DNA of 64,000 nt from Erinaceus europaeus (lineage: Eukaryota; Chordata; Mammalia; Eulipotyphla; Erinaceidae). The position numbers were made by a program, and so were the translations under genes. The number at the start of each line of letters is the position of its first letter. The first letter of the stretch is position 1. The notes under the pieces were generated by a model. That model made no database searches, was not told the DNA's origin, and worked only from the letters and a program-made list of their open reading frames with translations. The stretch is from assembly GCF_950295315.1 (NCBI RefSeq), contig NC_080172.1, positions 82,665,118 through 82,729,117 of the forward strand, read 5' to 3'. Positions 1 to 64,000 of this stretch are shown one piece after another.

Positions 1-139
1 CCATAGTGACTGGGTGACTTTGCATTCCCACTGAGAGTATGCAGTGATAGCTTTTTTTCTGTACCCCACCAGAAACTGTTTCTTCACCTCCTTACCACCA
101 GTTTATTCTTTTTTTAATTAATTAATTTTTATTTTATTT

Positions 140-459
140 TTGCCTTCAGGGTTATCACTGGGGCTTGGTGCCTACACTATAAATCCACTGCTCCTGGAGG
201 CCATTTTTTCACTTTTGTTGTCCATTGTTTATTGTTATTATTGTTATTTGCTGTCCTTGTTGTTGGATAGGACAGAAATAAATTGAGGAGGGGAAGACAA
301 GAGATGGGGAAAGAAAGATAGACACCTGCAGACCTGCTTCACCGCTTGTGAAGTGACCCCCCTGCAGGTGGATCGCTGTAGGCTAGAACCGGAATCACTA
401 TGCCAGTCAGTGCACTTTGCACCATGTGCGCTTAAACTGCTGCACTACCACCCGGCCCC
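140..459 (-). repeat. SINE family A, long form
   Basis: Minus-strand copy. The plus strand starts with the antisense 3' extension (CAGGGTTATCACTGGGGCTTGG) and ends with the antisense head (CTGCACTACCACCCGGCCCC). The long form carries an extra ~60 nt (the 'ggcctccaggagcagtggat' segment) before its tail. Confidence 0.85.
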
Positions 460-596
460 CTAATTTATTTTTTATATATATAAGACATTCTCACAAATGT
501 GAAGTGCTACGTCATGGTAGTTTTAACTTGCACTTTCTTGATAATAAATGGTAATCGGTATTTTTTCCCCCATGTGCTCATTGGCCATCTGTCACT

Positions 597-993
597 TGCA
601 GTGGTGGGACACAGAAAAAGGAGGCTTGAAGCAGAAAGGGAACACAATCCTTTATTTGCACTGGCACCTCAGAGATGGGTGAGAGAGAAGCAGTTTGGGC
701 CACGTGGAGGTAGCAAAAATGGCCGCCTCGCACAGCGTCTAATCACCGAAGTGAAAGGCGGGCAAGAGAGTGAGGTGCAGAAGAAGAAGGGCTTTTATGG
801 GAATAGCTCTCGGGAGAATGAGAATGTGGAGGAGTAACCAAAGCACTCCAACTATTGCGGGGAATTGACAATGCCCTGAGGGCACAACATGGTGGAACAG
901 GCTCTCTGAGAAAGTCCAAACTCTCATGGGAACTAGCAATAGCCTGAGGGGGCAACATGGCAGATGTGACTGCATCTGCACAATTTCCCAGCA
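597..993 (-). mobile_element. Endogenous retrovirus 3' LTR
   Basis: Read on the minus strand, the element opens TGCTGGG directly after a polypurine tract. It has a TATA-like CCATAAAAGCCC (plus 788-800) and a poly(A) signal AATAAA in the context GTGCAAATAAAGG (plus about 650-660), and can be closed at a CA near plus 597. The order U3, TATA, poly(A) signal, U5 and the ~400-bp size fit a betaretrovirus-like LTR. No matching 5' LTR is in the window. The left end is an estimate; no second copy was available to define it. Confidence 0.65.
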
Positions 994-1009
994 TCTCCCC
1001 CTTTCCTTA
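994..1009 (-). other. Retroviral polypurine tract
   Basis: On the minus strand AAGGAAAGGGGGAGA abuts the TG that opens the LTR. This is the plus-strand primer position expected in a provirus and fixes the U3 edge of the LTR. Confidence 0.65.
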
Positions 1010-1929
1010 TATCTAATGGCCACAGTATAGGAAATTTAGAGTGGAGCAGGCTTAAATATTTTTAAGGAATGCCATGCTCAGGTGGGAAGATGTAGGATGT
1101 TTTTGTGGGGGAGGGAAGACTTACATGGCCACCAACCTTGTGAGATTATGTGTCCCCCCTGTGCTCAACCCCTGTGTAGAGAAAGAGACTTACCTGGAGG
1201 GACTCATCTCATAGGTTAAGCTCTGCCAGACTCCACTATCTCCTCACAATATTTCTACATCTTACTGTGTCTTTCTATCTAGTCATCGCATTATGATGGT
1301 TCAATGTCTGTAAAAGACTCTGTCTGTGACAGGAATAGTAGTATAGGGGTGAGCAGAAACCTTTTGGGCATAAACCTGAATGATATAACAAAACAGGAAG
1401 GGACAAGCAGGGAACAGTTAAGAACCAGTGTGATGTCAAGGGAAGGCTTGGTGCGCAAAGGAACGTTCCCTGTCTCTGGGGGGGGGCAAGGTTTTGTAAT
1501 GAGGGGGCATTTCCTGCCTCAAAGGGCAGGACCTGTAGGCGTGAGGGCATGGCCTGCCAAGCGGAGGGACTATTTGACATTGAATAGTCCTCAAAGGAAC
1601 AGTCTGTAAATTCTATGAACTACTCAGGGTCAGTCTTTTGAAAAGCCAGCAGGGTGAAGGGAAGGAAGCTGCTGTAAAAATTGTGTAAAGTGTCCAAAGG
1701 GTAAACCAAGTCCAATAGAAGTGTCAGTCCAAAGTAGGCAACCAGGGGGAGAAATGCCAGGGGATGAAATGCTGCATGAGGAAGGTCAGCCTCTGGAATT
1801 CCGCTTTTCTGTAGAGAGTGAGCTGGAACTGCCAAAAGGTGACAGACAAAGCAGAAGCAGGAAGGGCAGACAGGCAGTAAGAAAGTTCTGTCCTTGGAAT
1901 CTGTGAAACAGGTTCTTTAGATCATGTCA
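1010..1929 (-). other. Provirus 3' internal remnant, no recognisable env
   Basis: Only about 0.9 kb separates the distal integrase fragment from the polypurine tract, too short for a whole env gene. The minus-strand frames here are short and I recognise no env motif. Most of env is probably deleted. Confidence 0.4.
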
Positions 1930-2240
1930 GGTGACATCTAGGGTTTCGGGGGTTGTGCCACTGTAGTCGTGCCATCTAGTGGGTGATGTCAGAGTGTGCA
2001 GGGGTCCAGATGGTTTTTCCCAGGATTCCTGTGAAAGAAACACAAACAATCTGCTTCCCGTGGTTAGCAGGGCATCTGATTTGAATTTTTTATAGAAGAA
2101 GAGGTTTGGTGCCTTAGCCAACTGAATATTGGGGGGGTTATATCTTCCCTTATTTATTTATTTTATTTATTTATTTATTTATTTTTTTACTTAATTGAGC
2201 CTAGGCGTTTGGCGGGCCTATAGTGGCAACACGAGATATA
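1930..2240 (-). pseudogene. Diverged second integrase C-terminal fragment
   Basis: Minus-strand sequence resembles the integrase region at about 3640-3990, block by block and in the same order: an interval matching the region around the glutamate helix (AATTGAGCC then GGCGGGCC at about 2194-2216), then a C-terminal-domain-like stretch DALLTTG...FVF parallel to DPLLTMGRGFACVF at the other copy. It carries a TTTA-rich expansion at 2150-2188 and is more decayed than the other copy. It is either a second provirus of the same family or an internal duplication. Confidence 0.55.
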
Positions 2241-3165
2241 CCAGTTAAGTGTAGAAGAATGTGAATGTTGTTAATTCACATAATTTGTGTATGGAAGAAC
2301 TTTTTATAGTTTAATACCTTACCATATGAACATGTGAAGGCTTGATAGCTGTAATCACTTGTGAAAAAAATAAAACTTGTAACAAGTTAGAGGTTTACTG
2401 TAATTGATAGCTCGATGATTGTGATTGGCCTAAGTATCTTTATGATTTTGTTTAAAGGCCATCTAATGTTACCTCTTGTAGCAGTCTCTACAGCAGGATC
2501 TTCAGACCAATTTTAGTTAAAATACATATTTTGATTTTTTTAAACTATTTTTACTTTGGACTATAAACAGACTCAGGTTACTTAGAGAGTTAACGCATGT
2601 TAGTGACAATGGTTTTAACATTTACAGTGCCAGATTGATGCCAGATCTGTTGTGGATTAATTTCCACAAGATAGTTTACAGGGCACTTTTGGGGGCCCTC
2701 CAAAAGCGCCCTGTATAGACAATTTGCATTTTAGTTTTGGGGATATACTGTCACATTAAATATTTAGACTTTACCTTAAATAGTTAGTTACTTTTAGCAA
2801 ATTAATTTTACCTTGTCTGGTAATAATGTAACTTCAAGGTTACACTTTTAACCATTAAGTTAGTGTTTACCAAACTTGAAACATACCTATAAACATTTAG
2901 TTATAACACACAGGAGAAAAACTTTTGTTATAAAAACATATCATTTTAAAAACAAATTTAGATCTGTCTTTACTCACACAGTTTAAGACTAAGCACTTTA
3001 CATATATACCAAGACTTATATATAAAAAATCAAGAGAGAAAAAAATTTTTTTGTAATGTTTCTGGACGTCTCCAGAAACTTTGGCTGCATCCAGCATTTT
3101 TATATAAAGTCAGTTACGTTTTAGAGTACTCTGAGCAGATGGGTCATACAGAAATTTTTAGTCAT
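2241..3165. other. AT-rich spacer, nothing recognised
   Basis: Lies between the two integrase-like blocks. There is no coding frame of note and no SINE signature. An imperfect inverted pair (GGGCACTTTTGGGGGCCCTC / CAAAAGCGCCC) sits near 2680-2715. It could be host intron separating two insertions, or decayed proviral sequence. Confidence 0.4.
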
Positions 3166-3446
3166 GGGAGTCGGGCGGTAGCGCAGCGGGTTAAGCACAT
3201 GTGACACAAAGCACAAGGACCGGCATAAGGATCCCGGTTCGAGCCCCTGGCTCCCCACCTGCAGAGGAGTCGCTTCACAGGCGGTGAAGCAGGTCTGCAG
3301 GTGTCTGTCTTTCTCTTCCCCTCTCTGTCTTCCCCTCCTCTCTCCATTTCTCTCTGTCCTATCCAACAACGACATCAATAACAATAATAACTACAACAAT
3401 AAAACAAGCGCAACAAAAGGGAATAAATAAATTTTTTAAAAAAAGA
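3166..3446 (+). repeat. SINE family A
   Basis: Near-complete copy: head GGGAGTCGGGCGGTAGCGCA, B-box-like GGTTCGAGCCCC, CT-rich body, CAACAA tail and an AATAAATAAATTTT end. It lies just beside the integrase C-terminal remnant. Confidence 0.9.
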
Positions 3447-3619
3447 AATTTTTACACTCACTCACAAAATACAACTGGCCAGTCATACATAAGACATCCA
3501 GAGAAGGGGTAGGAGAGAGGGCTCTGTGAGCCAGATTTTCCAGATTCCACTGTGTTGTATTATGGATCTTGGGATGCATCCTGCATCTAGTCCTCTTGTA
3601 GTATTTCTTGTTCTTCAGG

Positions 3620-5735
3620 GATAGCAACACCATCATGCAGGTACTGTCCGACATGGCGGGCAGGAACCCAGACAGGTTTGGAGTAATTCTGTGGGAAAAC
3701 GCATGCGAAACCCCTCCCCATGGTCAATAGGGGGTCAGGCCCTTTCCAAATTTTATCAAGTGGGTCTTTTCATTTGACCTTAATAGCTGGGAGGGTAGAT
3801 GGTGTTTGCCAGTGAAGAATAATAGGAGGTAGGTCCAAGTTATTGTAAATATTAAAAGAGATTTAATGTAGTTAAGGCTTTTGCTAGCTGGATATTGGGG
3901 GGGGGGTACATTCCTCCTTTATCTTTGTTTAATTGAGCCTTAAGGGTTTGATGGGCCCTCTCCACAATGCCTTGTCCCTGTGGATTATAGGGAATGCCTA
4001 TGGTATGAGTAATGTTCCAGAGAGAACAAAAATCTTTAAATTGTTTGCTGGTAAACATAGGTCATTTGTCAGTTTTCAGTTGAAGAGGTAAGCCTATTAC
4101 AGCAAAACAGGAGAGCATATGGCTTATAGGCTTTTTAGAGCTTTCTCCCATCTGAGCTGTCACCCACATAAATTTAGAAAAGGTATCAATTGAGACAAAC
4201 ACATATTTTTGTGGGTGACATTGATTTGCCAAAGAGCGTTGGCTTTTAAGTCTCGGGGGTTAACCCCAAGAGTTTGAATAACAGGTGTTTTTATGAGACT
4301 TGCACAGGAAGAACATGTAGCAAGGATATGTTTCAACTGTGGTAAAGGAACATCAGGAAATCAAGCTCTAAGGCCTTTTAAGATTAACATGGGTTAGGGA
4401 ATGAAAGTCAGCAGGATCAGAGACAGAGACTAGGAGGGCTCCTGTGGAGGCAAGGTGGTCAGCTGCAGCATTCCCTTCGGACAGGTGACCAGGAAGAGGG
4501 CTGTGGGAACGAAGGTGTTGAACATACAGTGGTTGGGTTCGAGAACAGAGCGTAGAGGCGATTTGAATCAAGAGAGGGGAAAGTGGGTTGTCATCAATTT
4601 TTACATAAGAACGAGCAAGCCACGGAAGTAAGTTAACAGTATACACACTGTCAGAAAAAAGGTTGAAGGATTCTGGTACAGCTTTTAATGAAAGGAAAAC
4701 AGCATAAAGTTCTTTGTACTGAGGGGGATTATCAGGGAGCTCAGTAAAGAGAGGTTTAGGGGATTGCTTGTCTGGGTAATATATAAGGGCAGCAGCTCCC
4801 TTTTTTCCACCATCAGTGAAGACTGTAGGAGTAGAAGGGATGGGATCTCGAGAGAAAAGTTTAGGTGCTAGTAGAGGCAAAAGAGGTAAAGAAGCTATCA
4901 ATTTATTAGAAGGAAAATGGTTATCTATTTGTCCTGGAAACCCCACGAAGCTTATGGCAAAATGGGAATGGTGGTGTATGAGCCACTCTGTATCTGTGAG
5001 AGAAAAAGGAAGAATAATTAAATCTGGTTCTTTCCCTAAGACTTGCACAGACCTATTTCTTCCATGGTGAACCATGAATGCTAATGCGTCTATCTCAGTG
5101 AGGAGTCTTGGAGCTCCACCTACTGGTGTGTGAAGCCACTGAGAACCCCATGGTTCTGCCACAGTGCCCCCACTACTGTGAGCGTGGAGTTAAAGATTAG
5201 AAGGTTTACTGGAGAGGAGGGGGAAAATCGAACAAGGTGCATGTCCTGGAGGGCCTGGTTAACCCTTTCCAGTGCTAAGGAGGCCTCAGGAGTTAACATA
5301 CGTTTTGAGGAGGGCTGTTTGTCTCCTTTTAACAGGTCAAACAGTGGTTGGAGGCAGCTAGTAGGCAGATAAAGATACTGCCTAAGCCAATTTAAATTTC
5401 CAAGAAAACTTTGTAAAGAAACAAGAGTAAGGTTAGAAGGAAAGGTAACACTAGGTTTTATGGGATGAATTTGTGTTAGAGAAATCTCTGCACCTAAGAA
5501 AGATATTGGAGGAATTAGCTGTATCTTTTCAGGAGCTACATTAAGGCTGTTTTTTTTTTTTTAAGGCAGGAATGAGAAAATCACGTAGGGCACAGAGATC
5601 TGTATCTAATTCTCCCCATAATAAGACATCATCCATGTAATGAAAAACCTTAAGGCCCTTATGAATATATGGAAAAAGGGCAGATTTAACAGCCTCTTGA
5701 CAAATTGTAGGACTACTGGCCATGCCCTGGGGGCA
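3620..5735 (-). pseudogene. pol: Betaretrovirus-like pol remnant (RT - RNase H - integrase)
   Basis: Minus-strand remnant of an endogenous retroviral polymerase, read from high to low coordinates. The reverse transcriptase palm carries YMDD (plus 5628-5639). RT connection follows to about 5165. The longest open piece (5162-4368, 264 codons) holds RNase H, with the first catalytic Asp in FTDGGKKGAA, the Glu in the ELYAVF helix, SDSVY, and a late AAADHLAS block. Integrase retains the glutamate helix (GIVERAHQTLK, about 3950-3985) and a C-terminal domain ending in WVPARHV near 3650. It is dead: the frame shifts between the RT, RNase H and integrase blocks, and a stop codon sits two codons after the second integrase Asp (near 4065). 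RT upstream of about 5735 is missing and is replaced by a SINE. The YMDD and motif spacing suggest class II (betaretrovirus-like). Confidence 0.8.
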
Positions 5736-5830
5736 GTACCACCCATCCCAAAGTCCCAGAGGTTCAATCTCCTACATCACCACCATAACCCAGATCTGAG
5801 CAGTGCTCTGGTAAAAAATAAAATAATTTA
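5735..5830 (+). repeat. SINE family C fragment
   Basis: Contains the family C core (CCCAGAGGTTCAATCTCCT, CACCACCATAACCCAGA, GAGCAGTGCTCTGGTAAAAA). It marks the broken 5' edge of the provirus. Confidence 0.75.
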
Positions 5831-5892
5831 GAAAAATTGCAAAATTTATTGTCAGCATATTGTAAGAAAAGCTATATTAAGATGGAAAATGA

Positions 5893-6183
<291 letters not shown>

Positions 6184-6610
6184 TTGAATACTATCTTTAA
6201 CTGGTTTTTCACAATGGTGCACTAGGATTCTCAATGTTAACCTTACACAGAGGACTTCTACAGATTGAAGAAGGTATCATCATCATGCTGAATCTGATCA
6301 TATTGTTCAAATGGTTTGGAAATACGTAAAGAGTAAAATAAGTGTGTATGTTCCAGAATATCTATTGCATTTAGAGGTCAAAACTTGAAAGTATTTCCAA
6401 GGATTGGGATTACTGAACGGGACTTAAGTTCTGAATTTTTAAAATATTTTACCTATTTGATTGCTGCAGGCATGTCCTATGCACTCTGTAAGAGCACAAA
6501 ATGCCAGATACCAATCTTTGCAAATCAGATGTACTTAATCTTGTTAAATGTTTTTCTTATTCTTTCTGAATATATCAAATCAAAATAAAATATTGTTTAA
6601 GATTATAATT
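6184..6610 (+). other. SLC35A3: SLC35A3 3' UTR (proximal form)
   Basis: AT-rich, SINE-free sequence follows the stop codon. AATAAA at 6584-6589 is the first good poly(A) signal, so a short 3' UTR would end near 6605. The AT-rich unique sequence continues to about 7120, so longer forms cannot be excluded. Confidence 0.6.
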
Positions 6611-7130
6611 ACCTATAGAACTATAAGAAATAGAAAATTTGAAAACATTTTTATGTATCAGATTTTTATATTTATACTAATGATTACTAGACAGATTTAT
6701 GCAGCTATATAAAATTGATAAAGTAACATTCTGAATATGATTTGTCAGAGAATAAGATTCATATTTAAATTTAAGGTAGAGAAATAGAAATACCTATTTC
6801 TCCATTTACATTTTAAGATCTCTTAATGCTTTGAAGCTGCTGAGAGCAATTCACTTGTTCCTGTGCTAGATAATAGACAATGGCTTTTATGCTAATGGAG
6901 TTTTGTCTTTAGTCTTTTACCTGAATTCCTTTTCTGTAAATCAGAATCCTTATTATTACTTTAAGTTAAACTTCTGTATGTTAATTTCTATGAAACTTGC
7001 GAAACATAAAGGTATCATATCATTTAATAATTTAAGATAAAATTGTTATGCCTAATATCTCCATTTGGAGACTTTTGAACTATCAAAGTATATTCTGTAC
7101 ACAACCAGAATGCTTAAAAATAAGTATTTT
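6611..7130. other. AT-rich unique sequence downstream of SLC35A3
   Basis: No SINE, LINE or open frame recognised. It may be distal 3' UTR of SLC35A3. Confidence 0.4.
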
Positions 7131-7132
7131 GG

Positions 7133-7452
7133 GGGGTTAAGCGTATGGGGCGCAAAGCTCAAGGACCTGCGTAAGGATCCCAGTTCGAGCCTCCGGCTAT
7201 CCACCTGCAGGGGAGTCTTCACAGGCGGTGAAGCAGGTCTTCAGGTGTCTGTCTTTCTCTCCCCCTCTCTGTTTTCCCCTCCTCTCTCCATTTCTCTCTG
7301 TCCTATCCAACAAGAAATGACATCAACAACAATAATAACCACAACAAGGCTACAAAAACAAGGGCAACAAAAGGGGGGGGAAACGGCCTCCAGGAGCAGT
7401 GGATTCATGGCGCAGGCACCGAGCCCCAGCAAGCAAAAAAATAAGTAAATAA
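7133..7452 (+). repeat. SINE family A, long form
   Basis: Head partly eroded to GGGGGGTTAAGCG; body, CAACAA block and the long-form extension with GCAGTGGATTCATGGCGCAG and ACCGAGCCCCAGCAAGCAAA are present. Confidence 0.88.
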
Positions 7453-7459
7453 GTATTTT

Positions 7460-7595
7460 GGGTTTGGGAAATAGCATAGTGGTTATATAAGAGACTTTCA
7501 TGCCTGTGTCTCTGCAGTCTCAGGGTCAATACCTGACCCCACCATGAAACAGAACAAAGCTGAGGAGTGCTCTGTTTTTTTTTTTTTTTTTAAAC
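7460..7595 (+). repeat. SINE family C
   Basis: Follows the family A copy directly: GGGAAATAGCATAGTGGTTA head, GTCTCAGGGTCAATACC B-box region, short A/T tail. Confidence 0.75.
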
Positions 7596-7624
7596 TCATC
7601 AAACTATAAGAACTTCCTTTATGG

Positions 7625-7863
7625 GGGTAGGGCTGTAGCACAGCGGGTTAAGAGCACATGGTGCGAAACTCCAGTGTAAGGATCCCCGTGAAGCAGGTCT
7701 GCAGGTATCTTTCTCTCCCCATCTCTGTCTTTCCCCTTCTTTCTCCATTTCTCTCTGTCCTAACCGTCAACAGCAACATCAATAACGACAGTAATAATGA
7801 CCACAACAATGATAAAAAGGGCAACATAAAAGGAAAATAAAAAATAATATTTTTTTTTAAAAA
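7625..7863 (+). repeat. SINE family A, internally deleted
   Basis: Head GTAGCACAGCGGGTTAAGAG runs to GGATCCC and then jumps straight to GTGAAGCAGGTCTGCAGG, so about 45 nt around the B box are missing. Confidence 0.82.
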
Positions 7864-8382
7864 AGAACTTCCTTTATTTTATAACTACTCACAGAAATAA
7901 CAACCAAAAACAGTTCTATAGATGTCAGTGAATTGAGACCAAAATGACTTTTCTTGATCACATTCCAAATTTCTATGTAATTACATTATTTTAAATGGCA
8001 CTATAAGTTCAAGCTACTAAAAAAGCTAAGACTTTTTAGACCTCTCATTCACATGCCTGGAAAAAGTAGTTGAATTTTGATCTGATTTTCTCTTTTAATT
8101 TCTGTAACCCTACAAAAGCTGCTAAGAAGCCACCACCTTGCTTTAAAATGATGGCTTTATTTCCTTTTTGATTAGCGCTAGAGTTGAGGTTGTAAATTGC
8201 GTAAGTTTTTTTATAAGTTGATTTAAGGGGAAAATATAGCAGAAATGACAAGATGAACAGGGAGACAAAAAAACTCTGTTAAGTGGGTGTAATTTAATTG
8301 TTAACTGTAGACAGAATTACCTACTAAGTATTTTACTTTATTTTTCATTCATTTCATATATTTTTTTAAAATTCCTATTGTG
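7864..8382. other. Unassigned unique sequence
   Basis: The minus strand has a 68-codon open frame (8251-8045) that matches no family I recognise and lacks repeat signatures. Probably chance. Confidence 0.3.
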
Positions 8383-8582
8383 GGGCTGGGTGGTTGAGTG
8401 CACGTTACAATGCACAAGGACCCAGGTTCGATCCCTTTGTCCCCACCTGCAGGGGGAAAGCTTTACTAGTGGTGAAGTAGGGCTACAGGTGTCTCTCTGT
8501 CTCTCTCCTCTATCACCCTCTTCCCTCTCAATTTCTGGCTGCCTCTATCCAATAAATAAATATGATAAAAATGTTTTTTTTA
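8383..8582 (+). repeat. SINE family B
   Basis: GGGGCTGGGTGGTTGAGTGC head, ACGTTACAATGCACAAGGAC, B box CCAGGTTCGATCCC, CT-rich body and AATAAATAAATATGA tail. Confidence 0.88.
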
Positions 8583-8854
8583 ATTCCTATTGTATAAAAC
8601 TATAGACAATATTTTATATGGTTCTAATGAATTTTGTTCAAATTTTGACTCCAAGATACTATATTACAAACTGCTGAATACTCTTGGCAAGTTAGGACTG
8701 TTATTTGCTGGTGCAAATCCAGTCACTATAGGACACAGGCCCAGTTTACTCCATTCAGAATTTAAATGTGTTTAAACTTTCAAAGTATTTTAAATCAGTT
8801 TGCAACTCCAAGTTAGTACAAAGCAAAATTTTAAAATATATTTTGTTTACTTAT

Positions 8855-8982
8855 TAATGAGAAAGATAGGAGAGAGGGAAAGAGCCAGACATCACTCTGG
8901 TACATGTGCTGCCGGGTATTGAACTGGGAACCTCCTCCTTGAGAGCCCAACGTTTTGTCTGCTGCACCACCTCCTGGGCCAC
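8855..8982 (-). repeat. SINE family D
   Basis: Antisense copy with CTCTGGTACATGTGCTGCCG, GGTATTGAACTGGGAACCTC and CTGCACCACCTCCTGGGCC. Its sense copies are at 43585 and 56690. Confidence 0.8.
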
Positions 8983-8984
8983 AC

Positions 8985-10985
8985 AAAGCAAATTTTTGAG
9001 AAAACTTGAGATATAGTGGTTATGTTCAGTAGCCCCCTTTCAAATGGGAAAAATAACTTTTCTGTATTTTGATAAAGGTGTTTACTTATCTTTTACTTAC
9101 AAGCATTCAGACTTAAATTTTAATATCTACTAAGTGAAATCTCAGTCTTGCAAATGCTCAGAAACCAAGACTAGCTATGGAGATTTATGTCCAGTCCATA
9201 TTGAAGTGCTTCTTTAGTACTTATGAGTTCATGCTGGTGTCCACTTAATACATGCAGAGTATTAGGTATCAGATATGTTACTTACGGTAATAGTTTATTT
9301 TCACGTGTTCAAAATTTCCAACAAAGTTTATAAATAGGTAATTTAGAGTTGTGAGAAAGGACAAAATAGCCTAAAATATATTTTGAAAGAAAACTTTTAC
9401 TAGACAAGGATAATTTATATTTTGCTTTTCTATTAGGTCAGAAAATGTTATTAGAGGTTGAGCTGTATAGTTCATAATTTTTGATTCATATATAATTATA
9501 TTTGAGGTGGATCTGTATACCAGATCATATTATACAAATGTCTTTTTTTGTATATTTATGTTTTAATGACTTAAAAAATCATACTTTATTAATATTTTAC
9601 AGTGGCTCCTTGGTTATTTAAATTCATATGCTCTTAAAAGTTTACTTGTCACTCAGCTACTTTTGTTCATAAAAATGTTGATTAAAAAAAGTGCCAAATG
9701 GTTGTTCTATTAAACATCAAGAATATAGTATTTAGACATGAAGTTTGAAATGTAACATATAACAGTTTCAGTGCAGTAATATCAGCTTTTTAACAAGTGA
9801 TTTTAGGGAAGTTGTAAGCTACTTTTATGGTGAAAATGTAGTTTAGAGATGTGCAGTTTAAATATTTACATCAATTCATATTGAATGTCAGTTTCAGTGA
9901 AGGAACAGTAGTTTGATATTTGAACTAGGTTCTAAGCAGAAAAGCTCCAGAGGAAAATTGACTTTGAGCTCCTGCTGACTGATTATGCTGACTATTCTTA
10001 AAACTGATTTATTTTTCCTACTTATCAAATTAATAAACTGTTATCACAATTTCATTTTATAGTCATTCAGCTGAGTTATTTTTAGAACAGGGTTTAGTAT
10101 CACTCATTTACATTTTCATTGGTATAGTACTTGATTTCATGTGAATGGATGCTTTGCATAAGATTATAAAGTCTATTTATGCTATACTGAAAGTCTTCTG
10201 TTGAAAGAATCCCCAGGATTACAGCATATTTTTAAAATAATTATAGGACCAAAGAAAAAGCACTTTTATCAAAATCTGGTCCTGTGTGCCTGGATTTATC
10301 AAAATATTTTTCTGAAGGGTATTACTAGAACACACAGGCATAATTAGGATGCTTTAATAATAACTAGTTCAATTTTTGGGTTGTTTCAGCATTTGCTCTT
10401 TAAAGTCATTACCTAGCAAGATTAAAACACATACAAGTATTACTAAATATTACACACCGGTTTAAATAAATTATGGCACCATTGCCCCATCATTGAGTTT
10501 TTGAAACTTTAACAATCACATATAACTGTCATTTTTGGCATTTATTTCTTATTACAGGTTGTAATTTATTGTGATTTAGAGCTTTTTAATGCTGTTTTGA
10601 ATTTGTATGTGTATTTTATTTGTTTAGAAGATTCTCTTGGGTTTGGGAATGTGATTTGTGTATTTAAATTTGTATGGACATAATTCAGGAGAATACATTA
10701 AATTTTTTCTTTGTTAAATGGCTTTTTAAAGTTGATAAATTTCTCTCTCATTTTTGTATCCACATATCTAGTTAGTGGGTTTATGGAAGTGGATTTTAAT
10801 TATTAATGCAATATATATTTCTTCTGTTTGTTTTCCTTGCTCACTGGTATCTGACTTAAACCATGAATTGAATTATACATCAAAAATGACTCACGAGTCT
10901 TTTCCCTACCTCTCTAGCTACTCTTAGCACATCTTTTTTCTAACCATAATCTATATTGAAGACTAGACTTTAAATTTCAGTAATT
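8985..10985. other. 2-kb repeat-poor AT-rich intergenic block
   Basis: No SINE or LINE signature, no frame above 60 codons and no splice-bounded coding block seen. It stands out because SINEs occur every few hundred bases elsewhere in the window. Confidence 0.5.
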
Positions 10986-10987
10986 TT

Positions 10988-11190
10988 TCAGCTGCTGCAC
11001 CTGGTTGAACACACGTTACAGTGCACAAGGACCCAGGTTCAAGCCCTCAGTTCCCACCTACAGGGAGAAAGTTTTGTGAGAGGTGAAGCAGTGTTGCAGG
11101 TCACTCTCTCTCACTCTATCCCTCTCTGTCACCTCCTTCCCTCTGATTTCTGGCTGTCTCTATCCAATAAATAAATAAAGATAATAAAAA
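10988..11190 (+). repeat. SINE family B
   Basis: GCACCTGGTTGAACACACGT head, CCAGGTTCAAGCCC B box, CT-rich body, CTATCCAATAAATAAATAAA tail. Confidence 0.88.
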
Positions 11191-11229
11191 AATTCAATTC
11201 AAGAATTTTTCTATTTATATGTCTTCAAT

Positions 11230-11405
11230 TTTTTTAAGTATTTTATTTATTTTACTTTTGAGAGCAATGCAGAGAGAAAGACAGACAGAAACACCAGAAC
11301 ACTGCACAGCTCTGGCTTATTGTGGTGCAGGGAATTGAACCTGGAACTTCAGAGCCTCAGGCCTGAGAGTCTCTTTGCATAACCATTATGCTGTCTACCC
11401 CCACC
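11230..11405 (-). repeat. SINE family C
   Basis: Antisense copy: CAGCTCTGGCTTATTGTGGT through CATAACCATTATGCTGTCTA. Confidence 0.85.
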
Positions 11406-11612
11406 CTCTAACTTTTTATTAAGTATTAACTCAGCGCACAGAGATCAAATGATAAGCAACAAAGTATTTTATCCTTACCTGTATTAATGCTGTAATTTTA
11501 TATAAACTTCTTTGTTTTAAAAAAAAGAGTCACTGGGACAGGGGAGATAGCATAGTGGTTATGCAGAAAGACTTTCATCTCTGAGGCTTCAAGGTCCCAA
11601 GTAAAATCTCTG

Positions 11613-11627
11613 TGCATCCCATACCCT
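11613..11627 (+). repeat. Target-site duplication, left copy
   Basis: TGCATCCCATACCCT, identical to 11810-11824. It brackets the 182-bp insert at 11628-11809. Confidence 0.9.
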
Positions 11628-11809
11628 TCTTCTTCTAGCGTTTGCCCTTCTTCCGTAGCCAGTCAACAGCGTCAGGTTGAGCCTGATGTCTGCTTGTTGC
11701 TGGCTTTGAAAGTGACTGGGATCCATGTGGATTCAGTCGGCTAGGAAGGATCGTCAGTTTCCCCAATAAATGGGTACTCACGGGATGCACCACGAGAAGG
11801 TCGATCCAA
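11628..11809 (-). mobile_element. 182-bp SINE-like element with LINE-shared 3' end
   Basis: Read on the minus strand, it starts TTGGATCGACCTTCTCGTGG, runs about 120 nt through sequence with no match elsewhere in the window, then enters 61 nt (plus 11629-11689) identical to the 3' end of the LINE at 12500-12560, and stops in a TAGAAGAAGAA tail. A perfect 15-bp target-site duplication flanks it. It has no coding frame. GGATCGACC resembles a weak B box but no convincing tRNA fold is visible, so it is either a SINE with an unusual head or an internally deleted LINE joining 5' and 3' ends. It differs from the abundant SINE families here, which end in AATAAA-type tails. Confidence 0.8.
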
Positions 11810-11824
11810 TGCATCCCATACCCT
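11810..11824 (+). repeat. Target-site duplication, right copy
   Basis: TGCATCCCATACCCT, the partner of 11613-11627, with no mismatch. Confidence 0.9.
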
Positions 11825-12147
11825 ATAAGCCAGAGAAGAATAGTGCTCTGGCCTTTCCTCCTCCTCTCTGAATCTCTCCCTCTCTATTTCTCTCTCTTTC
11901 CCTCAATAAAATAAATTCTATAAAGTTAAAAATCACTAAAGTAAGAATATCAGCATTTTAAAATATATACATTGGCATCTTATAAAAACACTAAAATCAA
12001 ATTATACAAGAGTACTTTGGTGCAAGTATATCACAATCCTTGAATCCCCATACTGTGCAAATACACTTCATACTCTAAGACCGATAAACACCAGTGCTAA
12101 TTCAACAAAGAAGTAACCAAATTATCATTATCATGACTATTATAGAG

Positions 12148-12172
12148 TATATATATATATATATATATATAT
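12148..12172. repeat. (AT)n microsatellite
   Basis: About 12 AT units. Confidence 0.9.
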
Positions 12173-12264
12173 GCCCTCCCCCAGGGAAGTTTGGTGGTGG
12201 TTGGGGGGATGGGCAGGGTTAACCTGAGTCTTATGCATAGTAATGTATGTGCTTATTAGCCAGG

Positions 12265-12470
12265 TGCACCCACCCAGCCCCTATTTTTTTGTTGTTGTTG
12301 TTTTACAGACAGAAATTGAGAGGGAAGTGGAGATAGGGAAAAAGAAAGACATCTGCAGCATTGCTTCAGTGCTGAGCTTCTCCCCTACAGGTGGGTTGCT
12401 GAGGGCTTGAACTGGGGTCGTTGTGCATAGCAATCTGTGCCCTCTACCAAGTGCACCACTCCCCGGCTCA
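12265..12470 (-). repeat. SINE family B
   Basis: Antisense: ACAGACAGAAATTGAGAGGG, GACATCTGCAGCATTGCTTC, CTACCAAGTGCACCACTCCC. Confidence 0.8.
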
Positions 12471-12498
12471 TACAATTAAGTACCCTTTTACTAATACT

Positions 12499-12974
12499 AC
12501 TTCTTCTAGCGTTTGCCCTTCTTCCGTAGCCAGTCAACAGCGTCAGGTTGAGCCTGATGTAAAGTTTCGAGACCTCCTTTGAATCTGGAGAGGTGGCAGT
12601 CGTTGACTATGTGAGTCATAGCCTGTCTGGAGCCGCAGGGGCAGTTCGGGTCGTCTCTGGCTCCCCAGCGATGGAACATAGCGGCGCACCGGCCATGGCC
12701 TGTTCGATAGCGATTGAGGAGGGCCCAATCATAACGTGCTAGGTCAAAGCCGGGTTGACGCTTGCAGGGGTCTGTGATGAGGTGTTTGTTCTTTACCTCA
12801 GCTGACTGCCAACTCTGTTTCCAAGAGTCTGGAACAGAGAAGTTCAGGCATAGGGGACCAGATTGGGTGACAAGACGTCAAGCGTTGGACAGGGTGGGCG
12901 AAGATATCCGCGTATATTGGCAGGTCCGGTCGAGCATAGACGTGGGAAATGAACTTAGATGATACCGCATCCCG
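12499..12974 (-). mobile_element. 5'-truncated non-L1 LINE 3' end
   Basis: GC-richer island in AT-rich DNA, bracketed by the 9-bp direct repeat ACTAATACT (12490-12498 and 12975-12983). The minus strand encodes the C-terminal end of a LINE reverse transcriptase protein (see the coding remnant), then a stop codon and a short (GAA)n-type tail instead of poly(A). Many CpGs survive, which argues for a fairly young insertion. Neither L1 (which ends in the YTMEYY region and poly(A)) nor BovB (different C-terminus as I know it) fits. Confidence 0.75.
12506..12877 (-). pseudogene. LINE ORF2-type C-terminal domain, open for 123 codons
   Basis: With no ATG at its start, this frame is open from after a TGA (12878-12880) to the natural TAG (12506-12508). 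Visible blocks in order: KHLITDPCKRQPGFDL, then WALLNRYRTGHGRC, then a Cys/His cluster CPCGSRQAMTHIVNDC (C-x-C-x8-H-x4-C counted loosely), then GGLETLHQAQPDAVDWL. I know this arrangement from the C-terminal zinc-knuckle-like region of many invertebrate LINE proteins, where it follows the reverse transcriptase. The upstream TGA may be a decayed CGA. Residues further upstream (12880-13010) appear in another frame, so a frameshift is also likely. It is a truncated copy and not itself a working gene. Confidence 0.7.
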
Positions 12975-12983
12975 ACTAATACT

Positions 12984-13180
12984 TGAACTGAAGTATGTCT
13001 CTTCAATCAACGCTTGACTGGATGAATTTCTTGTAGTAAAATACTCAAAGGGAGTTCATAAGTACAATATTCCCTGAGTCCTTGCATGTTTGAAATTTCT
13101 AAAGCTTAGACAGACACTTTACAGCCTAACTAGGTATAAATCCTTGGCTCACATTTTCCCTTGAGGTTTTTTGTTTGTTT
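12984..13180. other. Unassigned flank of the LINE insertion
   Basis: Nothing recognised beyond the right-hand direct repeat. Confidence 0.3.
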
Positions 13181-13182
13181 TT

Positions 13183-13376
13183 TGTATAATCTTTATTTGG
13201 TAAAGTCAGCCAGAAATCAAGAGAGAAGAGGTGATAGAAAGGGTTAGAGACAGAGACACCTACAACACTACTTCCCCACTCCTGAACCTTTCCTCCTGCA
13301 GGTGGGCACTGGGAGCTTGAACCTGATCCTTGCACACTGTAATGTGTGCTCAACCAGGTGCGCCGCCTGTTCTGTT
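13183..13376 (-). repeat. SINE family B
   Basis: Antisense copy: CCAGAAATCAAGAGAGAAGA, CTGCAGGTGGGCACTGGGAG, CTCAACCAGGTGCGCCGCC. Confidence 0.82.
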
Positions 13377-13379
13377 CTG

Positions 13380-14070
13380 TTCTGTTTTTTAATCTTGTTT
13401 CATGGTTGTGTTCCTTGGTGTTAATTTTAAGAAGTCTGCATTAACCCCATCCATGGAAATGTTTGTTGGTTTTTCTCTGACCTTTTTTTCTCTGTTATAT
13501 CCTCTGATCTTTTTTCTTTTGTTCTGTTCTCATGGGTGATTTAACTCCTCTCCATGGTCCTTACTCTACCTTCATTTGTATCTATTTGCTCTTAAGTACC
13601 CTAAATTTTAGTTCTCAGTTTTAGACAATAACCATTTTTGAATGACTGATCAATAACCAAGTTCTTGAGAACAATAAATTTGGTGCAACTGGATGAAGTA
13701 GGATTTTGAAGTACTGTGGAAAGAGTAACCAACCGTACAAGACGCTTTTTAGTTCTTTCAATCGATGCAAAACAAGCTGCTAGGAATCTAGTTATTAAAT
13801 ATTTCATATTACTCTAACTCTGTGCACTTAACCTAATGCACTACTACCGCCTGACGTCCTTCACATTACTCACCATGAAGAGTGAAGCTAGAATCCAACT
13901 AAAATGTTTCAGCAAAAGAATGTTTTTTAAAAGAATTCTGAGTTTATGTACTGATGGGAAAAATACTTGACATTTATCAGGCTTTAAAAATGCCTTCTCC
14001 ATGGAAACTGATTCATTTTACAATTCTAGTCAGTCACAGATCAAAACAAATAGAAAATCCAATCTTAGGT
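13380..14070. other. Unassigned intergenic sequence
   Basis: A 68-codon minus-strand frame (13807-13601) shows no domain I can name. Not called as a gene. Confidence 0.3.
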
Positions 14071-14074
14071 TTAA

Positions 14075-14226
14075 ACGTTTTATTTTAAAGGGAAAAGGGG
14101 AGACACCTGCAGCACTGCTTCACTGCTGGTGAAGCTTCCCTGTGCAGGTTGGAGGGTGATGATCTGAACCCGGGTCCTTGAGCACTGTAATCTATGTACA
14201 CTGTACCTGGTGTGCCATCAGCCCCT
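14075..14226 (-). repeat. SINE family B
   Basis: Antisense fragment: ACACCTGCAGCACTGCTTCA to GTGTGCCATCAGCCCC. Confidence 0.8.
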
Positions 14227-14321
14227 GATGTGATAGTTTGATCTGCAGTCCACATCTATTTTTGTCAAATGCTTTTTCTACCACCACCTCCCCCTACACA
14301 CATTTTTTTTTAATTTGGGGG

Positions 14322-14600
14322 TGAGGTGGGGGTAGATAGCATAATGGTTATGCAAAGAGACTATCATGCCTGAGGCTCAGAAGGTCCAGGTTCAGTCTCC
14401 CGCACCACCATAAACCAGTGTTCTGGTAAAGAATAAATAAAAATTAGGAGGTTGGGCAGAAGGTAGATAGCATAATGGTTATACAAACAGACTCTCATGC
14501 CTGAGGCTCCAAAGACCCAGGTTCAATCCCCTGCACCACCACAAGCCAGAGCTGAACAGAGTTCTGGTAAAAACAAAACAAAACAAACAAAAAAAAACCC
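14322..14600 (+). repeat. Two tandem SINE family C copies
   Basis: Copy one spans about 14322-14445 and copy two 14452-14600, both in sense with GGTAGATAGCATAATGGTTA heads and short A-rich tails. Confidence 0.85.
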
Positions 14601-14637
14601 TGATTTAAAAATTGGGAGGTATTATTCTTATATAATA

Positions 14638-14795
14638 GACATTGATTGGATAGAGACATCCAAAAATCAGAAGGAAGGGGGTGATAGAGAGAGGGACAGA
14701 GAGACACCTGCCACGCTGCTTCATCCCCATGGAGACTGGAGGGCTCTAACCGGGTCCTTGCGCATTGTAACAGGTGCGCCACCGCTGGGCCCCCC
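14638..14795 (-). repeat. SINE family B
   Basis: Antisense copy, TTGGATAGAGACATCCAAAA to GTGCGCCACCGCTGGGCCCC. Confidence 0.82.
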
Positions 14796-15304
14796 ACACA
14801 TTGACAAACAGGTTTACAAAGTGACGAAACTATGTGAAAGTCATGTAAATTTTTAGTGGTAGAAAGAAAAGGTCCTGGAACAAGAGAGCTGTATTAGCAA
14901 GCATGCCCCATGAGAAGAGGCGCGCGCGCGTGTGTATGTAGACTGAAAAAGGTTATCATTACCCCTTTGGTTACCCACTACTTCTGGAAAACCATTTCAA
15001 CTGATTCCTTGGATTGCGGTCTCGTTAAGGCACAACTACAAAAAGCGCCAACCGTTGAGGACGCGTGGTCAGAGTCCCAAGTGCAGCAGCGGTAACTTTG
15101 AGAAACTTACATTTCTCCATCTGTGAGGGGGCGGACATAACGGTCCCCGCAGCCCAAAGGATCCTGCTAGCAGGTGAGAGAAAAGCAGACTCCCTCCAGC
15201 CACCAGCGCTCCCACGTGCCGCTCCCGGGTTCCCTCCCTGTGGAGCCACTGGCCCGCGACCCAGCTGCTAGGCGGCCGGGCTGCCGGGAGGGGCGGCGTC
15301 ACGT

Positions 15305-15330
15305 GGGCGGGGCGGGGCGGGGCGGGGCGG
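15305..15330 (+). promoter_or_regulatory. Tandem CGGGG array (Sp-type sites, G-quadruplex capable)
   Basis: Five runs of at least three to four G separated by single C, about 180 bp upstream of the start codon. Confidence 0.7.
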
Positions 15331-15387
15331 CTCGTCGGCCGATCGCACGATGTGACGCGCCGCCGGGAGGCAGGCCGGGCCCTCAAG

Positions 15388-15426
15388 ATGGCGGCGGGAG
15401 CCCCGAGCGGCTCGGCCCGGCAGTAG
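15388..15426 (+). CDS. Upstream ORF 1 of MFSD14A (12 codons)
   Basis: ATG lies inside the AAGATGGCGGC motif and the frame closes at TAG (15424-15426), 77 nt before the main start. It is used only if transcription starts upstream of 15388; that is inferred. Confidence 0.4.
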   Translation: MAAGAPSGSARQ

Positions 15427-15495
15427 TGGCGGCACGGCACTCGCCGCTGGGGCCGGCCGCCCCGGGAGTGGCTGCAGCAGCGCCAGGAGTCGAGG

Positions 15496-15507
15496 ATGGT
15501 AAAATGA
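15496..15507 (+). CDS. Upstream ORF 2 of MFSD14A (3 codons, overlaps main start)
   Basis: ATG GTA AAA TGA. The stop (15505-15507) overlaps the main ATG (15504-15506) as ATGA. The context GAGGATGG has G at +4 and G at -3, at least as good as the main start (AAAATGA, A at -3). Confidence 0.55.
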   Translation: MVK

Positions 15508-15587
15508 CCCAGGGAAAGAAGAAGAAACGGGCCGCGAACCGCAGTATCATGCTGGCCAAGAAGATAATCATTAAGGACGGAGGCACG
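15504..15587 (+). CDS. MFSD14A: MFSD14A exon 1 (residues 1-28)
   Basis: Cytosolic basic N-terminus ([14 protein letters not shown]). Donor ACG|GTGAGC, phase 0. Intron 1 is about 11 kb, the longest of the gene. Confidence 0.96.
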
Positions 15588-18500
15588 GTGAGCTGGGGGG
15601 TACCGCGCCCGCCGCGGAGCGTCCCTCGGGGGCCCCCAACCTGATCATTCTCTGGCCCCAGCGCTGGGGCCGCCAGCCGCCTCTGGGCTCCCTACTCCCC
15701 CCTCCCCTCCGCCAGTGCTGACGGGGTCTCAGGCTTCCGTGTCCCCGAGCCTCTGCGCGGGAGTCTTTCCTCCCCGGCCCGGCCTGCGGCCTCCAGGGCC
15801 CGTCCTCTTGGAGACGCCGCTCGCCGCGCCCGCACCTGCCGCCTTCTCCCCCCGGCGGCCCCGGGGAGGCTCTGCGGCCTGGAGCCCCACGTGCGCCTCC
15901 GCAGGGAGCCGATCGACGCCAGACCCGCCCGCCGCGCCCTCGCCTCCGCGGGCAGGCCCCGCGCCGCGCCGCTGGGGAAGGAAGGGGCAGGCGGCGCTCC
16001 CTGCGCTCCCATATGCTGCTCACCGGCTGGCATCTGGCGCGGCCACCCCGCGGGCGCCCCGTAGCGCGTTCGCCCTTCCCTCCCTCCGCGTTCCGGGTCG
16101 GTGCTCTGCTCTTAGCCGCTGCCGGTCCGGTCAACACCAGCACAAGGTGGGCTGGCGCGGCTGTCGGCTCCACTTCCCAGTCAGGAGCGGGTCGGAGGAC
16201 ACCTGGGGCCTAGGCTTCAGTCTGTTAGTTTTCAAAAATCTGTGATCATCCAGTTGTCTTGAAATCAGTAAAGACTAAATAGAAGTGGCCGTGGCTTGAG
16301 GATTAGGAGACTTTGAAAAGAAAGCAGGTTGAGGGCAAGGGAACATTTTTTTTTTTTTTTGCTTTTCAGATACAGTTGTCATCACAATAAACTTTGTGCG
16401 TGTGCTGTCGTTAGCCAGCAGGGGACGTAAGGTTTTTAATTGAAAAAAAGTCGTATAGGCTTTTATGCTGAGATTTCTACTTTTCTCCACTCTTTGGTCT
16501 TTGTTGGCATTCTTTGCTATCACGTTCCGAAATAGAATGGAAAAGTGTTTGACTTTCCAACAAGTGTGCAGGAATGAGTCCTAACCTTTATTTGTATGTA
16601 TATTCCTTTAACTCCATCAGTTGCTAGCACAATACTAAATATGTAAGTAAACCACTTCACAGTGTTTGATTAATTTGATTAAGTGATAGCTTCCTTCTGA
16701 CTTTTTAGAAAACTGCCCTGTTAATATACTAACATTTAGAAAGTTTGGCACGTATGTAATGATCTCAGAATGTACTTTTTACTGTCAAGTTTATTAGGTG
16801 TCATAGCTCTGACATTTGGTAGGGGAAAAAAAAACCTTGGAGATTAAAGTTCTGAGATCTTGTTGCTGTACGTGTTTCGTTAAAACCATACTTCTATCAA
16901 ATTAATTAGGGATAATCATGGCTCTTGACCAAACTGAGAGAGTGAAGTAGAGAAAGGACCTTAAGGAGTGCTATCTGCCTTAGAGAAACACAGGGACTTG
17001 ACTTTTTTTTATTCACAATTAAAAATATATATACAAGGGAGTCGGGCTGTAGTGCAGCGGACAAAGAGCAGGTGTCGCAAAGCACAAGGACCGGCATAAG
17101 GATCCCGGTTCGAACCCCGGCTCCCCACTTGCAGGGGAGTCGCTTCACAGGTGGTGAAGCAGGTCTGCAGGTGTCTGTCTTTCTCTCCTCTCTGTCTTCC
17201 CCTCCTCTCTCCATTTCTCTCTGTCCTATCCAACAACGACAACAACAATAATAACTACAACAATAAAACAAGGGCAACAAAAAGGAATAAATAAAATAAA
17301 TATTTAAAAAAAATTTTTAAATATATATATATACAAAATAGAAACAACAACAAGGAGTTGTGTCTTATAAGAGCAAATAATATTTAACCTCTGTATAATT
17401 TGCAGGAAAATTAAACTAATCGAAATGCACCTTTTTATTTTCAATTTTGTTAGCTCAAGAGTTTTGATTCTCTTTATAGGAGATATTTCCATTCCAAATC
17501 CTTTGTAAAGTTGTAAATTCACAACTTGCTTTTGTACACAAAATAGACTTTTTACAGTGCTATATGTATTTAAGAAGGCACATAAAATAAATGAAAACTT
17601 TTTTGAGGGAAATGAACCTTGTAGGTATAATCATTTATCACCTTCATACACCTTATATTTTTAATTATTTGGGGCACCTTCGTACACTTTATAAGAGCAT
17701 TGTTGCTCCTTTAGAATAAAGTATTTGTTTATATATCTTAGAATGCAACAGGGCCTGTGTGTGAATTTAAATTAGTAAAAATTAGATTTAGGTGTGTGTG
17801 TTTCCATTTTGACCAGAACACCTGACTCATCTTTGACTGTTGGTGGTGCTAGACGCTTCTTTTAATTTGGTGGGGCTTGGCACACGCCAGAGTAGCTCAT
17901 ATGCAAAGCAGCACTATCCAGATGAATTACCTTGCTGACCCTAGTTTTAAACTTTCTTTTCTTTTCTTTTTTTTTTTAGAATTTTTAAAAAATCATCTTT
18001 ACTTATTTATTGGATAGAGACAGGTAGAAATTGAGAGGGAAGGGGGTGATAGAGAGGGAGAGAGACAGAGAGACACTTGCAGCCCTGCTTCACCACTTGT
18101 GAAGCCTTCCCCCTGCAGGTGGGGACCGGGGGATCAAACCTGGATCCTTGGGCACTGTAACATGTGTGCTCAGCCAGGTGCCGCCCCACCCCCATTTTCA
18201 ATTTTTTTTAAGCTATTTATTCCCTTTTGTTGCCCTTGTTGTTTTGTTGTCATTATTATTGTTGTTATTGATGTCATTGTTGTTGGATAGGACAGAGAGA
18301 AATGGAGAGAGGAGGGGAAGACAGAGAAGGGGAGAGAAAGATAGACACCTGCAGACCTGCTTCACCACTTGTGAAGTGACTCCCCTGCAGGTGGGGAGCC
18401 GGGGACTTGAACTGGGATCCTTACGCCAGTCCTTGCACTTTGTGCCATCTCATTTTCAATTTTAATGTATGTAACATCCTGATACATACTCAGTGCAGAC

Positions 18501-21500
18501 CATTTAGAACAGTTGGATTAAAAGTGCCTTCTGATATTTTGGGATACTTTCAGGTTTATTGTTACCAGGTTATTTGTAACCCTTTCTGTTAGCAGTTAAA
18601 GCTAGAATTATTTACAGTAGTTAATCAAAATTAGAATTTTCCATATTGCTTTTAAGTTTGCTTATTTTTTATATGATCTTTATTATTTTGTGGAAAGGAC
18701 TGTATCTCTGAAGTGAAAACTGTACCAGTACCTGAAAAAAAAAATGACAAGTTTCTTTGCAAAGTGGAATATGCTCAGAGAATCAGGATACTAGCCTTTT
18801 TTAAAAAAAATATTTTATTTATTCATGAGAAAGAACCAGATATTACTCTGGTACATGTGCTGCCGGGGATCGAACTCAGGACCTCATGCTTGAGAGTCCA
18901 ATGCTTTGTCCACTGCGTCACCTCCCGGACCACAGAATACCAGATTTTTATTGCTCCTAGTGCTAATCTTAATTACAGTAAATAGTGTGTTATTGGTTTA
19001 AGTGTCTGGACCTAAGTTGTGATCTTCTGCATACTTCACTTGCAGAAACGTGTAGGATAGAAAGATGAGTGACTAAGCAAGTTGTTGTATATATACACAA
19101 TGGAATACTACTCAGCTATTAAAAATGGTGACTTCGGGAGTCCGGCGGTAGCGCAGCGGGTTAAGTGCACATGGCATGAAACTCAAAGCACAAGGACTGG
19201 CTTAAGGATTCTGGTTCAAGCCCCCGGCTCCCCACCTGCAGAGGAGTCGCTTCACAAGCAGTGAAGCAGGTCTGTAGATGTCTATCTTTCTCTCGCCCTG
19301 TTTTCCCCTCCTCTCTCCATTTCTCTGTCCTACCCAACAACGACAACATCAATAACAGCAACAATAGTAACTACAACAATAAAACAAGGGCAACAAAAGG
19401 GAATAAATAAATATTTAAAAAAATTAAAGGGGGAGTCAGGCGGTAGCACAGCGGGTTAAGGGCATGTGGCCTGAAGCACAAGGACCAGCATAAGGATCCC
19501 GGCTCCCCACCTGCAGGGGAGTCACTTCACAGGCCATGAAGCAGGTCTGCAGGTGTCTTTCTTTCCCCTTTTCTGTCTTCCCCTCCCCTCTCCATATCTT
19601 TCTGTCCAATCCAACAATGACAACAACAATAATAACTACAATAATAAAACAAGGGCAACAAAAAAAGAATAAATAAATACTAAAAAAACTTAAAAAAAAT
19701 TTTTTTTAATGGTGACTTGACTATTTTCAGCCGATCTTGGATGGACCTTGAAAAATTCATGGTTAAGTGAAATAAGTCAGAAACAGAAGGATGAATATGG
19801 GATGATCTCACTGTCAGGCAGAAGTTGAAAAACAAGATCAGAAGAGAAAACACAAGTAGAACCTGAACTGGAATTGGCATATTGCACCAAAGTAAAAGAC
19901 TCTGGGGTGGGTGGGGGGAGAATACATGTCCAAAAAGGATGACAGAGGACCTAGTGGGGGTTGTATTGTTATATGGAAAACTGGGAAATGTTATGCATGT
20001 ACAAACTATTGTATTTACTGTCGAATGTAAAGCATTAATTCCCCAAAAACAAACAAACAAACACTCCTGTGTAGTATAGTTGCAGAATAGCTCTGTGCTC
20101 CCCAGGTTGCTGCTAAATAGCCTCTGGTTGTTAGCATTTAAGTCAAGAAGGACGCCAAGGTAACTTACAAAAAGCAGCTGTTCTTTGAAGTCAGAAGCCT
20201 ATGTCAAGTAATATCAATATATAGAGTCTGTAGTTTCTTAGGCAAGTTTGTGGCAGGCAGTGCCATGAGAGACATGGTTCAGCATTTGCTTTAGATTAAT
20301 GTGCTTTAGGTTGGCAGGTGGCTCATTCTGGGTTTGAGCCCCAAGACCACCACATAGAAGGACTTGCAGGGGGTAAAGTTTCATGAGTAGTGCAGTGGTG
20401 CTATGCAGTCTCTCTTCTCTTCCTATCTCTTTCTGCCTCTCTATTAAAATATAAGGAAAAGGGAGTCGGGCTGTAGTGCAGTGGGTTAAGCGCAGGTGGC
20501 GCTAAGCTCAAGGACCGGTGTCAGGATCTCGGTTCGAACCCCGGCTCCCCACCTGCAGGCAGGTCCCTTCACAGGCGGTGAAGCAGGTCTGCAGGTGTCT
20601 GTCTTTCTCTCCCCCTCTGTCTTCCCCTCCTCTCTCCATTTCTCTCTGTCCTATCCAACAACAACGACATCAATAATAACTACAACAATAAAACAACAAG
20701 GGCAACAAAAGGGAATAAATAAATAAAATTAAAAAAATAAAATATAAGGAAAAGATTAGTGTGCTTTGAGAATAAACTCAAAAGCAGTTTTCAAAGATTA
20801 TTCGCATCTTTCTGGTTAGAAGATGTGCTTCTCAGTAGTTTCAGCATCTGTAGAAATTAATTTGTAGTTAACATCATTTATATAAAACTACTAATAGTTT
20901 GAAGACTAAAGAGAAAGAATAGCTTTTCCCAAGTATTCTTTTTTTTTTTAAGTGATTTAATAATGATTGACAAGATTGTGGGATAAAAGGGGTACAGTTC
21001 CATGCAGTTCCCACCACCAGAGTTCCATGTCCTCTCCCATCCATTGGAAGGGTCCCTATTCTTTATTTCTCTGGGAGTATGCACCAAAGATTTTTATGGG
21101 GCGCTGAGGTCTGGCTTCTGTAATTGCTTCTCCACTGTACATGGGGTGGCAATCGTTGTGTTGGTTAGGTTGTGATCAGCAGATGCAATATTATTTGATA
21201 TGGATTGGGAGAGGCATATGGGAAAGTGGGCCCTATCCAAGGGTTCCAGGACTGGGGGAAGTAGAAGCTCTACAGTGGAGATGTGAGGTTCCTGCTGTCT
21301 TAGGGTTCAAAAAGACAATCGATAGTTAATGTTATCATCACATTATTTGGTAATTGGGTTAACTTTGAAAAGTCCTTTTGTTAGGGTTTGCTGTACGGTA
21401 CCCAGTATCTTGTATATAACTCTGCTATTGGTTGCTTCTGATCTACTTGGTCTAGGCTTTTGAGAGAGTCTGCATATCAATTACACAGCCTGTGTATTGA

Positions 21501-24500
21501 AAAGATTCAGTTTGTGTTTTGAAAAACTTCAAGACATACAATTAATTTTCCCCGTCTCGTATTATTTATATGACTACGTTTTGCTAGGAGTGTACATAAA
21601 CACCATTCCCACCACCAAAAGACTGTGACCCTCCCACCCACTCCCACCCCCCCACTGGCCCAGGAAGCTGCATGTCTACCCCTCACCACAGGGTTTTTAC
21701 TTTGGTGCCATACTCTAAACTCAGTCAGATTCTGATTTGAGTTTCCCTTTCAGATCTTCTTACTCAACTTCTGTTGATGAGTGGGATCATCCCATACTCA
21801 TCTTTATCTTTCTGACTTAGCTCACTTAACATAATTCCTTCTAGCTCTGACCAAGATGGGTCAGAGAGGGTGGGTTCATTGTTCTTGACAGCTGCATAGT
21901 ATTCCATTGTGTATATAGACCACAGCTTTCTCAGCCACTCATCTGTTGTTGGGCACCTGGGTTGCTTCCAGGTTTTAGCTATTATGAATTGTGCTGCTAT
22001 GAACATAGGAGTACACACCTCTTTTTGGTTGGGTGTTATGGAGTCCTTGGGGTATAACCCCAAGAGAGGAATTACTGGATCATATGGAAGGTCCATGTCT
22101 AGCCTTCTGAGAGTTTACCAGGCTGCTCTCCAGAGAGGCTGGACCAATTTACATTCCCACCACCAATGTAAAAGGGTTCCTCTGTCCCCACAACCTCTCC
22201 AGCATTTGTTGCTGCTGTCCTTTTTGATGTATGCCATTCTTACAGGAGTGAGGTGGTATCTTAGTGTTGTCTTAATTTGCATTTCTCTGACAATCAGTGA
22301 CCTAGAGCAGTTTTTCATATGTTTGTTAGCCTTTTGGATCTCCTATGAGGTGAATGTTTTGTTCATATCCTCTGCCCATTTTTCGATGGGGTCATTTGCT
22401 TTTTTGGTGCTAAGTTTGATGAGCTCTTTTATATATTTTAGTGATTAGTTTCTTGTCTGATGTATGGCATGTGAAGATCTTCTCCCATTCTGTGAGTGGT
22501 CTCTTTGTTTGTTTAATAGTTTCTTTGGATGTGCACAAGCTTTTCAATTTGATGTAGTCCCATTGGTTTGTTTCTGCTTTCGTCTTCCTTGCAATTGGGT
22601 TTGATTCTTCAAAGATGTCCTAGAGGTGTAGGTGGGAAAGTGTTTTACCAATGTTTTCCTCTAAGTATTTGATTGTTTCTGGTCTGACATCTAGGTCTTT
22701 GATCCATTTGGAGTTGATTTTTGTTTCTGGTGAGATAAAGTGGTTCAATTTCATTCTTCTGCATGTTTCAACCCAGTTTTCCCAGCACCATTTATTGAAG
22801 AGAGCCTCCTTTTTCCATTTAATGCTTTGGGCCCCCTTATCAAATATTAGATGTCCATAGATGTGGGGATTTATTTCTAGGCTTTCAATTCTGTTCCACT
22901 GGTCTGTGTGCCTATTTTTGTTCCAGTACCAGGCTGTTTTGATGATGATGGCTTTATAATATAGTGTAAGGTCTGGGAGCGTGATGCCTCCATTTCTGTT
23001 TCTTTTCCTTAAGATGGTTTTGGCAATTCTAGGTGTTTTCATGTTCCAAATAAATGACTGTAGTGTTTGTTCTATTCTCTTAAAGAAGCTTGGTGGAACT
23101 TTGATGGGTATTGTATTAAATTTGTATATGGCTCTGCGGAGAATATTCATTTTGATGATATTTATTCTTCCAATCCATGAGCATGGGATATCTTTCCATT
23201 TCTTGGTATCAGTTTCTATTTCCTTGAGTAGCGACTCATAGTTTTCAGCATACAAGTCTTTCACTTCTTTGGTCAACTTTATTCCTAGGTATTTGATTGA
23301 TTTTGCTGAAACAGTAAATGGGAGTGATTTCTGGATGTCTTCTTCTTCAGATTTAGTGTTTGCATAAAGAAATGCCACTGATTTTTGTACATTGATTTTG
23401 TAGCCTGATACCTTGCTATGTTGCCCAATAACTTCCAGTAGTTTTATGCTGGATTCTTTAGGTTTTTCTATGTATACTATCATATCATCTGCAAATAGTG
23501 AGAGCTTGACTTCTTCCCTTCCAATCTGTATTCCTTTGATTTCTTTCTCTTGCCTGATTGCTATGGCAAGAACTTCCAATACTATGTTGAAGAGTAACAG
23601 TGGACAGCCCTGTCTAGTCCCCAATCTGAGGGGGAATGCTTTCAGCTTCTGTCCATTGAGTATGATGTTGGCTGTAGGCTTGCTATATATAGACTCCACT
23701 ATCTTGAGGAATTTCCCATCTCTTCCCATGTTTTGTAGAGTTTTGAGCATGAATGGGTGTTGGATTTTGTCAAAGGCTTTCTCTGCATCTATTGAGATAA
23801 TCATGTGGTTTTTGGCTTTGCTTTTATTGATGTGGTGAATGGCATTGATTGACTTACGGATGTTGAACCAGTCTTGCATTCCTGGGATGAATCCCACTTG
23901 GTCGTGATGAACAATCTTTTTGATGTGTTGCTGTATCCGGTTGGCCAAGATCTTGTTTAATATTTTGGCATCTATGTTCATCAGAGATATTGGTCTGTAG
24001 TTTTCCTTTTTTGTTTTGTCCCTATCAGCTTTTGGTATCAGGGTGATGTTGGCTTCATAGAAGGTGGAAGGGAGTATTCCTGTTTCTTCAATCTTATGGA
24101 AAAGCTTAAGAAGTATGGGTATTAACTGTTTCCTGAAAGTTTTGTACAATTCATTTGTGAAGCCATGTGGTCCAGGACTTTTGTTGTTGAGGAGGTTCTT
24201 AATAACGGTTTCAATTTGTCTGTGATTGGTTCATTTAGATTTTGTAGCTCTTCTTGGTTCAGTCAAACCGGGATTCTTAAGCTGGTCTTTTCGCTTCCCC
24301 CCATGTGTGCTTAACCCACTGTGCTACCACCCAGCCCCCTTAGAAGTCATTCTTAACTTTCCTACTCCACATTTTCAGATACTAGATATCTCCACTTTTT
24401 TCCCTCCGAACATACTTGTCGCTCTTCTATTCTTTTCTTGTTTTGACTCCTTTTGCCTGCAGTCTGCTCCTCAGTTTAAAGGAAATCACCATGAAGAATT

Positions 24501-27235
24501 GGAACATGGTGGGCGGTCGGGGCTGAGGGAGGCCGTGTCACGCCTGGTTAAGTGCACACTTTTACAGTGCTCAAGGACTCACCTGCAGGAGGAAAGTTTC
24601 ATGAGAGATGAAGCAGGGCTGCAGATGTCTCTCTCTTTCCCTCTCTATCGCCCTCTCCCCTCTCAATTTCTGTCTCTATCCAGAAAATACAATAAATAAA
24701 TATTTATAAAAAAAGAATTAGAACATGGGTTGGGGTAGATAGCATTATACAAAGAGACTCATGCCGGAGGCACCAAAAATCACAGTTTCAAATCCCATAA
24801 GCGAGAGAGCTGAGTAGTGCTATGGTCAAAACAAACAAACAAACAAAAAAAATTGGAGCGTGCCATTCTCATGCTTGATATCCTGAGTTAATGATTTTTA
24901 AGATCTCTAAAGATGAGAAACTACTGAAAGGTGCTTGGAGGCTACTACTTTACCTTTTTTTCTCTAAATCCTGATTAGAACTTTATTCTTAGTGTCTGAG
25001 CTATCTAGAACCTTTTTTTGCTTCATTCTGGTTTTCTGAGTTATGGTTGTCCACACTACCACCTTTTCTTGCAAAGTTCTTGTCTTGATTCCTAACTGGT
25101 ATATATTTGTTTTGCTGTGTTTCCATATGAATAGTTAATTACAATGAGATTTCTTCCTTGATGACTGAACTCCTTGAGATATCTGTCTAAAAAGATTTGT
25201 CACCCCAACATCTCTGTTACTTTGTAGGTACTCTATAAATGCTTGTTGAATAAATGAGATCTTGTACAAGTTCTACCTCACCTATGGTCCTTAAATTTTC
25301 TTGCCATTCCCCCACCCTTCCAAACTCCCCTCTGTTGCCTCAAGTTCCTCAATTGTCAGTTCTCCTGTGAAATTTTTAAAACATTGAATATACTGTAAAG
25401 TCACATTGTCATCTAGTGACTAAAATCCTTTCTGTTGTACAAACTTATTAGTGGAAATTGAGCTAACATCATAGGTCTTCTACTTTGCCATCAATTTAGT
25501 ATTGCCCATAGAAATAACCAAATTCAGGGCCAGGTGGTGGCTCACCTTTTTAAGTACTCACATTACAGTGCTCAAGGACCCAGATTCAAGCCCCTGGTCC
25601 CCACTTCAGGGGGAAAGCTTCGCTAGTAGTAAACCAGGTCTGCAGGTGTCTGTCTGTCTCTCTGCCCCTCCCCTCAATTTCTGTCTATTCAATAATAAAT
25701 AAAAATATTTTTTAAAAAATAATCATATTCAACTGCTAAGTAATTTTATTTATTTGAACCTGAGTCCTTGGAGCCTCAGGTATGAGTAACTGCAGTGCTA
25801 TCTCCCCAGGTGCGTTTGAACCAATTCTTAAGAAATTTCAAACAACAATATAAAATTAATTTTGTACTTTCTTATGTTTCAAATCCCACATTTCCTGCAT
25901 TTTACTCAGACATCAATTCTGATTTTGAGTCATATTAGTATCTTTGATTCTTATCACATGCTTTGTGTTTTGGGGGTTGGTGCACAAGCCTCCTAGCTTA
26001 ACTTTTCTGAGTTTTGCCCCCTTTTAATCCATCTGCTACATGTTTACCAGAATGATACAAAACTTTCATCTGATCATGTGAGTCTTAACATCCTTTAATG
26101 GCTTCCTATTGCTTTTAGAGGTACATATATAGAGTATAATGTATATGTAAAAGAATTTAGTTGTATGTCCCTCTAGCTTATCTCTCATCACTGCGATAGT
26201 CCAACCCACACTTAAGCCGTATTTTAATGCCTCCTGCTCTCAAGCCTTACAGCTGATTAGCCAGTGCTGCCTTTACCTCTGCTTTGCTCCTTACCATCTT
26301 CCCCATTTACTCGCCCAACTCCTTTACATTCTTGTCAGTCTTTCTCCTTCCTGGATGTTGCAATCCTTCATGCCCATCCTGAACTCTGTGTTTCAGTGAC
26401 ACATTTTATTTATGTAGCATGTTTGTTTCCTTGTCTGTCCTTGAGATAGTGAGTATGTAAATGTTAGTGCTCAAAAAAAAAGTTTTTAATAAATGTTTAC
26501 TGGTGATTGTCATTATTAGTAATTCTGGAATGCACTGTTAACTACTTTTTAATGTCTTTTTTTTTTTTCTTAATAGCCTCAAGGAATCGGTTCACCTAGT
26601 GTTTATCATGCGGTTATCGTTATCTTTTTGGAATTTTTTGCTTGGGGATTATTAACAGCACCCACCTTGGTGGTAAGTAATCTTTCAACTTACTTATCTG
26701 ACTTTAAAATCTTTTTTTTTTTTCTTTCAGGGATTCCCCATTTTCCTTTCCTAGGTTAAAATATCCATGAATGCTGTCAGCCTTTCAATACTGTATTTTA
26801 TATCCACTTAATACCATGTTCTCCTATTTTAGTTGTGCTGTCCAACTTTCATTTCTGCCTTATTTGCGGAGTGGAGGACTTGGACAGGTGTGATTCTTCT
26901 AGGAAGGACTTAGTAACCGCTTTACTTGAGTAGAATGAAAAAGATTATTCATTGAGAAGCTTAGGGAAGATGATGCCTGTGATTTCTATCAGTCAGAATT
27001 TTTATTTTGAGATTCATTGATGTCATTCTTTTCATTTAGGCCAAGGCTATAGACGAAACCATCTAGAAAAGTGATTCTTTCTGTAGACTTAAGGTGATTT
27101 TACTGAAATATTTCCAGGTTTGGGTGGGAGTAGATAGCATAATGGTTATGCAAAGAGCCTCACGTCTGAGGCTCCAAAGTTTCAGGTTCAGTTTCCTCAC
27201 ATCATCATAAGTCAGAGGAGAACAGTACTCTGGTA

Positions 27236-27307
<72 letters not shown>

Positions 27308-30300
27308 TTGTGTGTGTATGTATTTCTAGGTTTGAAACCTTAGGAAAAAACCTACAGGCCTTAACAAAAGAACTCGGGTGATAAGACTAGTTTTTGCCTT
27401 TCAGTGTCTATGATTGGAATGAAATGAAGGAAAGAACAGTTAGAATGTTTATTTTGAAAGATATAATTAAGGTAAATGTACAGCTTACCAAGTCCTAGAA
27501 CAGAATAAAGAGACAGATAATATTTCATGAACTTGTTCATTGTTAAACAAAGCATTTTTGGGGGGAGAAAAAACAATTGTTTATAAATAAATTCAGTCTT
27601 CTAAATTGATTGAATCAGTCCAAGAAATTTACATTTGGGAGTGGGGGGGGGGCACAGTGGTGCACTCGATTGAGAGCACACATTACCATGCACAAAGACC
27701 TTGGTTCAAAACTCCAACTTCTACCCGCAGGGTGGAAAGCGTCAAGAGTGATGAAGCAGTGCTGTAGCTCTGTCTCCATCTTCCATCTTAATTTCTCTCT
27801 GTCCTATCAAATAAATTTTAAACACAGAAAAGATGCCTGCTGGTGAAAGTGGATTCATCATGTAGGCACTGAATACCAGTGAGGAAGGGGGAGGGAGGTG
27901 AAAGAAGAAAGATAAGTAAATTTATCTTCCATATTTCTTGTCATATTTGTTGTATGACTATATAATCATTTTTTTCAAAACATATGGATAAGTAAGACAT
28001 ATCTTGAACATTAAGCTCATATTCATCAGTGCTTCTAAAATGAACTTCAGACAAATCTTTTTGCAATAAATCTTGTACTACAAGTCAGAATAAAATAGTT
28101 CAGTGAATAATAAGTTGCTTTACGTACAATTGTAGGAATGACTTGAGTACATTTTGACTTAAATTCTTTCCTTATTAAGAGAGTTTGTTTACCTGTAGTG
28201 AATTATCAATTTTGTATAAATAGACTTTCAAAATAATGAAAATGTGAACCTTTAGAACATGGTATTTTTTTTCTTGTTGTCACTGGGGCTTCACCCTCCA
28301 GGCTGACTTTCACATACAAAGAGAGACAGAGATAGAGAGACAGAGACTCATAGCACCAGATCTATTTTACTGCCTTGGGGCCTGGCTCATACCTGGGTCC
28401 TGTGTGTGACAAAGCAGGCACACTATCCAAGTAAGCTATTTGGCTGGCCCTTATTGCCTTTTATTTGTTTCTCAATAATTGTTGATGGGAAACTTTCAAA
28501 ATTTATACGTTTCCTGCCTTCACAATCCAAATACACAGATTTGGAACTTTATGAGATGTGATGCAAGTTCATTATGACATGTGTAGCTTCATTGTATTCC
28601 ATAACCTGATGTCAAAGGCTACTGAGGTGATATGACAACTGTGGGTCTCACAACTATTCCTAATGTTCCAGTGTATTATTTATAATCTTATCAGTTTAAA
28701 AGAATATTTATTTATGAATAACACAAGAAAGAGAGGAGGTAGAGAGCCAGAGCATCACGCTGGTGGTACATGTGAGGTCAGGAAATGAGCTTGGGACCCT
28801 ATGCTTTTAAGTCTTGTATTACCAAGACTTACTAACAGTTAATTATTCCTCAAGCTAAGCACTATAGAAGTAAAAGAGATCATTCTAATTCTTCTAAAGC
28901 CCCCCCCCCATAGTATGCCAGAAGTTATATTAAATAGTTTCTCTTCCCAAAGAGATTTCCCCAACTTTCTCCATCTTATGGTGTTTCTGGGTCTGTTTTT
29001 CTTGAATGATGCTATGGCATAATAGAAACATTTGCTTTTAAGTCAAAATTGAACTCTGTTGCCTTGGATATAATATGGTAATATTATTTAATGTTTGAGC
29101 TAAATTAGGGTGTACATATAAAACTTCTATATGTAGCCTTTTGGGAAATGGTAGCTAGGGGACAGGGACAGACCCAGGTTCAAGCCCTTGGTCCCCACCT
29201 GCAGGGGGGAACTTCATAAGAAGTAAACTCTTGCAGATCTCTCTCTCTCTCTCTCTCATTACCCCTCCCTATCTTTCCCCCTCTCTCTCAATTTCTCTCT
29301 CTCAATCCAAAATAAATACAATTAAAAAAAAAAAAATCCTTCCCAGTCTCTTGTTTTAGGTAATATGTAACTACCTGTAATGGCCTTATTAGTCAGTTAT
29401 ATATGAGAAGGATAGCATAGTGATTAACATTGTGGACTTTCATAGCTGGGGAGAAAGCTCATTGGTACAGCATGCACGCCTAAGGTTCTGAGTTCAGTTC
29501 CCAGTAACACATGTACAGGATTGGTGTTCTGCTCTCTATTTCTTTCATGAGGAAATCTCTCTGCCTCACGTGAAATAAAATACAACATAAATAGTTCACA
29601 GTCTGATACAGGAGCGCAAGGCTTGTGAGACACCTTCTTGGAACCCCAGCCCACATATGCCAGAGGGATGCTCTGTTTTTTCTCTATCACTAGGAAAGTT
29701 AAATGTTAAAATAATACATATCCTATGGAAAATGAACATTTTTTATTTAGAAAATCTCACAGCAGTCCAATATATTAGTAAGACAAAAAAAATGCAGCTT
29801 TACTTTTTTAACGCTAAGGGAAAATTACAGAATTATAAACACAAATCGTGTTTACAGCCTACATCAAATTGCTTATAAGGCTCAGTGTAATAGAAGACAG
29901 AGAATTAAGACAAAGAGTATTTAGTAGTGAAAGGTTCATAGCTTCAAGTTAAATATTTATCAGTTGTTTTTACTCCAGATGGAACTTTTCATGCAATAGA
30001 TCTGATCTGCACTTTTCCTAAAATGTAAAATAACAATATACACCCTGGTTTCACGTAAGTACTTTAGGCACAGCTGAGTGCACAGCTGTGGAAATCTACG
30101 TCTCAGATATCAAGAATTCCTGATACAATAAAATGGTGCAAACTTAACAAAAAAGAAAAAAGAAATCTTTGAAATGAAGTAAATAATGAATTCTCAAGCT
30201 TAACTTCCTGTGTTTTAGTTTTGCCAATTACTAATAATGCAATCTTGAACAAAACATTTGGCCTCTATGTGTGTCAGTATCTTAACAAGGCTATTATGAG

Positions 30301-33300
30301 GAATTGAAGGAAATAATGTATGTAAGATGCCCAACTTAGTGGTTTTTGACATACTAAGTATCATACAAATGTTTGGTATTATTAATATTTACTTATATAT
30401 ACCATATAAAATTGGAATAAAATTAGATTGTACTGTGAAAGCATGTTTTAAAATGGAAATTACTTAATTAACAATAGTAATAATTTTTGTTTTTATTCTC
30501 TAGGTACTACATGAAACCTTCCCTAAACATACGTTTCTGATGAATGGCCTAATTCAAGGAGTAAAGGTAAGATCAGTCACACATACGCATACCCATATAC
30601 TTTCGTGCCTATAATTCTGCTCGTATATTAAATTAGTTAATTGACTAATTAAGTATTAGTTTTTACAGTGGGAGCATATCTGGTTGACAAGATAGTTTGC
30701 TTGGATAGTGTGCTTATTATGTCATGCATGTGACCCAGGTTCGAGTCCAGCCCCCATTGCACTGCAGGAAACTTTGCTGCTGTGGTATTTTTCCCTTTCT
30801 CCCTTTGTCCCTTTGTCTGTTTCTATCTGAAAAAGGTTGGCCAGAGCAGTGAAACCCTAGTGATAACATCAGCAGCAGCAACAACAACTATATATATGCT
30901 TCAGGATTTCTTAATCCTTTTTAAACTAACTGGGTTGTAATTATGCCTTGACTCAAGTAGAGCTTAGTTTGTATGTGATAAACCATGCCTTAAGAGATTT
31001 CTGAATGCTTTGTAAACTAACAAATGGAGATTAAGGAGAAAGAACTTTGGGCTTGGGAAACAGCATAATAGTTATGCAAACAGACTCCTATTCCTGAGGA
31101 ACTTGAAGTCAAGTTCCCAGATTCAGTCCCCCACACCACCATAAAATAAAATAGATAAGAAAGAACTTTTAAACAATGCATGAATATAAAATAATACCAA
31201 TATAGAAAATTTTAATTAACCTACATAATCTTTTTTTTTTTCTTTTTACCAGAGCACTGGTCAGCTCTGGTTTATGGTGGTGCGGGGGATTGAGCCTGGG
31301 ACTTCAGAGCCTCAGACTTGGCAGTTTGTTTGCATAACCATTATGCTATCTACCCCTGCCTTTATCCTTCATACTCTTGTTGTTTAATTTGTTCAGATTT
31401 TCTAAGCAGGTAATCAGCAGTATCCTCTTTCAAGAATTACTAACATGGAGTTATTGTGGTTAAGAGTTTATTAGAGCATGTTATGTTATATGTAATCAGA
31501 GCCCTAGGCAATCTTAGAAAAACTTTGTCTTTAGTTTCCAAAGTTTGGTAATATTGAGCTGGAGGGAAGAGAGCTCTCTGGGTAGGACATGTCCTCTGCC
31601 ATGTGCATGACCCAAATTTGTGCCCTTAAATCACATGGTCCGTTGGCCAGTCATGAATGAGTGAGTGAGTGAGTGAGTGAGTGAGTGAGTGAGTGAGTGA
31701 GTGAGTGAGTTGAGTGAGTGAGTGAGTGAGTGAAATGTGGACCCGGGAGTGATGAAATCATGTATTTGTGAGGCCCTGGCTCTGTTTAATTAGTTATTAA
31801 TTGATGATTTCTTCACTTTAGAAGTAAGATTGCTTGAAATCCTTCTATGATAATACAATTCTTTTCATTTGCTCATTGAGGCAACATGTACAGTATCCTT
31901 TTTTTATTTTCTCTCTTAGGGTCTGTTGTCATTCCTCAGTGCCCCTCTTATTGGTGCTCTTTCTGATGTTTGGGGCCGAAAGTCCTTCTTGCTGCTAACA
32001 GTATTTTTTACATGTGCCCCAATTCCTTTAATGAAGATCAGCCCATGGTATGTGCATATTCACCGGATGACTGATGAATATTATTTTCTGTTAATTTCTA
32101 GTTATTCCCTTATTTCACTATTTTTCTATCCTTTCTGTGTAGGATTTAATGTTTTTTCTTCTGGTACATTTATTCTTTAACATAGAGAACTGGACCCATA
32201 AAAATAGACTAGTTAGCCAGTGATGGCTCATTCAATTTCTCTCTGTCTCTGTCCAGAAATTATATATGGAATTAAATATTTAAAAATATGCTAGCTAAGT
32301 AATAGTTCATAAAGACTTTAGGAACTGGGTGGTATTTACAAGAAGCTATAAACTACTGGCTTGTCTGCTTTGAGATTTCACAATCCAAATTCCATAGCAG
32401 TTATCTTAGTTTCTGAGAGAGGCTGCTAATTTTTTCTTTCCTTTTTTTTTTTTCTTCTTTTCTTTTCTTTCCTTTTCTTTTCTTTCACTTTCTTTATTGG
32501 GGGGTTAATGGTTTAACAGTAAAATACAATAGTTTGTACATGCGTAACATTTCCCAGTTTTCACATAACAATAGAACCCCCATTAGGTCCTCCTCTGCCA
32601 TCATGTTCCAGGACCTGAACTCTCCAACCTCCACCCCCACCCCAGAGTCTTTTACTTTGGTGCGGTACACCAATTCCAGTCCAAGCTCTTAGTGTTTTCC
32701 CTTCTGATCTTGTTTTTCAACTTCTGCCTATGAGTGAGATCATCCCATATTCATCCTTCTGTTTCTGACTTATCTCACTTAAATTTTTTAAGTAGAATGC
32801 TAAAAACACAGTTAATTTCTTATCTATTTTAATCATAATAGGTTCTTTGCATATTAAACCCAAATGATAGTTGCTTAAAGTAAAAAAAAAAGAAAGAAAA
32901 GAAACAAAAAACACACAACGCAGGGATTCTGGGGGAGAGACTTGTCTTTCTCTTCATGTAAAAGAAGCCTGGGGGGGGGGGACAGCATAATGGTTATGCA
33001 AACAGACTCTCATGCCTGAGGCTCCTAAATCCCAGGTTCAGTCATCCCCCCCCCACCCCCCACACACACACAACACCATAAACCAGAGCTGAGCAGTGCT
33101 CTGGTGTTTCTCTCTCTTTGTATCTCTCTACATCTCTCTCAAAAAAATTAAATTAAATTAAATTTTTAAAAAAAGAAGAAGAAGCCTGGAGCAGAGCACT
33201 CCCTAAGTGGTAGAGCAGTTCCAGGACACCAGACTTTTCTGTCTTCTTGCTCTGCCATCACCTCAGTGCCTGAGATGGCTGCTTGGGCACCATCTCATGT

Positions 33301-36300
33301 TACACATCAGACACCAAGATGGAAGGTGTGGCAAGGGAGAGTATGCCAGCTTTCTTTAAAGAAAAATATAGAATGGCCACCCTGCGTAATACCAGGTTTT
33401 CACATGGGTGTGAGTGAAGGTCAGGGCAGTCGACAGTAAGAAACTGATTCTCCTAAGGTAATAGAGCTCAATTTACTTGGAGGTTTTAGTAAGACTCTAA
33501 TATTCTATTCCACTGAGAAGTAATGTTAGTTGATTATAAAATTGTAGGTGGGTTATATTTCCATGCTGGTGCCCAGAAAGACCAAGGCTACGTGTGGCTT
33601 AGGTTCTTCCTGTCATAGACTAGATATAACTCTGAACACCAACAAATATAAGAAATGAACAAAAAAGTCTGCTGTGGGAAGAATGTTTTTAAAAATTTAG
33701 TCAAGAATCAAGCCCTGCTGAGGTTTATTTTGAAATTTCATTAAGATTGTACAGGGCTATTGCTGGGATTTTGGTGTCTGCATGACAAACCCACCACTCC
33801 CAACAGCTTTTTTTTTTTTTTTAATTAGATAAGACCGAGAAATTGAGGGGAGCAGAGGGGAAGACAGGAAGGAGAGAGAAACACTGCTTTACCAGTTGTG
33901 AAGCTTCCCCCATGCAGGTAGAGACTGGAACCTCAAACCTGGGCCCTTGGCCTGATTACACTTGATTTTAAAAACTAAATATCAGCATTATAATAAAAAC
34001 TTATTCGTACCCAGATATTTTGAGATCATGTATATAAAAGTACAGATATAAAAATATTTCTCCAATCTTTCAGTAACTGTTCTCAGTTATTTATGAACAC
34101 TGCTGTACAGGTTTCTTCTGTATAAAGACTGGGTTTTTTGTTTTTTGTTTTATCCAACATTTGAAGAGCTAAATATTACTTACAGGGGGAAAAAAAAGTC
34201 CAACTTTCTATATATAGGCTTGAAACAAATAGGTTATTCATCAGTTTCATTTACTGAATTTTGTTTTTTGTATAGGACTGTGGTAGGAAATAGCAATGGC
34301 TGAATTATAATTTAGTTTGTTTTTATATTTAGTAGAATTAAAGCCATCTGACAGTTCAGTAGTTGGATGGCAGATCTAAATATAGGGTTGGGGAGATAGC
34401 ATACTGGTTATGGAAAAGACTTTCATGCCTAAGGCTCTGAGGTCCCAAATTCAATCCCTAATACCACCATAAGCCAGACCAGAGTAGTACTTTTGTGTCT
34501 ATCTCTCCCTACCTCTCTCTCTCTCTACTACCCCTCCATGTATATTTTTCTTTGTATCTCATTAAAATAAATAATTTTTAAAAGAGCTGGATATGTTCTT
34601 AAGTTTTAAATGTTCCTGAATATTAGCTGAGTGGCTATCAAGGTGCTACTTATAGCTATAATTTATGATTTATAGAATTAATCCATAGACTGTCTAGCTA
34701 AACTGTTGACTGAAAATAGCTATTTAATTTAATGATAGAAATGAAAGTTAAGGTACTTGTCATTGTCACAACTATTTATTTTTTTATCAATTGTCTTTCA
34801 ATTCTAGGTGGTACTTTGCTGTCATATCTGTTTCTGGAGTTTTTGCAGTGACTTTCTCCGTGGTATTTGCATATGTAGCAGATATAACCCAAGAACATGA
34901 AAGAAGTATGGCTTACGGACTGGTATGTGTATTTATTTTGTACCTTTGTGTTGAATACACTTGTTTTTAAAATGATCTCATTATGGAGAAACAAAAGCTT
35001 TTGTACCACAAGTATATATATAACATATTTCATAATAATAAATTGCAGTAAACATTTTCTCAGTACAAAGCAAGATGAGTTTTGAGACTTTGTTTATTGT
35101 TTGTCACATATCTGATTTTAAATTAAAGCAGACTTTTTTTTCTCCTTTTGTTGCCCTTGTTTTTTTTATTGTTGTAGTTACTATTGTTATTGTTACTGAT
35201 ATCGTCATTGTTGGATAGGACAGAGATAAATGGAGAGAGGAGGGAAAGACAGAGGGGGAGAGAAAGAGATACCTGCAGATCTGCTTCACTGCCTGTGCCA
35301 GTCCTCACACTTTGAGCCACCTGTGCTTAACCCACTGCGCTACCACCCGACTCCCTATTTTTTTACCTTGAAGAAGTCCAACAGAAATTCATAATAAAGG
35401 GTGTGCATGTGTGTCTGGGACGTCACACACGCACAGCCCCACCACTCCTGACTGACTTCCCCAGATAGAGTGTAATAGAATGAGAGAGTGGCTCCACAGC
35501 AGTGAAGTTCCCTCCGGTGCTATAGTGCACTCATGTGCCAGAGACTTGAACTTGGGCTGCACACGTGGCAAGGCAAGTGCCCTACCAGGTCATCTGTCTA
35601 CTGAGACCTCTGCATCTTGTTTGTTTAATGGGGAGCAAATAACCAGAGAGTCTTTTTGGCAAGTGTAGCGCTAGAGATTGAACTTGGGACCTCATTCATG
35701 TAGTTCTGCACTTTACTACTGCACCATCTGCCCTGTTCTTTCTTTCTCCTGTGCAGTTTAAATCCTATATCCTCAAGTGAAAAATGACACCGAAACTGAA
35801 TAAAGCTCAAGTAAAGGAGCAGCAGCAGTCCTTGTACTTCTGTAATCACTACTTTATTTATTGTTATTTTTAATGACACTGATTTCTTATTATCTGTCAT
35901 GTGTAATCTGCTGCCACATCCATTACTAATATGCAGGCCATCTTGTCCAGTGAGCCAGATGAGGTGACACACATGGGTTTTGTCATCTTCTTTATTAGAC
36001 TTGAATGAGTTTCCTTAGAGATTTAAAGAGACCTTGTTAGAAATGTGCTTAAAGCACATCTCATTCTTCTTAACCCAACCACCTGAAAGATCACCACATT
36101 CAGTTTTTACCATGGATTACTTAGCACTACTGCTAATGAGAACAGACACCTCAAAACATCTTTTCAGCTTTATTTTAGCCAGCTCTGAATGCATATTCAA
36201 GTAGATATTTAATTTCAATGCTGGGGGTGGGTAATCACCATGAGACGAGATTTCCTCGGGGCTATCTGGAGATGTCCTAAAATCTAGCATTACACAAGTC

Positions 36301-39300
36301 AGAGAAGGCCATTTGGACAGTACTCCAGATGCCTCAATGAAAACATTTTTTTTCTTTACTTATTTGTAAACATTTTTCCTGTGGCTTAGTGGGATTTATT
36401 AATCAAAGGGCTCCAAGGCTTAAAAGAAAATTTGAAGCTACCATCTTAGAAACTGGTACATATTTTTCAGTTAAGATTCTAATTTTCTCTTCCTACAAAA
36501 GACCAGTGTGTAAGAAAAATGGCACAGATAGCTGGAGAGAATGAGAGGGTGCAGTAGAGGACTGACATTAAAGAGAACTCAGTGGTATTGAAATGCAGCT
36601 GTCAAGGGGCCAGGTAATGGCATACCTAGTTAAGCACATGTTACTGTGTGCAAGGAGCTGGGTTTAAACCCCTAGAACCCACTTGCATGGGGGGAAGCTT
36701 TTAAGAGTGATAAAGCGGTACTAAAAATAACTCTCTTTGTCTCTGTCTCCCCACTTTCCTCTTGAGTTGTCTGTGTTTCTATCCAATAAAATAGAAATAA
36801 TTTCTTTTAAGTCACTATCCCTTTAAAAAAAAGAAAGAAAAGTGTCAAAGTATCCTAATTGATCAATTGATCACTTTCCCTTCATTGTGATTTGTTGCAG
36901 GTTTCAGCAACATTTGCTGCAAGTTTGGTGACCAGCCCTGCGATTGGGGCTTACCTGGGACGAGTGTATGGGGACAGCTTAGTGGTCGTCCTGGCGACAG
37001 CAATAGCTTTATTAGATATTTGTTTTATCCTTGTTGCTGTGCCAGAGTCATTGCCTGAGAAGATGCGACCAGCATCATGGGGAGCACCCATTTCCTGGGA
37101 ACAGGCTGACCCTTTTGCAGTAAGTTGATATTCTTTTTGGCAAAAACCGAATGTGTGAGTCAGTACAGCGTTAATATTTTGTTGTGGGTGTCTCTTTGCA
37201 GAAAACATCTTGGAGTTCTTTTTTGTTATTTGTTTGTCCTTGAAATACAGAATAACGGAGAGTGTCAAATAAACTTTAAAAAGATAAATATTATGTACAT
37301 TGCCAGAATATATCACTGCTTAGTTTTAAACATAGTGAAGTATTTTGATGTAAAACTTATATCTTTTGTTGTTGTTTTTCTAGTCTTTGAAAAAGGTGGG
37401 CCAAGATTCCATAGTGCTGCTAATCTGCATCACGGTGTTTCTCTCCTACCTACCGGAGGCAGGCCAATACTCCAGCTTTTTTTTATACCTCAGACAGGTA
37501 AAGTTCTAGTCTGCCAAGCGTGGGATTTTCTTTCATTTGTTCAGTAATAACAAAATAACATAATATTCAGTAATAACATAATAACAAAATCACTGTGACC
37601 TGGATAGTTGCTGCAGTGAATAAAGTGTTGGACTTCAAGCATGAGGTCCTGAATTTGATCCCTCCCCCCACTAATGAATAAATCTTGAAAATAGTTTATT
37701 TTTGTTTATTTATTATTGGATAGAGACAGAAATTGAGAGGGGGGATAGATAAGGAGAGAGAGACACCTGCAGCCCTGCTTCACCACTCATGAAGCTTCCC
37801 CCCCCCGCAGGTGGGATTGAAAATTATTTAACGTTGAAGGAGTTATAATAAATAGCAGACTCTTAGAAATGACTACTATTTTATGAATAATAGTTGACTG
37901 GAATTATCTTCCTATTTAGTGTAGCTGATATTTCTTGTGCATTTCTATAAAGAGTTGGTTTAAACAAAGTTAATCCCCCGCATATGTAGTTTGAACTTCT
38001 TTGTTGGTTGTGAAAGTGATGAGATGCTTTAATCCATTCACCTGATCAACACAGTCTCTTTGACTTAAGGAACATATTAGTAAATCGGGTCAAAATTAGA
38101 GCCTTGGGAGTCGGGAGGTAGTGCAGTGGGTTAAGTGCATGTGGCACAGAGTGCAAGGACCAACTTAAAGATCCCAGTTCAAGCCCCCGGCTCAAAGCCT
38201 ACAGGGGAATTCTTTCACAGGCAGCGAAGCAGGTCTGCAGGTGTCTGTCTTTCTCTCCCCCTCTCTGTCTTCCCTTCCTCTCTCCCATTTCTCTCTGTCC
38301 TATCCAACAACAACAACAATAGTAATAACTACAATAAAAACAACAAGGGCAACAAAAGGAAATAAATAAATAAATATATTTTTTTAATGAGAGCCTTGGT
38401 TTTTTTCTACTTGATATTAATCTTACTAGGTAGAGATACAGCTTTTATCCATACTTGTGAAAAGCATAAAATGGCATAGTATGTAAATATATTATAAGTG
38501 CTTGATAACAGATTCCAATTTGGTATCTGTAAAATAAGGGACTTAGATGTACTTAACCTAAATTTAGTGTTACTTTTAACATATCACTCATTATAAATTT
38601 CTTTGTGAAAGCCAAACTTCCTCTGAAGAATTCTGGGCCCCAAAATGCTAATGTACAAGTAATTGTATTAGTGTATTGTTGCACCTTTTAATTTATTAAT
38701 GTAAGTTTTTCTGAAATTCCTATAGATAATGAAATTTTCACCAGAAAGTGTTGCAGCATTTATAGCAGTCCTTGGCATTCTTTCCATTATTGCACAGGTA
38801 AGTTAGAGCTAGAGGCTTGACCCTGGCTGAGTAGTAGTATTGAGGTGGAGTACCATTGTCAGATACCTAAGGTTTGTAAAAAGCATTTATTGGTGTTATC
38901 TTGTATTCTTTTTTTTGTGCAGTAGTCTGTTGAGAATGACTTAATCTGTCATTGGCCTTTCAGTCACTGGAACGTCAGTGTCTTTCTCCTTTCCAGCAGC
39001 ATAGAAATGCTTGTAGCTCTCTGTTTATGTCTGTTTAGTTGCTTGTCATTATGTTTGCACCTGCTATGATTTCTGCCTCCTCATATTCCACCCTAAGTAT
39101 CCCCCTCTAAGTGGTAATACTGACTAGTGTATTGCACCAAAGCAAAGGACATGAGTGAGAAGCAAAGGGCATGAGTGAGAAGGGTGGGGTGGAGATGCTC
39201 TGGGCTCCTGCCATATATGGTGGTCGAAAGGGCCTGCATTGGGTAAGAAAGTATCTTACAAACAAAAAGTATTGTTGTCCAGTATGTGTCAAGAACTGTA

Positions 39301-42300
39301 CCATAACTCCTCCCAGTAAAGTGAGGAAAAATTACAGTATTGACTTCAGTATATTATCACTATCATTGTACAGAATAGCACCGTGTTTGTGTTATAGGTG
39401 GGGGGGTGGTTTTTTTTTTTTTTTTCTCTTTATTTTTTGCTTCAGTAGAGATGTGAGGGTTCGGGGTACAGCATAACGTTTATGCAAAAGACTCTCTAGC
39501 CTAAGACTGTGAGGTCCCAGTGCCCAGACCACCATAAACTGAACTGTCCAGTGCTCTGGAGTCTTAGCCTCTCTCTCCCTGACTTTAAAAAAAGAGCTTT
39601 GAGTAGTCCATTACTAACACTGTTGTGCCACTGTTGTGTTGTATCCCAACAGGTGGTAAATTAGAGGTCAGTGGAGTTTTCACATAGTATTTTAAAGCTT
39701 TAAAAATTAGTAGTGACAGAAGCCAGGCCTTCAACCTTCTGCATCCCACAATGATCTTGGGTCCATACTCCCAGAGGGTTAAAGAGCAGGAAAGCTAACG
39801 GGAGGGATTGGTATACGGAGGTCTGGTGGTGGGAATTGTGCGAAGCTGTACCCCTCTTATCCTATGGTTTTGTCAATGTTTCCTTTTTATAAATAAAAAA
39901 CTAAAAAAAAAAAAAGAAAAGAAAGAAAGAAAGAAAATTAGTAGTGACCATTTAAACACTGGGAGATGTTCTATGAAAAAAGGAATATAGAACTTCTCCC
40001 TGAAAGTTAGAGCTGGCGACACTGAATAGATCAACCCATCTCTCTCTGGGAGCCAAGAAGTTGCTGTCAGCACCCTTTGGGGTCTTTACCCTTTGATTTG
40101 CCACAGGCCCCACCATTTCCCTTTGTACTAAACAAATATTTAGGTGAGTTTGTGGTACAGTTCTGCACACTACTCAGCACCCTCATTTATTTCTCTATAT
40201 GCTGCTACCCTAGTTTATTCCTTTAGGGTAATTCCTGAGCCCAGTTTTAAAACTTTTAATTTTATTGTTGGGTAGAGACAGAATTCAGGAGGAGGAGGGA
40301 GAGACACCTGCAGACCAGCTTCACCACTTGTGAAGCTTTTCCTCTGTAGGTGGGGACTGGGGGCTTGAACCATCGTAACATATGCACTCATCAAGGTGTG
40401 CCAACATCTGGCCCCCTGAGGTCATTTTTTCATTTTGTTGGCCATCTCTCACTCAACTTGGCCAGAACTAAAATGTGGACTCCCCTCCCATGGCAGCTCA
40501 TCTCGTTCACTGCCATTATTATTTTCTTGGTTGCTAGAACTAGGAAACTCATTGTCACTTTAAACTTTGCTCTTTATCCACATTCAGTTCATCCAGCAGT
40601 GTCTCCTGTATCTCCAAGAAATAATCTGACTGGAAGCATTTCTCACCGTCTACCTTAAATAGCAGCCCAGTCTGGTTTGTGGTAGTTAGTCTTTCTCTTG
40701 TCCTTCTTCTTCCATTCTTGTCCTTCTGAGCTTCACTAATTGAAAGAGTAATTTTATAGTGGGAATTTAGTTGTAGTTCTCTTAAATTTAGACCGTTGAT
40801 GTAGTCTCATTTTCCATGTTGTTGTATATGCAGCAGTAGAGATCTTTGCACTTACCGTCACTCCCAGTTGGGAGTGTTCATCTTCTCTGAGATAGACACA
40901 TTAACTGTGGCTACCTCCTTCCTCTTCAGTTAACACCTCAGAAACCAGCACCTGTCACACAGCTCTTATTTTACTTTCTTCACAGCAGCTCCCACCGGTA
41001 GTTTCCTTGTTAGAAACCAATATGCTTATGTCTGGCTTCCTTCTGCTGGAGGTCATCTGTTTGCTGGACAGGCACTTTGATTTATTCATTGAACTATATA
41101 AGCTAGTGCCGTCAGGCCAGAAGATTTAGTAAAAATTTAGAAATTTAAAAAAGATTTAGCAGCTAGATTTAGTAAAAACTTGGTAAATATTTGGCTGGCT
41201 GACTAAAGTTATCTAGTTAACTGTTAATTATATCATCTTGGTTAACTCATTTAACCTGTGGGACTTAGTTATCTTGTCTTCAAATTAAGTTGTCCTGATT
41301 TCAAGAGCACTAAAATTTTTTCTTTAGACTCTGTATATAATTCAGAGTAATTTTAAGTGGGGCCGGGTGGTGGCACACCTAGTAGAGCACACGTTACAAT
41401 GCACAAGGACCCGGGTTCCAACCCCCAGTCCCCAACTGCAGAGGGAAAGCTTTATGAGTGGTAAAGCAGTGTTGTAGGTCTGTCTCTCTCCCTTTCTACC
41501 ATCCCCTCCCCTCTCGATTTCTGGCTGTCTCTATCCAATAAATAAAGACAATACCAAGAAATTCTTATGCAAAGAGATTCCCCTGCCTCGGATTCTGTAA
41601 AGTCCCAGGTTCAGTCCCCTACACCACCATAAGTCAGAGCTGAGCAATGCTCTGGTAAAAAAAAATAAATGAGTAAATAAAGAAAAGAAAACTGATAAAT
41701 AAAATCACACATGTTCTCCATAAATACCTACTAAGAATTTATGCTAGGTTCTGGGGTATAAAAATAAAAGGAAAAAGGCCCCTGTCAGGGAGAAAACCAA
41801 TGTCCCCAAGTAGTGTCATATATACAGGAAGTTTTTCTTTGCTAACTGCTTGCTCTGTTAAGTTCCCTTTTCAGCTGTGGTTTTGTTGTGATCATTTTAG
41901 AACTGATCTTTTTCTTTCTTTCTTTATTGCCACTAGGGTTATTGCTGGGTCCTGGTGCTAGCACTGCAAATCCATTGCTCCCAGGGGCCATTTTTAATTT
42001 TTTATTTTCTTTCCATCTTATTAGATAGGAGAGAGAGAGAGAGAGAGAAATTAAGAGGGGTGGAAGAGATAACTTCTTCAGTACCCATGAGCTTCCTCCC
42101 CTGCAGACAGGGAGTAGGGGCTCAAACCCAGGTCCCTGTCCATAGTGATATGTGCACTTAACTGGGTACACTACCACCTAGCCATCTAGAACTAATCTTA
42201 TGCTCAACTGATTTAGCAGACTTAGTATCCATGGCTTCAGAAAAAAAGGTTAATTTAAGTGAAATATTCTGAGTAGTTATACTGTTCCAATTTTATTTGA

Positions 42301-45300
42301 TGGAGAAATAAAACATTATGGGTTAATTTGGATGTAGAAAGGCATAAGGCTGGGGCCCAGGCAGTGGCACACTGGTTTAAGCACACATAGTACGAAGCTT
42401 AAGAATCCCGGTTTGAGCCCACAGCTCCCCACCTGTGGGGGTAGGGGAGGGGGTCGTTTTGCAAGCATTGAAGCAGGTCTGCAGGTTTCTATCCATGTCT
42501 CCCCCTCCTCTCTGTTTCTCTCTGTCCTATACAACAACAAAAATGGAAAAAGATGGCCACCTGGAGCAGTAGATTCATGGTGCTGACACTGAACCCCATG
42601 GATAACCTTGGAGGCAAAAAAAAAGGAAAAAGGACAAAGAAAAGCATAGGGCTTAGGAATTATGTACACGGCTTGCATGCCTGTGGCTTCAAAGGTCCGA
42701 GGATCAGCCCCTGACATGCATAGTGCTCTGGTCTCTTTATCATGAGAATGAATACATCTTTAAAATTTACATAATGGTTAGGTGAAATAGTTCAGTTGGA
42801 TAGTGTGCTGGCAGGTTTGCTGTATGTGAGACCCACGTTTGAGCCCAGGCACATTACATTGGAGGAAGCATTAGTGTTGTAGTCTTGTTCTATTGCTTTC
42901 TCTGTCTCTAGCTAAACCAGCAAAAAAGGAAAGGGGGGGGGGGGGCAACAGCAGAATTCTCCAAATCATTAATGTTAGGGCACTCTGTCCTTACTGTTTT
43001 CAACTGCAATTTCAGTGGTGCTCAGTAGGTATATACTAAATAAAAAGTTTGCATATTTTCAGTTTTTTAAATTTTCCTGATTCTGGGTCTGTGATTCTGG
43101 TCCTGATTCTTTCATCTGCTTATATGTCGTGGAATGATGGTCTCTGGGTAGTTGTAGCTATTCAATAAAAAGCCAAATTGTATAAATGTGTAGAAGTTTT
43201 TCTGTAGTATTTATCAAAAGAAGTCATCATTTTCTCCCAGCCAAGTACTAACCAGGCCCAACCTTACTTAGCTTCCAGGATCAGACAAGATTCTTTTCTT
43301 TTCAGTTTAAAAGATTAATTCTGTTCTGGCAAACCATGTTAGTTTTTCTTTTCTTCCAGACGATAGTTTTGAGTTTGCTTATGAGATCAATTGGGAATAA
43401 AAATACCATTTTACTGGGCCTGGGATTCCAGATATTACAGCTGGCATGGTATGGATTCGGTTCAGAACCATGGTAAGTATAAATATTTTAATTTTCTTTT
43501 TTTTTCTTTTTACTTTTTCATAGATTTAGGTTACAATTGACAAAATTTTTGTATTTGTTTCTCATCTAAGGATTAGAGTAAGGTGGTCCGGGAGGTGGCA
43601 CAGTGGATGAAGCGTTGAACTCTCAAGTGTGAGGTCCCGAGTTCAATCCCCGGCAGCACATGTACTAGAGTGATGTCTGGTTCTTTCTCTCTCTTCTCCT
43701 ATCATTTCTCATGAATAAATAAAAATCTTAAAAAAAAAAAAAAAAAAAAGAACTAGATCAAGTCCATGTTTCCCCCTCAAAATGCACATAAGGGGACGGA
43801 CTGGGTGGTGGCTCACTCTGTTGAGTGTACATTACCATGCATAAGGACCCGGGTTCAAGTTCCCACTTCACACCTGCTGGGGAGAAGCTTCACAGATGAA
43901 GCAGTGCTGGAGGTGTCTCTCTCTCCCTGTCTCCCCTATCCCTCTCAATTTCTGTCTTTGTTTCTTAAATTTCTGTCTTTATCCAATAAATAAAATCTTT
44001 AAAATATATTAGAAATCATATAATACAAATCTCTTGTATATTTGAATGCTCTAGAATGACTTGCACATAGAAAGATGGACATAAAAAAGGTGGGCAGAAC
44101 TGACAGTTTGGATTCTGATGAATGAGCATTTGGCTAGTGAGGTTTTTTTTTATTATTATTTATTCCCTTTTGTTGCCTTTGCTGTTTTTTTTATTGTTGT
44201 AGTTATTATTGTTGTTGTTGTTGGATAGGACAGAGAGAAATGGAGAGAGGAGGGGAAGACAGAGAGGGGGAGAGAAAGACAGACACCTGCAGAACTGCCT
44301 CACCACTTGTGAAGTGACTCCCCTGCAGGTGGGGAGCCAGGGCTTGAACCTGGATCCTTATGTCGGTCCTTGAGCTTTGCGCCACCTGCGCTTAACCCGC
44401 TGCGCTACAGCCTGACTCCCGCTAGTGAGGTTTTAATCTAGATCTAATAGGGAAACATGTAGTTCCGTAGCCAACAAGGTTATCTGCCATTTCTGTTATT
44501 TTTTTTCTTTTTTATTTAAGAAAGGATTAATTAACAAAACCATAGGGTAGGAGGGGTACAACTCCACACAATTCTCACCACCCAATCTCCATATCCCACC
44601 CCCTCCCCTGATAGCTTTCCCATTCTCTATCCCTCTGGGAGCATGGACCCAGGGTCGTTGTGGGTTGCAGAAGGTGGAAGGTCTGGCTTCTGTAATTGCT
44701 TCCCCACCATTTCTGTTTTTATAGTTAGAAAGTTGGTTAACACCAATGCTCACTGCAGATGGCAAACCAGAAGTGAGAAATATGTTCAGTTGTTTTTCAT
44801 CCCGGCTTCATGCCAAGAAAAATCTCTCCGTTTTTCTTGTCAGTCTGGTTTCCTGCAGGGAGGTGATGGAAATGGTGATGCTGATGTCAGCTGCGCACAA
44901 ACACCTGTATGCTCATGTATATAGGCCTGAACTCCGTAGTTTGCATTAATGTCTCATAGAACTGAACTCATCATCACTGTGACAAACCAGATACGAGTAA
45001 GCATAAAAAAGTTTTTAATAGACATACTGTTTCTGTTCTAACTTCTGCAAGAGGTGTTCACAATTTATGTAAAAGATACCTTTTAGGGCCGGAGAGATAG
45101 TATAGCAGTTGTGTACTAGACTTTTATGCCTGAAGCCCTGAGGTCCTTGATTCAGTTCCTGACACTACAAGAAAACATGCCGATCAGTGCTCTGTTCTAC
45201 TATTAAATAAATCTTAAAAATATCAGGCTAGAAACACCCCAAGTGTAAACCTTTTAACATGTAATTACAATACTGTGGGAGCCTTGCTGAGCTACTAGCT

Positions 45301-48300
45301 TCACGTTTAGAAGTATTTTAATGAGAGAATGGGAAGGCTATCATGGGAGGGGGTGGGTTATGGAGATTGGGTGGTGGGAATTGTGTGGAGTTGTACCCCT
45401 CCTACCTTATGTTTTTGTTCATTAATCCTTTCTTAAAATTTTTTTTTTTAAAAGAAGTATTTTAATGGTATTTCTCCTTATAATACATTTTCTACATACA
45501 CATATACCTGCCAGCCACAGGCAGAAATAATACCCAGTATATTTAGTAGTTTGGAGCATGACAGTGCAAATGTACATTAAAGTTCCACATCTTTTTTGTG
45601 AATAAGTTTTAGAAGAGTAAATGAGTTTAGGGGCTCAGTGTTGGCACACCTGGCTAAACACACACATTGCAGTGCACGAGGACCCAGGTTCAAGCCACTG
45701 GCCCCCCACCTGCAGTGAGAAAGCGTCACAAGTGGTGAAGCAGGGATGCAGTTGTCTCTCTGTCTCTTCTGTCTCCCCCCCCATTTCTGTCTCTATCCAA
45801 TAATAAAAATAAATATAAAAAAAAATGACTGACACAAGAAGGTAAGAATAGAGCAAGTGTACTTTTCTTTCTTTTGCCACAGGGTTATTGCTGAGGCTCG
45901 GTGCCTGCACTATGAATCCACTGCTCCTGGTGACTTTTTTTTCTTTCCTATTTTTATTTAACAGGACAGAAAGAAATTGAGGGGGTGGGAAAGGGAGAGA
46001 GATACCTGCAGACCTGCTTCCGCTCTTAAAGCGTTTTCCCTGCCAGTGGTGAGTGGGGGCTTAAACCAGGTCCTTGCTCATGGTGATATGTGTGTTTAAA
46101 TGGTGTGCAACCGCCCAACCCCTCAAGCAAGCATACCTTTCTTTTTCCCTGTATTACAACTGATCCTAAGTGTCTGTTTTGACTTTGACATGTACAATGG
46201 AAAATTTACTTTTCCTGCTTTTGATGACAGGATGATGTGGGCTGCGGGAGCAGTAGCAGCCATGTCTAGTATCACCTTTCCAGCTGTCAGTGCGTTGGTT
46301 TCAAGGACTGCTGATGCTGATCAGCAAGGTGAGTTGACAGGAAGCAGTGACATTCCTTCAAAGCACAGACTATTCTACTCCTATGCAAGCTAGCTCTCTG
46401 TTCCCTTCTCACTTCTCTCCCCAACCCCAACTAAAGCACTAAATAGTGTCCCTTCAAGACAGAGGGATAAAGGGATAGAGGGATAAAGATTTTATTTATG
46501 TATTCATGAGAAAGATAGGAGAGAGAACAAACCAGACATCATTCTGGTACATGTGGATTGAACTTTGGACCTCAGGCTCGAGACTCTAATGCTGTATCCA
46601 CTGTGCCACCTCCCTGACCACTGTTGGCTTATTTTTTTATTATAACAGGAAACATTTGTTCTGATATACTCATATCCCTTTTACTAAAAACATTTGGTAT
46701 CAGTTACCCAAAGACATGGCAAAGATTTGTTTAATCATTTGGGGTGGGGAGATTGAATTCTGTAAGTGCTAATAGAGCTGGGACCTCATACTTATGATTC
46801 ACTACTCTGGCCTTTTTCAGATAGACAACACGGCATTTCCTATATGTTGTTGAGTCCTCAAACCTGGACTGTATACATAGCAAGGCACACACTTACCCAA
46901 TGAACTCTCTCTCCAGTCCAGGAACAATTTATTTTTAAAATGTGTTTATTTCAGGTTAATGAATAAATAGCTTACTTGGCTAATGTACTGATTTGCCATG
47001 TGCTTAACCCAAGTTTGAGTCCAGCCCCTAATCCCTGCCATTGAAGGAAGCTTTGTTGATATACCTTTCATCATTATCTCTACCTTAAATTTTTGTTACT
47101 GTTTTGCTAAGAAAGTTTCATATGAGAAAAATCATCAAAGAAGCCATGAAAAAAAAAGAAAAGAAAATAGGCCAGGACAGAGCACCTCTCTAGTACATGC
47201 AGTACAGGGGTTGAACTGGGAGCCTAAAGCATCAAAGTCGTGAGCTCTACCAGTTCCGTGGTTGCAGGAAGAATTATTGGAAAGCATGCTTTAACTGGTC
47301 CTAAAGGAGGGGGTGTTACAAATGAATGGGAGTGACTACTTGGTTGACAAATGAGGAAGGCCTTTTACCAAAACAAGTTGCATTTTAATTTTGGAGACAT
47401 CTTACCTCACTTTATGTGGGTGGGGGGTCTGCTATTGACTAAATGAGATCACATAAATTAGCTTCTTCGTTTTAAATAACTGTGACTGTAAACGCAGGTG
47501 GGTTTTTAACCAGAGAACTTTTTACAGAAATGAAAGTGCTTTTTGCCTACATGTTTCTAGACTAGACCTACATGTGGGCAAATCTGAGCTCACGTTTTCA
47601 AATTACCACCTTTATAAAGGTGACAGTGGCTGTTTCTCTCCTCATCCCCTCCCCACCCCCCACCAGGGTTATCACTGGGGCTTCATACCTGCACAGCTAA
47701 TCCACCACATCCTGTGCCATTTTCTTTTTCTTGTGTTGTCAGGAAAGTCAGTTTTTTTTGCATAGAAAAACAAAAACGTGGGAGTCAGGCAGTAGCGCAG
47801 CAGGTTAAGCGCACACGAGGACGCAAAGCACAGGGACTAGGAGCTAGGATCCCAGGGATCGCTTCACAGGCGGTGAAGCACGTCTGCAGGTGTCTTTCTC
47901 TCCCCGTCTTCCCCTCTCTTGATTTCTCTCTGTCCTAACGACAACGACATCAATAACTACAATAATAATAAAGGCAACAAAAGGGAAAATAAATTTTTTT
48001 TAAAATCATGACTTTTCTGACAATGTGACAGCACAGAGAAATTGATAGAGAAGCGGAAAATAGGGACACACCTGCAACACTGCTTCACTACTCATATAGC
48101 TTCTCCCCTGTGGGGCTTGAACTCTAGCTCATGGTAACATGTGCTCAACAGGCTGCACCACCGCCTCGCCCCACTTCTAATTCTTTTTTCTTTTGCCTCC
48201 AGGGTTATTCCTGGGGCTTGGTGCCTGCACCACTAATCCACTGCTCCTGGAAGCTTCCCCCCTTTTATTGCCCTTGTTGTTATATCATTGTTGTGGGATA

Positions 48301-50310
48301 GAAAATGGAGAGAAGGGAAAGACAGAGGGGGAGAGAAAGCTAAACACCTGCAGACCTGCTTCACCATTTGGACTCCCCTACAGGTGGGGATCCTTAAGCT
48401 GGTCCTTGCGCTTTGTGCCATGTGTGCTTACCCCGCTGCGCTACCACCCGATCCCCTTCTAATACTTTTTTAATTCCATCTGCGCAAACTGCTGGTATCT
48501 GATAAAAGGTTTGGTATTAAATTATTATACTAGCATTTTAATCAGAGCACTCCTCAGCTCTCACTTATTTTGGTGCTGAGGATTGAACTTGGGACCTAGG
48601 AACCTGAGGCATGAAGTCTTTTACATGAGTTATGCTGTGCAGTTATGGTGTGCTAAGGGATTCTTTAAATAATTGCAGGTGTTGTCCAAGGAATGATAAC
48701 AGGAATTCGGGGACTATGCAATGGTCTGGGGCCAGCTCTTTATGGATTCATTTTCTATATATTCCATGTGGAACTTAAAGAACTGCCAATATCAGGAACA
48801 GACTTGGGAACAAACACAAGTCCGCAGCATCACTTTGAACAGGTAATTCTTCATTCACATGAAAGCAAATGATCTGTACATTTTCTTCATTTCAAACTTT
48901 TTAAAATTAATAAAACTCTTAAAGCACAAGGGACTGTTCTGGATATTTTTATTTTTGAAATTTAAAAAATATTTAAATATAGTTTATCATATTAACCAAT
49001 AGTATTGGTCTTTTTCCATACTACCATCTTTTCCTGAGTCTTATAGTGTTAAGAGCTCTTTTGAATTAAGCCTGCCTTTTTTTTTTTTCCCCTCCAGGGT
49101 TATTGCTGGGCTCGGTGCCTGCACCATGAATCCACCACTCCTGGAGGCCATTTTTTTCCCCCTTTTGTTGCCCTTATCATTATTGCCATTTTTGATGATG
49201 TTCGTTGTTGGATAGGACAGAGAGAAACGGAGAGAGGAGGGAAGACAGAGAGGGGGAGAGAAAGATAGACACCTGCAGACCTGCTTCACTACCTGTGAAG
49301 CGACTCCCCTGCAGGTGGGGAGCCGGGGGCTCCAACTGGGATCCTTATGCCGGTCCCTGCGCTTTGCGCCACATGCGCCCAACCCACAGCGCCACTGCCT
49401 GACCCCCTAAGCCTGCCTTCTTAAGGATGAAGAATCAGTTGGGTGACAGTAAGCCTTGTTCATTTACTTTACTTCACTCCTATAACTGAAAATATTAATG
49501 GCCAATATTATTTTTGCCAATACAAGTAGCTCATCAGTTTTATTTAGCAGAACTCTGCATTATCCTTCTAAAATCTTTTTTTTTTAAATAAGTGAGCCAT
49601 ATAGTTAAAACTGGTGGTTCAAGTTTTTGTTATGAAATTTTGAACTGAAACAGTTCTGACTGCACCTTTTCATGGTTAACAGTAATATGATCTGTTCTTC
49701 ACTTCAGTCATTCGATTTTTAAACAAGGGGAATAGTTATGGGTTCTGATACAGTAGTTATTCAATACACGATAGTGTATACTGCTTGATTTCTTTCTTGA
49801 ATTAAGTGGAGGCTCATGTTTCAACTTTGGTTTGCAAATAGTATATCTTTGCATAATTTTTTGGGGGGGTTCTTTACTATCTTTTGCTCCTGTTTCTATC
49901 TCCATAATTTTAGAGTATGACAGTGCCCAATTTCTTCTGAAAACAATGCTTTTTATGACTGTAATGAAGAAAGAGTTGTCACTGGCAGTCATAGCAACCT
50001 GGTGGTTAACAAATATTTTAGTTGCTGTTACAATATAAACAGTTAATTTCTTCTGTGAGCAAAGAAGGTCCAGTAAAATTCCTAATTATATTTTCTTCCT
50101 CAGAATTCCATCATCCCTGGCCCCCCTTTCCTCTTTGGAGCCTGTTCAGTTCTGCTGGCTCTGCTTGTTGCCTTGTTTATTCCGGAACATACCAATTTAA
50201 GCTTAAGGTCCAGCAGTTGGAGAAAGCACTGTGGCAGTCACAGTCACCCTCACAGTACACAAGCGCCAGGAGAGGCCAAAGAACCTTTACTCCAGGACAC
50301 AAACGTGTGA
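15504..50310 (+). CDS. MFSD14A: MFSD14A (HIAT1), 490-residue MFS-family membrane protein, 12 coding exons
   Basis: Major facilitator superfamily protein of the SLC/MFSD14 branch, transporter-like, substrate not established; mouse loss affects sperm head formation (family knowledge). Coding exons: 15504-15587, 26577-26672, 30504-30566, 31920-32047, 34808-34922, 36901-37119, 37384-37497, 38726-38797, 43360-43472, 46231-46328, 48679-48842, 50104-50310. All introns are GT-AG, all joins keep phase, and the total is 1473 nt. The product shows a Lys-rich cytosolic N-terminus, twelve predicted membrane helices, the MFS loop motif [11 protein letters not shown] after helix 2, a central loop with [14 protein letters not shown], and a hydrophilic His/Ser-rich tail ending PLLQDTNV. 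The start was chosen because [14 protein letters not shown] is the family N-terminus. No frameshift or stop: the gene looks functional. Confidence 0.97.
16221..17036. other. MFSD14A: MFSD14A intron 1, unique part
   Basis: AT-rich intron sequence after the CpG island; no repeat family recognised. Confidence 0.45.
17037..17316 (+). repeat. SINE family A
   Basis: Near-complete; GGCTGTAGTGCAGCGGACAA head, GGTTCGAACCCC B box. Confidence 0.9.
17317..17989. other. MFSD14A intron 1, unassigned
   Basis: AT-rich with no recognisable repeat except short T and AT runs. Confidence 0.4.
17990..18195 (-). repeat. SINE family B
   Basis: Antisense: TTGGATAGAGACAGGTAGAA to AGCCAGGTGCCGCCCCACCC. Confidence 0.88.
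18208..18450 (-). repeat. SINE family A
   Basis: Antisense copy lacking its outermost head (stops at TTTGTGCCATCT). It abuts the family B copy on its left. Confidence 0.88.
18800..18935 (-). repeat. SINE family D
   Basis: Antisense: TTCATGAGAAAGAACCAGAT, GTGCTGCCGGGGATCGAACT, CACTGCGTCACCTCCCGGAC. Confidence 0.85.
19136..19427 (+). repeat. SINE family A inside an L1
   Basis: Complete copy. Its left flank is the target duplication AATGGTGACTT (19124-19134); the matching right copy is at 19708-19718, beyond the second SINE. Confidence 0.9.
19431..19700 (+). repeat. SINE family A in tandem
   Basis: Second sense copy starting GGGAGTCAGGCGGTAGCACA in the A-rich tail of the first. The B-box region is shortened: GGATCCC joins directly to GGCTCCCC. 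Confidence 0.9.
20305..20460 (+). repeat. SINE family B, diverged
   Basis: GGTTGGCAGGTGGCTCATTC, GGTTTGAGCCCC, TTTCATGAGTAGTGCAGTGG. Confidence 0.6.
20461..20748 (+). repeat. SINE family A
   Basis: Complete sense copy, B box GGTTCGAACCCC, tail AATAAATAAAATTAAAAAAA. Confidence 0.92.
21764..22318 (-). pseudogene. L1 ORF2 C-terminal part, frameshifted
   Basis: Two minus-strand frames: 22318-22115 with the cysteine-bearing [18 protein letters not shown], and 22096-21764 with [20 protein letters not shown] and [16 protein letters not shown] frameshift separates the two; another break separates them from the RT part. Confidence 0.85.
22620..24149 (-). pseudogene. L1 ORF2 fragment (reverse transcriptase and beyond), 509 open codons
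   Basis: Encodes RT motifs in order: [46 protein letters not shown], and the catalytic LFADDMIVY. The thumb and connection region follows to a stop at 22620, after which ORF2 sequence resumes in other frames (22318-22115, then 22096-21764 with [14 protein letters not shown]). The usual GCPLSPLLFN motif is two residues short. The endonuclease half is missing, so it cannot be autonomous. Confidence 0.9.
24265..24340 (-). repeat. SINE family A fragment
   Basis: Antisense head only (CCGGGATTCTTAAGCTGGTC to CTACCACCCAGCCCCC), at the broken 5' end of the L1. Confidence 0.7.
24515..24855 (+). repeat. SINE family B followed by family C
   Basis: Family B at about 24515-24712 (GGCTGAGGGAGGCCGTGTCA head, AATAAATATT tail), then family C at 24727-24855 (GGGGTAGATAGCATTATACA, ending AAACAAACAAACAAACAAAA). 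Confidence 0.78.
24856..25526. other. MFSD14A intron 1, unassigned
   Basis: No repeat or exon recognised. Confidence 0.4.
25527..25812 (+). repeat. SINE family B plus an antisense C/D-like fragment
   Basis: Family B sense copy at 25527-25720 (CACATTACAGTGCTCAAGGA). 25750-25812 carries a short antisense fragment (AACCTGAGTCCTTGGAGCCT). Confidence 0.7.
25813..26576. other. MFSD14A intron 1, distal part
   Basis: Unique sequence up to the polypyrimidine tract (26558-26570) and acceptor TTAATAG of exon 2. Confidence 0.5.
26577..26672 (+). CDS. MFSD14A: MFSD14A exon 2 (residues 29-60)
   Basis: First membrane helix ([17 protein letters not shown]). Acceptor TTAATAG|CCT, donor GTG|GTAAGT, phase 0. 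Confidence 0.96.
27123..27245 (+). repeat. SINE family C
   Basis: GGTTTGGGTGGGAGTAGATA head; its CTCTGGTAAA end runs into the TG microsatellite, which probably grew from its tail. Confidence 0.82.
27238..27305. repeat. (TG)n microsatellite
   Basis: Uninterrupted TG for about 33 units, then imperfect TG/TA to about 27325. It lies in MFSD14A intron 2. Confidence 0.95.
27637..27900 (+). repeat. SINE family B, diverged long form
   Basis: GGGGCACAGTGGTGCACTCG head, TTCAAAACTCCAACTTCTAC, with a GCCTGCTGGTGAAAGTGGAT extension. Confidence 0.7.
28262..28450 (-). repeat. SINE family E, antisense
   Basis: TTGTCACTGGGGCTTCACCC, GGCTCATACCTGGGTCCTGT, ACACTATCCAAGTAAGCTAT; the sense relative is at 30690-30890. 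Confidence 0.65.
28700..28835 (-). repeat. SINE family D, decayed
   Basis: TTTATGAATAACACAAGAAA, CACGCTGGTGGTACATGTGA, GAAATGAGCTTGGGACCCTA. Confidence 0.55.
29150..29335 (+). repeat. SINE family B
   Basis: CCAGGTTCAAGCCC B box, CCCCACCTGCAGGGGGGAAC, long CT tract, AATAAATACAATTAAAAAAA. Confidence 0.75.
29430..29585 (+). repeat. Diverged SINE (family C/D type)
   Basis: GGGGAGAAAGCTCATTGGTA head, GAGTTCAGTTCCCAGTAACA, ACATGTACAGGATTGGTGTT. Confidence 0.55.
29586..30503. other. MFSD14A intron 2, distal unique part
   Basis: AT-rich, no repeat recognised. Confidence 0.45.
30504..30566 (+). CDS. MFSD14A: MFSD14A exon 3 (residues 61-81)
   Basis: [20 protein letters not shown]; acceptor TCTCTAG|GTA, donor AAG|GTAAGA, phase 0. 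The shortest coding exon (63 nt). Confidence 0.96.
30690..30890 (+). repeat. SINE family E
   Basis: GTTTGCTTGGATAGTGTGCT, CCAGGTTCGAGTCC B box, ending in GCAGCAGCAACAACAAC. Confidence 0.7.
31048..31367. repeat. SINE family C pair, opposite orientations
   Basis: Sense copy 31048-31165 (GGGAAACAGCATAATAGTTA) and antisense copy 31232-31367 (GTCAGCTCTGGTTTATGGTG to CATAACCATTATGCTATCTA), able to form an inverted pair in the intron 3 transcript. Confidence 0.8.
31555..31760 (+). repeat. SINE family E with (GTGA)n expansion
   Basis: GAGAGCTCTCTGGGTAGGAC, CATGACCCAAATTTGTGCCC, then a tetranucleotide repeat and GGACCCGGGAGTGATGAAAT. Confidence 0.6.
31657..31734. repeat. (GTGA)n microsatellite
   Basis: About 18 units with one imperfection (GAGTTGAGTG near 31710), 186 nt before MFSD14A exon 4. 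Confidence 0.93.
31920..32047 (+). CDS. MFSD14A: MFSD14A exon 4 (residues 82-124, W124 split)
   Basis: Carries the MFS signature loop [15 protein letters not shown] between helices 2 and 3. Acceptor CTCTTAG|GGT, donor TG|GTATGT splitting Trp. Confidence 0.96.
32048..32500. other. MFSD14A intron 4, proximal unique part
   Basis: No repeat recognised up to a long CT/T tract at 32430-32490. Confidence 0.4.
32505..32795 (-). mobile_element. L1 3' end, 5'-truncated
   Basis: Antisense L1 3' UTR and last ORF2 codons (GATCATCCCATATTCATCCT, CTTATCTCACTTAA). Similar to 19740-20060 read in the other direction. Confidence 0.8.
32968..33180 (+). repeat. SINE family C
   Basis: GGGGGGACAGCATAATGGTT head, CCAGGTTCAGTCATCC, AACCAGAGCTGAGCAGTGCT, AAATTAAATTAAATT tail. 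Confidence 0.82.
33185..33810. other. MFSD14A intron 4, middle
   Basis: No SINE core recognised and no exon seen. Confidence 0.35.
33815..33955 (-). repeat. SINE family B fragment
   Basis: Antisense: AGACCGAGAAATTGAGGGGA, ACCAGTTGTGAAGCTTCCCC, CTCAAACCTGGGCCCTTGGC. Confidence 0.75.
34385..34585 (+). repeat. SINE family C
   Basis: GGGTTGGGGAGATAGCATAC head, ACCACCATAAGCCAGACCAG, CATTAAAATAAATAATTTTT tail. Confidence 0.82.
34808..34922 (+). CDS. MFSD14A: MFSD14A exon 5 (residues 124-162)
   Basis: Helix 4 region [20 protein letters not shown] then [14 protein letters not shown]. Acceptor TTCTAG|G, donor CTG|GTATGT. Confidence 0.96.
35141..35356 (-). repeat. SINE family A, internally deleted
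   Basis: Antisense copy; the sequence jumps from CTGCTTCACTGCCTGTG to CCAGTCCTCACAC, losing the B-box region. Confidence 0.85.
35400..35745 (-). repeat. Two decayed SINE family E copies
   Basis: 35400-35610 (CAGAGACTTGAACTTGGGCT, CAAGTGCCCTACCAGGTCAT) and 35645-35745 (GAGATTGAACTTGGGACCTC, CTGCACCATCTGCCC). Confidence 0.55.
35746..36607. other. MFSD14A intron 5, unique part
   Basis: No repeat or exon recognised. Confidence 0.4.
36608..36815 (+). repeat. SINE family B
   Basis: GGGCCAGGTAATGGCATACC head, CACATGTTACTGTGTGCAAG, CTATCCAATAAAATAGAAAT tail. Confidence 0.78.
36901..37119 (+). CDS. MFSD14A: MFSD14A exon 6 (residues 163-235)
   Basis: Longest exon. Helices 5 and 6 ([39 protein letters not shown]) and the cytosolic central loop [19 protein letters not shown]. 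Acceptor TTGCAG|GTT, donor GCA|GTAAGT, phase 0. Confidence 0.96.
37384..37497 (+). CDS. MFSD14A: MFSD14A exon 7 (residues 236-273)
   Basis: Helix 7 ([19 protein letters not shown]). Acceptor TTTCTAG|TCT, donor CAG|GTAAAG, phase 0. Intron 6 is only 264 nt. Confidence 0.96.
37598..37815. repeat. SINE family D (sense) next to family B (antisense)
   Basis: 37598-37690 carries GAATAAAGTGTTGGACTTCA and a GAGGTCCTGAATTTGATCCC B-box region; 37695-37815 is an antisense B fragment. Confidence 0.7.
38106..38390 (+). repeat. SINE family A
   Basis: GGGAGTCGGGAGGTAGTGCA head, AATAAATAAATAAATATATT tail. Confidence 0.9.
38726..38797 (+). CDS. MFSD14A: MFSD14A exon 8 (residues 274-297)
   Basis: [20 protein letters not shown], start of helix 8. 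Acceptor CCTATAG|ATA, donor CAG|GTAAGT, phase 0. Confidence 0.96.
39458..39595 (+). repeat. SINE family C
   Basis: TTCGGGGTACAGCATAACGT head, ACTGTGAGGTCCCAGTGCCC, TCCAGTGCTCTGGAGTC. Confidence 0.7.
39715..39938 (+). mobile_element. Short L1 3' UTR stub with poly(A)
   Basis: CATCCCACAATGATCTTGGG, GGTGGGAATTGTGCGAAGCT, TGTACCCCTCTTATCC, AATAAAAAAC and an A-rich tail with GAAA units. The minus-strand relatives lie at 20938-21130 and 44500-44705. Confidence 0.65.
40252..40420 (-). repeat. SINE family B
   Basis: Antisense: TTGGGTAGAGACAGAATTCA, CTTCACCACTTGTGAAGCTT, AGGTGTGCCAACATCTGGCC. Confidence 0.78.
40421..41355. other. MFSD14A intron 8, unique part
   Basis: No repeat or exon recognised in about 0.9 kb. 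Confidence 0.4.
41360..41690 (+). repeat. SINE family B then family C
   Basis: Family B 41360-41560 (GGGGCCGGGTGGTGGCACAC) and family C 41562-41690 lacking its head. Confidence 0.85.
41925..42185 (-). repeat. SINE family B, long form
   Basis: Antisense copy with GGGTTATTGCTGGGTCCTGG extension, an (AG)n stretch at 42029-42048, and CACTACCACCTAGCC. Confidence 0.78.
42348..42625 (+). repeat. SINE family A, diverged long form
   Basis: GGGGCCCAGGCAGTGGCACA head, GAATCCCGGTTTGAGCCC, GAGCAGTAGATTCATGGTGC extension. Confidence 0.75.
42640..42945 (+). repeat. SINE family C then family E
   Basis: 42640-42745 (GGATCAGCCCCTGACATGCA) and 42775-42945 (GTTCAGTTGGATAGTGTGCT, CACGTTTGAGCCC). Confidence 0.6.
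43234..43292 (-). pseudogene. 5S rRNA pseudogene fragment
   Basis: The minus strand reads AATCTTGTCTGATCCTGGAA then GCTAAGTAAGGTTGGGCCTG then GTTAGTACTTGGCTGGGAGA. This is the central part of 5S rRNA (canonical ATCTCGTCTGATCTCGGAAG, GCTAAGCAGGGTCGGGCCTG, GTTAGTACTTGGATGGGAGA) with a handful of substitutions. Both ends are missing, and the A-block promoter is broken, so it is not expected to be transcribed by Pol III. It ends 67 nt before MFSD14A exon 9. Confidence 0.88.
43360..43472 (+). CDS. MFSD14A: MFSD14A exon 9 (residues 298-335, W335 split)
   Basis: [20 protein letters not shown] (helices 8-9) then WYGFGSEP. Acceptor CTTCCAG|ACG, donor TG|GTAAGT splitting Trp. Confidence 0.96.
43585..43748 (+). 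repeat. SINE family D, best sense copy
   Basis: GGTCCGGGAGGTGGCACAGT head, GAGTTCAATCCCCGGCAGCA, tail AATAAATAAAAATCTTAAAA. Full-length reference for the family in this window. Confidence 0.9.
43797..44015 (+). repeat. SINE family B
   Basis: GGACTGGGTGGTGGCTCACT head, CCGGGTTCAAGTTCC, CCAATAAATAAAATCTTTAA tail. Confidence 0.85.
44146..44419 (-). repeat. SINE family A
   Basis: Complete antisense copy with CGCTGCGCTACAGCCTGACT head complement. Confidence 0.92.
44500..44705 (-). mobile_element. Short L1 3' UTR stub
   Basis: T run, then AGGAGGGGTACAACTCCACA, CCCTCTGGGAGCATGGACCC and GGTCTGGCTTCTGTAATTGC, matching the 3' end of the large L1 at 20950-21140. Confidence 0.65.
45088..45225 (+). repeat. 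SINE family C
   Basis: GGGCCGGAGAGATAGTATAG head, CCTTGATTCAGTTCCTGACA. Confidence 0.7.
45335..45455 (+). mobile_element. Short L1 3' UTR stub
   Basis: GGAGATTGGGTGGTGGGAAT, TGTGTGGAGTTGTACCCCTC, ending in an A/T-rich tail; sense relative of 44500-44705. Confidence 0.6.
45630..46125. repeat. SINE family B sense copy and long-form antisense copy
   Basis: 45630-45825 sense (GGGGCTCAGTGTTGGCACAC), 45870-46125 antisense (CACAGGGTTATTGCTGAGGC to GTGTGCAACCGCCCAACCCC). Together an inverted pair 105 nt upstream of exon 10. Confidence 0.8.
46231..46328 (+). CDS. MFSD14A: MFSD14A exon 10 (residues 335-368)
   Basis: Helix 10, [20 protein letters not shown], then [12 protein letters not shown]. Acceptor GATGACAG|G, donor CAAG|GTGAGT. 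Confidence 0.96.
46485..46622 (-). repeat. SINE family D
   Basis: Antisense: TTCATGAGAAAGATAGGAGA, CATTCTGGTACATGTGGATT, CCACTGTGCCACCTCCCTGA. Confidence 0.8.
46745..47275. repeat. Cluster of decayed family E/D SINE pieces
   Basis: 46745-46920 antisense (CATAGCAAGGCACACACTTA), 46960-47115 sense (GCCATGTGCTTAACCCAAGT, TTGAGTCCAGCCCC), and 47160-47275 antisense (GGGGTTGAACTGGGAGCCTA). Boundaries are approximate. Confidence 0.5.
47780..48004 (+). repeat. SINE family A, B-box deleted
   Basis: GGGAGTCAGGCAGTAGCGCA head; GGATCCCAGG joins directly to GATCGCTTCACAGGCGGTGA. Confidence 0.88.
48022..48465 (-). repeat. SINE family B then long-form family A
   Basis: Family B antisense fragment 48022-48175; family A antisense long form 48186-48465 starting CCTCCAGGGTTATTCCTGGG. 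Confidence 0.85.
48538..48650 (-). repeat. SINE family C, decayed
   Basis: Antisense: ATCAGAGCACTCCTCAGCTC, GAGGATTGAACTTGGGACCT. Confidence 0.65.
48679..48842 (+). CDS. MFSD14A: MFSD14A exon 11 (residues 368-422)
   Basis: [20 protein letters not shown] (helix 11) and the loop with [20 protein letters not shown]. Acceptor TTGCAG|GT, donor CAG|GTAATT. Confidence 0.96.
49079..49407 (-). repeat. SINE family A, long form
   Basis: Complete antisense copy with CTCCAGGGTTATTGCTGGGC extension. Confidence 0.92.
49408..50103. other. MFSD14A intron 11, unique part
   Basis: No repeat recognised up to the acceptor TTCCTCAG. Confidence 0.45.
50104..50310 (+). CDS. MFSD14A: MFSD14A exon 12 (residues 423-490, stop)
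   Basis: Helix 12 ([19 protein letters not shown]) and a hydrophilic tail with [11 protein letters not shown], ending PLLQDTNV then TGA at 50308-50310. Confidence 0.96.
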   Translation, partial: NSIIPGPPFLFGACSVLLALLVALFIPEHTNLSLRSSSWRKHCGSHSHPHSTQAPGEAKEPLLQDTNV

Positions 50311-51455
50311 CGCCTGAAATCAGGAAGACTTTTCTCTCAGCACCCAGGTCTTAGTTTTCACCTATAGTTCTGGATGTACATTCCACTTCCATCTACAATG
50401 TACTTAAAGATTGTTTAAAGAAATGTATCTGCATGAACTCCGTGGGAACTAGAAAAAGAAAGAACTGGACAGTTTTCCAAAGATGTTACAATTTCTTTTT
50501 GAAAAGAAACCTTTTGTTTATTAGCACCAGTTTCTTGCCACTAAGCTGTTTTATTATACATCCTTTAATTAAAAACTATATATGTAACTTCTTAGAAACT
50601 AGCAATGTCTCCGCTACCATTTCCTTCAGGTGTTGAGCTTTAACTCTATTTATGCTGACGTACAGTGTGATAGAGTTACCTAGCATGGTTGTGGGCCAGT
50701 TCATTTTAACATTTTAAAACGTTGAGTCAGATTTTTAATACTGTAAAATCTGTGGTCAAATAATTCAAAGCCTTAATGCAGCTGCACTAGAGAAATGGTA
50801 AATGGATTGTTGGCATTAAAAAAAAGATACAAGAGAATTCTTGTACTAAATTTTGAATCATGTTTCAAGCTTGCTTTTAGTCATTTTATTTTAAATATTA
50901 TTCACTGTTTTTGAAATGAGAAATTATCAGTCATTTAGAATTTAAATTGAGGTATTAAGAGCCTGTAAGTCTCAATGCTGGCTCAAAATATGTTCCCCAG
51001 CTCCTTACACCACTATTCTTTTAATGTTTGCATAATCATAAGAACCTCAACACTTGAACACATATTCTAAAAAATTAAATAGTAAAGCTGGTAGCCTTGA
51101 AAATGTCAATGTGATATCTATATGTAGATAAATATATATAGTGGCCTTTCAGGACTGTCACAGTAACACTTTATTTACAGAGCTAATGTTTGTCCTAAAT
51201 TTTCAGGACCTTAGAGAGAGAGCTTTATACAATTACTGATGTGAATTTCTCTAAAGTGTATATTTTTGTGTCAGTTATATTATTTAAAAAAGTGTTACTT
51301 TGTAAAAATTGTACATAAAGTATTGTATAGTTTACACTGTTTTCATCTTGTGTGTGGTTATTGCTTACTTTTTAAACCTAGAACATTCACTATGGCTAAG
51401 GTCTCAAAAGAAATGTAAATAATCTGTTAATAAAATTAAATATTTTAATGCTTTT
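50311..51455 (+). other. MFSD14A: MFSD14A 3' UTR
   Basis: Repeat-free AT-rich sequence after the stop, to AATAAA at 51429-51434. The absence of SINEs over 1.1 kb fits transcript constraint. Confidence 0.75.
51429..51434 (+). terminator. MFSD14A: MFSD14A poly(A) signal
   Basis: AATAAA followed by a T-rich stretch about 15 nt downstream. Confidence 0.7.
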
Positions 51456-51699
51456 TTTAAAAAAAGAAAGTCTTGATCTGTGACTCTATAGACAGGACCT
51501 GTTTTGGCTTTGTTACCATGATCATTTTTATAGTAACAAATCAAAGCACTATTACCATTTCTCCCTTTGCATTTCTTTTATCTTAAAAAAAAATCATAGA
51601 CAAGAAGATAATGAAAACATTTCATAAATTTAAGTGGAAATACTTAATTTTCAAAGTAGAGGTAATATAGATTAATCCTGTTTTTAAATATTTTAATGC

Positions 51700-53398
51700 C
51701 ATATCCCCCAAATACTTTATTAACAAAGCTCAGTTCACAGGAATACATTAAATGCAACCTTCTGATTATTAACACATGTACAACTTTACACTGCAAAACA
51801 AATCAAAATTTAAGAGGTAGAGCAAAGAATCAGCACACTTAAGTCTGTGTATGTACATTACATATAAACAACATTTTTAGCAAATTGACATCAAAATCAT
51901 CTCCATCCTATCTTGGGCATTCTTACAATTTTCTTTGTATGGATATGCAACATGGTATCTGCACCCCTCTTATACACACACACCAAGAGTTACCTGTATG
52001 CTGCACATCCCTATCCAAAGCCTGTCATGTTTAGTATATTACAAATATTTACAAGAAAACATCCTAATATTGTCCAGAGGATTCTTTCATGATTAGTAAG
52101 TGCTTTCAAGGTACTGTAACCAAATATTCTTACATAGCATACCTTAATGAAGAAAAATATAGTCACTGCCTAATTATGGTTACTAATTTTTAAAAATTAG
52201 GTCCCTATTTTAAGAAAGCTTACAGTTTCAAGAATAAATATTATGACTTCATTTATTATAAAACTTAGCAAAGGCCTGTTTTACCATACTGAATGTCACT
52301 AGTATCTTGAAGTGGTTTTGTCTCATCTGTTACTATGTCCTTAAAGATAATTTTTAAAGAATCACATAAACATTTAAAATTTTTGCAAACAAAAATAGAG
52401 GCTTCATAATACACATCATCTCTGTTGAATGAATGGCTGGCTATCAATAAGAAAACACTCATTCATGGTGAATTTTTTAAACCCTTATCCCCAAGAAGCA
52501 ATTATTTGAAATTTTGTTTCTATGGAAGAAAAGAAAGCTCTCACTTTTCTAACAGACATTTATTTTGCCTATACTTTACTAACCAAATATTAAAATGAAC
52601 CTGTCTTTGATAAGAAAAACAGAATATTCATGATGTTGTATTAAAGATTTTGTACAGTACTAATTTTCAAAAGTTTCACTGCATAACAAAATTAATGAAA
52701 CTGCAATGAGTGAGAAAAGGTAGATGAGATTTCTAGAAGCATTAAAAATCTGTAAATTGTAGCTTAATAACTTAAATCAGTAAAGCACTTCACACCAAAC
52801 TGGTTATGTCCAATTACTGTCCAAGTAATTTTTATATAAATTGATCAAAATTACTTAATAGGCTTTATAATTAAGGTTTTTACAGAAAATGTTTACTTGC
52901 TATGAACAATCCATTTAAGGTAATTTTAAGATTTTTTTTTTTCCCTTTACTGTAAAACATCAATAAGAAAGTTCTCAGGAAAACAAATCACTTTCCCTTA
53001 TAATGCTCAGGTGGCAAATTTAAGACTTCCAATTCTTTGGTTTCATGTTATGTCTGAGCAGACTATTTTACCCAGATATTCAGTATAATTTGAATGTCCC
53101 ATATAAGAATCAACTCATTCCTTACGACTTTTAGAAATATCTAAGAATTTAAAAAAATTTCATACTATTAATTCTGTCAAGCACCAAGTTCATAGATTAA
53201 AAGTATCATTTACTCAGAATTTTCACCCATCTCCAAGAATGGATTCATGTCACAGGTTGACTGTCCATAAACAACAGCAAGAAGGAGGGATCTAACAGTA
53301 GTTCAGATAAACTTTGAAACTTGCCTATTTAGAATTTGATCTATTTTCTAATGACCCAGGTTTCTAAATTTCAATAAAAAGTAAAGATGACATTAGGA
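51700..53398 (-). other. SASS6: SASS6 3' UTR (probable extent)
   Basis: Repeat-free for 1.7 kb beyond the SASS6 stop. The distal limit is set by AATAAA on the minus strand (plus 51716-51721); other TTTATT copies (for example near 52250) could give shorter forms. Confidence 0.6.
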
Positions 53399-53502
53399 TT
53401 AACTGTTGGGAAGCTGCCCAGGGAAATAGGCTGACGATGCAGAAGACAGTCCTGCTGGTTTTGATGTCTGTGATGTCCCCAAAGGGCCATCTTTGTGATG
53501 AT
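53399..53502 (-). CDS. SASS6: SASS6 last coding exon
   Basis: Encodes [20 protein letters not shown] and the terminal [11 protein letters not shown]; stop TAA at plus 53399-53401. Its acceptor splits an Asp codon. Confidence 0.95.
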
Positions 53503-56500
53503 CTGCAAATATGGACAGGAAAAACAGATTATTTGTATTCCATTATGTCAGTACAGATAGAACAAAACTGAACTATCCAGAAGTGTCTTCTTACCTGGAT
53601 TATTAAATAGATTTTGACTGAGTCCGCGTAAAGGAATGCTATCTTCCCTTTTTTTCAGGTATTTGGATTCCAGTCCTAAATTTTCACCACTTAAAGGAAA
53701 AGAGTAATTTACGTTAACCAAGTATTTCTTTTGGTAGTTAATTTTCAAGGTGTGCACATGCACACACACATACACACATTTGGCTGTTAGGAAACTCACA
53801 ATGTATTTTTCTATACAAAAATGCATTATGACTTTTCCAACAATCCAATATGTAACAATACAATTAACATTTATTTTATAAAACATCAGATTTCCCTAAT
53901 TTCTTCAAATAATATGCATGCAACCCAAATATCCTTTTTCCCCAGTAGAGTACATTATAATAAAACTAAAAATTATGGGTGAGGAGGGCTCACCCAATAT
54001 GGTAAGACTTTTTTTTTTAATATTTATTCCCTTTTGTTGCCCTTGTTGTTTTATTGTTGTAGTTATTATTGTTGTCGTTGTTGGATAGGACAGAGAGAAA
54101 TGGAGAGAGGAGGGGAAGACAGAGAGGAGGAGAGAAAGATAGACACCTGCAGACCTGCTTCACCGCCTGTGAAGCGACTCCCCTGCAGGTGGGGAGCCGG
54201 GGTTCGAACCGGGATCCTTATGCCAGTCCTTGTGCTTTGCGCCACCTGCGCTTAACCCGCTGCGCTACAGCCCGACTCCCATGGTAAGACTATTCTATAC
54301 AGAAAACCCACACTCAAAACCCTGGCACCAGCCACACAGAAGCACCATGGATGGTACACCAGTGGATGTGATGTCTCTCCCTATCTCTACTCCTCCCCTG
54401 CCTCCCAGGGAGTGGTGGAACTGGGTCTATACTAGGCTCTGAGGCCATAAAACAGAAAAATCCTATTAATTCTAAGAATAAGGAATCTTGAAGGAATTAT
54501 ATACACATTATGCAATTTTAAACTAGCATATAGTGATAATATGATAGAGGAAAAAACGTGCATGCCTCAAAGTTATTATTTAATAATTCCTAGCTCATCT
54601 GCATTTAAAAATAGATTATTTCCTTTGAAAATAAGCTTTTCAAAACCAAAAATGCTTCAAAGTTGTCATCATTAAAAATAATAGACGTGTCCACAATTCA
54701 ATTCTGATTAGATGAATACAAACTTAAGTTGTATTCTCCCTCTTCCTACATTATTTCTAAATTTGTCCAATTTTTCTAGTAGTTTTCTTATAATAAAGGC
54801 TATTGTAAAACAATGACACTGCAGCCTTAATTTCATAATTATCAGAAAAGAATAAAGTTGATGGTACTTTTTCCAATTTTAATTTACTTTCCTTTAACCT
54901 GTTAAAAAGAAGGGGCTGGGAGTCTGGCTGTAGCGCAGCGGGTTAAGCGCAGGTGGCGCAAAGCACAAGGACCGGCATAAGGATCCCGGTTCGAACCCCA
55001 GCTCCCCACCTGCAGGGGAGTCGCTTCACAGGCGGTGAAGCAGGTCTGCAGGTGTCTATCTTTCTCTCCTCCTCTCTGTCTTCCCCTCCTCTCTCCATTT
55101 CTCTCTGTCCTATCCAACAACGATGACAACAACAATAATAACTACAACAATAAAACAAGGGCAACAAAAGGGAATAAATAAATAAAATTAAAAAAAAAAA
55201 AAAAAGAAGAAGGGGCTGGGCAGTGATGCACTTGGTTCAGCACACATACTACCAAGCTCAAGGACCAGGGTTCAAGACACATCTCCCCACCTGCAGGGGA
55301 TTCCACTTCATGAATAGTGAAGCAGGTCTGCAGGTATTTATCTTTCCCTCTGTCTCCTTGTCCTCTCTCAATTTCTCTCTATCTAATAAAAATTAGGGGG
55401 CAGGGGATGGCCACCGGGAGTGGTAGATTTGTAGTGCTAGCACTGTGCCTCAACAATAATCCTGGTGGCAATACAAAAAAATTATAATAAAATAGTAATA
55501 ATGATAAAAGATGGCCTTTAGTTATGTAGGAAAATCTCTTCAAAATAGCAACATGTCTAATGGTATCCTATAGTTCAAAAAGTATAAGAAACCTTTTATT
55601 TCTAATTGACTTTATGAGAGAGTATACTATTTATTTTTGTCTTTATTTTCATGCCAAGAATCAAACTAGGATGGCTTCAAGGATGCTACAGTTATCTGCC
55701 TGGAGAGAAACTTCTACTTAGGGGTTAGGTGGTGTCACACCAGGTTAAGCGCACACAGTAGGAAGTGCAAGGACCTGCTCAAGGATCCCAGTTTGAGCCG
55801 CTAACTCCCCACCTGCAGGCAGGGGTCACTTCACAGGTGAAGTAGATTTGCAGGTGTCTTTCTCTCCCACTCCGTATTTCCCTGACCCCTCTCAATTTCT
55901 CTCTGTCCTACCCAGTAAAATGGAAAAAATATGTAAACATTAAATTTTATGTCAGTACTTACTTTTCTTTATCAGTTGAGGAAGGCATACTGATTGCTGT
56001 TCCTGACTGAACATCTGAGGATGTATTTGCTTTTGTAAATTGCAAGTTAAACTGAACCTGTGAAGAGGGAAAATAGCTCACATAATTAAATTAGTGGAAA
56101 CTGATATGGTTCTACATGGAAATAAAGGTAGGTGGTTAATTTTTTCCTGAAGCTAGGTGGTGGCTCACCTGGTAAAGAGGATACATTACCACACACAAGG
56201 ACCCAGGTTCAAGTGTCTGGTACCCACCTGCAGAGGCAAAGTGGTGGAATAATGCTGCATGTGTCCCTCCTCCTCTCTCTCCCTATTTCTGCCTGTCACC
56301 TTCTCTATAAAAATTAACTTTTAAAAAGTAAAAGTGAAGTCCTTTAGGGGCCAGGCCCTGATGAGAACCCTGGAAGCAAAAAAAAAAAAAACAAGCCAAA
56401 GAAAATCCCAAGTATAGAGTGCAGATTTAGGGGCTAGGTGGTGGCACACCCTGTCGAGTACACACATTACAATGGATAAGAGCCTAGGTCCAAGCCCCAA

Positions 56501-58833
56501 TTCCCCACTTGCATGGAGGTCTCTCTCTTTCCACTTCCCTCTCAACTTCTGTCTCTCTCCAAAATAAATAAAAATTTTTAAAAAGGTTTGAAAAAAAATG
56601 TAGATTTAACCTGCATTTTATAACGTACATTTTATTGAAATCATTTAATAAAAATGCTATTATATCCTTAACAAAAAGTTACCAATCGTGGTCTGGGAGG
56701 TGGTGCAGTAGATAAAGCATTGGATTCTCAAGCATGTGGTCCTGAGTTCAATCCCCGGCAGCACATGTACCAGAGTGATGTCTGGTTCTTTCTCTCTCCT
56801 TCTATCTTTCTCATTAATAAATTCTTATAAAAAAATTTTTACCCATCTACAAGACACAAAGCGATTTTATCAACAAGTACTTTGAAAGCTGGACAGAAAC
56901 ACTAACTTGAAGAAGTTATAGTGCTAAAATTACCAAGTACTACAACGGTTACATTGTCTCATGTGTTGTGAGAATTTTTCCTTTCTAAAGAACTTTCAAA
57001 GTATATGATATTTAAGAGTTGTAAATATGGGCTGGGGAGATAGTACAACAGTTGTGCACAGAACTTTCTTGCAATAAGTTTCAGGTTCAGTCTCTGGCAC
57101 CCCAATGGCCACAGCTGAGCAGTGCTCAAAACACAACCAACCAATCAGTAAGTGGAAAGTTTGGTCTGGAGAAATAACACAAAGTAACCACATAGGGTAT
57201 CATGCCTAAGGCCCTGACAGGTCATAAATTTAATCCCCTGGCACTAAGTAAATCCAATTAAAAAAAAATTCTCAAGTGGTTAAAGTTATAGCTTCACAAA
57301 TGGTTCAACAGTGCTGCAGGTGCTCACACACTCTCTACCTTTACCTTCCCCCTCAATTTCTGTCTCCAAAATAAATTAGAAAAAAATTTTCAAAAGATGA
57401 AAAATGTTTAAATGCATTGCTTTATTATTCAAAACTATGCATTTTCATTTCAAATGTATTAATTTTGCTACCTTTGGTCCTGAAACTGGATGGATGGTAT
57501 TTTTGGCAGGTATAAAATGAGGGAAGGTATTTTGGAATGCATACGCAGAAGAAACAGGATAACCAATCCCACAGGCTGGGTATGTCAGTCTACCATCAAC
57601 CTAAAAATTAAAAAAAGATGAAAAATTAGTTCTAAATAGCACTTGCTGATCCAGAAAGCCTCGGCATACAGTAACTAATATTTAAGAGCATTAACTATTT
57701 TATTACATGAGGCTGGGCTATCTTTGGTCCAAAAGGCTTTTCAGAATGGTTATGCAAACTTAGTTAAAGACAAACACTGGACACACCACTGACCTGAGGA
57801 ACAAAGACCTTTGAGCCACCTTAGAGCCCTCTAGATCTCCCATTTCTGAAGAGGGGAATCAGAGAGGAGGAAATTACAAACCAAGAGGTTAATCAGAAAT
57901 AAAATTTTTTTACCGGGTTGAGTAAAAAGATCAAGGCTCTTCAAAGAAATTGATTACAGACAATTTGCTTTACTATAGCAACACTACCATAAGCCAATGT
58001 CATTAAACTGTTTTTTAAACACATCGCTATTTATCATCAGACACTAAAGCTTATTCAGATTTTTTTCCTAGTCTGTGATTCATTACGAGGTACTTCTTTC
58101 CCTATCTTTTTCCAATTTGGCAGAAATTCTTTCCCTTCTTTGAATACTTAATACTATCATACTAGCTGATTTACTAGTGTAAATTAAAATTTTATTTTTT
58201 CTTTCTTTTTTTTTTTGCTACTAGGGTCATCACTGGGACCCAGTACCTACATGGTGACTCAAACACTCCTGGTGGCCATCTTGTTTCCTTTCCTTTCCTT
58301 TCCTACCCCCCATTCTAAGAGACAGAGAGAAACAAAGAGAGACAAGACAGACATCTGTGGCACTGCTCTACACATCTGTGAAGTTTATCCCTCCCCTGCA
58401 GGTGAGGACCTGGGACTTTAACCTGGGTATGGTAATTTGTGAGCTCTACTGAGTGTGTCACTTCCAGGCACTGTACAATGATCATATTTGTGTCTGGGTT
58501 TTTTTATTATTATTATTTGTTTTGTTTTGTTTCCCCCCTTCAGTCTTGCTCTACCATAGTCTTAGAGTGACTTGTCAGATATGATTCTGTGAAAAGATTT
58601 ATGTTTAACAAGAAAACCCCAAGGCCCAGCTATCACTATGACTGCTAGACCATTATCTAGTAATACCTTAAGCTTGAAAGTACCAAACCAGCTCCCAGAT
58701 GGACAGAGTTGCTCTTCTCTCATATTTCCAGGTGCACTGAGCTCTAAAGTTTACATCTCAATCATTTTTTCCAAAATCTAGAGTTGCTAAGTCTGATCAA
58801 CGGGGGGTTTTCTTCATTCCTCGTCTTTCTCTA

Positions 58834-58899
<66 letters not shown>

Positions 58900-61800
58900 A
58901 GATAGAGGTACAGAGACAGTATGAAAGAGACCACAGAACCGAAGCTTCCTTCAGTGCAGTGGGACTGGAACCTAGGTTGCACACACAGCAAAGTAGTGTA
59001 CTAAGTAAGCTATTTCCAGTCCTTCTAAGAACAATTTATTGGGCTCCTTCCACTGCAATTCCAAACTTAAGCCCAAGTCTTATTCTCCCTTCCGAGGTTT
59101 TCGGGACAAAATTGTGTTGTATGTGTGTGTATCTTTTAGTTTGGCATATTTGGCATTTTAGATAAAATTAATCATATCTTTTTTTTTCCCTCCAGGGTTA
59201 TTGCTGGGGTTCGGTGCCTGCACTGCAAACCCACTGCTCCTGGAGGCTATTTTTTCCTTTTGTTGCCCTTGTTTATCATTGTTGTTGTTATTATTGTTGT
59301 TGTTACTGCTGTCATTGTTGTTGGATAGGACAGAGAGAAACAGAGAGAAGGGGAAGATAGAGAGAGGGAGAGAAAGAAAGATAAGACACCTACAGACCTG
59401 TTTCGCCGCTTGTGAAGCGACTCACCTGCAGGTGGAGAGCCGGGGGCTCAAACCAGGATCTTTAGGCAGGTCCTTGCGCTTTGCGCCACCATGCACTTAC
59501 AGCACCACTGCCCCGCCCCCATCATATCTAAACCTTAATTAAAATGTTACAAAGGGCCATGAAGATAGCACAGTGGTTATGCTAGATACTTTTATGCTTG
59601 AGGCTCTGAGGTCCCAGGCTCAAATTCCTAACACAAATAGGAAGGGAGCAGTGTTCTGGCAAAATAAAACAATATTACAAAGACATATGATGTCCTTAAC
59701 GTGTTTTTGTTAAGACTACATCGGCTTATTTGTTCCACTTTCATGTATAACTTTAAACTATTGCATTACTGGAAAAGTCATGACACATTTTTGCATAGAA
59801 AAACAAAAGATAAGACTTTTCTGACAACCTACTTTAGTGCGATCGCTTCTAGTACTTTAGACTTCTTAGGATCGGAATAGTATAACTTTCAAGCAATCTG
59901 GGAATATTTTTATTTTATGAATACATCATTTTAATTTAAATCTTACCACATTAGGGTTAGGAGAAATTCCACTTCTGATTGTATTGCTACTAGAATGTAC
60001 AGGTGGAGTGGCAGAAGATCCCAATAAATCTTGCTTTCTCACTACTTGATTTTCATTTAGTTCTTTATTTAACCATGTAATTACTTTTAAGAACAAGAAG
60101 AACAAGGTAAGGAATTTTGTTAGACTCTTGCCCTTTTTCAAATAATTTTAAACATTTAAAATTATGCTGTTTTCAATTTTTAAGTTTTTAACAAAATACC
60201 TTTTATTAAAGAATAAAGGTTCACTTAATTTTTTGTCAAAAAGACTTAAAGACTTTTATTTTAGCAACTGCCACATATAACTCCTTATTCTATGACTACT
60301 AGAAGTACACATATACACCTACCACATTTAGTATTTTCATTTCTATATCTATCGATTTAATAACAGTTGGCACTCATGCTTGATAATCAACACTAGAGAA
60401 TATATACCCATTATGAAGAAAACACCAGTTGTAAGCTTAATCATATTTTAGTTTTGAATATTATTATGGTTTGGTAAACAGCAATTAAAAGATAGTGAGC
60501 CTTTTAAAAGTAAGTCATAGTCAATATTTTACCTGGCTTTTTTTTCTGTCTCCAGGGTTACCGCTGGGGCTTGGTGCCTGCACTACGAATCCACTACTCC
60601 TGGAGGCTATTTTTTCCCTTTTGTTGCCCTTGTTGTTTTATCATTGTTGTGGTTATTATTGTTGTTACTGATGCCATTATTGTTGGATAGGACAGAGAGA
60701 AATGAAGAGAGGAGGGGAAGACAGAGAGGGGAAGAGAAAGATAGACACCTGCAGACCTGCTTCACCACTTGTGAAGTGACGCCCCCTGCAGGTGGGGAGC
60801 CGGGAGCTCGAACCGGGATGCTTATGTCAGTCTGAGTTTTGCGACATGCTGAACCCACTGCTCTACCGCTTGACTCCCTATTTTACCTGTTTTTAGTTTT
60901 AGGTTCCTTTCTGACAAATAATAGTACTTTCTTTATAGCACTGGCAACTGTTTTACTGAACAACAAACAACACTAAGTACATTTCACATAGAAATTATTC
61001 CTTATTCTTATATAGCAATATCCTGAGCTCCATAGACCTTGATCAATTCAAATAAATTTCAGGCTAAGAATTAAAATTATAGGTTTCATTGTATGAAAAG
61101 ATGACTTACTTACACTTTTCATTATTTTTTAGAAGCTGTTTGCTTTCTTCAAGTTTTTGAACTGTAGCTTCTAATTGTTCTTGTAATTTGCACACCTGAA
61201 ATAAGTCAATTCTCATAATTAAATATAATAAAGGCTAACAAAAAAAAACAAAAGTATCACTACTAAATTATTACTTTTAGTAAATATTTACTAGTAAATA
61301 TAAAATAAATTAACTCACCAATGTAATTGTGTATGTATAAGTATCTGTGTTTATATATGAACACTGAAGGTATTTAGTCAACTAAGCTTTCATACATAAA
61401 TAGGTTAATTTCTATTGAATCTAACTATATATAAATATATGTATTTTAAAGGAATCCTCTTTTTAAATTTACTTATTATTGGATAGAGACAGAGAAATTA
61501 AGAGGGATGGGAAAGAGGGAAAGAGACAGAGACACCTGCAGCCCTGCTTCACGGTTAGTGAAGCTTTCCCCCTACAGGTAAGGACCAGGGGCTTGAACCT
61601 GGGTCCTTGTTGCACTGTACTGTGTACACTTAACCAGGTATCCCACTGCCTGGCCCGAATCTAGTTATATTATTTATAAAATCAAAATAAGACAGGGGCA
61701 TTCTTTAATATCCCAAAGTAGAAATTTTAAAGAAATATCTGAAGAAGTTTGCTCTACTTTCCAAATTAACACATAAAAATATTAACTACCTCTTGCTCTT

Positions 61801-62430
61801 TCATTCGCAGAGACTGTCCAACATCTTGTAATTCTTTTTGTTCCTTTTGTAATTTTTCTTCTTTCTCAGCCAAGAGCTTCTCTTGCTGAATAGTAACTGT
61901 ATTCTTCAATTTCAATTTACCCATTAAAGTTTTCAGATCCCCTTGTAGCTTCTTGATAATTTCATTTGCCTGTAAAAGACTTCATATGTATGTTTCTCTA
62001 TAACCCAATTAAATATTAATTACTATTAAAAAATTTAAACAAACCTTAAGAAGTTCTGCTGATAACGATTTTATAGTGGCTTCAAGTTTTCCTAGCTGTA
62101 CCTGATTTTTCTCACCATTTTCTTCTAACGCAATCTGATATGTATTTTTAAAAACATGATTAGAGCAATTATATATTTAGGAAAAGCATCATTTATAAGT
62201 GATCATCAATTTGTTCAGAAAATTTTAAAACAGACCTTTTGTTCCTGGATGGTATCAAATGCTTCTTTTGTTCTTAGAACAAGTTGGTCCTTATCCTTGA
62301 TTTCCTGTTCTAAGACAGCCACTTTTGTTTGTAGCTGATTAATAAGCTTTTCTTTCTCATGACATTCAACATCTAGTGTAGAATTCTCTCTTCGCAAAGA
62401 CAATACTTCTTGCTTGGCCCTCTGGACCTC
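53399..62430 (-). CDS. SASS6: SASS6 (SAS-6 centriolar assembly protein), C-terminal 368 residues in 9 exons
   Basis: SAS-6 dimers assemble the nine-fold cartwheel that templates new centrioles, with STIL and PLK4 (family knowledge). Exons in transcript order: 62430-62236, 62134-62045, 61969-61790, 61195-61114, 60083-59947, 57600-57472, 56057-55963, 53689-53595, 53502-53399. All borders are GT-AG and the 1107 nt join in phase to 368 codons plus TAA. The first four exons encode heptad-rich coiled coil full of K, E, Q and L; the last five encode a Ser/Pro-rich disordered tail with [16 protein letters not shown], ending [11 protein letters not shown]. The vertebrate protein is about 657 residues, so the N-terminal head domain and proximal coiled coil lie beyond 64000. 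No disabling change seen. Confidence 0.96.
53595..53689 (-). CDS. SASS6: SASS6 penultimate exon
   Basis: [20 protein letters not shown] then [11 protein letters not shown]; donor CCAG|GTAAGA. Confidence 0.95.
54008..54281 (-). repeat. SINE family A
   Basis: Complete and little diverged; minus strand, the same strand as SASS6. Confidence 0.93.
54282..54918. other. SASS6 intron, unassigned
   Basis: 54285-54470 resembles a decayed SINE (ACCAGTGGATGTGATGTCTC); the rest is unrecognised AT-rich sequence. Confidence 0.35.
54919..55206 (+). repeat. SINE family A, near-consensus
   Basis: The cleanest full copy: GTAGCGCAGCGGGTTAAG, GGTTCGAACCCCAGCTCCCC, AATAAATAAAATT plus A run. It is in inverted orientation to the copy at 54008. 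Confidence 0.94.
55211..55485 (+). repeat. SINE family A/B hybrid-like, long form
   Basis: GGGGCTGGGCAGTGATGCAC head, CCAGGGTTCAAGACAC, and a GCCACCGGGAGTGGTAGATT extension. Confidence 0.75.
55721..55932 (+). repeat. SINE family A, diverged
   Basis: GGGGTTAGGTGGTGTCACAC head, GGATCCCAGTTTGAGCC; ends 30 nt before a SASS6 exon. Confidence 0.8.
55963..56057 (-). CDS. SASS6: SASS6 exon (VQFNLQ...DKEN)
   Basis: [20 protein letters not shown] then [11 protein letters not shown]; donor AAAA|GTAAGT, acceptor TTCACAG|GTT. Confidence 0.94.
56150..56590 (+). repeat. Two SINE family B copies
   Basis: 56150-56325 (AGCTAGGTGGTGGCTCACCT) and 56430-56590 (GGGGCTAGGTGGTGGCACAC), both sense, separated by a long-form 3' extension remnant (56345-56400). 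Confidence 0.8.
56690..56845 (+). repeat. SINE family D
   Basis: GTGGTCTGGGAGGTGGTGCA head, GAGTTCAATCCCCGGCAGCA, close to the copy at 43585. Confidence 0.9.
57028..57385 (+). repeat. Chain of decayed SINE family C and B pieces
   Basis: 57028-57135 (GGCTGGGGAGATAGTACAAC), 57165-57265 (GGTCTGGAGAAATAACACAA), 57275-57385 (CAGTGCTGCAGGTGCTCACA). Confidence 0.65.
57472..57600 (-). CDS. SASS6: SASS6 exon (VDGRLT...SGPK)
   Basis: 43 codons, phase 0 at both ends: [20 protein letters not shown] to IHPVSGPK. Confidence 0.95.
57601..58217. other. SASS6 intron, unassigned
   Basis: No repeat or exon recognised. Confidence 0.4.
58218..58480 (-). repeat. SINE family B, long form
   Basis: Antisense: CTAGGGTCATCACTGGGACC to GTCACTTCCAGGCA. 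Confidence 0.7.
58836..58885. repeat. (AT)n microsatellite
   Basis: About 25 uninterrupted units followed by a T run. Confidence 0.95.
58893..59025 (-). repeat. SINE family E
   Basis: Antisense: AGATAGAGGTACAGAGACAG, GGGACTGGAACCTAGGTTGC, GTACTAAGTAAGCTATTTCC. Confidence 0.65.
59181..59520 (-). repeat. SINE family A, long form
   Basis: Antisense: CTCCAGGGTTATTGCTGGGG to CAGCACCACTGCCCCGCCCC. Confidence 0.92.
59553..59680 (+). repeat. SINE family C
   Basis: GGGCCATGAAGATAGCACAG head, GGCTCAAATTCCTAACAC. Confidence 0.72.
59947..60083 (-). CDS. SASS6: SASS6 exon ([10 protein letters not shown]...PNPNV)
   Basis: [20 protein letters not shown] then [20 protein letters not shown]. The first codon (Leu) is split with the previous exon, which decides the donor there (GAAAAGT|GTAAGT). 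Confidence 0.94.
60537..60878 (-). repeat. SINE family A, long form
   Basis: Antisense: CTCCAGGGTTACCGCTGGGG to CTGCTCTACCGCTTGACTCC. Confidence 0.92.
61114..61195 (-). CDS. SASS6: SASS6 exon ([10 protein letters not shown]...KNNEK)
   Basis: Coiled-coil segment [20 protein letters not shown] then LLKNNEK. Confidence 0.95.
61460..61660 (-). repeat. SINE family B
   Basis: Antisense: TTGGATAGAGACAGAGAAAT to AACCAGGTATCCCACTGCCT. Confidence 0.88.
61790..61969 (-). CDS. SASS6: SASS6 exon ([10 protein letters not shown]...MKEQE)
   Basis: 60 codons of coiled coil, phase 0 at both ends, rich in K/E/Q ([20 protein letters not shown]). Confidence 0.95.
62045..62134 (-). CDS. SASS6: SASS6 exon ([10 protein letters not shown]...AELLK)
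   Basis: 30 codons of coiled coil, phase 0 ([20 protein letters not shown]). Confidence 0.95.
62236..62430 (-). CDS. SASS6: SASS6 exon ([10 protein letters not shown]...IQEQK)
   Basis: 65 codons of coiled coil, phase 0 ([20 protein letters not shown]). First SASS6 exon in the window in transcript order; the next upstream exon is beyond 64000. Confidence 0.95.
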
Positions 62431-62689
62431 CTAAAGGGAGAGGCGAAATAATGTATTATGAATAAAGAAGGTGGACTCCTCTATAGTGAAGATGCTTAAA
62501 ATACAAATAGTGCCTTTAGTAATTGTGAAGTTCTAGTGCTGATGGGTGTGAAAGTCTCTAGACATATTTGTTATTTGCAGATGTGGAATGTAATTGTGAA
62601 ATACAGTGATATCTAACTCAAATACTATTAAAAAAAAAATCCTAACTTATGAATAACTTACTACGACTTTTAAAAACCAGTAACAAAGG

Positions 62690-62855
62690 TTGGGCAGTAC
62701 TGCACCCAATTTAGCGCACATATTACCAAGCACAAGGATACAGGTTCAATATCCCACTTCCCATCTGCAAAAGGAGACACTTCACAAGTTGGTGGAGCAG
62801 TGTCTATCTCTTTCCCTCTCAATTTCTCTCTGTCCGATCAAGTAAAATTTAAAAA
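62690..62855 (+). repeat. SINE family A/B, diverged
   Basis: TTGGGCAGTACTGCACCCAA head, ACAGGTTCAATATCCC, TTCTCTCTGTCCGATCAAGT. Confidence 0.7.
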
Positions 62856-62954
62856 GCCACTAATGACATTTTCTGATGTCTTCGTATTTATAACTTTAAA
62901 ATGTCACTTAGATGATAATAAAATAGCAACAGAGTTCCAAATTACATAAATATG

Positions 62955-63760
62955 AAAAATTCTATCATTATATCACCTCACCCCTGTGAGAATGTAATAC
63001 ATCAAAAATGACAGCAACAACAAATGCTGGTGTTGTGGGGACAAAGGAACCCTCCTACACTGCTGGTGGGAATATAAATTGGTCTAACCCCTGTGGAGAG
63101 CAGTCTAGAAACAGACTTCCCATATGACCCAGTAATTTCTCTCCTAGGGATATAACCTAAGGACTCCACAACACCTAATCAAAAAAGATGTGTACACCCA
63201 TGTTCACAGCAGCACAATTTGTAATAGCTAAAACCTGGAAGCAACCCAGGTGCCCAACAACTGATGAGTGGCTGAGAAAGCTGTGGTATATTTACACAAT
63301 GGAATACTATGCAGCTATCAAGAACAATGAACCCACCTTCTCTGACCCATCCATCATCCTGGATGGAGCTAGAAGGAATTATGTCAAGTGAGCTAAGTCA
63401 GAAAGACAACGACAAGTGTGGGATGATCCCACTCATCAACAGAAGTTGAGAAAGGACAGAAAGGGAAACTCAAATCAGAATCTGACTGAGTTTGGAGTAT
63501 GGCACCAAAGTAAATCTCTGGGTGGAGGGTGAAGATAGAAGTTTAGCTTCATCTGGGGGCAGGAGGTGGGGGGAGACACAGACCTTTGATAGTGGAAATG
63601 GTGTTAATATACACTCCTATTAACTTATAGTCTCACTAACTACTGTTCAAGAAGAGAGGGGAAAACAGGATCGAATGTCTCAAACTTTTTGCTGTATACA
63701 CCACAGCTTTGAGCATATGTTCCTTCAATCTAAGCATTTAAAAAGTCAAATTAGTAATCA
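62955..63760 (+). mobile_element. L1 3' end (ORF2 C-terminus and 3' UTR)
   Basis: Sense L1: cysteine-bearing region near 63010-63110, ORF2 end at 63188-63391 ([20 protein letters not shown]), then 3' UTR. In SASS6 intron, antisense to SASS6. The 5' part is truncated and the frame is broken before 63188. Confidence 0.85.
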
Positions 63761-64000
63761 GACTGAATGGTAACAGTGGGCAAAAAACTGTTAATACATT
63801 TCTAATAATGACTTGTTCTTTGAAATATTAAATATCCTAAAAGCTTAGACCAGGGAGAACAGAAGCAACTGGTGGCATTCTTTTATAAGATACAGCTGTA
63901 AGTACACAGCATAAAAGGGCATAAATTATGGTGAGGTTTTGTATGCTACAGCAAATCTTGACAATGGGATTTTCAAAGTTAACCCAATTGCCAAATGGTT

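Follow-up and report, generated by a model that had tools for sequence, protein, structure and literature searches.

A short repeat in the hedgehog genome (Erinaceus europaeus) raises two questions: from what was it assembled, and what sets the position of its 5' end? The repeat lies within the 64-kb stretch of DNA analyzed here, positions 82665118-82729117 of contig NC_080172.1, which I will call the window. An earlier note, made without tools, took it for a 182-bp SINE-like element that shares its 3' end with a nearby LINE and could not say where the rest had come from. The features discussed below are collected in Table 1.

Table 1. Features of the short element and of the nearby LINE copy, in window coordinates. 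TSD, target site duplication; EN, endonuclease.
Feature	Position	Strand	Basis or remark
Whole element, 190 nt	11628..11817	(-)	LINE 5' end plus LINE 3' end, GAA tail terminal; first 8 nt overlap the TSD
Head: LINE 5' UTR and first ~12 codons, ATG 11724-11726	11690..11817	(-)	Same head precedes LINE EN start
LINE-common 3' end: last codons, stop TAG, GAA tail	11628..11689	(-)	
TSD copy, element 3' side	11613..11627	(+)	Direct-repeat search
TSD copy, element 5' side	11810..11824	(+)	11810-11817 also counts as element nt 1-8
Predicted HDV-like self-cleaving ribozyme, head nt 1-70, cut right before G1 (11817)	11748..11817	(-)	Rfam, pseudoknot descriptor, shuffles
P1 5' strand GGGATGC	11811..11817	(-)	Pairs with 11782-11788; descriptor
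P1 3' strand (P1') GCATCCC	11782..11788	(-)	Descriptor
P2 5' strand GGATCG, pseudoknot helix	11802..11807	(-)	Pairs with 11748-11753; descriptor
P2 3' strand (P2') CGATCC	11748..11753	(-)	Descriptor
P3 (ACC/GGT) and loop L3 TTCTCGT	11789..11801	(-)	Descriptor; cf. Drosophila R2 catalytic primers (PMC3414825)
Candidate catalytic C, head nt 61, within J4/2 (CTGA, directly 5' of P2')	11757	(-)	Inferred from P2-based fold
Parent LINE copy, 5'-truncated, frame-shifted	12499..12974	(-)	C-terminal cysteine motif, stop, GAA tail

Boundaries, copies and 5' ends

The sense strand of the element is the minus strand, with the 5' end near 11817 and the GAA tail near 11628. A direct-repeat search recovered the perfect 15-bp TSD described earlier, TGCATCCCATACCCT being present at both 11613-11627 and 11810-11824 with 100% identity. 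The extent of 182 bp needs revision, although the duplication on which it was based is present: the eight innermost nucleotides of the TSD (GGGATGCA, read on the minus strand) resemble the first 8 nt of the family itself, so that 190 nt (11628-11817) is the better extent for the element. With a 15-bp TSD that runs 8 nt into the element, the window copy is exceptional among the copies.

The 61 nt held in common with the LINE copy at 12499-12974 were found again by BLASTN, at 100% identity, within a 64-nt direct repeat (11626-11689 and 12497-12560, 98%). They do not match by chance, for a 35-nt piece of this end occurs at just these two window sites with up to three mismatches, where shuffling (100 shuffles) predicts 0. 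The remainder of the element, the head, has no second match in the 64-kb window at E ≤ 1 (BLASTN), as had been claimed. The proposed insertion into a SINE received weak support: the flanks, once joined, gave five window BLAST matches at E ≤ 1e-10, of which two span the junction, at 71-73% identity.

The overlap between element and TSD may be read in another way. The window copy might lack the first 8 nt of the family, having been truncated at TTGG, in which case the TSD would be plain target DNA with a chance match to the family 5' end. Copies truncated near TTGG exist (e.g., L022 and L101), and TGCA is found at the insertion spot in several other SINE copies of the window, but such a truncation presupposes that 8 nt agree by chance and in exact register. 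The target of a full-length copy must contain these 8 nt too, but there annealing of the cDNA end could favor the match; in R2, varying 5' junctions have been put down to microhomology that cDNA and target happen to have (PMC3774820). I consider the truncation unlikely. If the copy is full-length, as I prefer to think, its target would have held GGGATGCA, and these 8 nt would count both as the start of the element and as the inner end of the TSD.

The head is not confined to this locus. A 31-nt core of it occurs at 9,839 sites with no more than two mismatches in the 2.72-Gb assembly (LINE heads included), while the reversed core occurs at 0, and the idea of unique DNA captured once can be rejected. 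Ninety copies were fetched from 100 listed among the 9,839, all of them exact matches to the core and all from a single contig (C1), and 89 of the 90 reach the LINE 3' end within 700 nt. Counts of the starting heptamer and of C61 refer to 91 heads (the 90 loci plus the window, ungapped), and counts of junctions and TSDs to 90 elements (89 loci plus the window); one locus (L120) had no tail in range and does not enter the parsed sets. The sample is rich in short derivatives, most with TSDs and GAA tails. They differ in the junction between head and 3' end: AGCTTTCAACC in 69 of the 90, ACATCAGG (the type of the window copy) in 13, AGCTTTGCTG in 3, and others in 5. Compared between about head nt 17 and the stop, the window copy lies 0.0% from the consensus of its type and the other 12 members lie 0.6-2.4% from it, which marks the window copy as a young member. 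As a side observation, the deletion in the commonest type (69/90) is in frame and gives, by hand translation, a 31-codon open reading frame made of the first and last codons of the LINE; in the window copy's subfamily the 3' end is out of frame with the ATG of the head. A different kind of structure is seen at L082 (approximately 486-915), where an insertion with a single TSD comprises one whole short element, followed by a run of GAA and by a second LINE 3' fragment. It looks as if the template had been switched, from LINE RNA to the RNA of the short element.

TSDs of at least 9 nt flank 61 of the 90 copies, as compared to a mean of 0.9 and a maximum of 3 in 50 controls with swapped flanks. 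In 48 of these 61 copies the end of the TSD is no more than 2 nt away from the nucleotide I call G1 (exactly at G1 in 22), and the 5' strand of P1 therefore belongs to the element. The heptamer GGGATGC stands exactly at the start of 57 of the 91 heads, and the start GGG(A/T)TGC is intact in 67 of 90 copies, with other starts in 23. Most copies, then, begin at one fixed nucleotide, G1. Seven (L003, L006, L026, L080, L082, L084, and L098) show one or two additional T residues between TSD and G1, as if non-templated nucleotides had been joined to the end of the cDNA.

A predicted ribozyme at the start of the head

What lies at this fixed end was absent from the earlier note: the first 70 nt of the element RNA are predicted to form an HDV-like ribozyme that cuts right before G1. 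In HDV-like ribozymes the cut falls just ahead of P1 (PMC4908430), so the ends at G1 fit the predicted site, an indirect agreement that a promoter start could equally produce. The fold begins at nt 1, with P1 of 7 bp, P2 (the pseudoknot) of 6 bp, and P3 of 3 bp, all of Watson-Crick pairs. It thus has the pseudoknotted order of P1, P2, and P3, with P1 at the extreme 5' end, that defines the HDV-like class. Its J1/2 is 3 nt long, a length that allowed cleavage in an HDV-like ribozyme (PMC4908430). Ribozymes of the class have an L3 core with a conserved G (PMC3774820), and so does the TTCTCGT of the window and of the fetched short elements, in which it is fixed by the search pattern. P1.1, expected to have one or two pairs, has one sure pair by eye (C22-G37). 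The core CCTTCTCGTGGT agrees in 11 of 12 letters with the core of a Drosophila R2 ribozyme primer, CCTCCTCGTGGT (PMC3414825).

Rfam's HDV_ribozyme model (RF00094) aligns over its full length to 11750-11819 on the minus strand, with 26.2 bits (E 0.046 in a 241-nt search). Scores of the model range from 21.7 to 27.3 bits, all under its gathering score of 50; it yields no match in the window at the gathering threshold and is not listed in an Rfam scan of the whole window at E ≤ 10. The P2 pseudoknot is missing from the Rfam structure line, and the alignment places a G at the model's catalytic C. The candidate C61 comes instead from the P2-based fold, and C occupies that position in 86 of the 91 heads. 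Matches to HIV-1_SL3, SNORD49, SNORA11, MIR, and other Rfam models fall below their gathering scores and were set aside as chance.

Searched with the same model, 17 of 20 short-element loci (20.6 kb) gave a match, with E values of 2.4-7.6 that are singly weak, always at the 5' end of the element and nowhere else. This is a favorable sample, hand-picked from 29 loci (L061-L089). The nine omitted are L063, L067, L069, L072, L076, L077, L082, L084, and L088, among which L063, L067, L069, L076, and L077 have altered starts. The three loci within the sample that the model missed (L064, L081, and L085) are P1 variants.

A strict descriptor (P1 of 7 bp, P2 of 6 bp, and P3 of 3 bp in HDV order, with Watson-Crick pairs only) matched the 64-kb window in a (TA)n tract and at position 11817 alone. 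When one G-U pair per helix was allowed, five further regions appeared besides (TA)n, near 34731, 34961, 42863, 53830, and 57467. With (TA)n masked, 77 strict matches turned up in 400 window shuffles, 70 of which had at least one, and structure by itself therefore does not make a ribozyme significant at an arbitrary place in the 64 kb. Since the fold is not rare across the window, its significance is drawn from its position at the 5' end and from the copies. Among 40,000 shuffles of the 128-nt head, the strict fold came up once within the first 21 nt (15 times with G-U) and 0 times at nt 1 (once with G-U).

The last of these counts bears on a second alternative, that an internal promoter in the head starts the RNA at G1 and that the fold resembles a ribozyme incidentally or as a relic. 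The trypanosomatid element L1Tc offers a precedent, for its internal promoter Pr77 overlaps a ribozyme (PMC8256844), and copies with a mismatched P1 (GGGTTGC) likewise start at or near G1. Against this stands the strict P1/P2/P3 pseudoknot lying exactly at G1, and promoter and ribozyme may in any case coexist, as they do in L1Tc. A start of transcription at G1 with an incidental or relic fold seems to me quite improbable.

The mismatched copies deserve attention in their own right. The start GGGTTGC, which sets a U-U mismatch against an unchanged P1', is found in 10 of 90 copies of several junction types (e.g., L001, L013, L018, L026, and L108) and in one LINE copy (L136), and may thus have spread with a weakened ribozyme. 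No compensating change accompanies the mismatch in these copies; selection on the exact head core has fixed P3, L3, and P1' (as GCATCCC) in the sample. GGGTTGC may be the mark of a lineage whose ribozyme is weakened or which sets its 5' end in some other way. The copies are too alike to establish compensatory covariation for the fold.

Both ends from one LINE

The origin of the head, for which the earlier note had suggested comparison with tRNA, 5S, 7SL, and the LINE 5' end, is the last of these. A start pattern for the LINE endonuclease (EN), with the EN-like start LRVLQLNVEGLS in the LINE stretches, occurs at 2,193 sites in the genome. The first 20 of these were sampled (L124-L143, stretches of about 308 nt, all on contig C1), and in 18 the same head stands 144-145 nt upstream of the EN start; the other two stretches end inside the head. 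The flanks before the head differ among the 18 loci. The first codons of the LINE (MDPSHFQSQQQ...) lie in the head, and at L120 the head continues into an endonuclease-like start. The head is thus the LINE's own 5' end, and the element is the LINE minus its middle rather than a SINE with a foreign head: it derives from the LINE at both ends, as does an internally deleted LINE derivative of the SIDE type.

Among the 18 LINE heads, the start is GGGATGC in 9 and GGG, at the position of G1, in 12, the rest being altered; one copy (L133) has A4G in the P1 strand. P1' is GCATCTC in 8 (giving a G-U pair), GCATCCC in 8, and something else in 2, and L3 is TTCCCGT in 15 of the 18 and TTCTCGT in 0. Ungapped pair counts are not meaningful for L141 (an indel) and L131 (a shift). 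RF00094 matched at E ≤ 10 in just 4 of the 20 LINE 5' stretches. Any comparison of ribozyme strength between derivatives and LINE involves a short-element sample preselected on TTCTCGT and GCATCCC.

The LINE copy in the window (476 bp) is flanked by a 9-bp repeat, ACTAATACT, at 12490-12498 and 12975-12983 (by eye), and its reading frame shifts partway, according to a three-frame translation. Pfam found nothing in two C-terminal pieces of it at E ≤ 1. The C-terminal segment has three homologues, 52-58% identical, and in its own genome a first look gave 39,103 candidates, the 150 best of which were scored and are all 98-100% identical; these figures describe a sample of best matches and are no copy count. 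In a longer copy (L122), 708 aa are open and contain a reverse transcriptase domain (RVT_1, PF00078, E 4e-27), the sole Pfam domain there at E ≤ 1e-3, with no RNase H. Its best full-length relatives are single proteins of about 1,000 aa with PF14529 and PF00078, at 53-57% identity, and further relatives extend down to 42% (among 120 listed of 1,814 hits). The two longest-frame copies fetched, L121 and L122, have no match to the head and therefore look 5'-truncated. A scan of genome contigs turned up one distant locus (L123, 30% identity), and exact and protein scans of viral contigs turned up no relatives.

Vingi elements are not known to have RNase H, unlike Ingi, the two being sister clades. 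A LINE with EN and RT domains and without RNase H in a hedgehog-like genome fits the description of Vingi. The parent LINE is probably of the Vingi type, judging by the reverse transcriptase of L122, the EN-like start on other copies, the domain content, and these traits.

The earlier claim of a non-autonomous partner carrying the 3' end of a non-L1 LINE thus holds, given the TSD, the GAA tail, and the many copies. I am fairly confident in regarding the element as a non-autonomous, young product of internal deletion in a Vingi-type LINE, with a predicted HDV-like ribozyme at its 5' end. The SINE label fails, and the chance that this is a classical SINE, with an unrelated pol III head on a LINE 3' end, is vanishingly small: size, TSD, and LINE-common 3' end would fit, and a Vingi LINE of Anolis does have a SINE partner with a tRNA head (SINE2-1_Acar; PMC3747384), but the LINE 5' ends refute it, and neither a tRNA (ARAGORN) nor a 5S or 7SL match (Rfam) was found in the window.

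Known systems and a possible route of spread

Kojima, Kapitonov and Jurka reportedly distinguished, in 2011, 11 families of internally deleted Vingi derivatives. Vingi is present in hedgehogs, where Vingi-1N3_EE has 311 copies under 1% divergence (PMC3183009). Vingi-1_EE and Vingi-1N (Repbase) represent a recent non-L1 LINE of the hedgehog with internally deleted derivatives, and the window copy is likened to them by description only. The earlier note had allowed that a match to a catalogued element would count as a refutation, and this probably applies to the repeat family, since Vingi-1N has been named (PMC3183009), the comparison being by name only.

SIDEs of the Drosophila R2 element also combine a 5' HDV-like ribozyme with a LINE 3' end and are mobilized in trans. 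They differ in having the R2 ribozyme, in their site specificity for rDNA, in belonging to insects, and in their demonstrated self-cleavage in vitro (PMC3414825). L1Tc and other ingi-clade elements, along with SIDERs, carry HDV-like ribozymes as well, but in trypanosomatids, where the ribozyme overlaps a known promoter and catalysis is kept in the majority of those tested (PMC4035085). SINE2-1_Acar, with Vingi-2_Acar, resembles the hedgehog element as a short element partnered with a Vingi LINE but is catalogued as a SINE (PMC3747384). The CPEB3 ribozyme is HDV-like and mammalian, but it is intronic in one gene and not mobile (PMC8233481). The accessible text of two papers places the HDV-like ribozymes of mammals in CPEB3 only (PMC8233481, PMC4908430). 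A ribozyme of a different class, twister-sister-like, has been reported for a human LINE-1 sequence (PMC11620745). A 2025 survey of LINEs and SINEs in an African hedgehog counts 4,476 I-Jockey copies and, in its accessible text, does not use the word Vingi (PMC12026660). My literature search, mostly of papers outside subscription, found no published HDV-like ribozyme in a hedgehog or Vingi retrotransposon. While the kind of ribozyme is known, a mammalian, Vingi-borne, high-copy member appears to be new as far as that search reaches.

The following route may be proposed. The predicted ribozyme would trim transcripts that read in from flanking DNA to the exact start of the element, whatever the promoter. 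The LINE protein, acting in trans, would recognize the LINE-common 3' end and GAA tail, prime reverse transcription at a nick, and copy as far as G1, after which the cDNA end would join the upstream target, sometimes aided by short matches. I lean towards the broader view modeled on this route: a mammal would have thousands of self-cleaving HDV-like ribozymes beyond CPEB3, carried through the genome by a Vingi LINE and by the derivatives that arose from it by deletion, in which cleavage would set the exact 5' end of the element, no promoter of its own would be needed, and the defined cDNA end could anneal to the target.

If this is true, a young, mobile ribozyme with its core at thousands of mammalian sites would overturn the placement in CPEB3 only, and the ribozyme would be present in Vingi as well as in Ingi. 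It would also help explain the spread of a 190-nt element with no obvious promoter, and the thousands of candidate cleavage sites could affect host transcripts.

A last, minor observation concerns the composition of the window, where G+C is 57.7% in 14001-16000 as against 31-46% in the remaining 2-kb bins.
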